Source: an uncultured Oscillospiraceae bacterium
Lineage (GTDB): Bacteria > Bacillota > Clostridia > Oscillospirales > Oscillospiraceae
Reading direction: 5' to 3'
NCBI GenBank assembly: GCA_934646005.1
Contig: CAKUED010000011.1
Coordinates: 1 to 64,000, forward strand
Length of the DNA stretch: 64,000 nucleotides
Shown here: positions 1 to 64,000 of the stretch, in pieces
Numbering within the stretch: position 1 is the first letter of the stretch
Layout of the letters: each line of letters starts with the position of its first letter
Notes under the pieces: model-generated
Seen by the model: only the letters and a program-made list of their open reading frames with translations
Told to the model about the DNA's origin: nothing
Databases searched by the model: none
Position numbers and translations under genes: made by a program

Positions 1-855
1 ATGCTCCAGCATGACCGCCAGCTCAAGTTCATGGCGGCAAATCTTGAAAAGAAAATTCGTCAGGAGCTGGAAAAGCTGCTGAAAAATGACCGCGAAAAGT
101 ACGAAAAGGTCTATGCCGCGTTCGGGCTTCAGCTCAAATACGGCGTGGTCGCGCAGTACGGCGAAAAGAAGGATGTACTGCAGGACCTGCTGCTGTTCTG
201 GTCGCAGAAGGAAAACAAGCTCGTCTCCCTCAAGGAGTACACCGACGCGATGCCGGAAGGGCAGCCGCATATCTACTACGCCAGCGGCGAGAGTCGCGAG
301 CGCCTTGCCCAGCTCCCGCAGCTTGAGCAGCTGAAAGCGAAGGGCTACGACGTGCTGCTGCTGACCGACGAGGTCGATGAGTTCGTTGTGCAGACCTTGC
401 AGAAATACGCCGACCACGACTTCCTCAGCGCCACGGCGAAGGACCTCGGTCTTGCCAGCGAGGAGGAGAAGAAGGCGGTCGAGGAGAAGGCGGAGCAGGC
501 GAAGCCGACGCTCGAGTTTGTGAAGGAAACGCTCGGCGACAAGGTCTCGCAGGTGCGCCTGAGCACGAATCTCGGCAGCCATCCTGTCTGCATCGTGCCC
601 GCCGAAGGCATGAGCTTTGAGATGGAGAAGTACTTTAAGCGGCTGAACCCGGACATGGGCATGAAGGCGGAGCGCATTCTGGAGCTGAACGCCGACCATC
701 CCGTGTTTGCTGCCCTGCAGCTCGCCACGGCGCAAGACCCGGAAAAGGCGAAAAAATACGCCCACATCCTCTACACACAGGCGCTGCTGATGGCAGACCT
801 CCCGGTGGACGACCCGTCCAATTACACCGACCTCGTCTGCGAGCTGATGCAGTAA
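1..855 (+). CDS. htpG: Molecular chaperone HtpG (Hsp90), C-terminal part, 5' truncated by window edge
   Basis: This is the last 284 residues of a bacterial Hsp90, an ATP-driven cytoplasmic chaperone dimer. The reading frame is open from base 1 and its first methionine is internal: the visible protein begins at a segment like the SRE-x-LQ region of HtpG middle domains, and the family is usually about 600-640 residues, so the ATPase domain lies outside the window. Recognisable family blocks are the LLFWSQKE-x-K region with LKEY, the IYYASGES block and the LTDEVDEF block of the middle domain, followed by a C-terminal dimerisation region containing ERILELNADHP. A strong bidirectional hairpin terminator follows 11 bases after the stop. 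No frameshift is seen. Confidence 0.95.
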   Translation: MLQHDRQLKFMAANLEKKIRQELEKLLKNDREKYEKVYAAFGLQLKYGVVAQYGEKKDVLQDLLLFWSQKENKLVSLKEYTDAMPEGQPHIYYASGESRERLAQLPQLEQLKAKGYDVLLLTDEVDEFVVQTLQKYADHDFLSATAKDLGLASEEEKKAVEEKAEQAKPTLEFVKETLGDKVSQVRLSTNLGSHPVCIVPAEGMSFEMEKYFKRLNPDMGMKAERILELNADHPVFAALQLATAQDPEKAKKYAHILYTQALLMADLPVDDPSNYTDLVCELMQ

Positions 856-865
856 ACACTATTAT

Positions 866-902
866 AAAAATACGCACCGCCGCTTGGCGGTGCGTATTTT
901 TT
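866..902. terminator. Bidirectional rho-independent terminator between htpG and the O-antigen-ligase-like gene
   Basis: A perfect stem ACGCACCGCC/GGCGGTGCGT with a TTGG-type small loop sits between an A-run and a T-run, so it can act on both strands. The right T-run overlaps the stop codon of the leftward gene. Confidence 0.9.
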
Positions 903-2490
903 ACCTTACAGCGGGCTTCTTCCGCAAAAAGCCTGCCCAGATGAGCAGTCCCGCGATGAGCCAGAAGTAGACCATCATATAGGGCTCTTCAAAAATATTT
1001 TCGCCGTAGCAGTGCACCAGCACGCCGATGAGACCGGCGAACATTCCGGCGCAGAGGGGATACATCGGCTTTTCCTCGGTTTTGCGGCATTTTGCCGTGC
1101 GGTAGAGCGAGTGCAGCGCCGCCGCGATCATGCCCAGCATCATCAAAATGAACGATGCCAGCCCCAGCCAGCCCATTTCCACAAGAATTTTGAGATAGTA
1201 GTTATCCATGTAGAAATAGTCCACACCGTCGAGTACCTGATTCTGCATCGCCACCGCGCCGCCGAACATGCCAAGCCCAAAGCCCGTGGCGGGGTTGACG
1301 CTCGCCAGATGCGAAAGACCGTTTTCCCAGCGTCCGGCGCGCCCGCCGTTCGTATTCGCGGCGACGAAATCGTCGGTGAACAAAAATCCGATGCGCGTGC
1401 GCACGAACGGGACGAGCACCAGCACGCAGGCAGCAGCCAGCAGCAGCCAGAAAAGCCTGCGATCGACCAGCAGGATGAACGTCACGATCGCCGCCGCCAT
1501 GGCGACCCACGCGCCGCGCGACATGGTAAACAGGCACGCCACGCACATCACGAGCGCCGCCAGCCATGCGCACGCCTGCACCGCCGGACGCTTGGTGTGA
1601 TACGCCAGCGCGACGGTCATCGGCACGAACAGCACCATGAAATCGCCCATGATGTTTGGGCTGCCGAAGATGGAGTACACACGCGTGCGCACAGCGGTCT
1701 CCGCCGCGGCGACCCAGTTGGAGGGCATCGGCACGCCGACGATATACTGATAAATGCCATGCAGCGCCAGCACGAACGCCACCGCGCAGAGCGTGATATA
1801 CACCCGCATAAAGTCGCGGTCATTTTGCACCAGACGCGTAATGAGGAAGAACCAGAGGATATATTGCACCGTCGCGCGGTAGCCGGAGAGCTGGATGGCG
1901 GGGTAGGGGTCCACGATGCTCATGAGCACCAGCCCGACCACGATAAACACCGCCACCGGCAGGTCGAGAGGATTTGCGCCGATGGCAAGCGGCTGCCTGC
2001 GCCCTGTGCGCTGCCAGATGATCCAGAACAGGCAGAACAGGATCAGCAGCTCGTCCCATACAGACGCGAGCAGCGCGATTTGCAGTACGTCGCGCAGCAG
2101 CCAGTCAATGCAGACGTAGCAGCCCAAAATCGTCAAAATCAGCCCCTGCATCCCGTCCGAGAATGCCCAGCCGATGATGCGGCTTTTGGAGAGCGCGCGG
2201 CAAAGTCCGCGCCAAATGTGACCGATAAGGCTTGCCTCCCACCAGCGGCGCGGCGCGCTCCACCCGGCAAGGCGGGTATTGACCTGCGTACACAGCCGTG
2301 CGGCGTTGGAGTTTGCCACATACGCGTCCGGCGCGCCGAGACGGCGAACGAAAAACGCCCGCGTACCGCTTGCGCGCCAACAGCGCGAGACCGCGCCGAA
2401 AATGGCGCTGCCGCCCGCCGTGCGGTGCAGCCACGTACCGATCGCCAGCAGAATGCGCACGACCACGCTGCCTTCCAGCATCCCGGTCAT
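901..2490 (-). CDS. O-antigen ligase/polymerase family membrane protein (Wzy_C domain)
   Basis: A 529-residue polytopic membrane protein with about ten hydrophobic segments from residue 115 onward. Between the last membrane spans lies a loop with the pattern GFGLGMFGG and YMDNYYLKILVEMGWLG, typical of the Wzy_C (O-antigen ligase/polymerase) family, whose members join or polymerise lipid-linked glycans at the outer face of the membrane. In a Gram-positive setting the likely substrate is a secondary wall polymer rather than LPS; that is inference from the neighbouring csaB. The first 110 residues are arginine-rich and not strongly hydrophobic. Its ATG overlaps the stop of the upstream DUF4330 gene (ATGA), so the two are probably translationally coupled. 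Confidence 0.85.
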   Translation of the reverse strand: MTGMLEGSVVVRILLAIGTWLHRTAGGSAIFGAVSRCWRASGTRAFFVRRLGAPDAYVANSNAARLCTQVNTRLAGWSAPRRWWEASLIGHIWRGLCRALSKSRIIGWAFSDGMQGLILTILGCYVCIDWLLRDVLQIALLASVWDELLILFCLFWIIWQRTGRRQPLAIGANPLDLPVAVFIVVGLVLMSIVDPYPAIQLSGYRATVQYILWFFLITRLVQNDRDFMRVYITLCAVAFVLALHGIYQYIVGVPMPSNWVAAAETAVRTRVYSIFGSPNIMGDFMVLFVPMTVALAYHTKRPAVQACAWLAALVMCVACLFTMSRGAWVAMAAAIVTFILLVDRRLFWLLLAAACVLVLVPFVRTRIGFLFTDDFVAANTNGGRAGRWENGLSHLASVNPATGFGLGMFGGAVAMQNQVLDGVDYFYMDNYYLKILVEMGWLGLASFILMMLGMIAAALHSLYRTAKCRKTEEKPMYPLCAGMFAGLIGVLVHCYGENIFEEPYMMVYFWLIAGLLIWAGFLRKKPAVR

Positions 2491-2942
2491 TGACTGACCT
2501 CCATGCCGCTGATGATGCCTGTCATTTCAAATTCACTTGTTTTCACGATATACTCGTAGCCTACACGGACCTCCTGCGAGCCGACCTTGTACACATAGCC
2601 AGCGTAGGTCGCGTCCGCCTGAACGGTCACATAGAGCGTAAAATGCTCCGCGTCCGTCTGCACGGCGGTGGCGGACAGGATGTAGGCATCCACCAGCTTG
2701 CCGCTGTTCGTGAGCTGCGCACCCTCCTGTGCGGCGGCAAAGTCACACACGTCCCGCGGCACGTCCTCAAACAGGACGGTATATTGCAGCGTGTGCTTTT
2801 CGCTTGTTGCGGCCTCCGCCGCCCTGCTGCCGCCGAGCTTCCAGACGGCGACAAAAACGACTGCCAGAATGAGCACGATCACGAGCAGGTCGATCAGGTT
2901 GAGCTTCCCGAACAGCCGCCCTTTTTCGTCGATGATCTTCAT
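2487..2942 (-). CDS. DUF4330 family single-pass membrane protein
   Basis: A 151-residue protein starting MKIIDEKGRLFGKLN, one hydrophobic span at about residues 16-34, then an extracytoplasmic domain of about 110 residues. The start at 2942 is chosen over the longer open frame because GGGAGG lies just upstream and the DUF4330 family begins with this IDEKGRLFGK motif. DUF4330 proteins are found in Clostridia next to wall-polysaccharide genes; the function is not known. Here it heads a two-gene leftward operon with the O-antigen-ligase-like gene and is divergent from the csaB fusion gene. Confidence 0.8.
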   Translation of the reverse strand: MKIIDEKGRLFGKLNLIDLLVIVLILAVVFVAVWKLGGSRAAEAATSEKHTLQYTVLFEDVPRDVCDFAAAQEGAQLTNSGKLVDAYILSATAVQTDAEHFTLYVTVQADATYAGYVYKVGSQEVRVGYEYIVKTSEFEMTGIISGMEVSQ

Positions 2943-2968
2943 GGATTGCCTCCCAGATTCGTTTTGGA

Positions 2969-2997
2969 TTGATTCCGGCGCGATTATGCGGTATAAT
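2969..2997 (+). promoter_or_regulatory. Sigma-A-type promoter for the csaB-glycosyltransferase operon
   Basis: TTGATT at 2969 and a perfect TATAAT at 2992 are separated by 17 bases. The expected start near 3004 gives a leader of about 70 bases before the ATG at 3074. It faces a leftward promoter placed a few bases downstream. Confidence 0.7.
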
Positions 2998-3014
2998 GAC
3001 GCCATACAAAGCAC

Positions 3015-3043
3015 ATTTTAACGGATTTTACTCCAGGTTACAA
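3015..3043 (-). promoter_or_regulatory. Sigma-A-type promoter for the DUF4330 operon
   Basis: Read on the minus strand, TTGTAA (3043-3038) and TAAAAT (3020-3015) are spaced by 17 bases. Transcription would start near 3008 and run left through the opposing promoter. Confidence 0.6.
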
Positions 3044-3073
3044 GTCTGACTTTATGAAACAGGGGAAACGGGC

Positions 3074-5284
3074 ATGAAAATTATCACCCTCATCTCCGGC
3101 GGCGACGTCGGCGGCGCGAAAACGCACGTCCTGTCGCTGCTGGAAGGGCTGGGCAAAACGCAGACCGTGCGGCTCGTCTGCTTTACCGACGGACCGTTTG
3201 CCGACGAGGCGCGTGAGCTTGGCATCGACACCGAAATTTTATCCGGCGGCATTCGGCAGACCATCCGCGCGCTCACGGAGGAAATTCGCCGCGAGGGCTT
3301 TGAGATCGTCCACTGCCACGGCTCACGAGCGAATATGACGGGCGCGATTTTGCGCCGGAAAATTCATGTGCCTATCGTGACGACGGTGCACAGCGACTAC
3401 CGGCTGGACTACCTCGGAAGGCCCTTCCACCGGCTGACCTACGGCACGATCAACACCATTGCGCTGCGGCTGTTTGATTATCATATCGGCGTATCCGACG
3501 CGATGGCGCAGCTTCTCATCTCGCGCGGCTTTGACCCGCAGACGATGTTCTCCATTTATAACGGCGTCGATTTTACGCCCCGCGTGCCCGCGAAAACGCG
3601 GGAGGAATACTGCGCGGCACTGGGGCTGAGCCTGCCCAAAAACGCTGTGGTATACGGCATCGCGGCGCGGCTATCGGCGGTGAAGGACATCGGCACGCTC
3701 ATCCGCGCGTTCGGCAAAAGCGCGGCGGCGGCAAACAATATCCGCCTCATCATCGCGGGCGACGGCGAACAGCGCGCCGAGCTGGAAACGCTTGCGAAGG
3801 ACGCCTGCCCGCCGGGAAGCTATGTGTTCGCGGGCTGGGAGTCCGATATGGACAGCTTTTATAACGCGCTGGATGTGAACACGCTCACGTCGCTGTCCGA
3901 AACGTTCCCGTATGCGCTTACCGAGGGCGCGCGGATGCACTGCGCGACCATCGCGTCGAACGTGGGCGGCGTGCCGTATCTGATCGAAAACGGTGTGACG
4001 GGGCTGCTGTTTGAGCCGCGCGACGTGGATGCGCTCAGCGCGCACATCACCTCCCTCGCGCAAAACGCCGCGCTGCGCCGCCAGCTTGCCGAGAGCCTAT
4101 ACGAGCGCGCGTCCGAAAAATTCTCCATTGACGCCACCATCGCGCACCAGCTCGAGATCTACGAGACCATCCTCCGCCGCGCGCGCACCGGCAAGCGGAA
4201 GCGCGCCGGTGTGATGATCTGCGGTGCGTATGGCAAGGGCAACGCCGGGGACGACGCGATCCTGAAAGCGATCCTGCGCCAGATGCGCGCCATTGACTGC
4301 GATATGCCCATCTGTGTGCTCTCGCACAACCCCATGCAGACGCGCCTGCGCTATCATGTGGATTCCGTGCACGTCTTTGATCCCTTCGCGTTTTATCCCC
4401 GGATGTGCCGCACCAAGCTCTATATTAACGGCGGCGGCAGCCTCATTCAGGATCAGACGAGCACGCGGTCGCTGCAATATTACCTCGCCAGCATCCGCCT
4501 TGCCAAACTCGCGGGCTGCCGCGTGCTGATGTACGGCTGCGGTATCGGTCCTGTGAACGTCCCGGCAAACCGCCGCGCCGCCGCGCGCGTGATGAACCGC
4601 TGCGTGGACGCCATCACGCTGCGTGAGGACCTGTCCGCGCAGGAGCTTCAGGCGATGGGCGTGACGCGCCCGAAGGTGTATGTCACCGCCGACCCGGCGC
4701 TGCTGCTCACGCCCGGAAGTGAGCGCGCGGTGGACAGCTTCCTGCTCGGCAATGGGCTTGACCCGGCAGGGCAGTACGCACTGTTTGTCCTGCGTCCGTG
4801 GCAGGGCTTTGACGAAAAATTCCCGGCGCTGGTCGATGCTGCAAATTATGTAAACCAGAAATACGGACTCACGCCCGTCTTTTTCTGCCTCGAGCCGGAG
4901 CGTGATCTGCCGCCCTCGCGCCGTGTTTCGGAGGCGCTGCACTGCAGGAACTTCATCCTGTCCACCCCGCAGGACGAGCAGTATATCATCGGCATGATGC
5001 AGAAAATGCAGCTGGTCGTGTCGATGCGCCTGCATACGCTCATTTTCGCGTCCAGCGTCGGGACGCCGCTCGTGGCGCTGTCGTATGACCCGAAGGTCAC
5101 GGGCTTTATGCACTACATCGGGCAGAAGCACTGCATCGATTTTGCAGATGTGACGACCAAAGCGTTGCGTGCGCAGATCGACGCGGCGCTCACGCAGAGC
5201 GAGCCGTACAGCGTGGCGCATCTGCACGCGCTGGCGCAGGAAAACGCCGCCGTCGCGCGGCAGCTTTTGGAGGAAACGACATGA
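3074..5284 (+). CDS. csaB: GT4 glycosyltransferase fused to polysaccharide pyruvyl transferase CsaB
   Basis: A 736-residue two-domain protein. Residues 1 to about 370 form a GT-B glycosyltransferase of family 4: an N-terminal ISGGDVGGAKTHV motif, a VHCHGSRAN segment, a nucleotide-sugar region near SDMDSFYNALDV and the E-x7-E-like SLSETFPYALTEG motif. Residues from about 377 carry the CsaB fold: ICGAYGKGNAGDDAIL, INGGGSLIQDQTS, YGCGIGP and a late VSMRLHTLIFA motif. CsaB adds ketal-linked pyruvate to secondary cell-wall polysaccharide, and pyruvylated polymer is the ligand of SLH domains. CsaB is usually about 360 residues, so the length fits a clean fusion. The stop overlaps the next glycosyltransferase start (ATGA). 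Confidence 0.88.
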   Translation: MKIITLISGGDVGGAKTHVLSLLEGLGKTQTVRLVCFTDGPFADEARELGIDTEILSGGIRQTIRALTEEIRREGFEIVHCHGSRANMTGAILRRKIHVPIVTTVHSDYRLDYLGRPFHRLTYGTINTIALRLFDYHIGVSDAMAQLLISRGFDPQTMFSIYNGVDFTPRVPAKTREEYCAALGLSLPKNAVVYGIAARLSAVKDIGTLIRAFGKSAAAANNIRLIIAGDGEQRAELETLAKDACPPGSYVFAGWESDMDSFYNALDVNTLTSLSETFPYALTEGARMHCATIASNVGGVPYLIENGVTGLLFEPRDVDALSAHITSLAQNAALRRQLAESLYERASEKFSIDATIAHQLEIYETILRRARTGKRKRAGVMICGAYGKGNAGDDAILKAILRQMRAIDCDMPICVLSHNPMQTRLRYHVDSVHVFDPFAFYPRMCRTKLYINGGGSLIQDQTSTRSLQYYLASIRLAKLAGCRVLMYGCGIGPVNVPANRRAAARVMNRCVDAITLREDLSAQELQAMGVTRPKVYVTADPALLLTPGSERAVDSFLLGNGLDPAGQYALFVLRPWQGFDEKFPALVDAANYVNQKYGLTPVFFCLEPERDLPPSRRVSEALHCRNFILSTPQDEQYIIGMMQKMQLVVSMRLHTLIFASSVGTPLVALSYDPKVTGFMHYIGQKHCIDFADVTTKALRAQIDAALTQSEPYSVAHLHALAQENAAVARQLLEETT

Positions 5285-6429
5285 AAAAGATCATCTGTCT
5301 TGCCACCTCACCGTGGTATCCTATCCCCACGCGCAAGCAGCAGGTGATGAGCCGCCTGCCGGACGCGGAGATCCTCTACTTTGACCCGGCGGTCAGCCTC
5401 ATCGCGCCGTTTAAGGACAAGTCCGCGTGGAAGCAGCTCACAAAGTATCACAAACAGGGCGACAAGCCGCAGGAGAATATCACCGTGTACAGCCTGCCGC
5501 CCGTGCTGCCGTTTTTCTACAAGAGCCGCTTCATCAACAAGCTCAACCAGCGCCGCGCGGCGGCGTTTATCCGCAAAAAAATGAAGCAGCACGGCTTTGA
5601 GGATGCCGTTCTCTGGGTCTACTCGCCCGTCTGCTGCGATTGCGTGGATCATATCCCGCACGCTGCGCTCGTCTATGACTGCGTGGACCGCCACTCCGCC
5701 TACGGCGGGCTGATGAACCCGGAACTGGTGGACGCGATGGAGCTGGAGCTGGCGGGCAAGTGCAGCCGCGTGTTCGCCACCGCCGAGCCGCTGGCAAAGC
5801 GGTTGACGGCGGCGAATGAAAAGACCGCCTTCATCCCCAACGGCGCGAATTACGAGCGCTTTGTGCAGGCGAACACCGAGCAGCCCGTGCCAATCGACCT
5901 CAAGGACATCCCGCACCCGATCTTCGGCTTTGTCGGCGCGCTCCAGCCGTGCGTGGAGTACGGCTATGTGGAGACCGCCGCCAGGGCGCACCCGGATTGG
6001 AGCTTTGTGTTCATCGGCGGAGAAAAGCCGGGGGCAAAGCTCGACGTGCTGCGCACGCTGCAAAACGTGCATTTTCTGGGGCTCAAGCCCAACGAGCTGC
6101 TGCCGCAGTATCTGGCACATTTTGACGCGTGCCTGAATCTGTTTGCCGACAACGCCCTCAGCCGGGACGTCAGCCCCCTCAAATTCTACGAATACCTCGC
6201 CACCGGCAGACCCATCGTCTCCACGCCGCAGCCGGAGCAGGTGATGCAGTATGCGCCGCTCATTCAGGTCGCCACAAATCCTGAGGAATTTTCGGTCAAA
6301 TGCGCCGAGAGTTTACTCGACGATCTGCCGGAGCGCCGCGCCGCCCGTATGACTGCCGGTCGCAGCTGCTCGTGGGACGCGCGCGTGGCGCAGATGTGCA
6401 AATATTTACGAGACGACAAAATTTTCTGA
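5281..6429 (+). CDS. GT-B glycosyltransferase of wall polysaccharide synthesis
   Basis: A 382-residue cytoplasmic enzyme without membrane spans. The N-terminus MKKIICLATSPWYPIPTRKQ and the central VYDCVDRHSAYGG, FIPNGANYERF and FGFVGALQPCVEYG segments are typical of GT-B glycosyltransferases of the teichuronic-acid TuaH-like group; the donor-binding region near DVSPLKFYEYLATGRPIV has the usual late glutamate. Donor and acceptor are not predictable from sequence. It starts inside the csaB-fusion stop codon, so the two are coupled, and a strong terminator follows directly, closing a two-gene operon probably for a pyruvylated secondary wall polymer. Confidence 0.8.
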   Translation: MKKIICLATSPWYPIPTRKQQVMSRLPDAEILYFDPAVSLIAPFKDKSAWKQLTKYHKQGDKPQENITVYSLPPVLPFFYKSRFINKLNQRRAAAFIRKKMKQHGFEDAVLWVYSPVCCDCVDHIPHAALVYDCVDRHSAYGGLMNPELVDAMELELAGKCSRVFATAEPLAKRLTAANEKTAFIPNGANYERFVQANTEQPVPIDLKDIPHPIFGFVGALQPCVEYGYVETAARAHPDWSFVFIGGEKPGAKLDVLRTLQNVHFLGLKPNELLPQYLAHFDACLNLFADNALSRDVSPLKFYEYLATGRPIVSTPQPEQVMQYAPLIQVATNPEEFSVKCAESLLDDLPERRAARMTAGRSCSWDARVAQMCKYLRDDKIF

Positions 6430-6436
6430 CCTTCGC

Positions 6437-6471
6437 CACACCGCGGCAGCCGCCGCGGTGTGATTTTTTTT
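6437..6471 (+). terminator. Rho-independent terminator after the glycosyltransferase operon
   Basis: Perfect 11-bp stem CACACCGCGGC/GCCGCGGTGTG with loop AGCC, followed by an A and eight T residues. Confidence 0.9.
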
Positions 6472-6537
6472 CGCGCCGTGTTTTCTTTTTGGGGCGTGTG
6501 TGATATAGTAGTAATAACTATCCGCACGGAGGCGTTT

Positions 6538-7446
6538 ATGACACAGGATCATGCTCTTTTTGACGCGCTGAGCGCGGCGTGCCCCGATGTGCGCGTGCTG
6601 GCGGACGAGGCGCTGGCGCGGCATACGTCGTTTCGCATCGGCGGACCGGCGCAGTGCTTTGCGCAGCCGAAAACCGCCGAAGAACTGGCGGCGCTTCTGC
6701 GCGCGTGCCAGACGCTTGGCGTGCAGCCGCGTGTGCTCGGCGCGGGGACGAACGTGCTTGCGCCCGACGCGGGAACGGACGGCGTTGTGCTGTGTACAAA
6801 AGACGCGCTGACGGGGCTTTCGCATGAAGGCAGCACCATCCGCGCCATGGCGGGGCAGACGCTTGCGCAGGCGGCGGTGTACGCGCGCGATCTGGGGCTG
6901 TCTGGCTTGGAATTTGCCCATGGCATCCCCGGCACGGTCGGCGGCGGTGTGTATATGAACGCGGGCGCTTACGGCGGCGAGCTCGCGCAGGTCTGCCGCC
7001 GCGTGGGCGTGATGACAATCGACGGCGAGACGCGCGAACTTTGCGAAGACGAGCTGAAATTCGGCTACCGCACGAGCATTTTTGAGACACTGGGTGCGAT
7101 CATTCTCTGGGCAGAGTTCACGCTCACGCCCGCAGACCCGGACGCCATCCGCGCGCGGATGCAGGAGCTGATGCAAAAGCGACGCGCCAGCCAGCCGCTT
7201 GATCTTCCGTCGGCGGGCAGCGCGTTTAAGCGCCCGCAGACGGGCTATGCCGCGCAGATGATCGACGAGGCGGGGCTTCGCGGCTATCGCTGCGGCGGCG
7301 CTGCCGTTTCGGAAAAGCACGCGGGCTTTATCGTAAATCTCGGCGGCGCGACGGCGCGGGATGTGCGGGCGGTCATTCAGGGCGTACAGCAGACGGTTCT
7401 CACGCGCACCGGCGTGCGGCTTGAGCCGGAAATTCGTATCTGGTAG
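6538..7446 (+). CDS. murB: UDP-N-acetylenolpyruvoylglucosamine reductase
   Basis: A 302-residue cytoplasmic flavoenzyme that reduces UDP-GlcNAc-enolpyruvate with NADPH to UDP-MurNAc, the second committed step of peptidoglycan precursor synthesis. Seen: the FAD-binding HTSFRIGGPA and LGAGTNVLAPDAG motifs, GIPGTVGGGVYMNAGAYGGE, FGYRTSIF, and the type-II ending GSAFKRP with IDEAGLRGYRCGGAAVS and KHAGFIVN. ATG 6538 is chosen because GGAGG stands 5 bases upstream; a weak promoter candidate (TATAGT at 6504) lies in the short gap after the previous terminator. It is followed closely by rapZ and whiA, the usual order in Bacillota. Confidence 0.95.
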   Translation: MTQDHALFDALSAACPDVRVLADEALARHTSFRIGGPAQCFAQPKTAEELAALLRACQTLGVQPRVLGAGTNVLAPDAGTDGVVLCTKDALTGLSHEGSTIRAMAGQTLAQAAVYARDLGLSGLEFAHGIPGTVGGGVYMNAGAYGGELAQVCRRVGVMTIDGETRELCEDELKFGYRTSIFETLGAIILWAEFTLTPADPDAIRARMQELMQKRRASQPLDLPSAGSAFKRPQTGYAAQMIDEAGLRGYRCGGAAVSEKHAGFIVNLGGATARDVRAVIQGVQQTVLTRTGVRLEPEIRIW

Positions 7447-7455
7447 GTGAGGGAT

Positions 7456-8316
7456 ATGCAGTTTATCATTGTTTCCGGGCTTTCCGGCGCGGGAAAGAGT
7501 AAAGCGGCGGCGAGTCTGGAGGATCTGGGCTTTTATTGTGTGGACAATATGCCCGCGGAAATGATCCCGCAGTTTGCGCAGCTCTGCCTTGCGACCAAGG
7601 GGCGCTATGAAAAGGTCGCGCTCGTGACCGACGTGCGCGGCAGCCTGACGTTTGACACGCTCTTCCGCGCGCTCGACGCGCTGGATGAGATGAAGCTGCA
7701 CTATTCCATTTTGTTTATGGAAGCCACGACCGACGTGCTCATCAAGCGCTTTAAGGAGACGCGCCGGCTGCACCCGCTCATGCGCGACGGTACGCCGCTT
7801 TTGCAGGCGGTCGAGCGCGAGCGCGCGCTGCTTGAGCCCATCCGCAACCGCGCGGGCGTGGTCATCGACACGTCCGTGCTCTCCACCGGGAAACTGCGCG
7901 GGCTGCTCATCGACCTTGTGGACGGCGGCGTGCATGAGCGCGCGATGAATGTACGCGTCATTTCCTTTGGCTTTAAGCATGGGCTGCCGCTGGAATCCGA
8001 CCTCGTGTTCGACGTGCGCTTTCTTCCCAATCCCTATTACATCCCCGAGCTGCGCGATCAGACCGGGCTGGACGAGCCTGTGCGCAGCTTCGTGTTCCAA
8101 TACCAGCAGACGCGCGACTACATAGAAAAGCTCCAGGAGCTGCTTGCCATGACGCTGCCGCAGTATCTGGAGGAGGGCAAAACAAATCTCGTCATCTCCG
8201 TCGGCTGCACGGGCGGGCATCACCGCTCCGTCGCCGTGGCGCAGGCGATCGCTGACTTTACCGCCAAGCGCGGCTACACGACTTCGGTCAGTCACAGAGA
8301 TATAGGACGCATTTGA
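7456..8316 (+). CDS. rapZ: RapZ/YvcJ family nucleotide-binding protein
   Basis: A 286-residue P-loop protein with Walker A GLSGAGKSKAA at residues 8-18, a Walker-B-like VTDVRGS, and the conserved C-terminal domain with VISFGFKHG and the ending SVGCTGGHHRSVAVAQ. In Proteobacteria RapZ controls GlmS small RNAs; in Bacillus the orthologue YvcJ hydrolyses nucleotides and affects competence, so the role here is uncertain. ATG 7456 has GGTGAGG before it; an in-frame GTG at 7447 has no ribosome site. The gene follows murB after 9 bases and precedes whiA. The gene yvcK (glmR), commonly found between rapZ and whiA, is absent here. Confidence 0.92.
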   Translation: MQFIIVSGLSGAGKSKAAASLEDLGFYCVDNMPAEMIPQFAQLCLATKGRYEKVALVTDVRGSLTFDTLFRALDALDEMKLHYSILFMEATTDVLIKRFKETRRLHPLMRDGTPLLQAVERERALLEPIRNRAGVVIDTSVLSTGKLRGLLIDLVDGGVHERAMNVRVISFGFKHGLPLESDLVFDVRFLPNPYYIPELRDQTGLDEPVRSFVFQYQQTRDYIEKLQELLAMTLPQYLEEGKTNLVISVGCTGGHHRSVAVAQAIADFTAKRGYTTSVSHRDIGRI

Positions 8317-8336
8317 TAGATAGAAAGGAGACGCGT

Positions 8337-9236
8337 ATGTCGTTTTCCTCCAACTGCAAAGCGGAGCTGTGCCGCATTCCCATCACGCGGCGCTCCGCCG
8401 CCGTTGCCGAGAGCTACGGCGTGCTGCTCTACTGCAATACCTTCTCGCCGCACCTTATCCGCATTGTGACGGAGTCCGAGGATTTTGCGGCACGCCTGCC
8501 GCGGCTGTTCAAAAAAGCGTTCGGCGTGGAATTTGACACGCTGCCCGACGGCGCGTCCGGCGGCAAGCAGATCTTTTTAATTGAATCGCAGGAGAAGATC
8601 GCGCATATCTTCTCCGCCTTTGGCGTGAGCGCCAAAAGCAGCGTCACGCTGCACGTCAACTTCGGCGTGCTGGAGGAGGACGCCGACCGCTTCGCGTTCT
8701 TGCGCGGCGCGTTTTTAGCGGGCGGCTCGGTCACAGACCCCGCAAAGCGCTACCATCTGGAGCTCATCACGTCGCACCACAAGGTGAGCCTGGAGGCGTG
8801 CGCGCTGCTGCTGGACGTTGGATTTTACCCCAAGGCGCTCTCGCGCGGCGGCAGCGGCATTCTGTACTTTAAGCAGAGCGACTCCATCGCCGATTTTCTC
8901 ACCGCCATCGGCGCGCCGGTATGCGCCATGGGCATTTTGCAGGCGAAGGTCGAAAAGGATATGCGAAACGGGGTCAACCGCCGCTGCAACTGCGAAACAG
9001 CAAACCTCACCAAGGTCGTGGACGCGTCGATCGAGCAGGTCGCCGCGATCCGCAAGCTCAAAAAGTCGGGGCAGTTTCAGCAGCTTCCCGAAAAGCTGCG
9101 CCGCACGGCGGAGCTGCGGCTGAAAAACCCGGAGGCGACGCTTGCAGAGCTTGCCGAGCAGTCTGACCCGCCCGTTTCCAAGTCCGCCATGAACCACCGT
9201 ATGCGCAAGCTCGTGGAGCTTGCCGGAACGCAATAG
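8337..9236 (+). CDS. whiA: DNA-binding protein WhiA
   Basis: A 299-residue protein combining an N-terminal degenerate LAGLIDADG-homing-endonuclease-like domain (residues about 20-215, with FLRGAFLAGGSVTDP) and a C-terminal helix-turn-helix (about 230-299, with LRRTAELRLKNPEATLAEL). WhiA is a sporulation regulator in Streptomyces and affects chromosome segregation and division in Bacillus. AAAGGAG lies 6 bases before ATG 8337, which is why the longer frame from 8313 is not used. It is closely spaced between rapZ and dnaE, so it is probably co-transcribed with murB and rapZ. Confidence 0.93.
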   Translation: MSFSSNCKAELCRIPITRRSAAVAESYGVLLYCNTFSPHLIRIVTESEDFAARLPRLFKKAFGVEFDTLPDGASGGKQIFLIESQEKIAHIFSAFGVSAKSSVTLHVNFGVLEEDADRFAFLRGAFLAGGSVTDPAKRYHLELITSHHKVSLEACALLLDVGFYPKALSRGGSGILYFKQSDSIADFLTAIGAPVCAMGILQAKVEKDMRNGVNRRCNCETANLTKVVDASIEQVAAIRKLKKSGQFQQLPEKLRRTAELRLKNPEATLAELAEQSDPPVSKSAMNHRMRKLVELAGTQ

Positions 9237-9247
9237 GGGAGTACGCC

Positions 9248-12200
9248 ATGGGATTTGTCCACCTCCATGTTCATACCGAGTTCAGCCTGCTTGACGGCGC
9301 GTGCCGCATCCGCGACCTCATCCCGCGCGTGCAGGAGCTGGGGCAGCCGGCCATCGCCATCACCGACCACGGCAATATGTACGGCGTGATCGACTTTTAC
9401 AAGGCGGCAAAGGCGGCGGGCGTCAAGCCCATCATCGGCTGCGAGGTCTACGTCGCGCCGCGCATGCGCTTCGACAAGGTCCATTCGCTCGACCGCGAGA
9501 GCTATCATCTGGTGCTCCTGTGTGAAAACGAGACGGGCTATCATAACCTCTGCTACATGGTCTCGCAGGCGTATGTGGAGGGGTTTTATAACCGCCCGCG
9601 CGTCGATCTGGAGCTGCTGCGGTCGCACCACGAGGGGCTGATCGCGCTCTCGGCGTGCCTTGCCGGGCGTGTGCCGCAGTGCATTCTGCACGACGATTAC
9701 AAGGCGGCGAAGGCATCCGCGCTGGAATACGCCGCAATTTTCGGCGAGGGCAATTTCTATTTGGAGCTTCAGGATCACGGGCTTGCCGAGCAGCGCGCCG
9801 TGAACCCGCAGATTTTGCGCCTTGCGCGCGAGACGGGTCTGCCGCTCGTTGTGACGAATGACGCGCACTACCTCACAAAAGCGGACTCGCGCACGCAGGA
9901 TGTGCTCATGTGTATCCAGATGGGCAAGACCGTGGATGACCCGGACCGTATGCGCTTTGGCAGCGAGGAATTTTACCTCAAATCCGAGGACGAGATGCGC
10001 AGCCTGTTCCTGAATGAGGACGAGGCGTTCCAGAATACCGTCCGCATTGCCGAGCGGTGTAATGTGGAGTTCACGTTCGGCAAATACCATCTGCCGGAAT
10101 TTAAGCTCCCGCCGGGCTATGACAGCCTGACGTACCTCAAAGAGCTCTGTGCCGAGGGCTTTGCCGCCCGCTACCCGGACGCGCAGCCGGAGTATAAAAA
10201 ACAACTGGAATATGAGATCGACATGATCGAAAAAATGGGCTTTACGGACTATTTTCTCATCGTGTCGGATTTTGTGCGCTTTGCAAAGGACGCAGGGATT
10301 CCTGTCGGACCGGGACGCGGCAGCGCCGCCGGATCAATGGTGGCGTACACGCTCTACATCACCGACATCGACCCCATGCAGTACAGCCTCTATTTTGAGC
10401 GCTTCCTGAACCCGGAGCGTATCTCCATGCCCGATATTGACATGGACTTCGGCGACACGCGCCGGGGCGAGGTCGTGGACTATGTGCGCCGCAAGTACGG
10501 CGAGGATCATGTTGCGCAGATCGTCACGTTCGGTACGATGGCGGCGCGCGGCGCGATCCGCGACGTGGGAAGAGCCCTGGATTTTTCCTACGCCGAGACC
10601 GACGTGGTGGCAAAGCTCGTGCCGAACACGCTGCACATCACGCTGGACGAGGCACTGAGGGTCTCGCCGCAGCTCAAAGAGATGTACGACGGCGATGAGC
10701 GCGTCAAAACGCTCATCGACACCGCGCGCGCCCTCGAAGGGATGCCGCGCAATACCTCTACGCACGCGGCGGGCGTTGTCATCACGCGCGAGCCGGTGTA
10801 TCACTACGTCCCGCTCAGTACAAATGACGATACCATCGTCACGCAGTACACGATGACCACGCTCGAGGAGCTGGGGCTTCTTAAGATGGACTTTCTGGGG
10901 CTGCGCAACCTCACGGTCATCGAAAACGCCGTGCAGGACATCCGCAAGCGTGAGCCGGATTTCGATATGCGCACCATTCCGAACGACGACGCGGCGACGT
11001 TCGCCATGCTCTCCGAGGGCAGGACCGCGGGCGTGTTCCAGCTCGAATCGTCCGGCATCACCGGCGTGTGCGTGAGCATGAAGCCGCAGTCTATTGAAGA
11101 TGTGACCGCTATTGTAGCGCTCTACCGTCCCGGTCCGATGGACTCCATCCCGCGCTTTATCAAAAACAAGCTCAATCCGCAGACCATCCGCTATAAGCAC
11201 CCGCTGCTCCAGCCGATCCTTGCCGTCACCTACGGCTGCATCGTCTATCAGGAGCAGGTCATCGAAATTTTCCGCAAGCTCGGCGGCTTCAGCCTCGGGC
11301 AGTCGGATAACGTCCGCCGCGCCATCTCCAAAAAGAAGCAGGCGGTCATTATGGCGGAGCGCAAGGCGTTCGTCTACGGCGACGCGACGCGCAATATCTG
11401 CGGCGCGATCGTAAACGGCGTGCCGGAGCAGACCGCAAACGATATTTACGACGAGATCATCGACTTTGCGAACTACGCCTTCAATAAGGCGCACGCCGTC
11501 TGCTACGCCAAGGTCAGCTATGACACGGCGTACCTCAAGTGCCACTATCCCAAGGAGTATCTCGCGGCGCTCATGACGTCGGTGCTCGACAGCTCCGTGA
11601 AAATTTCGGAGTATATCATCGAATGTAAGGCGTGCGATATTCCCGTCCTCCCACCCGATCTTAACGAATCGAACGACTACTTTACCGTTACGCCCGGCGG
11701 CATCCGCTTTGGTCTGGCGGCGATCAAAAACATCGGGCGCGGCTTTATCCAGAAGGTCATGGCGGAGCGCGAGGAAAGCGGTACGTTCCGCAGCCTTGAG
11801 GATTTCTGCCGCCGGATGTGCGGCACGGATCTTAACAAGCGCGCGCTCGAAAATCTCATCAAATCCGGCGCGTGCGACTGCTTTGGGCTGCACCGCTCGC
11901 AGATGCTGCAAATTTTTGAGACGGTGCTCGATTCCGTCACCGCCAGCCGCCGCAAAAATGTGGAGGGGCAGCTCGATCTGTTCGGGGGCTTTTTGGAGGA
12001 ATCGTCCGACCCGCTGCCGCCGGTGCATATCCCGGAGCTGCCGGAGCTGCCGCGTCAGGAGCTGATGCAGCTTGAAAAGGAGACGACGGGGCTGTATCTC
12101 TCGGGTCACCCGATGGATGAGTACCGCCCGCTGCTCGCCTCCGTACACGCCGCACCCATCGGGCAGATCATGGAGAGCTTTACCGAAGAGGGCGGCGCGT

Positions 12201-12730
12201 TCCGCGATGAGCAGAGCGTCACCGTCGCCGGGATCGTGCAGACGGTCAAGATGAAAACCACCAAGAATAATTCCGTGATGGCGTATGTCCGTCTGGAGGA
12301 CGACACGGGCGCGATCGAGCTGCTGGTCTTTTCCAACGCACTGGGGCAGTTCGGCAGCTATCTGCATGAAAACGCCGCCGTCGTGGTACAGGGGCGTATC
12401 TCCGTGCGCGACGATAAAGACCCGCAGATCGTGCTCAATTCCGCCCGCCCGCTGGCGGAGCTGGAAGCCGATCCGCTGCCGCCGCAGCGCCCCGCGCAGC
12501 CTGCGCGTCCGCTGCCGGACTTCCGCACGCTCTATCTGCGCGTGCCGTCGCAGTCCGCGCCGGAGGCGCGCAAAACGCTCGCCATCCTCAAAATGTTTCC
12601 CGGGAAAAGCCGCACCGTCGTCTTTTACGCCGACACGCGCACACAAATGGGCGGCGCGTGCCAGCCGGAGGATGTGATGCTGGATGAGCTGCGCAGCCTT
12701 CTGGGGGCTGACAGCGTGGTTCTTAAATAA
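9248..12730 (+). CDS. dnaE: DNA polymerase III subunit alpha (DnaE)
   Basis: A 1160-residue replicative-type C-family polymerase. It begins with a PHP domain (FVHLHVHTEFSLLDGA, AITDHGNMYG, VTNDAHYL), then the catalytic region with GPGRGSAAGSMVAY and the aspartate motif MPDIDMDFGD near residues 395-405. Helix-hairpin-helix DNA binding is near 820-890, an OB-fold (VTVAGIVQTVKMKTTKN) near 995-1075, and a C-terminal tail follows. In Bacillota DnaE extends RNA primers for the lagging strand while PolC is the main replicase; no polC is in this window. GGGGAG lies before ATG 9248, 11 bases after whiA. No obvious terminator follows. Confidence 0.96.
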   Translation: MGFVHLHVHTEFSLLDGACRIRDLIPRVQELGQPAIAITDHGNMYGVIDFYKAAKAAGVKPIIGCEVYVAPRMRFDKVHSLDRESYHLVLLCENETGYHNLCYMVSQAYVEGFYNRPRVDLELLRSHHEGLIALSACLAGRVPQCILHDDYKAAKASALEYAAIFGEGNFYLELQDHGLAEQRAVNPQILRLARETGLPLVVTNDAHYLTKADSRTQDVLMCIQMGKTVDDPDRMRFGSEEFYLKSEDEMRSLFLNEDEAFQNTVRIAERCNVEFTFGKYHLPEFKLPPGYDSLTYLKELCAEGFAARYPDAQPEYKKQLEYEIDMIEKMGFTDYFLIVSDFVRFAKDAGIPVGPGRGSAAGSMVAYTLYITDIDPMQYSLYFERFLNPERISMPDIDMDFGDTRRGEVVDYVRRKYGEDHVAQIVTFGTMAARGAIRDVGRALDFSYAETDVVAKLVPNTLHITLDEALRVSPQLKEMYDGDERVKTLIDTARALEGMPRNTSTHAAGVVITREPVYHYVPLSTNDDTIVTQYTMTTLEELGLLKMDFLGLRNLTVIENAVQDIRKREPDFDMRTIPNDDAATFAMLSEGRTAGVFQLESSGITGVCVSMKPQSIEDVTAIVALYRPGPMDSIPRFIKNKLNPQTIRYKHPLLQPILAVTYGCIVYQEQVIEIFRKLGGFSLGQSDNVRRAISKKKQAVIMAERKAFVYGDATRNICGAIVNGVPEQTANDIYDEIIDFANYAFNKAHAVCYAKVSYDTAYLKCHYPKEYLAALMTSVLDSSVKISEYIIECKACDIPVLPPDLNESNDYFTVTPGGIRFGLAAIKNIGRGFIQKVMAEREESGTFRSLEDFCRRMCGTDLNKRALENLIKSGACDCFGLHRSQMLQIFETVLDSVTASRRKNVEGQLDLFGGFLEESSDPLPPVHIPELPELPRQELMQLEKETTGLYLSGHPMDEYRPLLASVHAAPIGQIMESFTEEGGAFRDEQSVTVAGIVQTVKMKTTKNNSVMAYVRLEDDTGAIELLVFSNALGQFGSYLHENAAVVVQGRISVRDDKDPQIVLNSARPLAELEADPLPPQRPAQPARPLPDFRTLYLRVPSQSAPEARKTLAILKMFPGKSRTVVFYADTRTQMGGACQPEDVMLDELRSLLGADSVVLK

Positions 12731-12755
12731 TCTGTGAAAAATCCGCGCGCCCGCT

Positions 12756-12784
12756 ACACAGCCGCCTAAGTTTATGCTATAATT
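12756..12784 (+). promoter_or_regulatory. Extended -10 promoter of the two-component operon
   Basis: TACACA at 12756 and TATAAT at 12779 are 17 bases apart, and TGC directly before the -10 gives the extended -10 form. It lies 75-100 bases before the response regulator start. Confidence 0.65.
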
Positions 12785-12859
12785 TAGAATTGAAATATGG
12801 ATCAGGGATCTTAAAACATGGTTCGCCGGACACACGGCAGAAGATAAAGGGGTATTGCA

Positions 12860-13546
12860 ATGAAAAAAGTTCTGATTTTGGAGGACGAGGTCAGCATCCG
12901 CAGCTTCGTCGTCATCAATCTGCGCCGCGCGGGCTATGAGGTGCTGGAAGCGGGCACGGGCGCGGAGGCGCTGGAAAAGCTCCGCCAGAACCCGGACGTC
13001 GGCGTCGCCATTCTGGACATCATGCTGCCGGACATCGACGGCTTTGAGGTCTGCCGCAATATCCGCGCCACCGATAAAAAAATCGGCATCATCATGCTCA
13101 CCGCCCGCAGTCAGGAGATGGATAAGATCACGGGTCTGATGACCGGCGCGGACGATTATATGACCAAGCCCTTCAGCCCTGCGGAGCTCACGGCGCGCAT
13201 CGACGCGCTCTACCGCCGCATCGGAAACGACCCCGCTGCCGACAGCGTGGAGCTGTGCCACGGTCCGTTCGTGCTCAATACGCGCAACCGCACGCTCGAC
13301 AAGGAGGGCAGGCGCATCAAGCTCACGCAGGTGGAATACGCCATCATGAAGCTGTTCATGCAGAACCCCGGCAGGGCGCTCTCGCGCGAGGATATTCTCG
13401 CCGCCGTCTGGGGGCGCGATTATGACGGCGAGCTGAAGATCGTGGACGTGAACATCCGCAGGCTGCGCATCAAGATCGAGGACGACACCGCGAACCCCAC
13501 CTACATCACCACCGTCTGGGGCTACGGCTACAAGTGGGGCGCGTGA
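12860..13546 (+). CDS. OmpR/PhoB-family response regulator
   Basis: A 228-residue transcription factor. The receiver domain occupies residues 2-115 with acidic pocket ED at 8-9, phospho-acceptor D53 (ILDIMLPDIDG), T81 in MLTAR and K103 in MTKPF. A winged-helix DNA-binding domain follows (about 128-226) with LTQVEYAIMKLF and the ending TVWGYGYKW. The sensor kinase gene starts 10 bases downstream and is certainly the partner. The stimulus is unknown; the pair resembles PhoPR/VicRK-type envelope or phosphate systems only at family level. Confidence 0.95.
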   Translation: MKKVLILEDEVSIRSFVVINLRRAGYEVLEAGTGAEALEKLRQNPDVGVAILDIMLPDIDGFEVCRNIRATDKKIGIIMLTARSQEMDKITGLMTGADDYMTKPFSPAELTARIDALYRRIGNDPAADSVELCHGPFVLNTRNRTLDKEGRRIKLTQVEYAIMKLFMQNPGRALSREDILAAVWGRDYDGELKIVDVNIRRLRIKIEDDTANPTYITTVWGYGYKWGA

Positions 13547-13556
13547 GTAAATTGTC

Positions 13557-15005
13557 ATGAAAAAACCGCAGTTTCGCAAGCCGGAGCTTCGGCTCAAGAA
13601 GATCACGGGGCTTGAAAAGCGCTGGCTTCTCAACAACGTCAGCATCATGGTCGTGCTGGTGCTGCTGTGCGTGCTGATCGTCACGCTCTCCATGGCGTCG
13701 TACTACTACACCTCCGTCCGCGCGAGCCTGGAGACAAAAGCCAAAACGACCGGCAGCTTTTTTGCCGGCTATTCCGACCGCGACTATTCCGAATTTTACC
13801 AGACCTGTATCCGCCTGTCGCAGACGTATGACGAGGGGGAGGGTGTGGAGCTGCAATTCATCAGCCCCGCCGGGGAGCTTTTGGCATCCTCCGACGGGCA
13901 GCGCCCCGGCGCGATGGTCAGCAGCACGGATGTGACCGAGGCGCTGCAAAACGGGCGCACCGCATCCTTCAGCGGTGCGGACGGGCAGACCGGGCAGCGC
14001 GTGATGGCGGTGTCGAGTCCGCTGCTCTACGCCGACGGTGCGGTCGTGGGCGTGCTGCGGTACATCGCGAGTCTGGAGACCGTTGACCGGCAGGTCATGC
14101 GCATCGCGGCGCTCGCGGTGCTGGTGGGGCTGGTGTTCGTGGCGCTCATCTTTTTTGTGAGCAGCTATTTTATCCGCTCCATTCTCGATCCGCTCTCGCA
14201 GATCACCGCCACCGCCAAGCGCATCGCCGCCGGGTCTTACGGTGTGCAGATCCCCAAGCGCTATGACGATGAGATCGGCGAGCTTGCCGACACCATCAAC
14301 GATATGTCGCTCAAGATCAGCCGTTCGGAAAAAACACAATCCGAGTTTATCTCGTCCGTTTCGCACGAGCTGCGCACGCCGCTCACCGCCATCTCCGGCT
14401 GGAGTGAAACGCTTCTGTCCGCCGAAAATCTTGACCCGGAGGTCCGGCGCGGCGTGCTCATCATCCTGCGCGAGGCGCGCAGGCTCACCGGCATGGTCGA
14501 GGAGCTGCTGGAATTTACGCGGATGCAGAACGGTCGCTTTACCCTCCGGGTCGAAAAATCCGACATTCTGGCGGAATTTGAGGACACCGTGTTCATGTAC
14601 GGCAGCCGCCTGCGGCAGGAGGGCATCACGCTCAACTACACCCCGCCTGACGCGTCCATCGGTGAGATCCCGTGCGACGTGGCGCGTATGCGGCAGGTGT
14701 TCCTGAATGTGCTCGATAACGCCGCCAAACACGGCGGCGACGGCAAAAAGATCGACGCGTCGATCGCAAAAGAGGACAGCAGCGTCGTCATCCGTATCCG
14801 CGACTACGGCGTTGGCATCCCCGAAGAGGAGCTGCCGCACGTCAAGATGAAATTTTACAAGGGCAGCTCCAAAGCGCGCGGCAGCGGCATCGGGCTTGCC
14901 GTGTGCGAGGAGATCGTCACCATGCACGGCGGCAGCCTGACGCTGGAAAACGCCGCGGGCGGCGGAACGCTCGTCACCATTTCCATTCCCGCCGGGGAAG
15001 AATAA
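13557..15005 (+). CDS. Membrane sensor histidine kinase
   Basis: A 482-residue kinase. Transmembrane span 1 is at about 25-48, an extracytoplasmic sensor region at 50-180, span 2 at 182-204, and a HAMP linker at 205-258. The dimerisation helix contains the phospho-acceptor H270 in SSVSHELRTPLTAISG. The ATPase domain shows the N box NVLDNAAKHGG, the G1 box DYGVGIPEE and the G2 box GSGIGLAV. The segment of the usual F box reads MKFYKGSSKARGSG. The sensor region has no identifiable ligand motif. It is co-transcribed with the response regulator; yqhQ starts 9 bases after the stop. Confidence 0.94.
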   Translation: MKKPQFRKPELRLKKITGLEKRWLLNNVSIMVVLVLLCVLIVTLSMASYYYTSVRASLETKAKTTGSFFAGYSDRDYSEFYQTCIRLSQTYDEGEGVELQFISPAGELLASSDGQRPGAMVSSTDVTEALQNGRTASFSGADGQTGQRVMAVSSPLLYADGAVVGVLRYIASLETVDRQVMRIAALAVLVGLVFVALIFFVSSYFIRSILDPLSQITATAKRIAAGSYGVQIPKRYDDEIGELADTINDMSLKISRSEKTQSEFISSVSHELRTPLTAISGWSETLLSAENLDPEVRRGVLIILREARRLTGMVEELLEFTRMQNGRFTLRVEKSDILAEFEDTVFMYGSRLRQEGITLNYTPPDASIGEIPCDVARMRQVFLNVLDNAAKHGGDGKKIDASIAKEDSSVVIRIRDYGVGIPEEELPHVKMKFYKGSSKARGSGIGLAVCEEIVTMHGGSLTLENAAGGGTLVTISIPAGEE

Positions 15006-15014
15006 GAGGTTTCT

Positions 15015-15974
15015 ATGTCTGAATGCAAAAATCCTGCCTGTCAGGAACAGTTCAAAACGCTCATCGGCGGTCAGGCACTCATTGAGGGCATCCTCATGCA
15101 GGGTCCTGAAAAACGCGCCATCGTCCTGCGCACGCCCGAAGGGCTCAAGCGCAAGGAAGAGCCGGTCAATAAGCACACCGGCTTTCTCGCGCTGCCGCTT
15201 ATCCGGGGCGTTGTGAATTTTCTCTCGTCCATGGTAAGCGGCGTGCGCGCGCTGATGTATTCAGCGGAAAATCTGCCGGAGGACGAGCAGGAAGAGCCGA
15301 CCAAATTTGAAAAGTGGTTTGAGAAGAAATTCGGCTCGGAAAAGCTGGAAAAGGCGGTCGTCACGATCTCGGTCGTGCTGGGCGTGGCGCTGTCCATCGG
15401 ACTGTTTATTCTGCTTCCCACGCTCCTTGGCGGTATTTTTGACCGCTGGCTGCATTCGCCGCTCGCGCGCTGCATCATTGAGGGCGTGCTGCGCATCATC
15501 ATTTTCCTGGGCTATCTCATCCTCATCTCCAAGACCAAGGATATGAAGCGCGTGTTTTCGTATCACGGCGCGGAGCATAAATCCATCCGCTGCTATGAGG
15601 CGAGATTGCCGCTCACAGTCGAAAACGTGCGTATCCAGACGCGCTTTCACCCCCGCTGCGGCACGAGCTTCCTGTTCGTGGTCGTGATCCTGTCCATCCT
15701 TATTTTCTCGCTCGTGAGCGTCATCCTGCCCACGGAGAATATGCTCCTGCGGCTGCTGCTGCGGCTGGCGCTGCTGCCGGTGGTGGTGTCGATCAGCTAT
15801 GAGTTTAACCGCCTCGTCGGGCGGCATGACAACTGGCTCACGCACATTCTCACCGCGCCCGGAATGTGGATGCAGCGCTTTACCACCAACGAGCCGGATG
15901 ACTCCATGATCGAGGTCGCCATCGAGGCGCTCACCATGGTCATCCCCACACAGGAAGGCGCGGACCGATGGTAA
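15015..15974 (+). CDS. yqhQ: DUF1385 family membrane protein YqhQ
   Basis: A 319-residue membrane protein of the DUF1385/YqhQ family, marked by IGGQALIEGILMQGP near the start and by FSYHGAEHKSIRCYE with RFHPRCGTSFLF in the middle, where conserved His and Cys residues suggest metal binding. Four to five membrane spans lie between residues 110 and 265. The biochemical role is not established. Its stop codon overlaps the ATG of prmC (ATGGTAA), an arrangement of yqhQ with prmC known from many Clostridia. It may be co-transcribed with the two-component genes upstream. Confidence 0.88.
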   Translation: MSECKNPACQEQFKTLIGGQALIEGILMQGPEKRAIVLRTPEGLKRKEEPVNKHTGFLALPLIRGVVNFLSSMVSGVRALMYSAENLPEDEQEEPTKFEKWFEKKFGSEKLEKAVVTISVVLGVALSIGLFILLPTLLGGIFDRWLHSPLARCIIEGVLRIIIFLGYLILISKTKDMKRVFSYHGAEHKSIRCYEARLPLTVENVRIQTRFHPRCGTSFLFVVVILSILIFSLVSVILPTENMLLRLLLRLALLPVVVSISYEFNRLVGRHDNWLTHILTAPGMWMQRFTTNEPDDSMIEVAIEALTMVIPTQEGADRW

Positions 15975-16846
15975 AGACCTACGGCGATCTGTTCCTCGCC
16001 GCGCGCCGCGCGCTCATCGCCTCGCAGGGCGAAAACGCCGCGCCGTATGCGCGCCTGCTTCTTTCGCAGCTCAGCGGCAAAACGCAGGCAAAGCTCATCG
16101 CCGACCATAGCGACCCCGCGCCGGAAGCGCTGGAAGAGCAGCTTGCCGCCGCGCTCGCGCGGCTCGATGCCGGCGAGCCGCTGGCGTATTTGCTCGGCAG
16201 GTGGAGCTTTTACGGCATGGAGCTCATCGTCACGCCGGACGTGCTCATCCCGCGCGACGATACCATGGCGGTCACGGATCTTGCGATTTTACACCTGCGG
16301 CAGCTCGCGCCGCCGCAGCGCGTGCTGGACCTGTGTACCGGCAGCGGCTGCATCGGGCTTGCCATCGCAAACCATGTCCCCACGGCGCGCGTGTCGCTGT
16401 GCGACGTGTCGCCCGCGGCGCTGCGCGTGGCGCGGCAGAATACCGCGCAGCAAAAGCTCGCCGGGCGCGTGCACTGTCTGCTCGGCGACGCGCGGCAGAA
16501 AGCGCCCGAATTTTGGGGAAAATTCTCACTCATCGTCTCCAACCCGCCGTATGTCACGCGCGAGGAGATGACGCAGCTCGACGCATCCGTCAAGGACTAC
16601 GAGCCGCATCTGGCGCTGGACGGCGGCGCGGACGGGCTGGATTTTTACCGCCTGATTTTGCGCAATTTTACATCCGCGCTCCAGCCGGGCGGCTATCTCT
16701 GCCTGGAGTTTGGCATGGGGCAGGAGCACGCCGTCGGCGAGCTTCTGCGCGCACACGGCTACGACACGCTCCGCTTTGTGCGCGACCTGCGCGGCGTTAT
16801 TCGCGCGGTCTCGGCGCGTCTGCCGGAAATCAAAACAAACGTTTGA
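15968..16846 (+). CDS. prmC: Release factor glutamine N5-methyltransferase PrmC
   Basis: A 292-residue class-I SAM methyltransferase that methylates the glutamine of the GGQ motif in peptide-chain release factors. An N-terminal helical domain (1-85) precedes the Rossmann domain with VLDLCTGSGCIGLAIA (SAM loop) and the substrate motif SNPPYV. The motif PRDDT at the domain boundary replaces the more usual PRPETE. prfA, which often neighbours prmC, is not here. The final codons overlap the -35 region of the recA promoter. Confidence 0.93.
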   Translation: MVKTYGDLFLAARRALIASQGENAAPYARLLLSQLSGKTQAKLIADHSDPAPEALEEQLAAALARLDAGEPLAYLLGRWSFYGMELIVTPDVLIPRDDTMAVTDLAILHLRQLAPPQRVLDLCTGSGCIGLAIANHVPTARVSLCDVSPAALRVARQNTAQQKLAGRVHCLLGDARQKAPEFWGKFSLIVSNPPYVTREEMTQLDASVKDYEPHLALDGGADGLDFYRLILRNFTSALQPGGYLCLEFGMGQEHAVGELLRAHGYDTLRFVRDLRGVIRAVSARLPEIKTNV

Positions 16847-16871
16847 CTTTCGCGTTTTTTCATGGTATAAT
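16836..16871 (+). promoter_or_regulatory. recA promoter with a palindrome over the -35
   Basis: TTGACT at 16843 and TATAAT at 16866 are 17 bases apart. The perfect palindrome CAAACGTTTG (16836-16845) overlaps the -35 element. The usual Bacillota LexA box GAAC-N4-GTTC is not present, so SOS control cannot be claimed. Confidence 0.75.
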
Positions 16872-16900
16872 ACAGAAAAACAGGAAAAGAGGGCATTCGC

Positions 16901-17993
<1,093 letters not shown>

Positions 17994-18004
<11 letters not shown>

Positions 18005-18632
18005 GTCACTAGCGCCGTCCGCGCAGCCGGATGGTCCGCTGGTGTGCACGCTGGAAACAGGGGAGCGGCTGAAAGTTCCGCCGTTTCTGGCTGCGGATCT
18101 TAACTTATACGCCGGGCGGGAGCTGTCGGAGGACGAGCTTTCCGCCCTGCGCGCCGCCATTGCCCGCGCGCGCACGCGGCAGCGCGCCGTGCGCATTTTG
18201 TCCTCGACCGCCATCTCGCGCGCGGCGCTGGAAAAGCGCCTGACCGACAAGGGCGCTGTGCCGGAGGACGCGCAGGACACGGTGCAGTGGCTGGATGAGC
18301 TGCATTTGCTGGACGATGCCGCCGTGGCGGAGCAGGTCGTGCAGTCCGCTGTCCGCAAGGGCTACGGTCGCCGCCGCATTGAACAAATTCTCTACGAAAA
18401 GCGCATCCCGCGCGAATACTGGCAGGACGCGCTCGCCGCCATCCCGGACATGGACGGCGCGTTGGATAGCTTTCTTCACCGCGCGCTGGACGGAAAAGCC
18501 GTGGATGATAAGCTCCTCAAGCGCACGACTGACGCGCTGCTGCGCCGCGGGCACAGTTGGAGCGACATTCGCGCCGCGCTCGCGCGCTACCGCGCGGATC
18601 TTGAACTCTCCGGATCGGAGGAACTGGAATGA
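17994..18632 (+). CDS. recX: RecA regulatory protein RecX
   Basis: A 212-residue helical protein of the RecX family, which binds RecA filaments and modulates their activity. The three-helix RecX repeats are visible: [22 protein letters not shown], the centre with [16 protein letters not shown] and [16 protein letters not shown], and the last one with [16 protein letters not shown]. The first 55 residues are a family-variable extension. Its ATG lies inside the recA coding end, giving an 11-base overlap that couples the inhibitor to its target; its stop overlaps the rimO start. Confidence 0.9.
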
Positions 18633-19963
18633 ACGAAACGATTGGAATGGTCAGCCTCGGCTGCGCCAAAAACCAGGTGGACGCCGAGCAGATGCTCTAT
18701 CTCCTGCGGCAGGCAGGCTACGCCGTCAGCGCAGAGCCGGACAACTGCGACGTGGTGATCGTCAACACCTGCGGCTTTATCGACTCGGCAAAATCCGAGG
18801 CGATCGACAACATCCTTGCCATCGCACAGCGAAAAGCCGCCGGAACGGTCGGCAAAATTCTCGTCACGGGCTGCCTTGCCCAGCGCTACCAGCAGCAAAT
18901 TCTCGACGAGCTGCCCGAGGTGGACGGCATTCTCGGTACGGGCTCATATTATGACGTGGTCTTCGCCGTGCGGCAGCTTCTCTCCGGCGGCGGCGTGTCC
19001 GAATTTGACAGCATCAACGAGAGCATCCCCGAATGCGGGCGCATTCTCACCACGCCGCGCTACTACGCATATCTTAAAATTGCTGAGGGCTGCGACAATC
19101 ACTGCGCCTTCTGCGTCATCCCGTCGCTGCGCGGCAAATACCGCAGCCGCCCGATGGAGGCGCTGCTGAAAGAAGCGCGCGAACTTGCCGCGTCCGGCGT
19201 CAAAGAGCTGATCGTCGTGGCGCAGGACACCAGCCGCTACGGGCTGGATCTCTACGGCGAGCGCAGTCTGGCGGAGCTGCTGACGGAGCTGTGCAAGCTT
19301 GACGGCATCGTCTGGGTGCGTGTGCACTATCTTTACCCGGATGAGATGTCCGACGAGCTGATCGACGTCCTCGCGTCCGAGCCGAAGATCGTCAAATATC
19401 TGGATATTCCCATCCAGCACATCAACGACGGCATCCTCAAAAAGATGAACCGCCGCGGCAGCGGCAAATACCTCAAGGAGCTGCTGGCAAAGCTCCGCGC
19501 GCGCATCCCGGGTCTTGTCCTGCGCACGAGCCTCATCGCGGGGCTTCCCGGCGAGGGCGAGGCGGAATTTGAGGAGCTGTGCGAATTTTTACGGCAGGCG
19601 CGCATGGAGCGCGTCGGCGCGTTCGTATTCTCGCCGGAGGAGGGCACGCGCGCGGCAAAGATGGAGTATCCGCCGGAGGAGGTCGCGCAGCACCGCGCCG
19701 ACGTCATCACAGAGCTTCAGTCCCGTATTATGGACGACTACAACGCCTCGCGCATCGGCACGTCCATGCAGGTGCTCTGCGAGGGCTACGACGAAGAAAA
19801 CGAGGCGTATTTCGGCAGAACGTATGCCGATTCGCCCGATATTGACGGCAAGATCTGGTTCTCGTCCGACCGGGACGTCGAGCCGGGGCAGTTCGTCACC
19901 GTGACCGTCACGGATACCTGTGACGGCGAACTCATTGGAGACATGGAGGAAACAGACAAATGA
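18629..19963 (+). CDS. rimO: Ribosomal protein S12 methylthiotransferase RimO
   Basis: A 444-residue radical-SAM enzyme that methylthiolates an aspartate of ribosomal protein S12. The N-terminal UPF0004 domain (SLGCAKNQVD, VNTCGFID, TGCLAQRY) supplies three cysteines for one iron-sulfur cluster; the radical-SAM domain supplies C-x3-C-x2-C in EGCDNHCAFCVIPSLRG; a TRAM domain lies at about 375-440. The motif SLGCAKNQVDAE separates RimO from MiaB. Start and stop overlap recX and pgsA (ATGA type). Confidence 0.95.
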   Translation: MNETIGMVSLGCAKNQVDAEQMLYLLRQAGYAVSAEPDNCDVVIVNTCGFIDSAKSEAIDNILAIAQRKAAGTVGKILVTGCLAQRYQQQILDELPEVDGILGTGSYYDVVFAVRQLLSGGGVSEFDSINESIPECGRILTTPRYYAYLKIAEGCDNHCAFCVIPSLRGKYRSRPMEALLKEARELAASGVKELIVVAQDTSRYGLDLYGERSLAELLTELCKLDGIVWVRVHYLYPDEMSDELIDVLASEPKIVKYLDIPIQHINDGILKKMNRRGSGKYLKELLAKLRARIPGLVLRTSLIAGLPGEGEAEFEELCEFLRQARMERVGAFVFSPEEGTRAAKMEYPPEEVAQHRADVITELQSRIMDDYNASRIGTSMQVLCEGYDEENEAYFGRTYADSPDIDGKIWFSSDRDVEPGQFVTVTVTDTCDGELIGDMEETDK

Positions 19964-20493
19964 CAACAGCCAGCAAGATCACGCTCGTGCGCGTGGTGCT
20001 CATCCCCGTATTCATGGTTTTTCTCATCCTCAGCGCCGATAACCCCGCGCTGCGCTGGGTCGCGCTCGGCGTGTTCGCGCTGGCGAGCCTGAGCGATTTT
20101 ATCGACGGTCAGATCGCCCGCCGCTGCAATCAGGTCACGGATTTCGGAAAATTCCTCGATCCGCTGGCGGATAAGCTGCTGGTCACGTCGTGCCTCATCA
20201 TTTTTGTCGGGCAGGGGAGAATGCTCGACTGGATCGTGTTCATCGTGGTCGCGCGTGAGTTTGCCATTTCGGGTCTGCGCATGGTCGCCGCCAACAACGG
20301 CAAGGTCATTGCCGCCGGTTGGAGTGGCAAGATCAAGACCGCCAGCACCATGGTCGGCTTGCTTCTGATGATGGCGCTGCCCGGCAAGCCGACGCTCGAC
20401 CTCGTTGTGAGCATCGTCATTCTTGTTACCACGATCTACTCGGGCGTGGAATATTTTGTGAAGAACTGGCATATCCTGCTCCCGAAGAACTGA
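19960..20493 (+). CDS. pgsA: CDP-diacylglycerol-glycerol-3-phosphate 3-phosphatidyltransferase
   Basis: A 177-residue integral membrane enzyme making phosphatidylglycerol phosphate. The CDP-alcohol phosphotransferase motif D-x2-DG-x2-AR-x8-G-x3-D-x3-D is complete in DFIDGQIARR and TDFGKFLDPLADK (about residues 46-74). Five to six hydrophobic spans cover the rest. It is the last gene of the recA operon, overlapping rimO by 4 bases; pgsA beside recA or rimO is a common arrangement in Bacillota. Confidence 0.94.
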   Translation: MTTASKITLVRVVLIPVFMVFLILSADNPALRWVALGVFALASLSDFIDGQIARRCNQVTDFGKFLDPLADKLLVTSCLIIFVGQGRMLDWIVFIVVAREFAISGLRMVAANNGKVIAAGWSGKIKTASTMVGLLLMMALPGKPTLDLVVSIVILVTTIYSGVEYFVKNWHILLPKN

Positions 20494-20502
20494 GGCAAAG
20501 GC

Positions 20503-20531
20503 TTGACAGCCTCCCGCGCGCGTGATATGAT
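20503..20531 (+). promoter_or_regulatory. Promoter of the cysE-cysS transcript
   Basis: A perfect TTGACA at 20503 and TATGAT at 20526 spaced by 17 bases; transcription should begin near 20538, at the start of the T-box leader. Confidence 0.8.
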
Positions 20532-20537
20532 GTGCGC

Positions 20538-20762
20538 GATAAAAAACTGCATATCGCGTTGACCGAAAAGAGTACCCTGCCGGACGCGTCAGAGAGTCCC
20601 CGCCGCCGGCTGCAAGCGGAGATCGCCGTAACGCAGGGGAAGTGCATTCGCGAGCGAGGGGAGACCCCGTGTAAGCCGCGTCAAGGCTAAAGTAAGAAAT
20701 CAGAGTGGAACCGCGAGTTTTTACCCGCCTCTTGATACGATCAGGAGGCGGGTTTCTGTTTT
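20538..20762 (+). ncRNA. T-box leader, probably tRNA-Cys responsive
   Basis: The 14-base T-box AGAGTGGAACCGCG lies at 20702-20715. A stem-I-like region follows the promoter, with a TGC triplet at 20643-20645 inside a GAAGTGCA context that fits a cysteine specifier codon. The TGGA of the T-box bulge pairs with UCCA, as expected for tRNA-Cys with discriminator U73. A terminator stem occupies 20723-20753 with a T-rich tail. Uncharged tRNA-Cys should favour the antiterminator and allow transcription of cysE and cysS. The exact stem-I borders are inferred. Confidence 0.88.
20723..20762 (+). terminator. T-box regulatory terminator
   Basis: A 13-bp stem from ACCCGCCTC through TTGA pairs with TCAGGAGGCGGGT (one G-U pair), loop TACGA, followed by a T-rich run. 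It is the terminator arm of the cysteine T-box. Confidence 0.85.
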
Positions 20763-20779
20763 TATCCCAGGAGGAATCC

Positions 20780-21418
20780 ATGCAACTGTTAGAAGATATT
20801 CGCGCCTATCAGCGCAACGATCCTGCCGCGCGCAGCGCGATGGAGATCTTGCTTCTGTATAACGGGCTGCACGCCACCATCGACTACCGCATCGCCCACT
20901 GGCTGCTGCGCCATCACTGCCGCTTTTTAGCCCGCGCGGTGTCGCAGTGGTCAAAGCTCTGGACGGGCATCGAAATTCACCCCGGCGCGCAGATCGGCAA
21001 GCGCCTTGTCATCGACCACGGCACGGGCATCGTCATCGGCGAGACCGCCGAGATCGGCGACGACTGCCTGCTCTATCAGGGCGTGACGCTCGGCGGCACG
21101 GGCAAGGATGTCGGCAAGCGCCACCCCACGCTTGGCAACAACGTCATGGTCGGCGCGGGCGCAAAGGTGCTCGGTCCGATCCACGTCGGCAACAACGCCC
21201 GCATTGCGGCAAACGCCGTGGTGCTGCGCGAAGTGCCCGATAACGCCACCGTCGTGGGCGTACCGGGGCACGTTGTGCGTCTGTGCGGTGAAAAGCTCGA
21301 CCATATCCACACGCCCGACCCCGTCATGCTGGAACTCGAAATGCTCAAGCAGCGCCTCTCCCGGCTGGAAGCCAGGCTGGAGGATGCGCAGAGCGACACA
21401 GAACGATCGGATACCTGA
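20780..21418 (+). CDS. cysE: Serine O-acetyltransferase
   Basis: A 212-residue left-handed beta-helix acetyltransferase that makes O-acetylserine, the precursor of cysteine. Hexapeptide repeats run from about residue 65 to 165 (IHPGAQIGKRLVIDHGTGIVIGE, DDCLLYQGVTLGG), with the conserved HGTGIVIGETAEIGD and GKRHPTLGNNVMVGAGAKVLG segments. It is shorter at the N-terminus than the enterobacterial enzyme, as in other Bacillota. GGAGG precedes ATG 20780. It is controlled by the cysteine T-box and precedes cysS by 12 bases. Confidence 0.95.
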   Translation: MQLLEDIRAYQRNDPAARSAMEILLLYNGLHATIDYRIAHWLLRHHCRFLARAVSQWSKLWTGIEIHPGAQIGKRLVIDHGTGIVIGETAEIGDDCLLYQGVTLGGTGKDVGKRHPTLGNNVMVGAGAKVLGPIHVGNNARIAANAVVLREVPDNATVVGVPGHVVRLCGEKLDHIHTPDPVMLELEMLKQRLSRLEARLEDAQSDTERSDT

Positions 21419-21430
21419 GGAGGAAATTTT

Positions 21431-22882
21431 ATGTACCTGTACAACTCGGCAAGCCATAAAAAAGAGGAATTTATCCCGAACCACCCCGACATCGTCAAGA
21501 TGTACACCTGCGGACCGACGGTCTATCACTTTGCCCATATCGGCAATCTCCGCAGCTACATCATGGAGGATGTGCTGGAAAAATACCTGCGCTACAGCGG
21601 CTATAACGTCAAGCGCGTCATGAACATCACCGACGTCGGTCACCTGACGAGCGACGCCGACGAGGGTGAGGACAAAATGCTCAAGGGCGCGAAGCGCGAG
21701 CACAAGTCCGTCATGGACATCGCAAAGTTCTACACCGACGCGTTCTTTGCCGACTGCCAAAAGCTCAACATCAAGCGCCCGGATGTCGTTGAGCCCGCGA
21801 CGAACTGCATTGATGAATATATCAAGATCATCACCAAGCTCATGGATACCGGCTACGCCTATTTTGCCGGCGGCAACGTCTATTTTGACACGTCCAAGCT
21901 CGCCCGGTACTACGTCTTTAACGACCACGACGCGGAAGATCTTGCCGTGGGCGTGCGCGAGGGCGTGGAAGAGGACACGAACAAGCGCAACAAGAACGAT
22001 TTTGTTCTCTGGTTCACGAAGTCGAAATTTGAAGATCAGGCGCTCAAGTGGGACTCTCCGTGGGGCGTGGGCTATCCGGGCTGGCACATCGAGTGCTCCG
22101 GCATTTCCATCAAGCACCTCGGCGAGGATCTTGACATTCACTGCGGCGGCATCGACAACGCCTTCCCGCACCATACGAACGAGATCGCGCAGTCCGAGAG
22201 CTACCTCGGGCATCCGTGGTGCAAATACTGGATGCACGTCCTGCACCTGAATACGTCGAGCGGCAAAATGTCCAAATCCAAGGGCGAGTTCCTGACCGTC
22301 TCGCTGCTGGAGGAGAAGGGCTATGATCCGCTGGCATACCGCCTGTTCTGCCTGCAAAGCCACTACCGCAAGAGCCTTGTGTTCTCATGGGAAAACCTTG
22401 ACAACGCGGCGGGCACTTACCAGAAGCTGCTCACGAAAATTTCCGCGCTGAAGCCGTCTGACGAGCCGATCGACGAAGCCGCCGTCGCCGCGCTGCGCGA
22501 AAAGTTCAACAAGGCGCTCGGCAACGACCTCAACACGTCCCTCGCCGTCACGGCGCTCTACGATGTGCTGAAGTATCAGACGAACGACGCAACAAAGCTC
22601 TTTGTTTTGGACGATTTTGACCGCGTTCTGAGCCTCGATCTTCTCAAAAAAGCCGAGAAAATTCGCAAAACGAATGCTTCCGTGCAGCCGTCCGCCGCGT
22701 CGTTTACCGTCGTCTCCGAGTCCGGCGAGCAGGATGCAGCCGTGGAGCAGCAGATCCGCGACCGCTATGAGGCGAAAAAGGCAAAGGATTTTGCCAAGGC
22801 CGACGCCATCCGTGACGCGCTCAAGGCGCAGGGCATCGAGATCACCGACGTCCCCGGCGGCGCAAAGTGGAGAAAAGTTTAA
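21431..22882 (+). CDS. cysS: Cysteinyl-tRNA synthetase
   Basis: A 483-residue class-I aminoacyl-tRNA synthetase. The HIGH signature appears as YHFAHIGN after the zinc-ligand motif CGPTVY, and the KMSKS loop as SGKMSKSKGEF. Other zinc ligands are the Cys of WHIECSGIS and the His of FPHHTNEI. A C-terminal helical domain ends with the anticodon-region segment near KAKDFAKADAIRDALKAQG. It charges tRNA-Cys and so feeds back on its own T-box. The gene ends before a bidirectional terminator. Confidence 0.97.
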   Translation: MYLYNSASHKKEEFIPNHPDIVKMYTCGPTVYHFAHIGNLRSYIMEDVLEKYLRYSGYNVKRVMNITDVGHLTSDADEGEDKMLKGAKREHKSVMDIAKFYTDAFFADCQKLNIKRPDVVEPATNCIDEYIKIITKLMDTGYAYFAGGNVYFDTSKLARYYVFNDHDAEDLAVGVREGVEEDTNKRNKNDFVLWFTKSKFEDQALKWDSPWGVGYPGWHIECSGISIKHLGEDLDIHCGGIDNAFPHHTNEIAQSESYLGHPWCKYWMHVLHLNTSSGKMSKSKGEFLTVSLLEEKGYDPLAYRLFCLQSHYRKSLVFSWENLDNAAGTYQKLLTKISALKPSDEPIDEAAVAALREKFNKALGNDLNTSLAVTALYDVLKYQTNDATKLFVLDDFDRVLSLDLLKKAEKIRKTNASVQPSAASFTVVSESGEQDAAVEQQIRDRYEAKKAKDFAKADAIRDALKAQGIEITDVPGGAKWRKV

Positions 22883-22896
22883 TTGCTATCTACAGA

Positions 22897-22934
22897 AAAT
22901 GTCCCGCAGTTTCAAATGAAACTGCGGGGCATTT
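22897..22934. terminator. Bidirectional terminator between cysS and the PII-like gene
   Basis: An 18-bp stem (ATGTCCCGCAGTTTCA against TGAAACTGCGGGGCAT, one G-U pair) with an AA loop separates two convergent genes; flanking A- and T-rich bases allow use from either side. Confidence 0.8.
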
Positions 22935-22949
22935 GCAATATTCTGTTGT

Positions 22950-23618
22950 TTACTGCTCTTCACGTTCGCGCAGTCCGGCGACCGCCGAAATGGGCAGCGA
23001 GAAGCAGATCGCACCCGGTTTTGTGCCCGGGCCTGTCTGTTCGTTGATGGCGCGCATGATGGCGGCTTTTTCGTCCGCGTGCGCCACGATGTACACCACG
23101 TCCTTTTCCTGCGCAAGGCTCACGCCGAAAAACGTCTCGCTTTTCGCGCGCCCCGTGCCCTTCGCGTGCAGGACCGTGCCGCCGCCCGCGCCCGCGCTGC
23201 GCGCGGCCTCCATCACATAGTCGGAATATCCTTCATTCAAGATCACAACGATCAGTTCGTGTGCAAATTCCATGCTCGGTTTTCCTCCGATCTCAGCATT
23301 TTCGGTCAGATACGTCAGCGTTTTGCTGCCCGCCACGCTCTTGAGCGGCACAGACATCATCACGCCGTTGCCGGGGATGTCGATCATCAGCTTCCGCTTG
23401 GCGAGCTTGAATGCCTGCCGCGCCTGCTCGCCGGTGGCGATGGCGCTGACGACCGCCTTCTGCGTCGCGTCCAGCCCGTAGATGGACAGATGCTCGGATT
23501 TTGCCGTGCCCATGCCGAGCTTGGTCAGAACAAGGGGAATGCCGGTCTGCTTATAGATACCGTTCAGTGTTTCGGCATCGTCCCGGTCGGTGATCGCAAT
23601 TACATAATACAGCTCCAT
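22950..23618 (-). CDS. Tandem PII-like protein (two fused GlnB-type domains)
   Basis: A 222-residue cytoplasmic protein with two PII-like ferredoxin-fold domains, at about residues 1-97 and 118-218. The duplication is visible: KLGMGTAKSE (34-42) matches AKGTGRAKSE (152-161), and MMSVPLKSVAG (87-97) matches CFSLPISAVAG (205-215). Ordinary PII proteins are about 112 residues and trimeric; a fused pair would have to assemble differently. The conserved uridylylation tyrosine loop of GlnB is not evident. Its ATG overlaps the stop of the upstream DUF1538 membrane gene by one base, so the pair is coupled. Likely role: nucleotide- or metabolite-sensing control of that membrane protein; this is inference. 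The long upstream open frame is rejected because it lies inside the DUF1538 gene. Confidence 0.78.
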   Translation of the reverse strand: MELYYVIAITDRDDAETLNGIYKQTGIPLVLTKLGMGTAKSEHLSIYGLDATQKAVVSAIATGEQARQAFKLAKRKLMIDIPGNGVMMSVPLKSVAGSKTLTYLTENAEIGGKPSMEFAHELIVVILNEGYSDYVMEAARSAGAGGGTVLHAKGTGRAKSETFFGVSLAQEKDVVYIVAHADEKAAIMRAINEQTGPGTKPGAICFSLPISAVAGLREREEQ

Positions 23619-25174
23619 CACACAGCCTCCCACAGTTCGATGATCTCGTTTTCGCCGAACGCCAGCTCCGGCTGCGCCTCCGTCCTGGCGCGGGACTTGA
23701 GCACAAAAATGCCGCCCATGATCTGCACCGTGATGAGCGGCATCATCGCAACGAGCGCAACGATGCCGAATGCGTCGGTCATCACATTGCCGCCTGCCGC
23801 CGTGCACGCGCCCATCGCCAGCGGCAGCATGAACGTCGCCGTGAGCGGTCCTGACGCAACGCCGCCGGAGTCAAACGCAATGGCGGTAAATGTCGGCGGG
23901 ACGAAGAAGGTCAGCGCCAGCGCGATGAGATAGCCGGGCACGACGAAGTACAGGATCGGCGCGCCGGTGAGCACGCGGACCATCGCCAGCCCGTTTGCCA
24001 GCGCCACGGCGATGGACAGGCTCATGCCCATCGCCTTCGCCGAGATCGCGCCGGAGGTCAGCTCTTCGACCTGTTTGTTGAGGATGTACACAGCCGGTTC
24101 TGCATCAATGATGAACCAGCCCATGAGCATCGCCAGCGGCACGAGCAGCCACGAAAGCCCCTGTTCGACCATTGCGCCGCCGAGCACATAGCCAAGCGGG
24201 GAGAAGCCGACATTCACACCCGTGAGGAACAGCACAAGCCCCGCGAAGGTATAGAGCATACCGATGAGGATCTTCACAAACGGCAGCTTGCGCAGCCGCA
24301 GCGCAAAGACCTGGAACAGCAGAAAAAACACAAAGATCGGCAGCAGCGCCATGGCGATCTCCGCGAGATAATGCGGCAGCGCGTGCAGATAATCCGCGCC
24401 GAGCTGTACGCTTGTTTCGATCCGCGAGACCGCAATTTCCGCGCCCGCGGCAGTATCGGGGCGGTAGATGATGCCGAGCAGCATCACCGCCAGCACAGGA
24501 CCGATGGAGCACAGCGCCACGAGACCGAAGCTGTCAGACTTCGCGTTTTCGTCGCTTCGGATGGACGCGACGCCAACGCCGAGCGCCATGATAAACGGCA
24601 CGGTCATCGGACCCGTCGTCACGCCGCCGGAGTCAAACGCGACCGAGAGCATCCCGCGCTCGGACAAAAATGCGCCGAGAAATACGAGCGCGTAGCAAAT
24701 GATGAGCAGCCGCCGCAGTGAAATGCGGAACAAAATGCGCACCATGCACAAAACGAGGAACAGCCCCACGCCGACCGAGACCGTCAGGATCAGTGCGGTC
24801 TTATCAAGCGCCGGAACGTTCGCCGCAAGCACCTGCAGATCGGGCTCTGCCATGGTGATGGCGATGCCGAGCAGCAGGCTCACGACCAAAATGAACCAGA
24901 GCTTTTTGGATTTTGTCATGCGAGCACCGATGAGATTGCCGATGCGCGTCATCGACACCTCCGCCCCCAGCGTGAACATCCCCATGCCGAGAATCAGCAG
25001 GGCAGAGCCGAACAAAAACGACAGCATCAGCCCGACATCCACCGGCACGAGCACGAGACAGAGCCCTGCCACGATCGCCGAGACCGGCAGGACCGATGCC
25101 GCCGCTTCCTTGAGTTTTTCTACGAATACCTTTTGGCGCAAACCACTTCTTCCTTTCCAGTTTCTTTCCTCCAT
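23618..25174 (-). CDS. DUF1538 family membrane protein with internal duplication
   Basis: A 518-residue polytopic membrane protein of the DUF1538 family, a putative transporter with no proven substrate. Two homologous halves are separated by about 250 residues: AFDSGGVTTGP (179-189) repeats as AFDSGGVASGP (433-443); DSFGLVALCSI (214-224) repeats as DAFGIVALVAM (467-477); and a MAEP-like helix near 108 repeats as DAEP near 357. The AFDSGG motif could be a re-entrant or binding element. ATG 25174 lacks a good ribosome site; a TTG at 25141, preceded by GGAAAGGAAG, is an equally plausible start. The downstream partner is a tandem PII-like protein overlapping its stop. Confidence 0.82.
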   Translation of the reverse strand: MEERNWKGRSGLRQKVFVEKLKEAAASVLPVSAIVAGLCLVLVPVDVGLMLSFLFGSALLILGMGMFTLGAEVSMTRIGNLIGARMTKSKKLWFILVVSLLLGIAITMAEPDLQVLAANVPALDKTALILTVSVGVGLFLVLCMVRILFRISLRRLLIICYALVFLGAFLSERGMLSVAFDSGGVTTGPMTVPFIMALGVGVASIRSDENAKSDSFGLVALCSIGPVLAVMLLGIIYRPDTAAGAEIAVSRIETSVQLGADYLHALPHYLAEIAMALLPIFVFFLLFQVFALRLRKLPFVKILIGMLYTFAGLVLFLTGVNVGFSPLGYVLGGAMVEQGLSWLLVPLAMLMGWFIIDAEPAVYILNKQVEELTSGAISAKAMGMSLSIAVALANGLAMVRVLTGAPILYFVVPGYLIALALTFFVPPTFTAIAFDSGGVASGPLTATFMLPLAMGACTAAGGNVMTDAFGIVALVAMMPLITVQIMGGIFVLKSRARTEAQPELAFGENEIIELWEAV

Positions 25175-25246
25175 TTTACCAGAAAACCGGCAAAAGCGCC
25201 AGTAAAACTATGAAAACAATTCGTGAACTTTCCGCCGCCGCGCGAG

Positions 25247-25275
25247 TTGAAAGCACGCGCGGTTTGTGATAGACT
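25247..25275 (+). promoter_or_regulatory. Candidate promoter for polA-rimI-tsaD
   Basis: TTGAAA at 25247 and TAGACT at 25270 are spaced by 17 bases, about 30 bases before the polA ATG. Confidence 0.5.
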
Positions 25276-25303
25276 ATAGGCTGTGAAGAAAGGGGTTTTC
25301 TCC

Positions 25304-27910
25304 ATGAAATTGATGATTTTGGACGGCAACAGCGTCATAAACCGCGCGTTTTACGGCGTGCGCCTGCTCACGACCAAAGAAGGGCTGTTCACAAACGCCA
25401 TCTACGGCTTTCTGAATATTCTGGAAAAGCTCCGCAATGAGGAGCGCCCGGACGCGCTGTGCGTCGCCTTTGACTTAAAAGCGCCCACGTTCCGCCATCT
25501 GCGCTACGACGGTTACAAGGCAACGCGCCACCCCATGCCGGAGGAGCTGGCGATGCAGATGCCGCTCATGAAGGATGTGCTGTGCGCGATGAATATCCCC
25601 ATCTACGCCTGCGAGGGCTGGGAGGCGGACGATGTGATCGGCACGGTGGGCAGGAGGTGCGGCGCGGCGGGCTGGGACTGCGTGATCGTCACCGGCGACC
25701 GCGACAGCTTACAGCTCATCGACGAACACGTCTGTGTAAAGCTCGTAGCCACGCGCGGCGGGCAGACGGCGGCAACGCTGTATGACGAGCAGGTCTTCCG
25801 CGACGAATACGGCTTTGCGCCGCTGCGCCTCATCGACCTCAAGAGCCTGATGGGCGACAGCTCGGATAATATTCCGGGCGTTGCGGGCGTGGGACAGAAA
25901 ACCGCGACGTCGCTGCTGCTGGAATACGGCACGCTGGACGGCGTGTATGAACATCTCGACGACATCCGCGAATCCGTGCGCAAAAAGCTCATTGCGGACC
26001 GCGAGAACGCCTATCTTTCCTACGAGCTGGCGACCATCCGCTGCGAAGCGCCCATCGACTTTACGCCAGAGGGCAATCTCATCCAGCCGCCCGACGAGGG
26101 CGCGCTGTACGAGCTGTTTCTGCGGCTGGAATTTACGCGCCTCATCGCGCGCTATGGGCTGCACGCGCCGCAGAAAAAAGCGCCGGAGGAGCGAGTTGCG
26201 GGCGCGTGCACGAGCGAGCGCGTGACAGACGCCGCGCGGGCGCGGGCGCTGGCGGCAGAGTTTGCAAATCGGGATTATGTCAACGTTATCGCCAACAGTG
26301 ATTTGACTGAAATCGCCGTTACGATCGGGGAGAATGGCTATTACTTTACCGGCAGCGCAGCGGCAGACAAAGAATTTATGTCAACCGTATTCGGCGCGAC
26401 GGTCAAAAAGGTGACGCACGACTGCAAGCCCCTTCAGCGCGCGCTTTTAGAGCGCGGGCTGCCCGCCGACGGATTTATTTTTGACACCGCACTGGCGGCG
26501 TATATTTTAGACGCCACGCAGGGGAAGTATGACCTTGACCGGCTGGCAACGGAATATCTCGCCTGCACGATCGCACGCCCGGACGCGGCTGAGTGCGGCG
26601 AGGACGCGGCAGCGCTCGGCGCGCGGCTTTCCGAGTGTGCCGCCGTGGAGGCGCTTTACGGCGTGCTGCACGAAAAGCTGCTGGAAAATGGCATGGAGCG
26701 GCTGTATTTTGACATCGAGCTGCCGCTGTGCGCCGTGCTCGCGCGGATGGAGGCGGCGGGCGTACTCGTCGATCAGTTCGCGCTCATCGCGTTCGGTAAT
26801 CAGCTCGAGACCGGCATTGCGCAGGCGCAGAACGCTATTTTCGCCTACGCCGGGGAGGAATTTAACATCAACTCCACGCAGGCGCTGGGGCACATTTTAT
26901 TTGAAAAGCTCGCGCTGCCGCCGGTCAAAAAGACCAAGCGCGGCTATTCGACCGACGCCGAGGTGCTGGAAAAGCTGCGCGCGAAGCACCCGATCGTCGC
27001 GTCCATTCTCGATTATCGCACGCTTACCAAGCTCAAATCAACGTATGCCGACGGGCTGGTCAAGCAAATCGCGGACGACGGGCGCATCCACACGACGTTC
27101 CAAAATATGATCACCGCCACGGGGCGGCTGTCGTCCACTGAGCCGAATTTGCAGAACATCCCCGTGCGCACCGACCTCGGCAGTCAAATTCGCCGGATGT
27201 TCGTGCCGCGTGAGGGCTGCGTGTTTGTGGACGCGGACTACAGCCAGATCGAGCTGCGCGTGCTGGCGCATGTGGCGCAGGACGCGCGGATGCAGGAGGC
27301 GTTCCGCACCGGGCAGGACATCCACACAGCAACGGCGGCGCAGGTATTCGGCGTGCGCCCGGAGGACGTGACACCGCTCATGCGCCGGCACGCGAAGGCG
27401 GTCAACTTCGGCATCGTGTACGGCATTTCGGAGTTCTCGCTGGCGGAGGACATCGGCGTCAGCCGCCGGGAGGCAAAGGACTATATCGACGCGTATCTGG
27501 AGAATTTCTCGGGTGTGCGCGCGTATATGCACGACATCGTTGCGCAGGCGAAGCACGACGGCTATGTGACGACGCTCTTCGGTCGCCGCCGGATGCTGCC
27601 GGAGCTTAAGAGCAGCAACTATAATATCCGCTCGTTCGGCGAGCGCGTGGCGCTCAACACGCCCATTCAGGGCACGGCGGCAGACATTATTAAAATCGCC
27701 ATGCTGCGCGTAGACGCGGCACTGCGCGAGCAGGCGCGCGAGGCGCGGCTGCTGCTTCAGGTGCACGACGAGCTGATCGTCGAGTGCCCGATGGAGGAAG
27801 CAGCGCTTGTCACGCGCCTGATGACGGAGCAGATGGAAAACGCCGTGGAGCTGACCGTCCCGCTGGTGGCGGAGGCGAAAACGGGCGCGAGCTGGTATGA
27901 GGCAAAATGA
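25304..27910 (+). CDS. polA: DNA polymerase I
   Basis: An 868-residue A-family polymerase. Residues 1 to about 290 form the 5'-3' exonuclease/flap domain (LMILDGNSVINRAFY, CEGWEADDVIGT, SLMGDSSDNIPGV). A vestigial 3'-5' exonuclease-like domain follows; the paired acidic motif DxE is missing (the strand reads NSDLTE), so no proofreading is expected. The polymerase domain has motif A DADYSQIELRVLAH, motif B RRHAKAVNFGIVYG and motif C QVHDELIVE. ATG 25304 has AAAGGGG upstream. The stop overlaps the rimI ATG. Confidence 0.96.
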   Translation: MKLMILDGNSVINRAFYGVRLLTTKEGLFTNAIYGFLNILEKLRNEERPDALCVAFDLKAPTFRHLRYDGYKATRHPMPEELAMQMPLMKDVLCAMNIPIYACEGWEADDVIGTVGRRCGAAGWDCVIVTGDRDSLQLIDEHVCVKLVATRGGQTAATLYDEQVFRDEYGFAPLRLIDLKSLMGDSSDNIPGVAGVGQKTATSLLLEYGTLDGVYEHLDDIRESVRKKLIADRENAYLSYELATIRCEAPIDFTPEGNLIQPPDEGALYELFLRLEFTRLIARYGLHAPQKKAPEERVAGACTSERVTDAARARALAAEFANRDYVNVIANSDLTEIAVTIGENGYYFTGSAAADKEFMSTVFGATVKKVTHDCKPLQRALLERGLPADGFIFDTALAAYILDATQGKYDLDRLATEYLACTIARPDAAECGEDAAALGARLSECAAVEALYGVLHEKLLENGMERLYFDIELPLCAVLARMEAAGVLVDQFALIAFGNQLETGIAQAQNAIFAYAGEEFNINSTQALGHILFEKLALPPVKKTKRGYSTDAEVLEKLRAKHPIVASILDYRTLTKLKSTYADGLVKQIADDGRIHTTFQNMITATGRLSSTEPNLQNIPVRTDLGSQIRRMFVPREGCVFVDADYSQIELRVLAHVAQDARMQEAFRTGQDIHTATAAQVFGVRPEDVTPLMRRHAKAVNFGIVYGISEFSLAEDIGVSRREAKDYIDAYLENFSGVRAYMHDIVAQAKHDGYVTTLFGRRRMLPELKSSNYNIRSFGERVALNTPIQGTAADIIKIAMLRVDAALREQAREARLLLQVHDELIVECPMEEAALVTRLMTEQMENAVELTVPLVAEAKTGASWYEAK

Positions 27911-28356
27911 GAAACTTTGAAATTACGCGCATGACGGCGGCGGACGTGGCGGACGTCGCGGCACTGGAAGCGGTCTGTTTTTCCGACCCGTGGAGCGAAG
28001 CGTCCGTCGCGTCGGAGCTGGATAATCCGCTCAGCCTGTGGCTGGTGGCGCGGGACGCGGCGGGGCTGCTGGGCTATGTGGGCAGCCAAAGCGTGCCGGA
28101 TGAAGCGGACATGATGAATCTTGCCGTCCGCCCCGACGCGCGGCGGCAGGGCGTGGCGCAGGCGCTTTTGCAGGCGCTGGAAGCGGCGCTGCGCGAAAAT
28201 GGCATCCGTTCGCTGACTCTGGAGGTCCGCGCGGGGAACGAATCCGCCATCCGACTGTATACGCAGGCGGGCTTCCGGCAGGTCGGGCTGCGAAAAAATT
28301 ACTACTTTCATCCCAAAGAGGACGCGCTGATCCTCAAAAAGGAGTGGGAATTATGA
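27907..28356 (+). CDS. rimI: Ribosomal protein S18 alanine N-acetyltransferase RimI
   Basis: A 149-residue GNAT acetyltransferase. The acetyl-CoA motif is NLAVRPDARRQGVAQALL (about 76-93), followed by LEVRAGNESAIRLYTQAGF and the C-terminal YYFHPKEDALIL typical of RimI. Its usual substrate is the N-terminal alanine of ribosomal protein S18. It overlaps polA and tsaD by 4 bases each; the rimI-tsaD pairing is widespread. tsaB and tsaE are not in the window. Confidence 0.92.
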   Translation: MRNFEITRMTAADVADVAALEAVCFSDPWSEASVASELDNPLSLWLVARDAAGLLGYVGSQSVPDEADMMNLAVRPDARRQGVAQALLQALEAALRENGIRSLTLEVRAGNESAIRLYTQAGFRQVGLRKNYYFHPKEDALILKKEWEL

Positions 28357-29363
28357 ACATTCTGGCAGTTGAATCCTCCTGCGACGAAACGGCGGTCGCC
28401 ATCGTGCGCGACGGGCGCGAAATTCTCGCGGACTGCATCCACTCGCAGGTGGCGCTGCACCGGCTGTACGGCGGCGTTGTGCCGGAGATCGCGTCGCGCA
28501 AGCACATCGAGTCGATCTACGCGCTGGCAGATGAAGCGCTCGTGCAGGCGAACCTCACGCGCGCGGATCTGGACGCGGTGGCGGTGACGTATGCGCCGGG
28601 GCTCATCGGCGCGGTGCTGGTGGGCGTGAATTTTGCCAAGGCGGCGGCGCTCGCGCTGGGGCTGCCGCTCGTGCCGGTGCACCATATCCGCGGGCATATC
28701 GCGGCAAATTATCTGGCGTACCCGGAGCTCGAGCCGCCGTTCGTGTGCCTCGTCGTATCCGGCGGGCACAGCCTGATCGTGGACGTGCGGGACTACACGA
28801 CCTTCAAAATTCTCGGCACGACGCGCGACGACGCGGCGGGGGAGTGCTTCGACAAGGTGGCGCGTGTGCTCGGGATGCCATATCCCGGCGGGGCGGCGCT
28901 GGACAAGGCTGCACAGGCGGGCGATGATGAAAAATATCCGCTGCCGGTGGGTCATGTAGCGGGGCGTGAGCTGGATATGTCGTTTTCGGGATTAAAGACA
29001 GCGGCGATCAACCTCATCCACAACGCCGAGCAGAAGGGCGAGATGATCGACGTGCCGTCGCTGTGCGCATCATTTTCACGCGCGGTCAGTCAGACACTCG
29101 TGCCGCGCACGATGCAGGCGCTGCGGCAGACGGGCTATCAAAAGCTCGCCATCGCGGGCGGTGTGGCGGCAAATTCGCGCATCCGGCGCGATTTTGAGGC
29201 GGAATGCCGCAAATGCGGCGCGGCGCTGTATACGCCGCCGCTGTCGCTTTGCGGCGACAACGGCGCAATGATCGGCGCACAGGGCTACTACGAATTTCTC
29301 GCGGGCACACGCGCGGGTCAGGATCTGAACGCCTACGCCACGCGCTCTATTGAACTCGGCTGA
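28353..29363 (+). CDS. tsaD: tRNA threonylcarbamoyladenosine transferase TsaD
   Basis: A 336-residue ASKHA-fold enzyme that transfers threonylcarbamoyl to A37 of ANN-decoding tRNAs, together with TsaB and TsaE. Seen: VESSCDETAVAI at the start, the metal-binding HHIRGHIAAN motif, VSGGHSLIV, GECFDKVARVLGMPYPGG, IAGGVAANSRIR and CGDNGAMIG. ATG 28353 overlaps the rimI stop (ATGA), which settles the start over a GTG nine bases upstream. It ends the polA operon; only a weak hairpin (GGAC/GTCC) follows. Confidence 0.96.
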   Translation: MNILAVESSCDETAVAIVRDGREILADCIHSQVALHRLYGGVVPEIASRKHIESIYALADEALVQANLTRADLDAVAVTYAPGLIGAVLVGVNFAKAAALALGLPLVPVHHIRGHIAANYLAYPELEPPFVCLVVSGGHSLIVDVRDYTTFKILGTTRDDAAGECFDKVARVLGMPYPGGAALDKAAQAGDDEKYPLPVGHVAGRELDMSFSGLKTAAINLIHNAEQKGEMIDVPSLCASFSRAVSQTLVPRTMQALRQTGYQKLAIAGGVAANSRIRRDFEAECRKCGAALYTPPLSLCGDNGAMIGAQGYYEFLAGTRAGQDLNAYATRSIELG

Positions 29364-29697
29364 GGACCGCTTGTCCAACTTTTCCGCGCAAAAACCGGGC
29401 GGCGGTAATCCTTCAGGAAATTGCGTTATGTAAACGAATTTCAGGCACTCATGCGTGAAAGTATTCCGTTTGCGGATTTGTTATTTTTCTCCTATTTTGG
29501 GCGAATCGCAGGCAGGACAGGCGGCACAGGCTGTTGACAAATCTGTTGACAGTGTGAATAACTTCCGCCGCCGCGCGGTTTCGTTATGATTACGGTGAAC
29601 GCGCGAACCGTTTTTCGCAAAATGCTGCACCAAACAATTTCGGAAGTTTTCGGATAGCGCCGCCGCTCGGCGCATAGGCTTTTCCGAGGTGATGGCG
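29364..29697. other. Intergenic region between tsaD and the cwlD-like gene
   Basis: This 334-base stretch has no convincing gene. It contains a direct repeat of CTGTTGACA at 29531 and 29543, two possible -35 elements without a good matching -10, and a TTATGTAAAC segment near 29433 that resembles one arm of a dif site. A promoter for the amidase operon must lie here but cannot be fixed by eye; sporulation sigma elements are not clear. Confidence 0.5.
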
Positions 29698-30414
29698 GTG
29701 CGGTATGGCAGAAATCGGGTTCTGGCGGTGCTGCTGGGCGCGTGCCTTGTGTATGCGTGCGTGCTCGGCGTGCTGCGCGGCGGCGCGCGCGAGGCGCTTG
29801 GCAGCGCACAGGATGTGTGCGTGGTCATCGACGCGGGGCACGGCGGCGAGGACGGCGGCGCGGTGAGCGCGGACGGCGTTTTGGAGAGCGAGATCAATTT
29901 GCAGATCGCGCTGCGGACGCGCGACCTGCTGACGTTTTGCGGCGTGCGGACGAGGATGATCCGCGAGACGGATACGTCGGTCTATACGCCGGGCAGCGGC
30001 TCGGTCGCGGAAAAGAAGCGCTCGGACCTTCAAAACCGCGTGCGCGCGGTGAACCAGACGCCGGGGGCGCTGCTGCTGAGCATCCACCAGAATTTTTTCC
30101 CGCAGACGAAATATCACGGCGCGCAGGTCTTTTACGCGCCGACGGAGGGGAGCGACGTGCTTGCCGCGCGGGTGCAGGAGCTGCTGCGCAGTGCCGTCGA
30201 GCCGGAAAACGGGCGCAAATGCAAGCCCGCGGAGTCGGTATACCTAATGCAGAACATTGCCTGCACGGGCATTTTGGTCGAGTGCGGGTTTTTATCCAAC
30301 GCGCAGGAGGCGGCGCGGCTACAGGAGGACGGCTGGCAGAAAAAGCTCACGGCCGCCATCTGCGGCGCGCTGTACGGCTATCTTGCGGAAGAGGGGAATG
30401 CAAATGAAGTCTAA
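29698..30414 (+). CDS. cwlD: N-acetylmuramoyl-L-alanine amidase, CwlD-like
   Basis: A 238-residue zinc amidase (Amidase_3). One N-terminal hydrophobic span (about 8-25) anchors or exports it. Zinc ligands and catalytic residues appear in VIDAGHGGEDGGA, the glutamate of LESEINLQIA, SIHQNFFP and the final ILVECGFLSN. Length and layout match CwlD, which helps make muramic-lactam in spore cortex, so a sporulating ancestry is suggested. The start is set at GTG 29698 because GAGGTGAT (29686-29693), complementary to 16S rRNA, would sit on the alternative GTG 29689 and ATG 29692. radA, an HD hydrolase and a TRIC-like channel follow closely. Confidence 0.85.
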   Translation: MRYGRNRVLAVLLGACLVYACVLGVLRGGAREALGSAQDVCVVIDAGHGGEDGGAVSADGVLESEINLQIALRTRDLLTFCGVRTRMIRETDTSVYTPGSGSVAEKKRSDLQNRVRAVNQTPGALLLSIHQNFFPQTKYHGAQVFYAPTEGSDVLAARVQELLRSAVEPENGRKCKPAESVYLMQNIACTGILVECGFLSNAQEAARLQEDGWQKKLTAAICGALYGYLAEEGNANEV

Positions 30415-31756
30415 AACGGTTTTTTACTGCAAAAACTGCGGCAACGAAACGCCGCGCTGGCAGGGACAGTGCCCCGCGTGCGGCGCGTGGAACTCCATTG
30501 TCGAATTTGAGGACAAACCGGCGGCAAAGACCGCCGCGGCGCGCACGACCGGGCGCAGCCGCCCGCGCAGGCTCTCGGAGGTGGACGGCAGCGAGGAAAT
30601 TCGCTTTTCCACCGGCATGAAGGAGCTGGACCGCGTGCTCGGCGGCGGCGCGGTGACGGGCTCGCTCGTGCTGGTCGGCGGCGCGCCGGGCATCGGCAAA
30701 TCGACGCTGCTGCTGCAAATTTGCGCGGAGCTCGGCAGGACGCAGAGCGTTTTATATGTATCGGGCGAAGAGAGCGAGCAGCAGATCAAGCTGCGCGCGG
30801 CGCGGCTGGGCGTGCAGACCGAGAACCTGCTCGTCTACGCCGAGACGGACATCGGCGCAGTGCTGGAGACCGTGCGCGAGCTTCAGCCGGATATTGTCAT
30901 CGCCGACTCGATCCAGACGCTCTACGACCCCGAAAATACGTCCGCACCCGGCACGATCTCGCAGGTCAAGGCGTGCACGATGGCGCTGATGGACCTTGCC
31001 AAGGGCAGCGGCAAGACGGTGTTCGTCGTGGGGCACGTCAATAAAGAGGGCGCAATTGCAGGACCGAAGGTGCTCGAGCACATGGTGGACTGCGTTTTGT
31101 ATTTTGAAGGCGAGCGCGCGGGCAGCTACCGCATTCTGCGCGCTGCGAAGAACCGCTTTGGCTCGACGAATGAGATCGGCGTGTTTGAGATGGGGGAGCA
31201 GGGGCTGATCGAAGTGCCGAATCCCTCGGCGATGCTCCTTTCAGGTCGCCCGAAGGGCGCGCCGGGGACGTGCGTCGCCTGCACGATCGAGGGCACGCGC
31301 CCGGTGCTTGCCGAGGTGCAGGCGCTCGTCGCGCGGAGCGTTCTGAACGTGCCGCGCCGCACGACGGAGGGCTTTGACTACAACCGCGCGAATCTGCTGC
31401 TGGCGGTGCTGGAAAAGCGCGGAGGCTTGAATCTCGGCTCGTGCGACGCGTACATCAACATCATCGGCGGGCTGCGGCTGGACGAGCCGGCGGCGGATCT
31501 GGCAATGGTGCTGGCGGTCGCGTCCAGCTTCCGAGACACGGCGCTGGACGACGGTCTGGCGGCGATCGGCGAGGTGGGACTGACTGGCGAGGTGCGCGCC
31601 GTGACGGCGCTGGAGCAGAGACTTGCCGAAGCTGCGCGCAACGGCTTTACGCGCGCCATCATCCCGCGCCACGGAACGCAGAACGTGCGCACGCCGGAGG
31701 GCATGGAGCTTTACCGCGTGCGCAATATCCGCGAAGCGATCGAATTTACACTCTAA
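30404..31756 (+). CDS. radA: DNA repair protein RadA
   Basis: A 450-residue protein that promotes branch migration in recombinational repair. An N-terminal C4 zinc finger (YCKNCGNETPRWQGQCPACG) precedes a RecA-like ATPase with Walker A GGAPGIGKST and the RadA signature KNRFGST; the C-terminal Lon-protease-like domain shows NIIGGLRLDEPAADL and GEVGLTGEVRAV. ATG 30404 is preferred to an ATG six bases earlier because GAGGGG is correctly spaced only for it. It overlaps the end of the amidase gene by 11 bases. Confidence 0.95.
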   Translation: MKSKTVFYCKNCGNETPRWQGQCPACGAWNSIVEFEDKPAAKTAAARTTGRSRPRRLSEVDGSEEIRFSTGMKELDRVLGGGAVTGSLVLVGGAPGIGKSTLLLQICAELGRTQSVLYVSGEESEQQIKLRAARLGVQTENLLVYAETDIGAVLETVRELQPDIVIADSIQTLYDPENTSAPGTISQVKACTMALMDLAKGSGKTVFVVGHVNKEGAIAGPKVLEHMVDCVLYFEGERAGSYRILRAAKNRFGSTNEIGVFEMGEQGLIEVPNPSAMLLSGRPKGAPGTCVACTIEGTRPVLAEVQALVARSVLNVPRRTTEGFDYNRANLLLAVLEKRGGLNLGSCDAYINIIGGLRLDEPAADLAMVLAVASSFRDTALDDGLAAIGEVGLTGEVRAVTALEQRLAEAARNGFTRAIIPRHGTQNVRTPEGMELYRVRNIREAIEFTL

Positions 31757-31768
31757 GGAGAAAATATC

Positions 31769-32329
31769 ATGGAAGTACGAAAGCTGCTGGAAGCGCTGCA
31801 CATCGCCGAGCGCCTGAAGGATGTGCCGCGCCACTGCACGACCTCGCAGGGGCGCACGGAGGACGTCGCGGAGCATAGCTGGCGCATCGCGCTGATGGCG
31901 TATTTTGTGCACGACGAGTTCCCGGACGTGGACATCGACAAGGTCATTCGGATGTGCCTGATCCACGATCTCGGTGAGGCGTTCACGGGCGATATTCCGA
32001 CGTTCCGCAAAACGGAAGCGGACGAGCAGCACGAAGAAGACGTGCTGTTCTCGTGGGTGGCGCAGCTTCCCGAGCCGTATGCGTCGGAAATGCGGGCGCT
32101 GTATGAAGAGATGGCGGCGCTGGAAACGCCGGAGGCGAAGCTCTACAAGGCGCTGGACAAGCTGGAAGCGGTCATTCAGCACAACGAATCGCCGATCTCG
32201 ACGTGGCTGCCGATGGAATATGAGCTGAATCTGAACTACGGCGCGGACGCGGCGGCGTTTTCGCCGTACCTTACGGAGCTGCGCGCGGCGATGCGCCGCG
32301 ACACGGAAGAAAAAATCGCGGGGAAATAA
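31769..32329 (+). CDS. HD-domain hydrolase, YfbR-like 5'-deoxynucleotidase family
   Basis: A 186-residue metal-dependent phosphohydrolase of the HD_3 group. The metal ligands are visible as DVAEHSWRIAL (H36), LIHDLGEAFTGD (HD at 65-66) and a late KLYKALDKLEAVIQH containing the last aspartate. Related E. coli YfbR removes phosphate from deoxynucleoside monophosphates; the substrate here is not certain. It follows radA by 12 bases and precedes the TRIC-like gene by 3, so all belong to one operon. Confidence 0.8.
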   Translation: MEVRKLLEALHIAERLKDVPRHCTTSQGRTEDVAEHSWRIALMAYFVHDEFPDVDIDKVIRMCLIHDLGEAFTGDIPTFRKTEADEQHEEDVLFSWVAQLPEPYASEMRALYEEMAALETPEAKLYKALDKLEAVIQHNESPISTWLPMEYELNLNYGADAAAFSPYLTELRAAMRRDTEEKIAGK

Positions 32330-32332
32330 AAT

Positions 32333-32953
32333 ATGGAGCTGTTCAACCAAATTCTGCTGATGCTGGGCACGGTGTCGTTCGCCGCGTCCGGCGCGCTGCT
32401 TGCCATCCGCAAGGGGATGGACATTTTCGGCGTGGCGATGATGGGCACGGTCACGGCGGTGGGCGGCGGCATCCTGCGGGATGTGACGCTTGGCAGCACG
32501 CCGCCTGCGATCTTCTCGACGCCGGAGTTTATTCTGGCGGCGATCGGCGTGTCGCTGCTGCTGTTTCTGCCGCGGCTGCGCCGCGCGATCGTGGATAACC
32601 ACCGAGGGTTTGAAATTTTCATGCTGCTGGCGGATTCCATCGGGCTTGGTATGTTCACGGTGCACGGTGTGCAGACGGCGCTGCTGGCGGGAGCGGATTC
32701 ACTTCTGCTGGTGCTGTTTGTGTCGGTGCTCACCGGCGTGGGCGGCGGCGTGCTGCGGGATCTTCTCTCCGGCGAGCGTCCGTACATCTTTATGAAGCAC
32801 TTTTACGCCTGCGCCTCGATCATCGGCGCGCTGGTGACGTATTTTCTCTGGGACGTGCTTGGCGGCGGCTACGCAATGGCGACCGGCTTTGTGCTGATCC
32901 TGGCAATGCGCCTGCTGGCGGCGCGGTATCACTGGAGCCTGCCGCGCGCATAA
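32333..32953 (+). CDS. TRIC-family (UPF0126) cation-channel-like membrane protein
   Basis: A 206-residue protein with about seven membrane spans in two similar halves. Each half carries the glycine-rich signature with RD: TAVGGGILRDVTLG and TGVGGGVLRDLLSG. Bacterial TRIC proteins form trimeric potassium-permeable channels with this motif. A physiological role is not known for this branch. It is the last gene of the cwlD-radA operon. Confidence 0.85.
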   Translation: MELFNQILLMLGTVSFAASGALLAIRKGMDIFGVAMMGTVTAVGGGILRDVTLGSTPPAIFSTPEFILAAIGVSLLLFLPRLRRAIVDNHRGFEIFMLLADSIGLGMFTVHGVQTALLAGADSLLLVLFVSVLTGVGGGVLRDLLSGERPYIFMKHFYACASIIGALVTYFLWDVLGGGYAMATGFVLILAMRLLAARYHWSLPRA

Positions 32954-32970
32954 ATAATTTGATTTAGGTC

Positions 32971-32998
32971 TTGCAATTTTCTGGGTGAATGGTATAAT
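32971..32998 (+). promoter_or_regulatory. Promoter upstream of the SLH protein leader
   Basis: TTGCAA at 32971 and TATAAT at 32993 with a 16-base spacer. It lies about 265 bases ahead of the SLH gene; a terminator-like hairpin stands between. Confidence 0.65.
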
Positions 32999-33004
32999 AT
33001 ATCC

Positions 33005-33185
33005 AGCGATACTTTTTGCGATTTTTTCGCACAGGGGTTGACAGGAATGTATAGCTTGCCATCTACTGAAAGCAGAGCAAGTAAAACTCTGCTCTTTTGT
33101 GCTGCCCGCGCCTGTCAGATTTTTGCATGTTTTTTGGTAATAAAGACGCCTTTCCGCTGATTTTTCAGAGGAAGGACGTCTTTTT
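33005..33185 (+). ncRNA. Candidate structured leader or small RNA upstream of the SLH gene
   Basis: A promoter-to-terminator unit of about 180 bases with no open frame. An outer stem TTGACAGG (33038-33045) pairs with CCTGTCAG (33111-33118) and encloses an inner hairpin AGCAGAG (33071-33077)/CTCTGCT (33087-33093); a 5' hairpin TGCGA/TCGCA lies at 33017-33031. T-rich stretches follow, then a longer hairpin ending in five T residues. It matches no RNA family I can name; it could be a small RNA or a transcription-attenuating leader of the surface-protein gene. Confidence 0.45.
33142..33185 (+). terminator. Terminator-like hairpin before the SLH gene
   Basis: AAAGACG and downstream CCTTTCC pair with GGAAGG-A-CGTCTTT (one mismatch, one wobble), followed by TTTTTG. 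A second small hairpin CCGCGG-GGAG-CCGCGG sits between it and the SLH ribosome site. Confidence 0.6.
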
Positions 33186-33260
33186 GCACGTTTTTCCGGC
33201 AATTTAACGGAGTCTGCCGCGGGGAGCCGCGGAACACATATTTCTACAGGAGGAATCCTT

Positions 33261-35624
33261 ATGAAACGCAGAGTTTTATCCACCATCATCGCGCTGCTTC
33301 TGGTCGCGGCGCTGCTGCCGATGTCGGTTTTGGCAGCGGGCTACACCGACACAGACGGTCACTGGGCTGAAAGCTCGATCGAGCGCTGGTCGGACGCCGG
33401 CGTCGTGCAGGGCACGGGCGACGCGTTCGCGCCCGACAGCGACCTGACGTGCGCGCAGCTGGCCACCATTCTGGCGAAGCTGCTGCGCCTGCCCGCCGCG
33501 GACGACGCGGGCTTCACCGACAACACGGCGGACGCGTGGTACTACGACGCCATCAACCGCTGCGCGGCGGCCGGCATCCTGAACGGCTACGCCGACGGCA
33601 CGGTGCGCCCGAACGAGACCATTAGCCGCGCCCGCGCGATGGTCATGCTGGCGCGTGCGCTGGGCATCGAGGCCGCCGGCACGTCCGTGCTGAACGGCTA
33701 TGCTGACGCCGTGAACGTCCCGGACTGGGCGCGCGGCTACGTCGCGGCGCTGATCCGCGCGGGCATCGTGAGCGGCGTGAGCGGCAGCCGCCTTGCCGCG
33801 CTCGCGAACATCACGCGTGCACAGTTCGTGACCATCCTCGACCGTGCGATCGCCATCTACGCCGATGAGGACGGCGCGACGGTCAAGGCCGACGATGTCG
33901 ACGGCATCATCGTGGTCGTCGCCGAGGACGTGCAGATCAAGGACGCGCCTGCCGGCACCAAGGTCGTCGCCGTCGCGAGCGCGAAGAGCCTGAAGGTCAA
34001 CGGCAAGAGCGTGGACGCCAACGACATCCACATCGTCCCCGAGACCGTGGAGCGCCCGAAGTCTGTCGGCCATGCGCATTCGCATGAGTACAAATACACC
34101 GACAACGGCGACGGCACCCACACCGGCAGGTGCTATGCCAACGACAGCACGCTGGCTCCCGAAGCCCATAACCACGATGGCGAGAACGGTGCGTGCTCCA
34201 TTTGCGGTGCAAAGCAGACAACTAAGTCCGTCGCGTCCGTGAAAGCAGCCGACGGCTATACTTATTATACTTCTCTCGACGATGCCATCAATGCAGGCGG
34301 CGAGGTGACACTGCTGACGAACCTTGTGGTTGATACACAGACCATTGTTGACAAGGAGGTTATGCTTGATCTTGCAGGTCACACATTGACATCGAATAGC
34401 CAACCATGGGTTAAGGACAATGGTGTTCTCACGATTACCGATAGCAGGGATAATGGTGAAATTGTTCTTTCTTCGGCAGGCATCATGCTCAACGAGGGCA
34501 AGCTCGTTCTGAATAAGGGCAAAATTCATGCGTTGACAAATTCCGATGTTGTTTTCATTATGGGTACCGGTAGCTTTACCATGCATGGTGGTATGTTGCT
34601 TGCAGATGCGGGTGCTTGCATTGACGCGTCTTATGGTAGTGGCGAGTCCAAGATTGACATTACTGGTGGTACGGTAACGACTAACGACACGGGAACAAAT
34701 GCGATTTATATTGCGAGCAGGTTTGGGCAGGGAAAGGTTATTGCCTCTATTAGTGGAGGCACGTTCACGACTGGTGGTCAACCCGCAGTCTGTGTTGATG
34801 ACCAGAATTCCACGCTCGCCATCACCGGCGGCGCGTTCAGCAGCGACCCGAGCGACTATGTGGCCAGTGGCTATGGCGTTAAGAACGAAAACGGAGTATA
34901 TACCGTCACGGAGCCTGTCGCTGCAATTAACAATATAAAATATGCGACGCTTGCTGCGGCAATCAATGCGGCACAGAGCGGCGATACCGTAATGCTGCTG
35001 AGAGATGCGATCGGCTCCGGCATCAGCACGCCTGACCAGGGCACGCACAGAGAAAGTCTCACGATCGACTTCGGCGGCCACACCTACACAATGGAAAACC
35101 CGGCAGTCGGCAGCACGGGCACCGAAACGCAGGCGATGCACTGGGGTCGCACCCTTGGCAAGATCACGCTGAAGAACGGAACATTCGACGTAGCACAGGG
35201 GGCAACGGACGTTGCGATGGCAATGCAGAACTACATTAACCTTGATGCTGAGGATATGGTGCTCGATTTTACCAACATCACGGTTACCCACTATGCCGAA
35301 AATGAATTTGCATCTGGTTCTAAATGGGCAAAGTATAACGGCAAGGAATGCCCGATGTTTAACAACAATGACGAGAATACGGAGATCAAATTGACCCGCT
35401 GCACTGTCACCCTCCCGGACGACAGCACACTTGGCGGAAATATCAGTGGTACGCTGACGCTTGTGAATTCCACATTCAATGGATACCTCTGCTTTAACAG
35501 TACGGATGGCAGAATTACTGTTGATAGCGGCTCGTCGATCAAAGGCGATCAGGTGCGCTCCTACTTTGATGGTGAATTGCACATTGTCTGCAACAACGGT
35601 ACTTGGACAGCCACTGCGGCATAG
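33261..35624 (+). CDS. S-layer-homology surface protein with predicted beta-helix region
   Basis: A 787-residue secreted protein. A signal peptide (1-26, ending SVLAAG) precedes three SLH domains at about 27-78, 84-138 and 146-202, which bind pyruvylated wall polymer. Their TRAE motifs are degenerate (TCAQ, SRAR, TRAQ). After a linker comes a His/Cys cluster (about 270-315: GHAHSHEY, DGTHTGRC, HNHDGENGACSICG) that looks like a structural metal site. The rest is Gly/Thr/Ser-rich with short repeats such as ITGGTVTT and ISGGTFTT, as expected for a right-handed beta-helix. From about 34240 the DNA is richer in A+T and codon use shifts. AGGAGG precedes the ATG. The upstream csaB fusion probably makes its anchor. 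Confidence 0.85.
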   Translation: MKRRVLSTIIALLLVAALLPMSVLAAGYTDTDGHWAESSIERWSDAGVVQGTGDAFAPDSDLTCAQLATILAKLLRLPAADDAGFTDNTADAWYYDAINRCAAAGILNGYADGTVRPNETISRARAMVMLARALGIEAAGTSVLNGYADAVNVPDWARGYVAALIRAGIVSGVSGSRLAALANITRAQFVTILDRAIAIYADEDGATVKADDVDGIIVVVAEDVQIKDAPAGTKVVAVASAKSLKVNGKSVDANDIHIVPETVERPKSVGHAHSHEYKYTDNGDGTHTGRCYANDSTLAPEAHNHDGENGACSICGAKQTTKSVASVKAADGYTYYTSLDDAINAGGEVTLLTNLVVDTQTIVDKEVMLDLAGHTLTSNSQPWVKDNGVLTITDSRDNGEIVLSSAGIMLNEGKLVLNKGKIHALTNSDVVFIMGTGSFTMHGGMLLADAGACIDASYGSGESKIDITGGTVTTNDTGTNAIYIASRFGQGKVIASISGGTFTTGGQPAVCVDDQNSTLAITGGAFSSDPSDYVASGYGVKNENGVYTVTEPVAAINNIKYATLAAAINAAQSGDTVMLLRDAIGSGISTPDQGTHRESLTIDFGGHTYTMENPAVGSTGTETQAMHWGRTLGKITLKNGTFDVAQGATDVAMAMQNYINLDAEDMVLDFTNITVTHYAENEFASGSKWAKYNGKECPMFNNNDENTEIKLTRCTVTLPDDSTLGGNISGTLTLVNSTFNGYLCFNSTDGRITVDSGSSIKGDQVRSYFDGELHIVCNNGTWTATAA

Positions 35625-35644
35625 GGATGATTGTGTCAGCCTTC

Positions 35645-35674
35645 AAGCGCCCGCGCGATTTCGCGCGGGCGCTT
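35645..35674 (+). terminator. Hairpin after the SLH gene
   Basis: A perfect 14-bp stem AAGCGCCCGCGCGA/TCGCGCGGGCGCTT with a TT loop; the following T tract is short, so termination may be partial. Confidence 0.65.
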
Positions 35675-35710
35675 TGTCTATGCTGCGCACCCTGTAGGGG
35701 CGTGCGTCAG

Positions 35711-35743
35711 AACAAGAAAAGGGGAGAGGCTCTTGCCTCTCCC
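35711..35743 (-). terminator. Terminator of the E2-like gene
   Basis: On the minus strand the stem GGGAGAGGC/GCCTCTCCC is followed by TTTTCTTGTT; it lies just after the stop at 35750. Confidence 0.75.
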
Positions 35744-35749
35744 AATCTT

Positions 35750-36625
35750 TTAATACTCTACTTCTTTATCCGCAGGCAGTTCAAGAAGCTCCGGATTTTC
35801 CAGGAGCTTTCGGAGCAGGCGGATGGACTTGGCATAATAATAGCCGTCCGCCAGGCGTTCGTCGATGGTGATGCCCAGATCGACCGTCTCGCGCATGGAG
35901 ATCGTGCCGTCGTCTGCGAAAAAGGGCGACTTTTTCCTCTCACCGATCAGGCAGAAGAGGGAGCAAGTGCCCCAATTCGTCAGGTGATGGTAACCGCTGC
36001 GCAGCTTGATCGAGCCGACGTTCGACAGCACCGCCGAGCAGTAATAGGGGTCAGTCTCGATGATGCTGGCAGGGATCCAGCCGTGCACGTCCAGCCGCGT
36101 GAGGATCCAGACGAGGAACTTGCCGAGGAAGCGCGGCATCTTATTAAAGAAGTCCATGCTGTCGGTGGAGCTGTCCACCTTTTTGAGGTCCTTGCAGTCG
36201 AGGATCTGGTGGCGGAGCTGCTCATGGAGCGTATCGAGCGTGCTGTCATCCGTCGCATGGATGACCGCCAGCGACTCCGCCGCCGTGTCGGAAAACTGCT
36301 TTTTGACCACAAAGGACGCCGTGACCTCGTTGCGCTGGTAGAAATTCTTGTTGGCGATGAAGCGGTTGAGCTTCGGGCGCAGCGTGATGGTCTTGATGAG
36401 GGCTGCCACAATGAGGTGGAACATCGTGTAGGGGAACTCTGCTTCGCTCTCGTTGCGCTTTTTGAGATACGCATTGAGGTTCGTCAGATCAATCGTCTCC
36501 GCGATGTACGCTTCGTTGTCGCAGCGGTTGGGGTAGATGAGGGGCGTGATGAAGTGCATCCCGTCCAGATCGCGCAGCAACGTGCCGTCTTTTCGGTCGC
36601 CCCAGCGACGTTTCTTCTTTTCCAT
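35750..36625 (-). CDS. E2/CAT-fold acyltransferase-like protein lacking the catalytic histidine
   Basis: A 291-residue cytoplasmic protein resembling the catalytic domain of 2-oxoacid dehydrogenase E2 and chloramphenicol acetyltransferase. There is no lipoyl or peripheral-subunit-binding domain. The active-site region, normally D-H-R-x-x-D-G, reads D255-E-R-L-A-D-G261, so the catalytic histidine is replaced by glutamate and normal acetyl transfer is unlikely. N-terminal KKKRRWGDRKDG is strongly basic. ATG 36625 is chosen over a GTG at 36640 that collides with the GAAGG site. It has its own consensus-like promoter and terminator, so it is a single-gene unit. Function unknown. Confidence 0.75.
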   Translation of the reverse strand: MEKKKRRWGDRKDGTLLRDLDGMHFITPLIYPNRCDNEAYIAETIDLTNLNAYLKKRNESEAEFPYTMFHLIVAALIKTITLRPKLNRFIANKNFYQRNEVTASFVVKKQFSDTAAESLAVIHATDDSTLDTLHEQLRHQILDCKDLKKVDSSTDSMDFFNKMPRFLGKFLVWILTRLDVHGWIPASIIETDPYYCSAVLSNVGSIKLRSGYHHLTNWGTCSLFCLIGERKKSPFFADDGTISMRETVDLGITIDERLADGYYYAKSIRLLRKLLENPELLELPADKEVEY

Positions 36626-36663
36626 ATTCTTTTCACACACCTTCGTCAGAAATTGACACGGGT

Positions 36664-36692
36664 ATTATAGCAAAGCATGGCGCATTAGTCAA
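36664..36692 (-). promoter_or_regulatory. Strong promoter of the E2-like gene
   Basis: On the minus strand TTGACT (36692-36687) and TATAAT (36669-36664) are spaced by 17 bases; start expected near 36657, about 32 bases before the ATG. Confidence 0.8.
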
Positions 36693-36808
36693 ATTTTATA
36701 CAGCGATCCGCCTCGCATGTTCCCACGCCGTGGGCAGTTTGGCGGTTTTTGGCTTTTTCCGGCGAACACTATACAAATTGTACAAAACAAACTATGTCAT
36801 TTTTACGG

Positions 36809-36836
36809 ATTTGTCAAAATTTCAACGTTGACAAAT
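36809..36836 (+). promoter_or_regulatory. Inverted repeat overlapping a -35, candidate operator
   Basis: ATTTGTCAA (36809-36817) and TTGACAAAT (36828-36836) form a perfect 9-bp inverted repeat with a 10-base spacer, so equivalent bases lie about two helical turns apart. The right arm contains the TTGACA -35 element of the next promoter, the classical position for a repressor site. Confidence 0.5.
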
Positions 36837-36856
36837 TTGCTTTATCCAATTATAAT
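36828..36856 (+). promoter_or_regulatory. Perfect consensus sigma-A promoter
   Basis: TTGACA at 36828 and TATAAT at 36851 with the ideal 17-base spacer, 30 bases ahead of a small membrane-protein gene and possibly serving the liv operon by readthrough. Confidence 0.88.
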
Positions 36857-36886
36857 GATGAAAAATTCAGAAAGGAAGTCGCCAAG

Positions 36887-37186
36887 ATGTTCAGTTTCCG
36901 TTATGCTTCTCAGAATACGGCTGCATCCGATGCACGCGCCTGTGCACCGGCGGCTTCCGCTACGCGTATGACCTCCGCTGACAACTGCATCCTGAGCCTT
37001 CTGGGTACCGCCATGATCGCGGTATCCATTTTTATTATGGTACTGCTGCGCGGGCTGGTTCTGGTAGCCGTTCTGATGATTATGAGCCTGCTGGTATGGA
37101 ACGTACTGGCAGGGGAACAAGTGAAGAAAAATTTATTTGCAGGAAGCATGAAAAATACGCCGAATGGACCGGCGTGTATTTCATAA
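36887..37186 (+). CDS. Small membrane protein of unknown function
   Basis: A 99-residue protein I do not recognise. Residues 1-32 are Ala/Ser-rich and hydrophilic; about 34-74 are hydrophobic and probably form two adjacent membrane spans (ILSLLGTAMIAVSIFIMVLL and LVLVAVLMIMSLLVWNVL) with one arginine between; the tail is basic and short. ATG 36887 is chosen because GAAAGGAAG stands 8 bases upstream; the longer open frame would run through the promoter. The consensus promoter suggests high or tightly repressed expression. A terminator-like hairpin separates it from livK, so it may be a leader gene of that operon or independent. Confidence 0.6.
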   Translation: MFSFRYASQNTAASDARACAPAASATRMTSADNCILSLLGTAMIAVSIFIMVLLRGLVLVAVLMIMSLLVWNVLAGEQVKKNLFAGSMKNTPNGPACIS

Positions 37187-37202
37187 AAGACGTCCGATCG
37201 GG

Positions 37203-37237
37203 CGGCTTTGCGGATCGCAAGGCCGTCTATATTTTTT
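37203..37237 (+). terminator. Terminator or attenuator before livK
   Basis: Stem CGGCTTTGCG/CGCAAGGCCG (one G-U) with loop GAT, followed by TCTATATTTTTT. No clear promoter lies between it and livK, so partial readthrough is possible. Confidence 0.75.
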
Positions 37238-37285
37238 GATTTCATGCTGAGCCTTCAGCTTGAAAAATATACAAAGTGAGGTAAA

Positions 37286-38578
37286 ATGAAAATGAAAACA
37301 ACCATGAAGGTCATGTCCTTTGTGCTGGTCGTTGCCATGCTCTTTGCCATGATGGCAGGCTGCGCTTCCGGCGATAAGGCTACCCCCGCAACCAGCACCG
37401 ACGCTGCTCAGACTGAGCAGCCCGCAGCCACCGATGACGCTGCTGCTGCCGACAGCGAGACCGCTGCTCCGGCTGCCAGCGAAGGCACGATCAATGTCGC
37501 GTTCATCGGCAACACCACCGGCGACTATGCACAGTACGGCATCCCCGTCCGCAACGCCGTCAAGCTCTACTTTGACCAGCTCAACGCCAACGGCGGCATC
37601 AATGGCAAGCAGGTCAACCTGATGGAGTATGACGACAAGGGCGACGGCGTGGAGGCTGTCAACGCCTTCAACCTCGCCATGGACAAGGGCATCACCGCTG
37701 TTGTCGGCTCGGTCCTGACCGGCGCGACCATCGCTCTGGCTGACGCCACCTACGAGGTCAATATGCCGCAGATCACCGCTTCCGCAACGGCTGCGGGCGT
37801 CACGGTCATTGACCCGGACGATCCCTCCAGTGAGATCCGCTCCAACGTGTTCCGCGCCTGCTTCATCGACCCGTATCAGGGCGAAAAGATGGCTGACTAC
37901 GCCGTGAACGTGCTGGGCGCCAAGACGGCCGCCGTGTTCTATGAGACCGGCAGCGACTACTCCGAGGGCCTGATGAACGCGTTCGTTGAGAAGGCGGAAG
38001 CGCTTGGTCTGGAGGTTGTCGCATCCGAGGCATTCGCCACCGGCGACAAGGACTTCAAGGCGCAGATGACCAACATCGCAAGCAAGAACCCCGACGTCGT
38101 GTTCTGCCCGATCTACTACGGTGAAGCCGGTCTTGCTGTCACCGCTGCCCGTCAGGCAGGCTGCACCGCAACGTTCATGGGCGGCGACGGTTTCGGCTCT
38201 GTGAAGGATTACGCCTCTGCGGAGGACCTGGAAGGCACGGTCTACTGCTCCGGCTATGCTCCCGGCACGGAGGACGTTGCGCAGTTCGAAAAGGACTACT
38301 GCGAGACCTTCGGTGTTGAGGCAGTCCCGAATATGTTCGCGCCTCTGGCTTACGACGCTGCCATGATCATGACCTACGGTCTGCAGGCAGCTGAGGACGC
38401 CGGTCTTGAGGCCGGCACGGAAGAGTACAAGCAGGCTGTCATCGACGCCATCAAGACCATGAACGGCGTCAAGGGCGTGACCGGCACATATTCCTTCGAC
38501 GAGTACAACAACCCCATCAAGTCCGCCGCCATCATCGAGCTGACCAACGGCGACGAGGTCTTTAAGGAGATGTACTAA
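37286..38578 (+). CDS. livK: Branched-chain amino acid ABC transporter substrate-binding lipoprotein
   Basis: A 430-residue type-I periplasmic-binding-fold protein. A lipoprotein signal ends in the lipobox AMMAGC, so Cys at about position 26 is lipidated and the protein is tethered outside the membrane. A 40-residue Ala/Thr/Asp-rich linker follows, then the binding domain (INVAFIGNTTGDYAQYG, VVGSVLTGATIALADA, FMGGDGFGS, NAMFAPLAYDAAMIM-like end). It begins a livKHMGF cluster for leucine, isoleucine and valine or related amino acids. The gap to livH holds stem-loops that may give the binding protein higher expression than the membrane parts. Confidence 0.93.
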   Translation: MKMKTTMKVMSFVLVVAMLFAMMAGCASGDKATPATSTDAAQTEQPAATDDAAAADSETAAPAASEGTINVAFIGNTTGDYAQYGIPVRNAVKLYFDQLNANGGINGKQVNLMEYDDKGDGVEAVNAFNLAMDKGITAVVGSVLTGATIALADATYEVNMPQITASATAAGVTVIDPDDPSSEIRSNVFRACFIDPYQGEKMADYAVNVLGAKTAAVFYETGSDYSEGLMNAFVEKAEALGLEVVASEAFATGDKDFKAQMTNIASKNPDVVFCPIYYGEAGLAVTAARQAGCTATFMGGDGFGSVKDYASAEDLEGTVYCSGYAPGTEDVAQFEKDYCETFGVEAVPNMFAPLAYDAAMIMTYGLQAAEDAGLEAGTEEYKQAVIDAIKTMNGVKGVTGTYSFDEYNNPIKSAAIIELTNGDEVFKEMY

Positions 38579-38683
38579 TTTTAGGAAGCATTCCTGCACG
38601 GTTGCTGACTTTATTTCACTTTTTCCGGCGCGAGGAGGGGAGAACGCCTTCCCTCCCCGCTGCCGCGGAAAAAGCACAGGAGA

Positions 38684-38728
38684 ACGTCAGATGGATGCCC
38701 CCAAGCCTTGGGAACAGCCATCTGACGT
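38684..38728 (+). repeat. Long intergenic stem-loop between livK and livH
   Basis: A perfect 11-bp stem ACGTCAGATGG/CCATCTGACGT encloses an inner CCCAAG/TTGGG hairpin. No T-run follows, so it is more likely an mRNA-stabilising element than a full terminator. A weaker hairpin with TTTT (38748-38762) follows it. Confidence 0.6.
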
Positions 38729-38793
38729 CCGCAAATTTTAGATAGCGCCGCATTGCGGTTTTATCAGAGAGAAAACAGAAAGGTGTGAGGCAG

Positions 38794-39669
38794 TTGTCCT
38801 TAATCATCTCCCAGCTCTTCAACGGTCTGCAGACCGGCTCGGTCTACGCGCTGGTCGCGCTTGGTTACAGCATGGTCTACGGTATCATCCTGCTGCTGAA
38901 CTTTGCCCACGGCGACATCATCATGGTCGGCGCTTACACGGCGTTTTACGCCATGACGGCATTCCATCTGCACCCGATCGTATCGGCTCTGCTGGCAGTC
39001 GTCGTCAGTACGCTGCTGGGCGTGGTGATCGAAAAGGTCGCCTACACGCCGCTGCGCTCCGCGCCGCGTCTGAGCCTGCTCATCACGGCGATCGGTATTT
39101 CGTTTTTGCTCGAAAACGGCGCGCAGCTTCTCTTCGGCGCGGACACCAAGAGCATGGACGTGATCGTCCCCGGCAATGTGACCATCGGCAGCACCACAGT
39201 CAGCTATGCGGCGATCTTGACCATCGCAGTCGCGGTCGTGTCGATGGCAGTCCTGACGTTCCTCGTTCAAAAAACCCGCCTCGGCAAGGCGATGCGCGCG
39301 GTATCGGAGGATATGGGCGCGGCGCAGCTCATGGGCATCAGCCTCAATAAGACCATCTCCTTTACGTTCGCCATCGGCTCGGCGCTCGCCGGCATCGGCT
39401 CGGTGCTGTACCTGTGCGCCTACCCGCAGGCGTCGCCCACGATGGGCTCGATGCTCGGTCTGAAGGCGTTCGTCGCGGCGGTGCTCGGCGGCATCGGCTC
39501 GATCCCCGGCGCAATGATCGGCGGCTTCGCCATCGGTCTGCTGGAGGCGATCGTGGCGGCTGTCGGGCTGTCCGTCTGGAAGGACGGCGTTGTGTTTGCG
39601 ATCCTGATCGTTGTGCTGCTCGTGAAGCCGACCGGCATCATGGGGCACAAGGTCACGGAAAAGGTGTAA
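38794..39669 (+). CDS. livH: Branched-chain amino acid ABC transporter permease LivH
   Basis: A 291-residue permease with about eight membrane spans. Family marks are NGLQTGSVYALVALGYSMVYGI at the start, the NFAHGDIIMVGAY segment and the cytoplasmic EAA-like loop near RAVSEDMGAAQLMGIS; the end KPTGIMG is typical. TTG 38794 is preferred because AAAGG and GAGG lie at usable distance; the in-frame GTG at 38785 would touch the ribosome site. It pairs with LivM to form the membrane channel. Confidence 0.92.
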   Translation: MSLIISQLFNGLQTGSVYALVALGYSMVYGIILLLNFAHGDIIMVGAYTAFYAMTAFHLHPIVSALLAVVVSTLLGVVIEKVAYTPLRSAPRLSLLITAIGISFLLENGAQLLFGADTKSMDVIVPGNVTIGSTTVSYAAILTIAVAVVSMAVLTFLVQKTRLGKAMRAVSEDMGAAQLMGISLNKTISFTFAIGSALAGIGSVLYLCAYPQASPTMGSMLGLKAFVAAVLGGIGSIPGAMIGGFAIGLLEAIVAAVGLSVWKDGVVFAILIVVLLVKPTGIMGHKVTEKV

Positions 39670-39682
39670 GGAGGGAATCAGG

Positions 39683-40804
39683 ATGACTAAGAAAAAAGCC
39701 CCGACCCTCTCGCGCGAAGCGCGCCAGCTCACTCCCATCCGCATCCCCATGCCGCTGCGGTATCTCATCAATGCCGTGCTCGTGTTCGCCCTCTGGTTCG
39801 TGCTGAACAGCATGATCGGCGCGGGCACGATCACGAACTACTGGTCCGGCATTCTCATCACCATTGGCATCAACATCATCCTCGCGGTCTCCCTGAACGT
39901 TGCCACCGGCTACCTTGGGCAGCTTCCGCTGGGTCACGCCGGCTTTATGGCGGTCGGCGCTTATACGGGCGGCATTTTTATGCGCGCCACGCCGGCGGCG
40001 GACCTTCTCAAGGCAGGCGATACTGCGGGCGCGCTGCCGTATGTGCTCATCGCGCTCGTGCTCAGCGCCATCGTGGCAGGTCTGTTCGGGCTCATCATCG
40101 GCATCCCGGCGCTGCGTCTGCGCGGCGACTACCTTGCCATTATCACGCTTGGCTTCGGCGAGATCATCCGCGTGATCCTGACGAATATCGACTCCGTGCT
40201 CGGCTTTAAGTTCACCTACGGTGCGGCAGGTCTCAAGCGTATCCCGAAGTTCTCCAGCTTCACGCTGGTGTTTGTGTGCGTGGTCATCACCTGCCTGGTC
40301 ATCCATATGGTGATGAAATCCCGGCACGGCCGTGCGATCCTCTCCATCCGTGAAAACGAGATCGCGTCGGAGAGCAGCGGCATTCCCACAACGTACTACA
40401 AGACGTTTGCGTTCGTTCTGTCCGCCGTGTTTGCCGGCATCGCGGGCTGCCTGTACGCGGGCTACCTCGGCTCGCTGTATCCCTCGACCTTCAAGTTCAT
40501 GAAGTCCATCGAGATCCTCGTGATGGTGGTGCTCGGCGGCATGGGCTCGATGCTTGGCTCGGTGCTGTCGGCAAGTGTGCTGACGGTCCTGCCGGAGCTG
40601 CTGCGCTCGGTCGATGACTACCGCATGGTGGCGTATTCTCTGGCGCTGGTCGTGATGATGATCTTCCGCCCGAAGGGACTCATGGGCAGCTACGATTTCT
40701 CGATGTCGCGCTGCATCGAAAAGGCGCTGAACTTCCTGTTCCGCCCGAAGCTGCGCAAAAAGAAAGCAAAAAAGACTGAAAAGGGGGCTGGGAAGGATGA
40801 ATAA
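39683..40804 (+). CDS. livM: Branched-chain amino acid ABC transporter permease LivM
   Basis: A 373-residue permease with about ten spans. The conserved NVATGYLGQLPLGHAGFMAVGAY block, the RLRGDYLAIITLGFGEIIR loop and IRENEIASESSGI are diagnostic. A basic tail of about 25 residues (KLRKKKAKKTEKG) extends past the last span. The start has GGAGG before ATG 39683. The gene overlaps livG by 8 bases, so translation of permease and ATPase is linked. Confidence 0.93.
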   Translation: MTKKKAPTLSREARQLTPIRIPMPLRYLINAVLVFALWFVLNSMIGAGTITNYWSGILITIGINIILAVSLNVATGYLGQLPLGHAGFMAVGAYTGGIFMRATPAADLLKAGDTAGALPYVLIALVLSAIVAGLFGLIIGIPALRLRGDYLAIITLGFGEIIRVILTNIDSVLGFKFTYGAAGLKRIPKFSSFTLVFVCVVITCLVIHMVMKSRHGRAILSIRENEIASESSGIPTTYYKTFAFVLSAVFAGIAGCLYAGYLGSLYPSTFKFMKSIEILVMVVLGGMGSMLGSVLSASVLTVLPELLRSVDDYRMVAYSLALVVMMIFRPKGLMGSYDFSMSRCIEKALNFLFRPKLRKKKAKKTEKGAGKDE

Positions 40805-41645
40805 GCACAAAGAACCGACCCGGCTCGTCCCGGTCCCGTCTACGAACATCATCCCGGAGCGCGACATTACGCTGCCGCCGATCCTGGAGGCGCGTCACCT
40901 CGGCATCGACTTCGGCGGTCTGTCCGCCGTCAGCGATTTTAACTTCGCCATCGGCAGAACGGAGATCGCCGGTCTGATCGGTCCGAACGGCGCAGGCAAA
41001 ACCACTGTGTTTAACCTCCTGACCAAGGTCTATCAGCCGACGCGCGGCATGATCATGCTCGACGGCATTGATACCGCGGGCAAGACCATTGAGCAGGTCA
41101 GCCGCATGGGCATCGCCCGTACCTTCCAGAACATCCGTCTGTTTAAGGATATGACGGTGATGGAAAACGTGCTGGTGGGTCTGCACAACGAGACGAAATA
41201 CAACACCGCCACCGCAATTTTCCGCCTGCCGCAGTACTGGCGGCGCGAGCGCGTGGCACGCGAGCGTGCGCTGGAGCTGCTGAGCATCTTTGATATGCAG
41301 GATCTGGCGGATCACAAGGCTGGGTCGCTGCCGTATGGCGCGCAGCGCCGGTTGGAGATCGTCCGCGCGCTGGCGACAAATCCGTGCCTGCTGCTGCTAG
41401 ACGAACCAGCTGCCGGCATGAACCCCTCGGAGACGAGCGAGCTGATGGAAAACATCGTCCGCATCCGTGATATGTTCGGCATCGCCATCATGCTCATCGA
41501 GCACGATATGAATCTGGTCATGGGCATCTGCGAGGGCATCTGCGTGCTGAACTTCGGCAAGATCATCGCCAAGGGCACGCCCGCGCAGATCCAGTCGAAC
41601 CCGGCTGTCATCGAGGCGTACCTCGGCAAAAAGAAAGGGGAGTGA
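40797..41645 (+). CDS. livG: Branched-chain amino acid ABC transporter ATPase LivG
   Basis: A 282-residue ABC ATPase. Walker A is GPNGAGKTT (about 63-71), the Q-loop follows FQNIRLF, the signature is degenerate LPYGAQRRLEI instead of LSGGQ, as is usual for LivG, and Walker B is LLLLDEPAAGMN. A 28-residue hydrophilic N-terminal extension precedes the domain. It hydrolyses ATP at the cytoplasmic face together with LivF. Confidence 0.93.
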   Translation: MNKHKEPTRLVPVPSTNIIPERDITLPPILEARHLGIDFGGLSAVSDFNFAIGRTEIAGLIGPNGAGKTTVFNLLTKVYQPTRGMIMLDGIDTAGKTIEQVSRMGIARTFQNIRLFKDMTVMENVLVGLHNETKYNTATAIFRLPQYWRRERVARERALELLSIFDMQDLADHKAGSLPYGAQRRLEIVRALATNPCLLLLDEPAAGMNPSETSELMENIVRIRDMFGIAIMLIEHDMNLVMGICEGICVLNFGKIIAKGTPAQIQSNPAVIEAYLGKKKGE

Positions 41646-41650
41646 CGGCT

Positions 41651-42352
41651 TTGCTGCTGAATGTGAAAAACATCAACGTGTACTACGGCGCGATCCACGC
41701 GATCAAGGACGTTTCCCTGGAGGTCAATGGAGGCGAAGTCGTGACGCTCATCGGCGCGAACGGCGCGGGCAAGAGCACGGTGCTGAACACCATCTCGGGT
41801 CTGCTGCACAGCCGCACGGGCTCTATTGAGTTCATGGGCTCGAGCATCGCCGGTATGGCGCCGAACAAGATCGTGCAGCACGGTCTGGCTCAGTGCCCGG
41901 AGGGGCGCCGCATTTTCCTGCACATGACCGTGGAGGAGAATCTGGAGATGGGCGCGTACACGCACCCGAACGACATGGCAGAGAATATGGCGCGTGTGTA
42001 CGATCAGTTCCCGCGCCTGAAGGAGCGCCGCAAGCAGATCGGCGGCACGCTCTCCGGCGGTGAGCAGCAGATGCTTGCCATGGGGCGTGCGCTGATGAGC
42101 GAGCCGAAGCTCCTGATGCTTGACGAGCCGTCGATGGGTCTTGCGCCGCTGCTGGTGGAGCAGATCTTCGACATCATCCGCGAGCTTCATAAGGCAGGCT
42201 CGACGATCCTGCTGGTGGAGCAGAACGCGCAGATGGCGCTTCAGGTCGCCGACCGCGCCTACGTCCTCGAATCCGGGCGCATCGCCCTCAGCGGTTCGGG
42301 CAAGGAGCTCATCGAAAGTGACTCTATTAGAAAAGCCTATCTTGGCGGCTAA
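41651..42352 (+). CDS. livF: Branched-chain amino acid ABC transporter ATPase LivF
   Basis: A 233-residue ABC ATPase. Walker A is GANGAGKST, the signature LSGGEQQMLAMGRAL and Walker B LLMLDEPSMGLAP are all intact. TTG 41651 is chosen since AAAGGGG is about ten bases upstream; an in-frame GTG at 41642, overlapping the livG stop, is the alternative start. It closes the liv operon and is followed within 8 bases by a strong terminator. Confidence 0.93.
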   Translation: MLLNVKNINVYYGAIHAIKDVSLEVNGGEVVTLIGANGAGKSTVLNTISGLLHSRTGSIEFMGSSIAGMAPNKIVQHGLAQCPEGRRIFLHMTVEENLEMGAYTHPNDMAENMARVYDQFPRLKERRKQIGGTLSGGEQQMLAMGRALMSEPKLLMLDEPSMGLAPLLVEQIFDIIRELHKAGSTILLVEQNAQMALQVADRAYVLESGRIALSGSGKELIESDSIRKAYLGG

Positions 42353-42360
42353 AAAAAGGC

Positions 42361-42392
42361 AAAATGCAGACCCTTACGGGTCTGCATTTTTT
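42361..42392 (+). terminator. Terminator of the liv operon
   Basis: Perfect stem AAAATGCAGACCC/GGGTCTGCATTTT, loop TTAC, followed by more T residues. Confidence 0.92.
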
Positions 42393-42414
42393 ATAAATTT
42401 TTACAAAAAACTGC

Positions 42415-42443
42415 TTTTCAAGCGGAACGTTTTGCGGTATGAT
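42415..42443 (+). promoter_or_regulatory. Candidate promoter of the HAD gene
   Basis: TTTTCA at 42415 and TATGAT at 42438 are 17 bases apart, 31 bases before the ATG. Confidence 0.5.
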
Positions 42444-42473
42444 AGGGGAGACATTGGGAAAGGAGAACGAGTT

Positions 42474-43274
42474 ATGGAAGAGCTCAGAAAAAAATCAGGC
42501 TATATCTGCGACATGGACGGCGTCATCTATCACGGCAACCGTCTGCTGCCGGGCGTCAAGGAATTTGTCGCGTGGCTGTATGAAAACAACAAGCACTTTC
42601 TGTTTCTGACCAATTCGTCGGAGCGCTCGCCAAAGGAGCTTCAGCAGAAGCTCGGACGGATGGGGCTCGATGTGTCGGAGGAGCATTTCTATACCAGTGC
42701 GCAGGCGACCGCCCGCTTTATCAGCTCCCAGGCGCCGGGGTGCAGCGCGTATGTCATCGGCGGCGCAGGGCTCATTATGGCGCTGCACGACGAGGGCATC
42801 ACGATGAACGACGTCGATCCCGATTACGTTGTGATTGGGGAGGGGAATACCTACAATTACGAAAATATCCTCAAGGCGGTGCGGCTCGTCATGAAGGGCG
42901 CAAAGCTCATCGGCACGAACAGCGACCTGACCGGTCCGTCAGAACAGGGCATTATTCCCGCCTGCCGCGCGATGATCTCGCCGATCGAGATGACGACAGG
43001 GCACCAGGCGTATTTCATCGGCAAGCCGAACCCGCTGATGATGCGCACAGGTCTGCGCATTCTGGGCGTGCACTCGGAGGACGCCGCGATGATCGGCGAC
43101 CGCATGGATACCGACATGGTGGCGGGCATCGAATCGGGTCTTGACACGGTGCTGGTGCTCTCCGGCGTGACCGACCGCAGCGAGATCAAAAAGTTCCCGT
43201 ACCGCCCGCGGCTGGTCCTGAACGGCGTTGGCGACATCGCCAGCGGCATCGTGCCGAATTTCTCGGAAAAATAA
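42474..43274 (+). CDS. HAD-superfamily phosphatase, NagD-like (HAD-IIA)
   Basis: A 266-residue phosphohydrolase. Motif I is CDMDGVIYHGN (nucleophile D14 region), motif II FLTNSSERSP, a C2 cap of NagD type lies in the middle, motif III has GKPNPLMM and motif IV is MIGDRMDTDMVAGIESG. Family members remove phosphate from small sugar phosphates or nucleotides; the substrate cannot be fixed. AAAGGAG precedes ATG 42474. It forms a single-gene unit between the liv terminator and a bidirectional hairpin. Confidence 0.88.
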   Translation: MEELRKKSGYICDMDGVIYHGNRLLPGVKEFVAWLYENNKHFLFLTNSSERSPKELQQKLGRMGLDVSEEHFYTSAQATARFISSQAPGCSAYVIGGAGLIMALHDEGITMNDVDPDYVVIGEGNTYNYENILKAVRLVMKGAKLIGTNSDLTGPSEQGIIPACRAMISPIEMTTGHQAYFIGKPNPLMMRTGLRILGVHSEDAAMIGDRMDTDMVAGIESGLDTVLVLSGVTDRSEIKKFPYRPRLVLNGVGDIASGIVPNFSEK

Positions 43275-43287
43275 AAAACATGCAGGA

Positions 43288-43313
43288 AAAGTAGGGAAGT
43301 ATCCCTATTTTTC
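43288..43313. terminator. Bidirectional terminator between HAD and recombinase genes
   Basis: Stem TAGGGA/TCCCTA with loop AGTA, flanked by A- and T-runs on both sides; it overlaps the end of the leftward recombinase. Confidence 0.7.
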
Positions 43314-44309
43314 TTCGTCATTGTTCAGTTTCAGATGGGAGATCGGGTTCGCTTCGGCGGCGATCTTCAGCTCTGTGTTTTCGATGTGCGTGTAAATTTC
43401 TGTCGTGTTGAGGTGCTCGTGACCGAGCACCTCTTGCAGAGTTTTGACGTCCACGCCGTGCGAGAGCATGAGCGTCGCCGCCGTGTGGCGCAGCTTATGC
43501 GCTGAGAACTGCGTGGCGTCCAGCCCGGACGCGAGCAGGTGCTTTTTGACCAGCCGGTGCACCGCCGTGACGCTGATGCGGTTTTTGTCGCGCGAACCGA
43601 ACAGTGCGCGGTTGTCGGTCAGGACGATCTGGCTGCGCTCGATCAGGTAGTCGTCCAGCGCCCTGCGGCAGGCGCTGCCCATGTAGACGATACGCTCCTT
43701 GTTACCCTTGCCGACCACGCGGATACGGTCGTCATAAACGTCCGTCAAATTAAGACCCACGAGCTCAGAGCGCCGGATGCCGCAGCTCAGAAACAGCATC
43801 AAAATGGCAAAATCGCGCGTCTGATTCGGTCCACGCACGGCGGATAGTAATTTGGATGATTCTTCCAGAGACAGGTATTTCGGCAGTGCGCGCCGCACGC
43901 GCGGAAATTCGATGTCCTTCACGGGATTCTCGGTGATCTGCTTGGTGCTGACCGTCAGATAATTATAGAAGGATTTGATTGCCGAGAGCTTGCGCGCCCG
44001 CGCCGCCGCGCCGATCCCGGCATCCTGCGGCGCTTGCTCCGACGTGCGGTCGTTCGCAAGATACGACAGAAAATCAAAAATTTCCGCAGACGTGACCCTG
44101 CGCACAAAGTCCAGATCAACGTCGCCGATCGGAATGTCGTCCAGCGGGGTGCTGTACGGCATCTGGCAGCGCATGAGCTTGATAAAGCGCAAAAACATCC
44201 GCAGATCGAGATAATATTCCGAGACGGTCCGTTTGGATTGACCCTTGATCGTCTCATGATAAGATAAAAACTCCCGCAAAACCTGCGGACAGTCCTGTAT
44301 GCGTTCCAT
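43305..44309 (-). CDS. Tyrosine recombinase, XerC-like
   Basis: A 334-residue site-specific recombinase. The N-terminal SAM-like DNA-binding domain is at about 10-120; the catalytic domain carries Arg in SCGIRRSELVGL, Lys in VGKGNKER, H-x-x-R in HKLRHTAATL, His in LGHEHL and the nucleophile Tyr in TEIYTH. All catalytic residues are present. Length is 30-40 residues above typical XerC because of an insert near NDRTSEQAPQDAG. ATG 44309 is chosen since AAAGGAG is correctly spaced only for it. No phage or integron genes adjoin it. XerD lies 1.6 kb away, so this may be the XerC partner in dimer resolution or a separate invertase. Confidence 0.85.
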   Translation of the reverse strand: MERIQDCPQVLREFLSYHETIKGQSKRTVSEYYLDLRMFLRFIKLMRCQMPYSTPLDDIPIGDVDLDFVRRVTSAEIFDFLSYLANDRTSEQAPQDAGIGAAARARKLSAIKSFYNYLTVSTKQITENPVKDIEFPRVRRALPKYLSLEESSKLLSAVRGPNQTRDFAILMLFLSCGIRRSELVGLNLTDVYDDRIRVVGKGNKERIVYMGSACRRALDDYLIERSQIVLTDNRALFGSRDKNRISVTAVHRLVKKHLLASGLDATQFSAHKLRHTAATLMLSHGVDVKTLQEVLGHEHLNTTEIYTHIENTELKIAAEANPISHLKLNNDEEK

Positions 44310-44410
44310 TGCCATCGCTCCTTTAAAGAACGATGATTTCATTGCTTAAATATTATGTTCGGAATTGGGGAAGGGGCTGTACAACAGCCTTTTAATTAGC
44401 CCTTTCACAA

Positions 44411-44438
44411 CGCAACAAAATAAAAATTTTGTTGCGTT
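44411..44438. repeat. 28-base palindrome upstream of the XerC-like gene
   Basis: ACGCAACAAAAT and ATTTTGTTGCGT form a perfect 12-bp inverted repeat around AAAA. Read as 11-6-11 it has the architecture of a tyrosine recombinase core site, though not the dif consensus; it could also be an operator. It is about 100 bases upstream of the recombinase start. Confidence 0.55.
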
Positions 44439-44776
44439 CACGCGCAAAATTTGCTATCAAGAGACCATCAAGACGATCATAATCGCTAGACGGCTTCACA
44501 GCGCTTCCATCTGAACAATAGCATTTATTCGTCAATGTCATCATCGCATTCTTATTATACTGACTATACCGTGTTTGTCAAATCACTCTATATTTAATTA
44601 TCGTTGTTTTTAAGAACGCCGTGCTTTATCTTTGGAGCTTATAATCGACACACGCAGCTTGCGCATTCACAAATATATTACAAACACATTTTCAGCAAAT
44701 TAAATCACTTTCATTTCCAGATTTTTCTTTTTCATTCCCCCGCCGCAAAATTTTTGAAAAATTCACAGATTTGTGC

Positions 44777-44805
44777 TTTACAGTTTGCGGCGCGGGTACT
44801 ACAAT
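44777..44805 (+). promoter_or_regulatory. pfkA promoter
   Basis: TTTACA at 44777 and TACAAT at 44800 with a 17-base spacer, 29 bases before the pfkA ATG. Confidence 0.7.
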
Positions 44806-44833
44806 ATTCAAAAAACAGGAAGGAGCTTGTTTT

Positions 44834-45823
44834 ATGGCTCAGGATACGAAAGTCAAACGGATCGGCGTGCTGACCTCGGGCGGCGACGCGCCGGGTATGA
44901 ATGCGGCGATCCGCTCTGTGGTGCGTGCCGCCACCTTCCGCGGGATCGAGTGCATCGGCATTCGCCGCGGCTACAACGGTCTGATCTCCGGCGACTTCAT
45001 TCAGCTGAACGCCGAGAGCGTCGCGCACATCATCAACCGCGGCGGCACGATGCTCTACACCGCGCGCAGCGAGGAGTTCCGCACGCTGGAGGGTCAGCAA
45101 AAGGCTGCCGCCACCTGTAAGCTGCTGGGGCTGGACGGCATCGTCGCCATCGGCGGCGACGGCTCGTTCCGCGGTCTTGTGGAGCTGAGCAAGCAGGGCG
45201 TGAGCGTGGTGGGCGTTCCGGCGACGATCGACAACGACATCGTCTGCACCGACTACACCATCGGCTACGATACCGCCGCCAACACCGCCGTGGAGGCGAT
45301 CGACCGCCTGCGTGACACGATGCAGTCGCACGAGCGCTGCTCTGTTGTGGAGGTCATGGGGCGCAACGCCGGGCATCTGGCGCTATACGTCGGTCTGGCG
45401 ACCGGCGCGACCGCTGTGCTCGTGCCGGAAAAGGGCGTGGATTTTGACAAGGATGTTGTTGAGCGCATCCGCGCGGCACGGCTTGCAGGCAACACGCACT
45501 TTATGATCATTGTCGCCGAGGGCGCGGGCAGCGCCATCGAGATCGGCAAGGGCATCCATGAGGAGCTCGGTCTTGACCCGCGCGTGACCATTCTGGGGCA
45601 TATTCAGCGCGGCGGCACGCCGTCGGCACGCGACCGCGTGATGGCAACGCGTATGGGCTACCACGCCGTGCAGGCGCTGGCAGAGGGCAAGACCAACCGC
45701 GTCATCTGCGCGCAGCAGGGCAAAATGGTGGACATCGACATTCTGGAAGGTCTCTCGATGAAGAAAACCATCAGCGAGCAGCAGTATGAAGTGCTTGAGG
45801 CAATGACCGGGATAGACAGCTAA
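44834..45823 (+). CDS. pfkA: ATP-dependent 6-phosphofructokinase
   Basis: A 329-residue glycolytic kinase making fructose-1,6-bisphosphate. The ATP and substrate motifs are intact: LTSGGDAPGMNA, IGGDGSFRG (the Gly after GGD marks ATP rather than pyrophosphate use), PATIDNDI with the catalytic Asp, MGRNAGHLAL, and LGHIQRGGTPSARDR. AAGGAGG-like AGGAAGGAG precedes ATG 44834. It stands alone; pyk, its frequent partner, is not adjacent. A bidirectional terminator follows. Confidence 0.96.
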   Translation: MAQDTKVKRIGVLTSGGDAPGMNAAIRSVVRAATFRGIECIGIRRGYNGLISGDFIQLNAESVAHIINRGGTMLYTARSEEFRTLEGQQKAAATCKLLGLDGIVAIGGDGSFRGLVELSKQGVSVVGVPATIDNDIVCTDYTIGYDTAANTAVEAIDRLRDTMQSHERCSVVEVMGRNAGHLALYVGLATGATAVLVPEKGVDFDKDVVERIRAARLAGNTHFMIIVAEGAGSAIEIGKGIHEELGLDPRVTILGHIQRGGTPSARDRVMATRMGYHAVQALAEGKTNRVICAQQGKMVDIDILEGLSMKKTISEQQYEVLEAMTGIDS

Positions 45824-45871
45824 CGCCCACTTCCCTATTCCTTATAAATATCCTTATAAATAAATGTACAA

Positions 45872-45904
45872 AGCCCCGGCAGTTCAATTGGAACTGCCGG
45901 GGCT
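45872..45904. terminator. Bidirectional terminator between pfkA and xerD
   Basis: Perfect 14-bp stem AGCCCCGGCAGTTC/GAACTGCCGGGGCT with loop AATTG and T-rich flanks on both strands. Confidence 0.88.
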
Positions 45905-45907
45905 ATT

Positions 45908-46789
45908 TTACGCTTTGGGATGGTATTTGTTATAGACCGCCTTGAGGTTCTGCTTGACGAGCTGCGCGTAGACCTGCGTGGAGGAAATATCGCTGTGACC
46001 CAGCATTTCCTGAATGGCGTGCAGGTCCGCGCCGTTTTCGAGCAAATGCGCGGCAAAGCTGTGGCGCAGGGTGTGCGGCGTGATGTCCTTGTCGATCTGC
46101 GCCTTTTCCTGATAGTATTTGATGATCTTCCAGAAGCCCTGGCGGCTCATGCGCTCACCGGAGACGTTGACAAACAACGACTGCTCCGTGGGCGTGGCGA
46201 TCATTTTCGGGCGGATGTTGGTGATGTAGTCGTGCAGCACCTGAAGCGCCTCGGGATAAAGCGGAATGATGCGCATTTTGCCGCCGCCCTCGCAGCGGAG
46301 AAAACCGCCGGAGATGCTGACGTCGTCCACGTTGAGCCCGATCAGCTCGCTGACGCGGATGCCGGTGGCATACAGGACCTCCAGCATCGCCTTGTCGCGG
46401 CAGCCCTTCATATCGCCGCGCTTCGGCTGCTGCAAAAGCAGCTCCACCTCTTTGCCGGTGAGGATCTGCGGCAGCTTCTTCTCCGTCTTCTCGACCTTGA
46501 TGTTCGTGACGGGGTTGGCGTCGATCTCGTCCTCGCTCAGGGCGAATATGTACAGGCTCTTGAGTGACGCGAGGCTGCGCGAAATGGTCGCCGGGGATTT
46601 GCCCTGATCGTGCAGCCAGGTCATGTAATCCGACACCGTCTGCTGCGTGGCGTCCAGGACCTCCACACCGGCGCTCAGCAAATATGACGCATACTGACGG
46701 ATGTCGCGCATATACGACGAGACCGTATTATCCGATGCGTGTTTGACATGAATGAGATACTCTTCATATCGGCTGATAATGTTTGCCAT
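45908..46789 (-). CDS. xerD: Site-specific tyrosine recombinase XerD
   Basis: A 293-residue recombinase, the usual XerD length. Catalytic Arg lies in YATGIRVSELIGL, Lys in EGGGKMRIIPL, H-x-x-R in TPHTLRHSFAAHLL, His in LGHSDI and Tyr in STQVYAQL. XerD with a partner resolves chromosome dimers at dif. ATG 46789 has GGAAGGAC upstream; the longer open frame has no ribosome site. The promoter is not clear in the long upstream region. Confidence 0.92.
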   Translation of the reverse strand: MANIISRYEEYLIHVKHASDNTVSSYMRDIRQYASYLLSAGVEVLDATQQTVSDYMTWLHDQGKSPATISRSLASLKSLYIFALSEDEIDANPVTNIKVEKTEKKLPQILTGKEVELLLQQPKRGDMKGCRDKAMLEVLYATGIRVSELIGLNVDDVSISGGFLRCEGGGKMRIIPLYPEALQVLHDYITNIRPKMIATPTEQSLFVNVSGERMSRQGFWKIIKYYQEKAQIDKDITPHTLRHSFAAHLLENGADLHAIQEMLGHSDISSTQVYAQLVKQNLKAVYNKYHPKA

Positions 46790-47093
46790 CGGGATGTCCT
46801 TCCAAATCGCCGGACCGTTCAAAAACAGCATCCTGCGCTTTTCTGCAAAAACGCAGGAATGACGCCACAATATCTTGTGTCTTGCAGCCGTGATTGAACG
46901 GTTTGCGGCAAAAAATCACTCCAAAAACCGGGCAGGCGCGCTCTCCTGCGTGCGCAGGACGGATTCGGCAGCGCGTGGTACGCTGCACCGCAAAGAATTA
47001 TCGCTACCTGATCTGCTATACGGAAGCGTAGTTAATATACCGCAAACAAACTGAAATAGCAAGGAAAATCGGAATAATTTCTAAAATTTGTGG

Positions 47094-47127
47094 ATTATGT
47101 CAAAGGATTATGTAAAGTACATTATGT
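47094..47127. repeat. Three direct ATTATGT repeats, dif-arm-like
   Basis: ATTATGT occurs at 47094, 47107 and 47121; the last reads TTATGTAAATT, 10 of 11 bases like the right arm of the Bacillus dif site (TTATGTAAACT, from memory). The opposite arm is not convincing. Confidence 0.4.
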
Positions 47128-47155
47128 AAATTTGGTAACGGAAAAGGCGATTGCA

Positions 47156-47206
47156 GCGGTACGGCGGCAGGTATTTCCACCACATCTGGTGTAGCTGCGC
47201 CGCCGC
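47156..47206. repeat. Compound GC-rich stem-loop upstream of xerD
   Basis: GGCGGCAG pairs with CTGC-GCCGCC and encloses CACCA-CATC-TGGTG. It may end a transcript from the left or right; no T-run follows. Confidence 0.45.
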
Positions 47207-47296
47207 GCACGCCAAATATTGCATTTTGCAGGATTTGATGCATAAATATAGCAGGCGTAAATAGTATTTACCCGTCTGCAACATGCAGGGATGCCG

Positions 47297-47707
47297 TCAT
47301 CGTTTATGGCGGGCGTAGGTGTGTTTTTTACGCATCGTCAGCAGGCAGCCCAGCGCGGACGCAGGGAGCGCGGCGATGAGCGTCACCGGCACGGCGGACT
47401 GCTCGTGCGGAAAGGCGATCAGCGCGAGCACAAACAATGCTGCCAGCACGCACGCCGCCGGAAGCAGCGCGCAGAGCAGCTTTTTCTCCCCCGCCTTCCG
47501 CGACGCCTGCGCTCCCGTGATGAGCGCCGACAGCCCCAGCGCGGCTGCTGACGCCGCCGGGACGGCGCTCTGCGGCACGATGCCGCCCATCACGAGCGCC
47601 GCGCCGATCGCGCACAGCGCCGCCGTGAGCACCATCAGCAGCAGGACGCTCCGTGCCAGTCCCCTGCCCTTCCCGGCGGGTCTGGTTTTTGATCTTGTCC
47701 GTTTCAT
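47297..47707 (-). CDS. TIGR04086-like small membrane protein
   Basis: A 136-residue protein with a basic N-terminus (MKRTRSKTRPAGKGRG) and four hydrophobic spans from about residue 20 to 127, ending in a basic tail. Size, topology and position just downstream of yajC fit the TIGR04086/YrzE family of unknown function. ATG 47707 is used because AAAGGGGG is properly spaced only for it. The yajC terminator lies between the two genes, so expression may depend on readthrough. Confidence 0.65.
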   Translation of the reverse strand: MKRTRSKTRPAGKGRGLARSVLLLMVLTAALCAIGAALVMGGIVPQSAVPAASAAALGLSALITGAQASRKAGEKKLLCALLPAACVLAALFVLALIAFPHEQSAVPVTLIAALPASALGCLLTMRKKHTYARHKR

Positions 47708-47780
47708 GGTCATTCCCCCTTTTGCTGCCAGTCTATTCGGCGGCACAGGACTGTATGACAAGCCGTCTCGATTCCGTGCG

Positions 47781-47820
47781 GACAGAAAAACCGGGAAGCA
47801 CCAAACGGTGCTTCCCGGTT
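47781..47820 (-). terminator. Terminator after yajC
   Basis: Perfect 14-bp stem AACCGGGAAGCACC/GGTGCTTCCCGGTT, loop of four, followed on the minus strand by TTTTTCTGTC. Confidence 0.88.
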
Positions 47821-47832
47821 TTGTCGGATCAT

Positions 47833-48225
47833 TTACTTGGACTTCTTAGCCTTCTTTTCGGCGTCCTTCTTGGCGCGTTCTTCCTTGCGCGCGGCAAGGG
47901 CGGCTGCTTTCTGCTTGGCAGCTTCCTTTTCCGCCGTGTTGTTGGTGGAGACAGCGAACTTCGCAAACTCGATGCGGACGCGGTCGGCGCTGGTCTCGAG
48001 GACGAGCGAGTCCTCCTTGACGCTGACAACGTCGCCGATGATGCCGCCGATGGTGGTGATGTTATCGCCGACCTTCAAAGAGTCGCGCATCTTCTGTGCT
48101 TCTTTTTTGCGCTTGTTTTCGGGGCGGATCATGAAGAAGTAGAACACAGCGATCAGAACGACGAACATCAGGATCGTGCTGCCGCCGGTTGCGGCAGACG
48201 CGCCGCTGGACAGGAACAGATTCAT
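47833..48225 (-). CDS. yajC: Preprotein translocase accessory subunit YajC
   Basis: A 130-residue single-span membrane protein. The span is at about 16-33 with the family motif FYFFMIRPENKRKKE following, then the conserved LKVGDNITTIGGIIGDVVSV beta domain. The C-terminal 40 residues are a Lys/Ala/Glu-rich charged tail (KKDAEKKAKKSK), longer than in E. coli. YajC associates with SecDF near the Sec channel; secDF is not in the window. GGAGG precedes ATG 48225; the gene follows tgt, the classical arrangement. Confidence 0.92.
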   Translation of the reverse strand: MNLFLSSGASAATGGSTILMFVVLIAVFYFFMIRPENKRKKEAQKMRDSLKVGDNITTIGGIIGDVVSVKEDSLVLETSADRVRIEFAKFAVSTNNTAEKEAAKQKAAALAARKEERAKKDAEKKAKKSK

Positions 48226-48267
48226 TGCGATTCCTCCGTAATTTTAGTTTCGGAGCGACCGCCCCGA

Positions 48268-48289
48268 AATAAACCGCTTGCGGTTTATT
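48268..48289. repeat. Perfect hairpin between tgt and yajC
   Basis: AATAAACCGC-TT-GCGGTTTATT, a 10-bp inverted repeat without a T-run on the minus strand; possibly an mRNA-processing or stabilising structure. Confidence 0.5.
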
Positions 48290-48365
48290 GAACTTTCTTA
48301 TTATAACGGGCTGCGGAAAATAATGCAAGCCATTCGCGCCGATTTTGAAAATTTTCTCTGCGCGG

Positions 48366-49496
48366 TCAGATCTTGCGGTCCAGCCGTTCGGAATATTCCG
48401 CGCGGAAGTCGGCGAATGTGCCGGCATCCAGCGCGTCGCGGATGCGCGCAAGGAGCTTGTTGTAGAAATACAGGTTGTGCATCACGCCCAGCCGCATGGC
48501 GAGCATCTCGTCCGCCTTGAACAGATGGTGCAGATACGCGCGCGAGAAGCGGTGGCAAACCGGGCAGTCGCACGCCGGGTCGATCGGGCCTTCGTCGAGC
48601 GTGTACTTGGCGTTTTTCATATTGATCGCGCCGGACCATGTAAACAGCCGCCCGTGCCGCGCGTTGCGCGCGGGCATGACGCAGTCGAAAAAGTCCACAC
48701 CGCGCGCGACCGCCTCGATGATATTCGACGGCGTGCCCACGCCCATCAGATACCGCGGGCGGTCCTTGGGCATATGCGGCTCAACGGCTTCGATGATGTG
48801 GTACATCGTCTGCGTGTCTTCGCCGACGGCAAGCCCGCCGATGGCGTAGCCCGGCAGATCGAGCTTGGCGATCTCCTGCATGTGCCACACGCGCAGGTCC
48901 TCAAACGTCGCGCCCTGATTGATGCCCCAGAGCTGCTGCGCGGGATTGACCGCGTCCGGCTCGGCGTTGTACTTTGCCAGTGCCGCCTTGCAGCGCACGA
49001 GCCAGCGCGCTGTGCGCTCGCAGGAGGCTTTGGCATACGGATATGTTGCGGGGTTTTCCACGCACTCGTCAAACGCCATGGCAATATCCGAGCCGAGATT
49101 TGACTGGATACGCATACTCTCCTCAGGACCCATGAAAATGCGGTGTCCGTCGATATGCGAGGCGAACGTCACGCCCTCTTCCTTGATCTGGCGCAGCTTC
49201 GCGAGCGAAAACACCTGAAAGCCGCCGGAATCGGTCAGGATCGGACCGTTCCAGGTCATGAATTTGTGGATGCCGCCGAGCTTGCGCACGACCTCGTCGC
49301 CCGGGCGCAGATGCAGGTGGTAGGTGTTGGACAGCTCGACCTGCGTGCCGATGTGCTCCAGATCCTCGGCGCTCAATGCGCCCTTGATCGCCGCCTGTGT
49401 GCCGACGTTCATAAAAACCGGGGTCTGGACGCTCCCGTGCGCGCACGAAAATTCACCGCGCCGCGCCGCGCCCTCCTGTTTGAGAAGTTTGAACAT
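48366..49496 (-). CDS. tgt: tRNA-guanine transglycosylase
   Basis: A 376-residue TIM-barrel enzyme that exchanges guanine 34 of GUN tRNAs for preQ1. The substrate motif DSGGFQVFSLAKLR, the nucleophile region DCVMPARNARHG and the zinc site C-x-C-x2-C with a later His (CDCPVCHRFSRAYLHH) are complete. GAGGT stands before ATG 49496. It is preceded by queA and followed by yajC. The preQ1 synthesis genes are not here; salvage or a remote locus would be needed. Confidence 0.96.
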   Translation of the reverse strand: MFKLLKQEGAARRGEFSCAHGSVQTPVFMNVGTQAAIKGALSAEDLEHIGTQVELSNTYHLHLRPGDEVVRKLGGIHKFMTWNGPILTDSGGFQVFSLAKLRQIKEEGVTFASHIDGHRIFMGPEESMRIQSNLGSDIAMAFDECVENPATYPYAKASCERTARWLVRCKAALAKYNAEPDAVNPAQQLWGINQGATFEDLRVWHMQEIAKLDLPGYAIGGLAVGEDTQTMYHIIEAVEPHMPKDRPRYLMGVGTPSNIIEAVARGVDFFDCVMPARNARHGRLFTWSGAINMKNAKYTLDEGPIDPACDCPVCHRFSRAYLHHLFKADEMLAMRLGVMHNLYFYNKLLARIRDALDAGTFADFRAEYSERLDRKI

Positions 49497-49522
49497 AATT
49501 ACCTCATTTGATGCATAGGGTG

Positions 49523-50548
49523 TCAGTAGATGTACATGGCATCGCCAAAAGAGAAAAACCGATAACGCTCCTGCACGGCGATCTTGTAGGCGTTCAGAAT
49601 CTTTTCACGTCCCGCGAAGGCGGAGACCAGCATGACGAGCGTGCTCTCGGGCAGGTGGAAATTCGTGATGAGCGCGTCCATCGCTTTGAAACGGTAGCCG
49701 GGGTAGATGAAAATATCCGTCCACGCCGAGCGCGCGGTGAAGTGTCCGTTCTCGTCCGCGAGCGATTCGATCGTGCGGCACGACGTTGTGCCCACACACA
49801 CGATGCGCCCGCCATTTTCGCGCGTGCGGTTAAGAAGGTCGGCGGTCTCCTGCGAGATCATGCAGAACTCCGAGTGCATATGATGCTCCGTGATCTCCTC
49901 CGCCTTGACGGGGCGGAACGTACCGAGCCCGACGTGCAGCGTGACATAGGCGAGCCTCACGCCCTTGTCCCGCAGCGTTTGCAGCAGCTCCGGCGTAAAA
50001 TGCAGTCCGGCGGTCGGCGCGGCGGCAGAGCCGTTCACGCGGGAATAGACCGTCTGATAGCGCTCCTGATCCTGCAATTCTTCCTTAATATACGGCGGCA
50101 GGGGCATTTTGCCGAGGCGCTCGAGCACTTCGAGGAAGATACCCGCATAGTGGAACTGCACGAGCTTGTTGCCGTCGTCGCGCTCGCCGACGACCGTAGC
50201 GGTCAGCTCGCCGTCGCCGAACGACAGCTCCGTGCCGGTGTGCGTTTTGCGCCCGGGCTTCGTCAGGCATTCCCAAACGCCGCCGCCTTCGTCTTTCAGC
50301 AGCAGCACCTCTACTGCGCCGCCGGTCGGCACGCGATGCCCGAGCAGGCGCGCGGGCAGCACGCGCGAGTCGTTGAGAACTAAACAGTCGCCCGGCTGGA
50401 GGAGCTCTGCGATGTCGTAAAAATGCCGGTGGGCGACCTCCCCTGTTTCACGGTCGAGGGTCAGCAGGCGCGACGCGTCGCGCCGCTCCAGCGGCGTCTG
50501 CGCGATGAGCTCCGGCGGCAGGTCATAGTAAAAATCGTGCGTTTTCAA
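49523..50548 (-). CDS. queA: S-adenosylmethionine:tRNA ribosyltransferase-isomerase
   Basis: A 341-residue enzyme that adds epoxycyclopentanediol from SAM to preQ1-tRNA. Family marks are [38 protein letters not shown] [36 protein letters not shown]-like [11 protein letters not shown], and [16 protein letters not shown]. It starts with TTG at 50548, nine bases after GAGGAG. It heads the leftward queA-tgt-yajC cluster. Confidence 0.95.
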
Positions 50549-50593
50549 AAGAAAAATCTCCTCGCTTTCCCGCGAATCTGTGCAGATGGCACA

Positions 50594-50622
50594 TTGACAG
50601 GCGCGGATGAGTGTGATATGAT
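50594..50622 (+). promoter_or_regulatory. Promoter of asd-dapA
   Basis: A perfect TTGACA at 50594 and TATGAT at 50617 with a 17-base spacer. It gives a leader of about 130 bases before the asd ATG. Confidence 0.8.
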
Positions 50623-50635
50623 AGCGTCACGCTAG

Positions 50636-50680
50636 ATGGACATTTGTCCGCGAATCAAAAACACGCGCAGCGGTGTCCAT
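50636..50680 (+). promoter_or_regulatory. Leader with alternative pairings ahead of asd
   Basis: GGAC (50638-50641) can pair with nearby GTCC (50646-50649), or ATGGACA (50636-50642) can pair with TGTCCAT (50674-50680); the two are mutually exclusive. The leader is too short for a lysine riboswitch and has no clear terminator. Confidence 0.4.
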
Positions 50681-50761
50681 AGCAGGTTTTATTATAATAT
50701 ATTCTTAGTCTACAATCAACCGCAACTTTGCGGATGTCAAAACGAAACGGAGCGAGGAAGT

Positions 50762-51850
50762 ATGAAACAGTACAAAGTCGGGATCATCGGGGCAACGGGC
50801 ATGGTCGGTCAGCGGTTCGTGCTGCTGTGCGCAAAGCATCCGTGGTTCAAGCTCACCGTGCTCGCCGCGAGCGAACACAGCGCGGGCAAGACCTACCGCG
50901 ACGCCATCGGCAGCCGCTGGCACATGACGGACGCCATGCCGGATGAGGCAGCCGGCATGATCGTGATGGACGCGGAGAAGGACGCGGAGAAGATCGCCGA
51001 GGCGGTCGATTTTGTGTTCTGCGCGGTCAACATGAAAAAAGACGAAATTAAGGCGCTCGAAGAGCGCTACGCCAGGCTGGAATGCCCGGTCGTATCCAAC
51101 AACTCCGCGCACCGCTGGACGCCCGACGTGCCGATGGTCGTGCCGGAGATCAACGCCGACCACATCAGCATCATCGACGCCCAGCGCAGGCGCCTCGGCA
51201 CAAAGCGCGGCTTCATCGCCGTCAAGTCCAATTGCAGCCTGCAAAGCTATGTTCCGGCGCTCCATCCGCTGCTGAAATTCGGCATCGACCGCGCGCTGGT
51301 GTGCACCTATCAGGCGATCTCCGGCGCGGGCAAGACATTTGAGACCTGGCCCGAGATGATCGACAATGTCATCCCCTACATCGGCGGCGAGGAAGAAAAA
51401 TCCGAGCAGGAGCCGCTGAAGCTCTGGGGTCACATCGACGGCGACCAGATCGTCTGCGCCGACGGTCCGTCCATCACCGCGCAGTGCCTGCGCGTGCCGT
51501 GCTCCGACGGGCACATGGCGGCGTGCTTTGTGAAATTCGCGGGCGAAAAGCCGTCCATTGACGAGATCAAGTCCATTTGGGCGAATTTCAGCGGTCGTGC
51601 GCAGGAGCTGAAGCTCCCCTCCGCGCCGGAGCATTTCCTGCACTACTTTGAGGAAGCCGACCGTCCGCAGACGAAGCTCGACCGTATGCTCGAGGGCGGC
51701 ATGGCGGTGTCCATCGGTCGCCTGCGCGAAGATACGCAGTATGACTACAAGTTCGTGTGCCTGTCTCACAATACCCTGCGCGGCGCGGCCGGCGGTGCGG
51801 TGCTGCTGGCGGAGCTGCTGTGCGCAGAAGGATATATCACAACAAAATAA
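50762..51850 (+). CDS. asd: Aspartate-semialdehyde dehydrogenase, archaeal/fungal type
   Basis: A 362-residue NADP-dependent enzyme reducing aspartyl phosphate to the semialdehyde, at the branch to lysine, diaminopimelate, threonine and methionine. The nucleotide loop VGIIGATGMVGQRF opens the protein; the catalytic cysteine is in KSNCSLQSYVPAL and the catalytic histidine region in VPCSDGHMAACFVKF. The length and the Ser/Leu around the Cys mark the archaeal-type subgroup common in Clostridia rather than the enterobacterial one. AGCGAGGAAG precedes ATG 50762. dapA follows after 19 bases. Confidence 0.94.
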   Translation: MKQYKVGIIGATGMVGQRFVLLCAKHPWFKLTVLAASEHSAGKTYRDAIGSRWHMTDAMPDEAAGMIVMDAEKDAEKIAEAVDFVFCAVNMKKDEIKALEERYARLECPVVSNNSAHRWTPDVPMVVPEINADHISIIDAQRRRLGTKRGFIAVKSNCSLQSYVPALHPLLKFGIDRALVCTYQAISGAGKTFETWPEMIDNVIPYIGGEEEKSEQEPLKLWGHIDGDQIVCADGPSITAQCLRVPCSDGHMAACFVKFAGEKPSIDEIKSIWANFSGRAQELKLPSAPEHFLHYFEEADRPQTKLDRMLEGGMAVSIGRLREDTQYDYKFVCLSHNTLRGAAGGAVLLAELLCAEGYITTK

Positions 51851-51869
51851 AGCGTAAAGGGGTCTTAGG

Positions 51870-52742
51870 ATGAAGCAGCCTGTTTTTGAAGGCGTTGCGA
51901 CCGCGCTGGTCACGCCCTTCCAAAGCAGTACCGTCGATTATCCAAAACTCAAACAGTTGCTGGACTTCCAGCTCGCCAGCGGTGTGGACGCCATCGTCGT
52001 CTGCGGCACGACCGGCGAAGCCGCCACCATGACGCCGCAGGAGCAGCTCGGCGTGATTGCGCACTGCATCCGCTATGTGGCGGGGCGCTGCAAGGTCATC
52101 GCGGGCACGGGCAGTAATTCCACCGCCCACTGTCTGGAAACGAGCCGCGTCGCCGCGTCAATCGGCGCGGACGCACTGCTGCTGGTCACGCCGTACTACA
52201 ACAAGTGTACGCAGGCAGGGCTCATCGCGCACTATCTGAGCGTTGCCGACGCGGTGAACATCCCGGTCATCCTCTACAACGTCCCCAGCCGCACGGGCGT
52301 GGACATCAGCGTGGACACCTACCGCGTGCTCGCCGAGCACCCGAACATCGGCGGCGTGAAGGAAGCGTCGGCAAGCGTGTGCAAAACGGCGCGCATTCTG
52401 GACGCGTGCGGCGACCAGCTCCCCGTCTGGTCGGGAAACGACGACGAGGCTGTGCCGATGATGTCCGTGGGCGCGAAGGGGCTGATCTCCGTCCTGTCGA
52501 ACATCCGCCCGAAGCAGACGCTGGAGATGATCCGTGCCTGTCAGCACGGCGATTTTGAAAAAGCCGGGCGGATGCAGGTGGCGCTGATGCCGCTCATCGA
52601 CGCGCTGTTCTGCGAGGTCAATCCCATTCCCGTGAAGCAGGCGCTGAATCTGGCGGGCTTTGACGTAGGTCTCCCCCGCCTGCCGCTCACGCCGCTCTCC
52701 GAGGCGAACATCCAGAGGCTCAAGACGCTGCTTGCGTCGTAA
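51870..52742 (+). CDS. dapA: 4-hydroxy-tetrahydrodipicolinate synthase
   Basis: A 290-residue TIM-barrel aldolase that condenses aspartate semialdehyde with pyruvate on the diaminopimelate/lysine path. VVCGTTGEAATMTP holds the conserved Thr pair, LYNVPSRTGVD the catalytic Tyr and Arg, and GGVKEAS the Schiff-base Lys at about position 161. It is placed directly after asd, so substrate and enzyme are made together; dapB is not in the window. The gene ends at a strong bidirectional terminator. Confidence 0.95.
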   Translation: MKQPVFEGVATALVTPFQSSTVDYPKLKQLLDFQLASGVDAIVVCGTTGEAATMTPQEQLGVIAHCIRYVAGRCKVIAGTGSNSTAHCLETSRVAASIGADALLLVTPYYNKCTQAGLIAHYLSVADAVNIPVILYNVPSRTGVDISVDTYRVLAEHPNIGGVKEASASVCKTARILDACGDQLPVWSGNDDEAVPMMSVGAKGLISVLSNIRPKQTLEMIRACQHGDFEKAGRMQVALMPLIDALFCEVNPIPVKQALNLAGFDVGLPRLPLTPLSEANIQRLKTLLAS

Positions 52743-52750
52743 GTACATAG

Positions 52751-52786
52751 AAAAAGAGCATTGCCCGCTCGGGCAATGCTCTTTTT
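52751..52786. terminator. Bidirectional terminator after dapA
   Basis: A perfect 17-bp stem AAAAAGAGCATTGCCCG/CGGGCAATGCTCTTTTT with a CT loop; A-run and T-run at the two ends serve dapA and the leftward surface-protein gene. Confidence 0.93.
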
Positions 52787-52793
52787 ATGTGTG

Positions 52794-55700
52794 TTACGAA
52801 TTGTTCACATGCACGAGCGCTGCGTTTCGCATGGGAACGTAGCGCGTGCCGTCAAGAACGTAGACCTTGTAGGTGTCGCCCGGCTGGGGGTTGGCAAACG
52901 ACGCCTCGATCGTCCACGTCTTGCCGGACAGGACCGCCGTCTGATATTTGAGACCCGCGAACTTTCCGGCGGCGTTAAAGCGGACGATCAGCACCGACGC
53001 TTCCTTTTCGGACTTCGGACCGGCGGCGATGTCTGCCGTGACCGTCGTTTCCGCCTCACTCTCCGTGACCTTCGTGCCGACGTCCACGGCAGTGCCCCCG
53101 ATCAGGCGCACGTAGCGGTTGCCTTTGTTCCGGAATGCGTCCGCGATTTTATCCGTGCTCACTGCCACTGCGTCCGCGCCATTCGTATCCGCGCCCGCGT
53201 AGACGGTGCAGTTATCGGCGATGATCGTGCCGCCGTCGGTGTCCTCCATTTTAATGGGAGCGATCGATGCCGCCTTTGCGCCGATCCGCACGATCACCGT
53301 GCTGTTGTTGATCTCAAGATTGTCCACAAGCACCGTATGAACCAGCGTCGGTTTTCCATCATCACCCCTTGCAAGGCTATCTCCTGTTTCTTGTTCTTGA
53401 ATGCCATAACCGAGTTCAGAATAAACCTCCAGCTTGGCATCGCTTATAGCGAGCTTTCCGGGGATTTTGGTGATACCGTAGTTTTTCAGGTTCATATCCG
53501 TCACTTTCAGTGCGGGGTATTGGTCCGTCTCTATTTTTACTCTATCCTTTTCTTTCCCATATATATATTGAAAGCCCGTACCAACGTTTTCTGCTTTCAC
53601 GCTGCCGCCTTCGATGGAAAGATAGCCGGTGACAAAAGCCTCATGGCGGCTGCCCTTTGCAACTACGTTCGCGTTGTCCTTGATCGTCGTTACATACGTA
53701 ACATCAATGGCAGCGCATTTTGAATTTCCATCTTCGCCGTCATCGACGTAAGCATAGATCGAGCTGTTGCCCGATACGTTCAAATCGCCAGCATTCAGCG
53801 CCCCCAGCTCAGTCGCTGTCATGTCGCTAAAACTAGCTTTGACATTGTTATTATTGATACAGGAGGTGACAATGCTGCAATTTCCACCAACATCCATCTG
53901 CCAGGGCGCGTGGATCGTAGCCTTGTTCGGATAATCCGCGTGCGCATACAGTGCGCCGTCGCCCGTGAACATGACCGCTTCGCACGAGATCGCCATTTTG
54001 CCGGCAACAGTCGTGCTCAACGTGTTTTCACCGACCAGATTGATGGTGAAGCCCTCATAATCACCTTTCAAGTAAATGATCGCGCTCTGACCGCCTGTCT
54101 CCGTCAATGTCACGTTATCCAATGTCAAAATGTTGGTCGCCGGGTCATAGGAGATCTTGCCCTCATAGGAAACTCCGCTGTCCTTCAGCACGTCCGCTGC
54201 GTTCAGTTTGGTGAGCTGGACACCGGCGATATAAACCGCTGGAACGTTAGGACCGGCGCTTATCTTGCCTGTTTTTTCGCTTACCAAGCTGCCCGCGAAA
54301 CCATCGCAGGTCACAACACAGTAAATCTGGTAATCGACATCAGCCGAGTGCAAGGTGTAGTTTGGATAGACTGCACCATTGATCGTAGTCTCCGTGCCGT
54401 AGCGATAGCGATACCACTGATAAACAGGCTCGTCGCCGCTGCCCAAATTACCGTTCTTGATCGTCGCAGTCAGTTTGTAATCCTTCTCCAGCGTGCCGGA
54501 AATGACGAGTTCGCCCTTCAGGACCGGCTCGCCGTTGGGGTCAAACGTTGCGCCGCCCTTGACCCAGTAGGCGTCTTTCATTTCCACGCGATTTCCTTCG
54601 CTGTCTGTGCAGGTGTAGCCGAGCGCCCACTTGATAGCGTTGTAGGAAACGCGGTCGTTGCCATTGCGGGCGTTCGTTTCGACGTACACATAGCCGCCGT
54701 TCATATGCACCTCGCCATAGCCGGTCGCACCGGCTGTGAACAGATGCCCGTTGTAGCCGCCGACGGTCTGCACATGGTACTGCGTGCTGCTCGCCGCATT
54801 CTCGCCCGTGACGCCGTTCAGCGTAATGTTGTCGCCCGAGGAAATGCCCGTCACGTTGGGGTAGCCGTTCGCCTGCTGGGCAAGCAGGCTCGGGTTGATG
54901 GTCACAGGACCTGTGATGCCGCGCACGGTGATGTTCGTATCCACCGCGCCGATGGTCACAGCGCCGTCTTCCAGCACGGCGCTGGAGGGGTCGCGCACCT
55001 CCTTGGCGCGGATGCCGATCGCGGTCGCCGCGCCGAGGACGTTGATGTTGAGCTGCGGCGTGGTCTCGCAATTTTCTGCCGCGTCAATGGTCAGATCGCC
55101 GTAGCTCATAATGCCGTAGCACCTGCCGGTGAGCGGCGTGCTGGTCTCCAGATCACGGACCAGATCGCGGTCACGCGCGTAGTTTTTCATATTGATGTTG
55201 ACCACCGCACCATCTTCCAGCACGATGTGCAGCTCCGCGTTGGAGTAAATGCCGACCGCTTCGCCGTAACCGATCGTCTGGCAGCCGTGCGTGATCGTGA
55301 CCGTGCCGCCGAGCGTCAGCGTGCGCGTTGCGGAATCGTAGCTCATCCAGCCCGCGTCATCGCCGACGTGCTTGTATGCGAGGTCCTTGCTCTTGTCGAT
55401 GGCAATGCCGTCCACGCTCAAGCCGGTGTAGACCGAAACGTCGTTATCCGTCGTGACCGCGTCAACGGGCGTGGAGATGGCGATGGCTTTCGCCGGACCG
55501 GCGGCATACTCCGTCGTGGCAGCGGTACGCGCATAGACCGTATAGGCTTTGCGCGGCGTCAGACCCGTGAACAGCGTCTCCTTCTGCCAGCCGATGGACG
55601 GCAGATTGGCATTAAACGAGCCGAGCGCATACTCGACCTCCTGACCACCGGGGTTGCTGCCTTGGATGCTCGCCGCCGTGACCGTGATGGTATAGGGCGT

Positions 55701-56684
55701 TTTGGAGAGCTCTGCAAAGCTGCTTGCGTCGATGCTCGCGCCCGTTTTTAGATCGTGCTCCACATTCACATAGGTATACAGACCGTTGTCGATGGCGTCA
55801 TACGCAGTATAGCCCGCGCCGGTGCGGTCTTCGCTGCCCATCAGCGCCGAATTGCCCACGGGCGAATACAGCGGCGGCAGACTCAGTGCCACGGCAAGCT
55901 CCGCCTCGCCGCAGTAGGCGGTGAAATTGCCTTCAAATTCCGCGCCCTTTACGCTATAGTTCCACTCCGAGAGCAGCATTTTGCCGTACACGCCAAAGCT
56001 CGACGCGCCGCCGAAGTCCGTGCCCGCGATGAGCGTGCCCGTGCGCGGGGCGATCTCAGGATGGTTATCCTCCATCGAGCCCTGATTATAAATACCGGCG
56101 CTGGTCTTATTATAGCCGCATTCGCCGCCCAGGAGCGTGACCGTGCCCTTGCCGCTCATTGTGACCGCGCCATAAGAAAGCAAACCGAAGCTGTGACCGA
56201 CAGATTCGCCGCTCTTCACTTCCAGATCGCCGTCGCCGCAGAACGTAATGTCCTGATACTCATTCCCGACCGCAATACCGGCGCAGTCCGCGTTGAACTC
56301 GCCCCAGCCGGTGAGATCGACGGTATTTTCGCCGATCAGGATGAGGTTGATCGTGCCGTCCGTATGGATGCCAGCCCAGATGCCCGCCTGATTTAAACGC
56401 CCGACCACGCCGTAGCGCGACCAGCTAAAGCCTTTGATGTCGGCGTTGTTCAGCGTCAGGTCTTTCGTGCCTGCCGTGTAGGCGACGTTATAGTCGCTTG
56501 CCGACGCGCCGTCCGTTGTCAGCTTACCGTCTGCCGTGGTCTTCCAGTAGCCGCCGCCGATGATGCTCGTGCCGCCGACTTCCAGCACCGTGGGCGTTTC
56601 GAACATCCCCGCCGACGCCATTGTCGGCAGCAGCGCCAGCACCAGGCAGCACGCCAGCAGCAGGCTGACCATCCGTTTTTTCAT
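52794..56684 (-). CDS. Large secreted repeat protein (putative surface adhesin or glycan-binding)
   Basis: A 1296-residue exported protein with a signal peptide at 1-25 (ending ASA). Three related modules begin near residues 33, 427 and 815, each with a [L/V]-x-V-x-G motif, a Y-D-x-A-T-x-x-L-T-L-type strand (YDSATRTLTLGG, YDPATNILTLDN) and a loop of INLVGENT type; the last matches ILIGENTVDLTG near residue 115. Between them are a fibronectin-like segment (about 325-405) and an Ig-like segment (about 730-815). The many short Gly/Ala/Asp-rich strands suggest beta-helix folding. No SLH domain, LPXTG signal or hydrophobic tail is seen, so the anchor is unknown. GGAAGGAG precedes the ATG. The C-terminal third shows lower GC than the rest. 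Confidence 0.72.
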   Translation of the reverse strand: MKKRMVSLLLACCLVLALLPTMASAGMFETPTVLEVGGTSIIGGGYWKTTADGKLTTDGASASDYNVAYTAGTKDLTLNNADIKGFSWSRYGVVGRLNQAGIWAGIHTDGTINLILIGENTVDLTGWGEFNADCAGIAVGNEYQDITFCGDGDLEVKSGESVGHSFGLLSYGAVTMSGKGTVTLLGGECGYNKTSAGIYNQGSMEDNHPEIAPRTGTLIAGTDFGGASSFGVYGKMLLSEWNYSVKGAEFEGNFTAYCGEAELAVALSLPPLYSPVGNSALMGSEDRTGAGYTAYDAIDNGLYTYVNVEHDLKTGASIDASSFAELSKTPYTITVTAASIQGSNPGGQEVEYALGSFNANLPSIGWQKETLFTGLTPRKAYTVYARTAATTEYAAGPAKAIAISTPVDAVTTDNDVSVYTGLSVDGIAIDKSKDLAYKHVGDDAGWMSYDSATRTLTLGGTVTITHGCQTIGYGEAVGIYSNAELHIVLEDGAVVNINMKNYARDRDLVRDLETSTPLTGRCYGIMSYGDLTIDAAENCETTPQLNINVLGAATAIGIRAKEVRDPSSAVLEDGAVTIGAVDTNITVRGITGPVTINPSLLAQQANGYPNVTGISSGDNITLNGVTGENAASSTQYHVQTVGGYNGHLFTAGATGYGEVHMNGGYVYVETNARNGNDRVSYNAIKWALGYTCTDSEGNRVEMKDAYWVKGGATFDPNGEPVLKGELVISGTLEKDYKLTATIKNGNLGSGDEPVYQWYRYRYGTETTINGAVYPNYTLHSADVDYQIYCVVTCDGFAGSLVSEKTGKISAGPNVPAVYIAGVQLTKLNAADVLKDSGVSYEGKISYDPATNILTLDNVTLTETGGQSAIIYLKGDYEGFTINLVGENTLSTTVAGKMAISCEAVMFTGDGALYAHADYPNKATIHAPWQMDVGGNCSIVTSCINNNNVKASFSDMTATELGALNAGDLNVSGNSSIYAYVDDGEDGNSKCAAIDVTYVTTIKDNANVVAKGSRHEAFVTGYLSIEGGSVKAENVGTGFQYIYGKEKDRVKIETDQYPALKVTDMNLKNYGITKIPGKLAISDAKLEVYSELGYGIQEQETGDSLARGDDGKPTLVHTVLVDNLEINNSTVIVRIGAKAASIAPIKMEDTDGGTIIADNCTVYAGADTNGADAVAVSTDKIADAFRNKGNRYVRLIGGTAVDVGTKVTESEAETTVTADIAAGPKSEKEASVLIVRFNAAGKFAGLKYQTAVLSGKTWTIEASFANPQPGDTYKVYVLDGTRYVPMRNAALVHVNNS

Positions 56685-56722
56685 GTGAGCTCTCTCCTTC
56701 CGATTCCACCCCAGAAGGTGAT

Positions 56723-56764
56723 CGTGTCTCTCTCAAAGAGAGAGACACGAGACCCATGGGTCTC
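56723..56764. repeat. Two abutting palindromes in the leader of the large secreted protein
   Basis: CGTGTCTCTCTC and GAGAGAGACACG (12 bp, spacer AAA) are followed at once by the perfect 16-base palindrome GAGACCCATGGGTCTC. They lie 39-80 bases upstream of the start. Confidence 0.65.
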
Positions 56765-56885
56765 GCCGCGGCGGGTCGCTGCCGCCGCGTCTGATATTGC
56801 GACTTTATAATAGCAGCTATTCTGCCGCCATGTGCAAAGGCGGCACGAAATGTATGGTTTTCGTGCCCGAAATGTCGCATGCACG

Positions 56886-56920
56886 CCATAAAAAGGAAAA
56901 GCCCCCGGCAAGCCGGGGGC
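56886..56920 (-). terminator. Terminator of the comM-thiI-cinA-CmpB cluster
   Basis: An 11-bp stem AAGCCCCCGGC/GCCGGGGGCTT just after the last leftward gene, followed on the minus strand by TTTTCCTTTTT. Confidence 0.88.
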
Positions 56921-56926
56921 TTAGGG

Positions 56927-57661
56927 TCATTTTTTCTCGTGGCGGCGCTCCTCCCACGACTCGCGCGCTTCCTTCAGAAGCTCGGGCAGCGGGCGCGCCG
57001 TGCGCAGCGGGAAGAGGAAGTTTTTTCGCTCGCGCAGCTCCTCCTGCCGCTTCTGCACCTGCGATTTCAGGCGCTCGACGCGGATGATGACGTCGTGCTC
57101 GTCGGCAAACTGCCGCAGCTTGGACACCAGATGCGCCGAATACACCACGTCGATCGTGAACACGCCGAAGAAAAAGCCAATGACGAATGAAAACGCCAGA
57201 TTTTCCGACAGCCAGCGCAGCGCGTTCAGAATGTACGGATGCACACAGAAATAATACACCGCGCTGATGACCGCCCAGAAGAACGAAAACAGCGGGCAGA
57301 TGAGCCCCTGAATATTTCCCCAGCGGCGGCTGTAGTCCCACAGGCGGACGTGCAGCACCTTGAGCGAGACGATACCCGCGATGTACTCGATGACCGTCAT
57401 GCTCAGCGCCATCGCGGCGAACAGCGCGATGCGCCCGCCCGCGGTGCGGACATTCCAGCGCTCGCCGAGCAGCGCCAGCAAAAACAGGATGCACAGCCCA
57501 AAGCCGTACAGAGGCACATACGGTCCGACGCAAAAGCCGGGGTTGATCCATTTATGCTCCGGGTTCGTGCCGGAGAAAAACTTGCGGAAGAACAGCTCCA
57601 GCACCCAGCCGAACGTCGAGCCGATAAAAAACAGATACGCAAGACAGAGAAAGAAATTCAT
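56927..57661 (-). CDS. CmpB-family (ABC_trans_CmpB) membrane protein
   Basis: A 244-residue protein with five to six membrane spans in the first 165 residues and a charged, probably coiled-coil tail (KLRQFADEHDVIIRVERLK through RERKNF). The GSTFGWVLELFFRKF, NPGFCVGPYVPLYGFG and VIEYIAGIVSLKVLHVRLWDYS segments are diagnostic of the putative ABC-transporter type IV family, which has no proven transport function. ATG 57661 is preferred because GAGGA would collide with an ATG two codons earlier. Its start region overlaps the end of the CinA-like gene. Confidence 0.8.
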   Translation of the reverse strand: MNFFLCLAYLFFIGSTFGWVLELFFRKFFSGTNPEHKWINPGFCVGPYVPLYGFGLCILFLLALLGERWNVRTAGGRIALFAAMALSMTVIEYIAGIVSLKVLHVRLWDYSRRWGNIQGLICPLFSFFWAVISAVYYFCVHPYILNALRWLSENLAFSFVIGFFFGVFTIDVVYSAHLVSKLRQFADEHDVIIRVERLKSQVQKRQEELRERKNFLFPLRTARPLPELLKEARESWEERRHEKK

Positions 57662-58155
57662 AAGCATTCCTCAGAATTTGACAAGGCTTCCAGCAGCAGC
57701 GCAAAGATCGCCTGCGCTGCCGCCTCGCGCACCGCCGCGCGGTCGCCCGTGAGGTGCAGCTCCTGCACCAAGCACCCGGCGGCGCGGTCCAGAGCGATAT
57801 ACACAAGCCCCACGGGTCGCCCCGTGCCGTCGCCGTCAGGTCCGGCGAGACCCGTCACGCTCACGGCGATGTCCGCGCCCAGCAGCCGCCGCGCGCCGCG
57901 CGCCATCTCCCCCGCCGTTTCGGCGGAAACGGCAGTGTACTGCGCGAGCGTATCGCGCGAAACGCCGAGCACGCGGTGCTTAATTTCATTCGTATAGCTG
58001 ATCACGCCGCCCACATAGACGCTCGACGCGCCGGGGACGTCCGTGATGAGCTTGCCGACCAGTCCGCCGGTGCACGACTCCGCTGTACAGAGCGTAAGAT
58101 GTTCGGCGTTCAGCCTTTGCAGCACCTCGGCTGCGGAAATTTTAGCGCTGCTCAT
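57658..58155 (-). CDS. pncC: CinA C-terminal-domain protein, nicotinamide-nucleotide amidase
   Basis: A 165-residue stand-alone CinA domain. The family motif TAESCTGGLVGKLITDVPGAS, VGGVISYTNEIK, the SAETAGEMARGA segment and VTGLAGPDGDGTGRPVGLVY are complete. Such proteins deamidate nicotinamide mononucleotide in NAD recycling. The N-terminal molybdopterin-binding-like domain of full CinA is absent, so it is the short PncC form. It overlaps thiI upstream and the CmpB-family gene downstream. Confidence 0.88.
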   Translation of the reverse strand: MSSAKISAAEVLQRLNAEHLTLCTAESCTGGLVGKLITDVPGASSVYVGGVISYTNEIKHRVLGVSRDTLAQYTAVSAETAGEMARGARRLLGADIAVSVTGLAGPDGDGTGRPVGLVYIALDRAAGCLVQELHLTGDRAAVREAAAQAIFALLLEALSNSEECL

Positions 58156-59326
58156 AATAGCGAAGCTGCATTTTTTCGGTGTTCTCGATGGCGCGCGCCA
58201 CGAGTGCGTCCACGTCGAGCTTTGCCTCCTCCGCCTCCACAAGCGCGAGGACGGGCTTTGTCTTGGGGTGCTTGGGCGTAAAGACGGTACAGCAGTCCTC
58301 ATAGGGCAGGATGGACGTTTCCATCGTGCCGATCCTGCGCGCGCGGGTGACGATCTCTTCCTTATCCATGCCGATGAGCGGGTGGAAGATGGGCATATGC
58401 ACCACAGCGCCTGTGACCGCCATGGCGTCCATCGTCTGGCTGGCGACCTGACCGAGATTTTCGCCGGTGACAAGGCTCTTTGCGCCGTGGTCACGGCCGA
58501 TCGCCTCCGCGATGCGCATCATAAACCTGCGCATGATGATGGTGAAATATTCCTCGCGGCAGTGGTCGCGGATGGCTTCCTGAATTTCGGTAAAGCCGAC
58601 GATGTCCAGCGTCATGCGCCCGCAGTAGCGCGTCATGAGGCGCGCCAGCTCGATGACCTTTTCCTTGGCGCGCTCGGACGTGTACGGGTACGAGAAGAAG
58701 TGGATGGCTTCGATCTCCACACCGCGCTTGGCGATCATATAGCCCGCGACCGGCGAGTCGATGCCGCCGGAGAGCAGCAGTGCCGCCCGTCCGCCCGTGC
58801 CGGTGGGCAGTCCGCCCGCGCCGGGGACGGCAGGTCCGTGCACATACGCGGCAAAATCGCGCACCTCGATGTTGACCAGATAATCCGGGTCATGCACATC
58901 GACCGCGACGTGCGGATACGCCTCGGCGATACGCCCGCCGATCTCCTGCGAAATTTGAATGGAGTTGAGCGGGAAGGCTTTGTCGGAGCGCTTGGACTCG
59001 ACCTTGAAGCTCTTGGCATTCGTCAGATCGTCGCCGAGGTATTCCGTGACGGCGTGAAAAATGGCGTCCAGCGTTTTGTCGCACGCGCGGCAGCGGCACA
59101 TCGACGCAACGCCAAACAGCGTCCCGCACGCCTCCCACGCGCCGTCCAGATCACACGCGTCGTCCTGCGGCTCAATGTAGAGCGCGGACTGCATGATATA
59201 GACCTTGAAATTGCCGAAGCACGCCATCCGGCGGCGGGCGTTTTGCTTGAGCTTATCCTCAAACGTGCGGCGGTTCGCGCCCTTAAGGACGATCTCACCG
59301 AGCTTGAGCAGGAACATTTCTTTCAT
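58142..59326 (-). CDS. thiI: tRNA 4-thiouridine synthetase ThiI
   Basis: A 394-residue protein. An N-terminal ferredoxin-like region and THUMP domain (about 1-165) bind tRNA; a PP-loop ATPase follows with LLLSGGIDSPVAGYM and ends in the ThiI signature PYEDCCTVFTPKHPKT. It lacks the rhodanese domain of E. coli ThiI, as in other Bacillota, so sulfur must come straight from a cysteine desulfurase, which is not in this cluster. It makes 4-thiouridine at position 8 of tRNA and may serve thiamine synthesis. Downstream pncC overlaps by 14 bases. Confidence 0.94.
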   Translation of the reverse strand: MKEMFLLKLGEIVLKGANRRTFEDKLKQNARRRMACFGNFKVYIMQSALYIEPQDDACDLDGAWEACGTLFGVASMCRCRACDKTLDAIFHAVTEYLGDDLTNAKSFKVESKRSDKAFPLNSIQISQEIGGRIAEAYPHVAVDVHDPDYLVNIEVRDFAAYVHGPAVPGAGGLPTGTGGRAALLLSGGIDSPVAGYMIAKRGVEIEAIHFFSYPYTSERAKEKVIELARLMTRYCGRMTLDIVGFTEIQEAIRDHCREEYFTIIMRRFMMRIAEAIGRDHGAKSLVTGENLGQVASQTMDAMAVTGAVVHMPIFHPLIGMDKEEIVTRARRIGTMETSILPYEDCCTVFTPKHPKTKPVLALVEAEEAKLDVDALVARAIENTEKMQLRYYEQR

Positions 59327-59353
59327 GGCGGTTCTTCCTTTGTAAATAGAATA

Positions 59354-60871
59354 TCAGTTAGTACCAAACTTGAAGGAGCGATATTGCACCGCCTCGGCGA
59401 TGTGCTGCGGGGCGAGCTGTTCGTCCCCGGCGAGGTCGGCGATGGTGCGCGCCACGCGCAGCACGCGGTCATAGCTGCGGGCGGTCATTTGCAGGCGGTC
59501 GAACGCCGAGCGCATGAGCGCGGCGCTGGCTTCGTCGAGCTTGCAGCTCTCGCGGAGCTGCTCCGGCGGCATCTGGGCGTTGCAGAGCGTACTGCCCACG
59601 CCGAACCGTGCCCGCTGGCGCGCCCGCGCGGCGTTGACCCGCTCGCGGATGGCGCTGGACGGCTCTGCCGGGGTGCGCCTGCGCAGATCGTCAAATTCGA
59701 CCGCCGGGACCTCCACGATGAGGTCGATGCGGTCAAGCATCGGTCCTGACACGCGCGAAAGATACTGATCGACCGACGCGCGTGAGCAGCGGCAGCGCCC
59801 GCTGGGGTCGCCGTACCAACCGCATTTGCAGGGGTTCATCGCGCACACGAGCATAAACTCACTGGGATATGTCACCGAGCCCTGCACGCGCGAGATGGTG
59901 ACCTTTCCGTCCTCCAGCGGCTGGCGCAGGACCTCCAGAGAATCGCGCCGGAACTCCGGCAGCTCATCCAAAAACAACACGCCCTTGTGCGCCAGCGAGA
60001 TCTCGCCCGGCTTCGGCGTCGGTCCACCACCCGCGAGCGCCGCGGCGGAGACGGTATGGTGCGGACTGCGGAACGGGCGTTCGGTCACGAGCGGGTGGCG
60101 CGCGTCCAGCATCCCGATGACGGAGTAAATTTTTGTGACCTCCAGCGCCTCCTCGCGCGTCATATCCGGCAGGATGGACGGCAGGCGCTTGGAGAGCATA
60201 CTTTTGCCCGAGCCCGGCGGTCCGATGAGCAGGACGTTATGCCCGCCCGCGGCGGCAATTTCCAGCGCGCGCTTGACATTCTCCTGTCCCATCACGTCGC
60301 GGAAGTCCGGCTGCGCGTCGGTATTCGCCGTGGGCTGCCACGGCTCGGCGGGCGTGAGCGGTGTTTCGCCGCGCAGATGCTCCACAAGCTCCCGCACGGT
60401 GTGTACGCCGTAGACTGTCACGCCGTCGGCAAGCGTCGCCTCGGCGGCGTTTTCCGCCGGGACGTAGAGCGTCTGAATGCCGAGCTCCCGTGCGGTCAGC
60501 GCCATCGGCAGCACGCCCGACACCGGGCGGAGATTGCCCTCCAGACTCAGCTCGCCCAGAAACGCGCTCGTTTTGTCGGGCTGCTTGATGAGCTGCGAAG
60601 CGCTGAGAATGCCGAGTAAAATCGGCAGGTCGTACAGCGTGCCGGATTTTTTCGTCCCGGCGGGGGCGAGGTTGAGCGTGATGCGGCTGACAGGAAACTT
60701 GAAGCCGCAGTTTTTGATGGCGGCGCGCACGCGCTCGCGCGCTTCCTTGACCGCCGCGTCCGGCAGCCCCACGACGTCAAACGCCGGAAGCCCGGTGGTG
60801 ATGTAGCACTCCACCTCGACCTCATAGCCGCCAATGCCCTGAATGCCAAGAGAACGGATATGGCTGAACAT
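59354..60871 (-). CDS. comM: YifB/ComM-family Mg-chelatase-like AAA+ ATPase
   Basis: A 505-residue protein with an N-terminal Lon-protease-like domain (VEVECYITTGLPAFDVVGLP; LNLAPAGTKKSG), a central AAA+ domain with Walker A GPPGSGKSM and Walker B GVLFLDELPEF, a zinc-type CAMNPCKCGWYGDP-x5-C-x-C motif, and a C-terminal helical domain. ComM in other bacteria is a branch-migration helicase promoting integration of transforming DNA. GGAGGTG precedes ATG 60871. It heads the leftward cluster with thiI and the following genes. Confidence 0.92.
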   Translation of the reverse strand: MFSHIRSLGIQGIGGYEVEVECYITTGLPAFDVVGLPDAAVKEARERVRAAIKNCGFKFPVSRITLNLAPAGTKKSGTLYDLPILLGILSASQLIKQPDKTSAFLGELSLEGNLRPVSGVLPMALTARELGIQTLYVPAENAAEATLADGVTVYGVHTVRELVEHLRGETPLTPAEPWQPTANTDAQPDFRDVMGQENVKRALEIAAAGGHNVLLIGPPGSGKSMLSKRLPSILPDMTREEALEVTKIYSVIGMLDARHPLVTERPFRSPHHTVSAAALAGGGPTPKPGEISLAHKGVLFLDELPEFRRDSLEVLRQPLEDGKVTISRVQGSVTYPSEFMLVCAMNPCKCGWYGDPSGRCRCSRASVDQYLSRVSGPMLDRIDLIVEVPAVEFDDLRRRTPAEPSSAIRERVNAARARQRARFGVGSTLCNAQMPPEQLRESCKLDEASAALMRSAFDRLQMTARSYDRVLRVARTIADLAGDEQLAPQHIAEAVQYRSFKFGTN

Positions 60872-60900
60872 AGCGCACCTCCGCAAAGAATCTTACCTAT

Positions 60901-60929
60901 ATGATAGCGCATTTTGCCGAAAAAACCAA
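60901..60929 (-). promoter_or_regulatory. Promoter of the comM-like cluster
   Basis: On the minus strand TTGGTT (60929-60924) and TATCAT (60906-60901) are 17 bases apart, about 30 bases before the ATG. Confidence 0.55.
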
Positions 60930-61001
60930 CAGGAAAAATGCTCGGAGCGCGATCTTTTGCGCGGGATCGTCGAAAGTTGTGCGCGCAGCGCGGAATTTTC
61001 A

Positions 61002-61030
61002 TTTACATTGTACAAATTCTGTGCTATGAT
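61002..61030 (+). promoter_or_regulatory. nifJ promoter
   Basis: TTTACA at 61002 and TATGAT at 61025 with a 17-base spacer, and TGC before the -10 (extended form). The TTG start follows 41 bases later. Confidence 0.75.
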
Positions 61031-61070
61031 GACCCTGTACGATTTTATAATTACTAGGAGGTAATTGAAA

Positions 61071-64000
61071 TTGGCTCGTAAGTTCAAAACAATGGATGGC
61101 AACAATGCCGCCGCGCACGTTTCGTATGCGTTTACGGAAGTCGCAGGCATTTACCCCATCACGCCGTCGTCCCCGATGGCGGACTTTGTGGATCAGTGGT
61201 CGGCGGCTGGTCTGAAGAATATCTTCGGCACGACCGTCAAGGTCGCTGAGATGCAGTCCGAAGCGGGTGCATCCGGCACGGTGCACGGCTCTCTCGGCGC
61301 TGGCGCGCTGACCACCACCTACACCGCGTCTCAGGGTCTGCTGCTGATGATCCCGAATATGTACAAGATCGCGGCAGAACAGCTCCCCTGCGTGTTCCAC
61401 GTCTCCGCGCGTACCGTCTCCACCCATGCGCTGAACATCTTCGGCGATCATTCCGACGTGATGGCTTGCCGTCAGACCGGCTTTGCCATGCTGTGCGAAA
61501 CGAACCCGCAGGAGGTCATGGATCTCGCGCCCGTCGCGCATCTGGCTGCGATCGAGGGCAAAGTTCCGTTCCTGAACTTCTTTGACGGCTTCCGTACCTC
61601 GCACGAGATCCAGAAGGTCGCGGTGTGGGATTACGCCGACCTGAAGGATATGTGCGACATGGACGCTGTGGAAGCGTTCCGCAAGCACGCGCTGAACCCG
61701 GAGCGCCCCGCCATGCGCGGCAGCCACGAAAACGGCGACGTGTTCTTCCAGCACCGTGAGGCTTGCAACAAGTACTATGATGCGCTGCCCGCAGTGGTCG
61801 AAAAGTACATGGGCAAGATCAACGAAAAGCTGGGCACGAGCTATCAGCTCTTCAACTACTACGGCGCTGCCGACGCGGACCGCGTGATCGTTGCCATGGG
61901 CTCAATCTGCGACGTCGCGGAGGAAGTCATCGACTATATGAACGCGCATGGCGAAAAGGTCGGCCTCGTGAAGTGCCGCCTGTACCGTCCGTTCTGCGGC
62001 GACAAGCTGGTCGCTGCCATCCCCGCCACCGCCAAGAAGATCGCCGTGCTCGACCGCACGAAAGAGCCGGGCGCTCTGGGCGAGCCTCTTTACATGGATG
62101 TTGTCACCGCGCTCGCCAATGCCGGCGTGCAGGCGACCATCATCGGCGGCCGCTACGGTCTGGGCTCGAAGGATACCCCGCCCGCATCCGTGTTCGCTGT
62201 TTATGAAGAACTCAAGAAGGATCAGCCGAAGCACCAGTTCACCATCGGCATCGTGGACGATGTGACGCACCTGTCCCTTGAGGAGAAGGAAGCGCCCAAC
62301 ACCGCTGCCGAGGGCACGATCGAGTGCAAGTTCTGGGGTCTGGGCGGCGACGGCACCGTCGGCGCGAACAAGAACTCCATCAAGATCATCGGCGATCATA
62401 CCGACAAGTATGTGCAGGCATACTTCCAGTACGACTCCAAGAAGACCGGCGGTGTCACCATCAGCCATCTGCGCTTCGGCGACAAGCCCATCAAGAGCCC
62501 GTACTACATCAACAAGGCTGACTTCGTCGCCTGCCATAACCCGTCCTACATCACCAAGGGCTTCCCGATCGTGCGCGATGTCAAACCCGGCGGCGTGTTC
62601 ATGATCAACTGCCAGTGGACGGCGGAAGAGCTGGCGCATCATCTGGATGCTGCTTCCAAGCGCTACATTGCGAAGAACAACATCCAGCTCTACACCATCA
62701 ATGCTATCGACCTGGCGCAGTCCATCGGCATGGGCAAGCGCACGAACACCATCCTCCAGTCCGCATTCTTCTCGCTGGCAAAGGTCCTGCCCGAGGCAGA
62801 GGCCATCCAGTACATGAAGGAGAAGGCAACGCAGTCCTACTCCAAGAAGGGCATGGACGTGGTCGAAATGAACCACAAGGCGATCGACGCCGGTGCGACC
62901 GCCTACGTCAAGATCGACGTGCCCGCCGACTGGGCGAGCGCCGAGGATGTTGTCGTTGAGCACAAGCTCGAAGGCAAGCCGGAGCTGGTCAAGCAGGTCA
63001 AGAACCTCCTCTTCCCCATCGACAAGATGGATGGCGACTCGCTGCCCGTTTCCGCGTTCATGGATCATGTGGACGGTCAGTTCGAGCTGGGCGCTGCCGC
63101 TTATGAGAAGCGCGGCGTTGCCGTTGCCGTTCCCGAATGGGACGCGCAGAAGTGCATCCAGTGCGGCAACTGCGCTTATGTCTGCCCGCACGCCACCATC
63201 CGCACCGTCGCTCTGACGGACGAAGAAGCGAAGAACGCGCCTGCGGCTGCCAAGATCGTCCCGGTCAAGGCGGGCAAGGGCAAGGGCGTTTATCAGTTCA
63301 CCATGGCGATCTCCCCGCTGGACTGCATGGGCTGCGCAGTTTGCGTCGGCGCGTGCCCCGAAAAGGTGCAGGCGATCAAGATGGTCCCGCAGGAAACGCA
63401 GCTCGATCAGCAGGATGTGTTCAACTACTGTGTCAGCAAGGTCTCCGAAAAGAAGGAGCTTCAGACTGCCGACGTCAAGGGCAGCCAGTTCCGCAAGCCG
63501 CTGCTTGAGTTCTCCGGCTCCTGCGCAGGCTGCGCCGAGACGAGCTATGCGCGTCTGGTCACGCAGCTCTTCGGCGACAAGATGTATATCTCCAACGCCA
63601 CCGGCTGCTCGTCCATCTGGGGCGGTCCGGGCGCTACGTCCCCGTACTGCACGAATGCTGAGGGTCACGGTCCGGCATGGTGCAACTCCCTGTTTGAGGA
63701 CAACGCCGAGCACGGCTACGGTATGTACCTCGGTCAGAAGGCGATCCGCGACAGCCTGATCGCAAAGACCAAGGAGCTCATCGCCATCGAGTGGGTCAAT
63801 GCCGATCTGAAGGCGGCTGCTCAGAAGTATCTTGACACTGTGAACGAGCTGGAAGCCAACGCGGCTGCCACCAAGGCTTATGTTGCGGCTCTGGAAGAGA
63901 ACGTCGCTACCGTGGACGAGCTCGCCGCTGTGGATCAGTTCAAGGCGCACGCCGAGGAGCTGAAGGCGAAGGGCGAAAAGTACTGCGACTGCGCTGCCTG
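61071..64000 (+). CDS. nifJ: Pyruvate:ferredoxin (flavodoxin) oxidoreductase, 3' truncated by window edge
   Basis: The first 976 residues of a single-chain pyruvate:ferredoxin oxidoreductase, normally about 1170-1200 residues. It converts pyruvate and CoA to acetyl-CoA, CO2 and reduced ferredoxin in anaerobic energy metabolism. Seen: GIYPITPSSPMADFVDQW and AEMQSEAGASG near the start, a central gamma-type region with GLGGDGTVGANKNSIKI, two 4Fe-4S motifs CIQCGNCAYVCPH (about 694-706) and CMGCAVCVGACPE (about 750-762), and the start of the TPP domain with CAGCAET and NATGCSSIWGG. The start is TTG 61071, eight bases after AGGAGGT. Codon use is strongly biased, suggesting high expression. Confidence 0.97.
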   Translation, partial: MARKFKTMDGNNAAAHVSYAFTEVAGIYPITPSSPMADFVDQWSAAGLKNIFGTTVKVAEMQSEAGASGTVHGSLGAGALTTTYTASQGLLLMIPNMYKIAAEQLPCVFHVSARTVSTHALNIFGDHSDVMACRQTGFAMLCETNPQEVMDLAPVAHLAAIEGKVPFLNFFDGFRTSHEIQKVAVWDYADLKDMCDMDAVEAFRKHALNPERPAMRGSHENGDVFFQHREACNKYYDALPAVVEKYMGKINEKLGTSYQLFNYYGAADADRVIVAMGSICDVAEEVIDYMNAHGEKVGLVKCRLYRPFCGDKLVAAIPATAKKIAVLDRTKEPGALGEPLYMDVVTALANAGVQATIIGGRYGLGSKDTPPASVFAVYEELKKDQPKHQFTIGIVDDVTHLSLEEKEAPNTAAEGTIECKFWGLGGDGTVGANKNSIKIIGDHTDKYVQAYFQYDSKKTGGVTISHLRFGDKPIKSPYYINKADFVACHNPSYITKGFPIVRDVKPGGVFMINCQWTAEELAHHLDAASKRYIAKNNIQLYTINAIDLAQSIGMGKRTNTILQSAFFSLAKVLPEAEAIQYMKEKATQSYSKKGMDVVEMNHKAIDAGATAYVKIDVPADWASAEDVVVEHKLEGKPELVKQVKNLLFPIDKMDGDSLPVSAFMDHVDGQFELGAAAYEKRGVAVAVPEWDAQKCIQCGNCAYVCPHATIRTVALTDEEAKNAPAAAKIVPVKAGKGKGVYQFTMAISPLDCMGCAVCVGACPEKVQAIKMVPQETQLDQQDVFNYCVSKVSEKKELQTADVKGSQFRKPLLEFSGSCAGCAETSYARLVTQLFGDKMYISNATGCSSIWGGPGATSPYCTNAEGHGPAWCNSLFEDNAEHGYGMYLGQKAIRDSLIAKTKELIAIEWVNADLKAAAQKYLDTVNELEANAAATKAYVAALEENVATVDELAAVDQFKAHAEELKAKGEKYCDCAA

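Follow-up and report, generated by a model that had tools for sequence, protein, structure and literature searches.

The two genes at 22950..25174 of the window (the whole stretch of DNA analysed, 64,000 nucleotides) probably encode a UmpAB-like (DUF1538) antiporter of monovalent cations and protons, together with a PII-type regulator dedicated to it. UmpAB of Halomonas zhaodongensis is the sole characterised DUF1538 pair found, and the available part of the paper describes it as a DUF1538 heterodimer acting as a Na+(Li+,K+)/H+ antiporter (PMC5484666). Because DUF1538 and PII are partners in nearly every related genome examined, a protein family whose name refers to nitrogen control probably has its role in ion balance instead. 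All the genome comparisons below were drawn from genomes other than the window's own.

The Gene Pair

The genes and the signals around them are arranged as follows:

23618-25174, minus strand: membrane protein gene with two DUF1538 domains, 518 aa from ATG (reading frame)
23618..25141, minus strand: 507-aa form of the membrane protein, with a probable TTG start at 25141
22950..23618, minus strand: tandem PII-like protein gene, 222 aa (reading frame list, Pfam, structure model)
23616..23620, minus strand: TGATG, stop and start codons sharing one base (sequence)
23626..23631, minus strand: GGGAGG, resembling a Shine-Dalgarno site for the PII gene and lying within the final part of the membrane gene (by sight)
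22903..22928, minus strand: terminator-like hairpin in the gap between the PII gene and the cysS-like gene, which are convergent

The one-base overlap of the genes had been claimed from the sequence, and the TGATG does lie at that place, with both frames on the minus strand. Most of the 120 relatives listed have 507 aa, a length that would place the start of the membrane protein at the TTG at 25141. The pair is flanked by a cysS-like gene on one side and a polA-like gene on the other, both named from their translations. Within the window, no Rfam family was matched at its gathering score, the c-di-AMP riboswitch included.

The Partnership across Genomes

A search led by DUF1538 was positive in 139 of 398 genomes of one phylum, and in 134 of these 139 a PII domain adjoins DUF1538 (same strand, under 400 bases). 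Together with the existence of natural fusions (see below), this bears out the sequence-only reading, which had paired the transporter with a dedicated PII-type partner. As for the other five genomes, a contig end interrupts the locus in three, the tandem PII of G222 is encoded away from DUF1538, and the DUF1538 of G060 is decayed. A search of genome contigs led by PII gave 46 loci (one cut by a contig end), with DUF1538 directly upstream in all 46. A reverse search of the same 398 genomes, using a profile of single PIIs and E values up to 1e-9, found 142 genomes, 137 of them shared with the DUF1538 carriers; 254 have neither (Fisher P 5e-98, not corrected for kinship). Two genomes in this comparison have DUF1538 only, namely G060 and G308, where the locus is cut by a contig end, and five have PII only, three of these with weak matches (E 2.5e-12 to 7.6e-10). 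In G060, the DUF1538 match (L196) is interrupted by six in-frame stops, and the genome yielded no P-II domain.

The co-occurrence, which might have been confined to close relatives, reaches far past them: besides the 137 genomes, one Chelativorans and one Methylocystis plasmid (Alphaproteobacteria) carry two DUF1538 genes and a single PII gene in a row, the first DUF1538 gene of the Chelativorans plasmid being annotated as only 273 bases. Six further DUF1538 records labelled as phage are unannotated and probably bacterial (four from faeces and two from Listeria; OR847559, OR848780, and MT835770 are among the six).

Adjacency and fusion suit a structural subunit as well as they suit a regulator. 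PII might thus be a structural or assembly subunit that stabilises the transporter complex rather than a ligand-dependent switch, an explanation that we consider doubtful, although the near-invariant linkage and the natural fusions fit it. One point against it is the activity of UmpAB in E. coli: the available part of the paper (PMC5484666) makes no mention of PII, which suggests that PII is unneeded for transport.

The Membrane Protein and Its Apparently Inverted Halves

The features of the membrane protein, numbered in the 518-aa frame, are the following:

24425..25141, minus strand: first DUF1538 unit (A type), residues 12-250, 7 membrane segments, probably N-in/C-out
23675..24412, minus strand: second DUF1538 unit (B type), residues 255-500, 7 membrane segments, probably N-out/C-in
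24839..24850, minus strand: A-E-P-D, conserved acidic break in a membrane helix, unit A residues 109-112
24092..24103, minus strand: A-E-P-A, equivalent site in unit B, residues 358-361
24623..24640, minus strand: A-F-D-S-G-G, unit A residues 179-184
23861..23878, minus strand: A-F-D-S-G-G, unit B residues 433-438

Pfam DUF1538 matches the protein in two stretches (442.2 bits against a cut-off of 22.6), and its best NCBIfam matches are the UmpA and UmpB models, with scores below the equivalog cut-offs (161.7 of 490 bits and 127.1 of 500 bits). Judged by these scores, it is a DUF1538 member and not an UmpA or UmpB equivalog, and since they fall so far below the cut-offs, its substrate may differ from that of UmpAB. 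The two-fold repeat proposed earlier is well above chance: the halves align with each other over 200 residues at 29.5% identity (E 1.5e-23), with 83.2 bits compared to at most 23.9 in 100 shuffles. The recurring motifs, AFDSGG at 179 and 433 and D-x-F-G-[LI]-V-A-L at 214 and 467, were also correctly placed.

These observations leave room for another explanation, in which PII gates a transporter of some other substrate (e.g., an organic anion or a divalent metal), and the antiport of UmpAB is a side activity or one that is not shared. This explanation, which we consider somewhat unlikely, gains from the NCBIfam scores and from the comparison of the DUF1538 structure model with solved structures, which gave no clear match to any solved transporter fold. 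It is opposed by the acidic membrane residues, which are strongly kept: position 110 is Glu in 88% and Asp in 11% of A units, E359 is kept in 99% of B units, and D181 and D435 in 92% and 99%, respectively. Such residues suit cation/proton exchange. The available part of a machine-learning study lists DUF1538 among the domains informative for growth pH (PMC13255231).

In the tree, one branch (support 97) divides the DUF1538 domains into two types, A for the first and B for the second, and A lies upstream of B in all 159 loci having one of each. When homologous loops are compared, the even inner loops hold more K+R than the odd ones in every one of 171 A units (two being lone A pieces), and the odd inner loops hold more in 149 of 168 B units, with 8 opposite and 11 tied. 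Both marks of antiparallel pair families, an odd number of membrane segments and an opposite K+R bias, are present. Hydropathy plots have seven peaks, one of them weak, in lone DUF1538 units, while some peaks are merged in A and B; UmpA and UmpB were predicted to have seven segments each, according to the available part of their paper (PMC5484666). It would seem from the charge pattern that the two halves are probably inverted relative to each other in the membrane. The C end of a fused DUF1538 protein would then be cytosolic, as is required by the C-terminal PII fusion found in relatives.

The 15 lone DUF1538 units depart from the B-type charge pattern, and this was counted against the preferred explanation: they fall on the B side of the tree, and their bias is intermediate and mostly A-like (even loops richer in 11, odd in 4). 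In a check for dual topology, their mean charge bias was +3.3, with four near zero.

The Tandem PII Protein

Three regions of the 222-residue protein are distinguished:

23292..23618, minus strand: N-terminal PII domain, residues 1-109, with no Pfam match and a structural match to PII-like proteins such as SbtB
22962..23267, minus strand: C-terminal PII domain, residues 118-219 (Pfam P-II)
23115..23159, minus strand: T-loop region of the C-terminal domain, residues 154-168, pLDDT under 50 (structure model)

Pfam P-II matches the C half only (35.9 bits against a cut-off of 25) and leaves the N half unmatched. However, a confident single-chain structure model has the ferredoxin-like PII fold in both halves, so that the expectation of a PII fold in each half of the protein is upheld by the predicted structure. 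A Foldseek search with the PII model put chlorite dismutases and coproheme decarboxylases in the top rows (TM about 0.25-0.28), and GlnK1 from rank 23. The two halves align with each other above chance, with 23.9 bits compared to at most 18.1 in 100 shuffles, and a profile-profile comparison gave E 4.9e-8 over 97 columns. Only one of the two motifs thought to recur about 118 residues apart stood up: S-[VL]-P-[LI]-x-x-V-A-G (89 and 207) is in register, whereas AKSE, though its positions are right (39 and 158), is about two residues off register in the joint alignment. Since, moreover, its second-half copy is not kept in relatives, the AKSE repeat is probably a coincidence.

In GlnK, Q39, K58, K90, R101, and R103 are the ATP/2-oxoglutarate residues, and arginine 47 plugs AmtB. 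Among 128 C-type and 106 N-type non-redundant domains (GlnK numbering), the equivalents of R101, K90, and Q39 are replaced in both types, and an Arg at 103 occurs in 23-25% only; that of K58 is kept in 97% of C-type and 90% of N-type domains. The C-type domains retain the equivalents of G27, T29, G35, G37, K58, and F92 at 94-99%, while G27 and T29 are lost in about half of the N-type sequences. The tip of the T-loop (residues 46-50) is gapped in 98-100% of both types; a GlnK-style plugging of the pore is therefore probably not the mechanism. The closest solved sequence to the single PIIs is PDB 9p1x chain H (E 3e-8), which is named a P-II family nitrogen regulatory protein.

An alternative explanation, given that annotated records label the DUF1538-linked PIIs "P-II family nitrogen regulator", would be classical nitrogen signalling, with the PII halves sensing ATP and 2-oxoglutarate and the transporter carrying a nitrogen compound. 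The retention of K58 is consistent with this. Nevertheless, we find it highly improbable: the R101, K90, and Q39 equivalents are gone, the characterised relative is a cation antiporter, and in two (G332 and G393) of five genomes searched, Pfam P-II matches nothing but the DUF1538-linked PIIs. Most of the GlnK ligand residues being missing, the ligand of these proteins probably lies outside the classical nitrogen set, in line with the suggestion that it might not be nitrogen-related. The pocket bears on the structural subunit in both directions: the residues lost from both types (mostly including R103), and G27 and T29 in the N type, fit a subunit that no longer binds a ligand, while retention in the C-type domains seems to exceed what a scaffold would need.

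Architectures, Fusions, and Evolution

With D for a DUF1538 domain, P for a PII domain, and a space for a gene border, the complete clusters of the 139 genomes comprise DD PP (46), D D P (30), D D PP (16), D P (15), D D P P (8), and DD P P (2), as well as nine more that are rare or duplicated. In complete clusters having PII, a fused DD never occurs with fewer than two P, and the lone D (15) always occurs with one P. The 46 loci found via PII, taken with eight plasmid loci, are DD PP in 51 cases and D D P in two, with one cut.

In two genomes (L166 and L177), a PP gene precedes a gene whose single product, of 618 or 626 residues, is a DD-P fusion. With a total of three PII domains in each set, these two loci would be compatible with a single PII ring. 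The fused PII part is shared by 58 database proteins, 56 of them 592-626 residues long; all have DUF1538, and none has P-II in the Pfam column. This fused domain is divergent, with 15.9-16.7 of the required 25 bits in three proteins and no Pfam match in a fourth.

The sequence-only reading had gone on to propose a stoichiometry adapted to a pseudo-symmetric target. This part is not supported, since the halves look inverted, and inverted halves would offer PII no two-fold symmetric cytosolic face; moreover, a single PII accompanies two DUF1538 genes in 30 clusters. The idea that tandem PII matches tandem DUF1538 by two-fold symmetry was rejected in its simple form on account of the apparent inversion and of the 16 clusters in which PP accompanies unfused DUF1538. 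On the tree of 159 loci, DUF1538 was fused once and the number of PIIs changed five times, and with a single fusion event, there is no independent correlation of PII doubling with DUF1538 fusion. The N halves were placed on one branch by FastTree (support 97; 120/120 N, 0/120 C, and 1/47 single PIIs). In contrast, IQ-TREE with reduced sets placed single PIIs together with the N domains from unfused loci, apart from the N domains of fused loci, so two PII duplications, rather than a single origin, are possible.

Riboswitches and Other Neighbours

c-di-AMP riboswitches usually govern potassium and osmolyte genes. Such a riboswitch lies directly upstream of the DUF1538-PII operon in two of the 139 genomes (G188 and G105), on the same strand and 18 and 50 bases, respectively, from the longest possible first frame:

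L220:2249-2396: c-di-AMP riboswitch before a DD PP operon
L222:3571-3698: c-di-AMP riboswitch before a D D P P operon

By chance, 0.06-0.1 such cases would be expected (P about 0.002-0.004), an estimate that takes genes as equally likely targets, ignores kinship, and uses 145 rows, two of them below the cut-off. These two riboswitches fit K+/osmotic genes and thus argue against another substrate. Whole-Rfam scans covered 17 and 42 loci, with none of L043-L046 and only a minority of the loci from L047 on among them. They gave a single c-di-AMP case (L102) and one c-di-GMP-I riboswitch (L039), for which the nearest downstream start is, by eye, that of a different small gene. The other riboswitches, tRNAs, and rRNAs in these scans had no noted place before the operon. 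At L219:3491-3663, a c-di-AMP riboswitch lies directly after the DUF1538-PII operon and ahead of a gene for 498 aa.

A related PII lies directly before a CitMHS/ArsB-type transporter of 442-445 aa in three genomes (L227:4158-6092, L228:4494-6358, and L229:2828-4705). The best NCBIfam match of these transporters, MamN, is below its cut-off, and in G371 the pair is present with DUF1538 unmatched. Since the nearest tree relatives of these PIIs are the DUF1538-linked ones, the branch seems devoted to transporters, which favours the preferred explanation; CitMHS/ArsB being an anion group by its family names, the pairing also counts for the explanation with another substrate. In G106, a near relative of the single DUF1538-type PII lies downstream of PNTB, the NAD(P) transhydrogenase beta subunit (L230:1520-4650), and the DUF1538 locus is on another contig.

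How the Pair Might Work

The antiporter would be one chain of 14 segments, in which two inverted units of seven segments leave both ends in the cytosol, a topology suggested by charge bias, hydropathy, and the C-terminal PII fusion in relatives. The tandem PII would be made by translational coupling to the membrane gene and would dock at the cytosolic side of the antiporter, where it might raise or, more likely, lower transport in response to a small ligand inside the cell, which might be c-di-AMP or an adenine nucleotide. We infer the transport of Na+/K+ by this protein, the docking of PII, the sign of control, and the ligand; inhibition is likelier than activation because UmpAB was active in E. 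coli, as far as the available part of that paper goes, with no PII mentioned (PMC5484666). Several points count against an antiporter with its regulator: the link with the riboswitch is limited to 2 of 139 genomes and absent at the window, and the fused PII scores below the Pfam cut-off.

A docking site might be sought in the tail of the membrane protein:

23627..23644, minus strand: I-I-E-L-W-E, residues 511-516 in the low-confidence C-terminal tail, possible docking motif

Of the 96 tails of DD PP loci, 46 have the E-L-W pattern, which is missing from the other architectures counted, and [IV][IV][ED][LFM] occurs in 54 of the 96, eight times without the following W. This motif is a weak lead as a PII-docking site because the W-E codons double as the ribosome-binding site.

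A bolder version, and one that we think rather unlikely, is that this PII branch left nitrogen control to become a second-messenger gate of alkali-cation/proton antiporters. It would sense c-di-AMP or a related adenine nucleotide, set the K+/Na+ balance, and dock asymmetrically on an inverted-repeat transporter via its unequal tandem domains.

If DUF1538-linked PIIs do gate cation antiporters, many "nitrogen regulator" annotations are misleading, and experiments can be aimed straight at a new transporter-regulator pair, for which the natural fusions are ready-made constructs. The family has its apparently inverted-topology transporter at lone, paired, and fused stages, with one to three PII domains, which makes it a useful case of a soluble regulator tracking the evolution of a membrane protein.

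Comparison with Known Systems

The action of PII on transporters (GlnK-AmtB and SbtB-SbtA) and DUF1538 as an antiporter are already known. The DUF1538-PII pairing, the fusions, and the inversion were not found in the literature searched, which was mostly without subscription papers; the main texts naming DUF1538 do not mention PII proteins (one "PII" is part of a motif string), and PII has 0 occurrences in the main text of the UmpAB paper (PMC5484666). UmpAB resembles the window protein in being a DUF1538 pair with seven predicted segments in each member, and the halves of the window protein match the UmpA and UmpB models. The window differs in having one chain with a PII gene behind it, and in scores under the equivalog cut-offs. 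According to the available part of another paper, PII-NG, a PII branch, is genomically tied to the CzcABC metal efflux system, a cation/proton antiporter (PMC7726332). That antiporter is, however, of a different family, and no tandem or fusion is mentioned there.

As in the window, the PII of the GlnK-AmtB system is encoded beside its transporter (in the glnK-amtB order), on which GlnK acts. However, the transporter is unrelated, and the window PII is tandem and has no counterpart of GlnK residues 46-50. The N half of the window PII has SbtB and its relatives among its best structural matches. SbtB is a non-classical single-domain PII acting on SbtA, a cyanobacterial bicarbonate transporter of a different family from DUF1538. 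Finally, DUF606 and UPF0016 are antiparallel two-domain families that exist both as separate genes with opposite bias and as a fused inverted-repeat form. Unlike them, DUF1538 is accompanied by a soluble PII protein at almost all of the loci examined.
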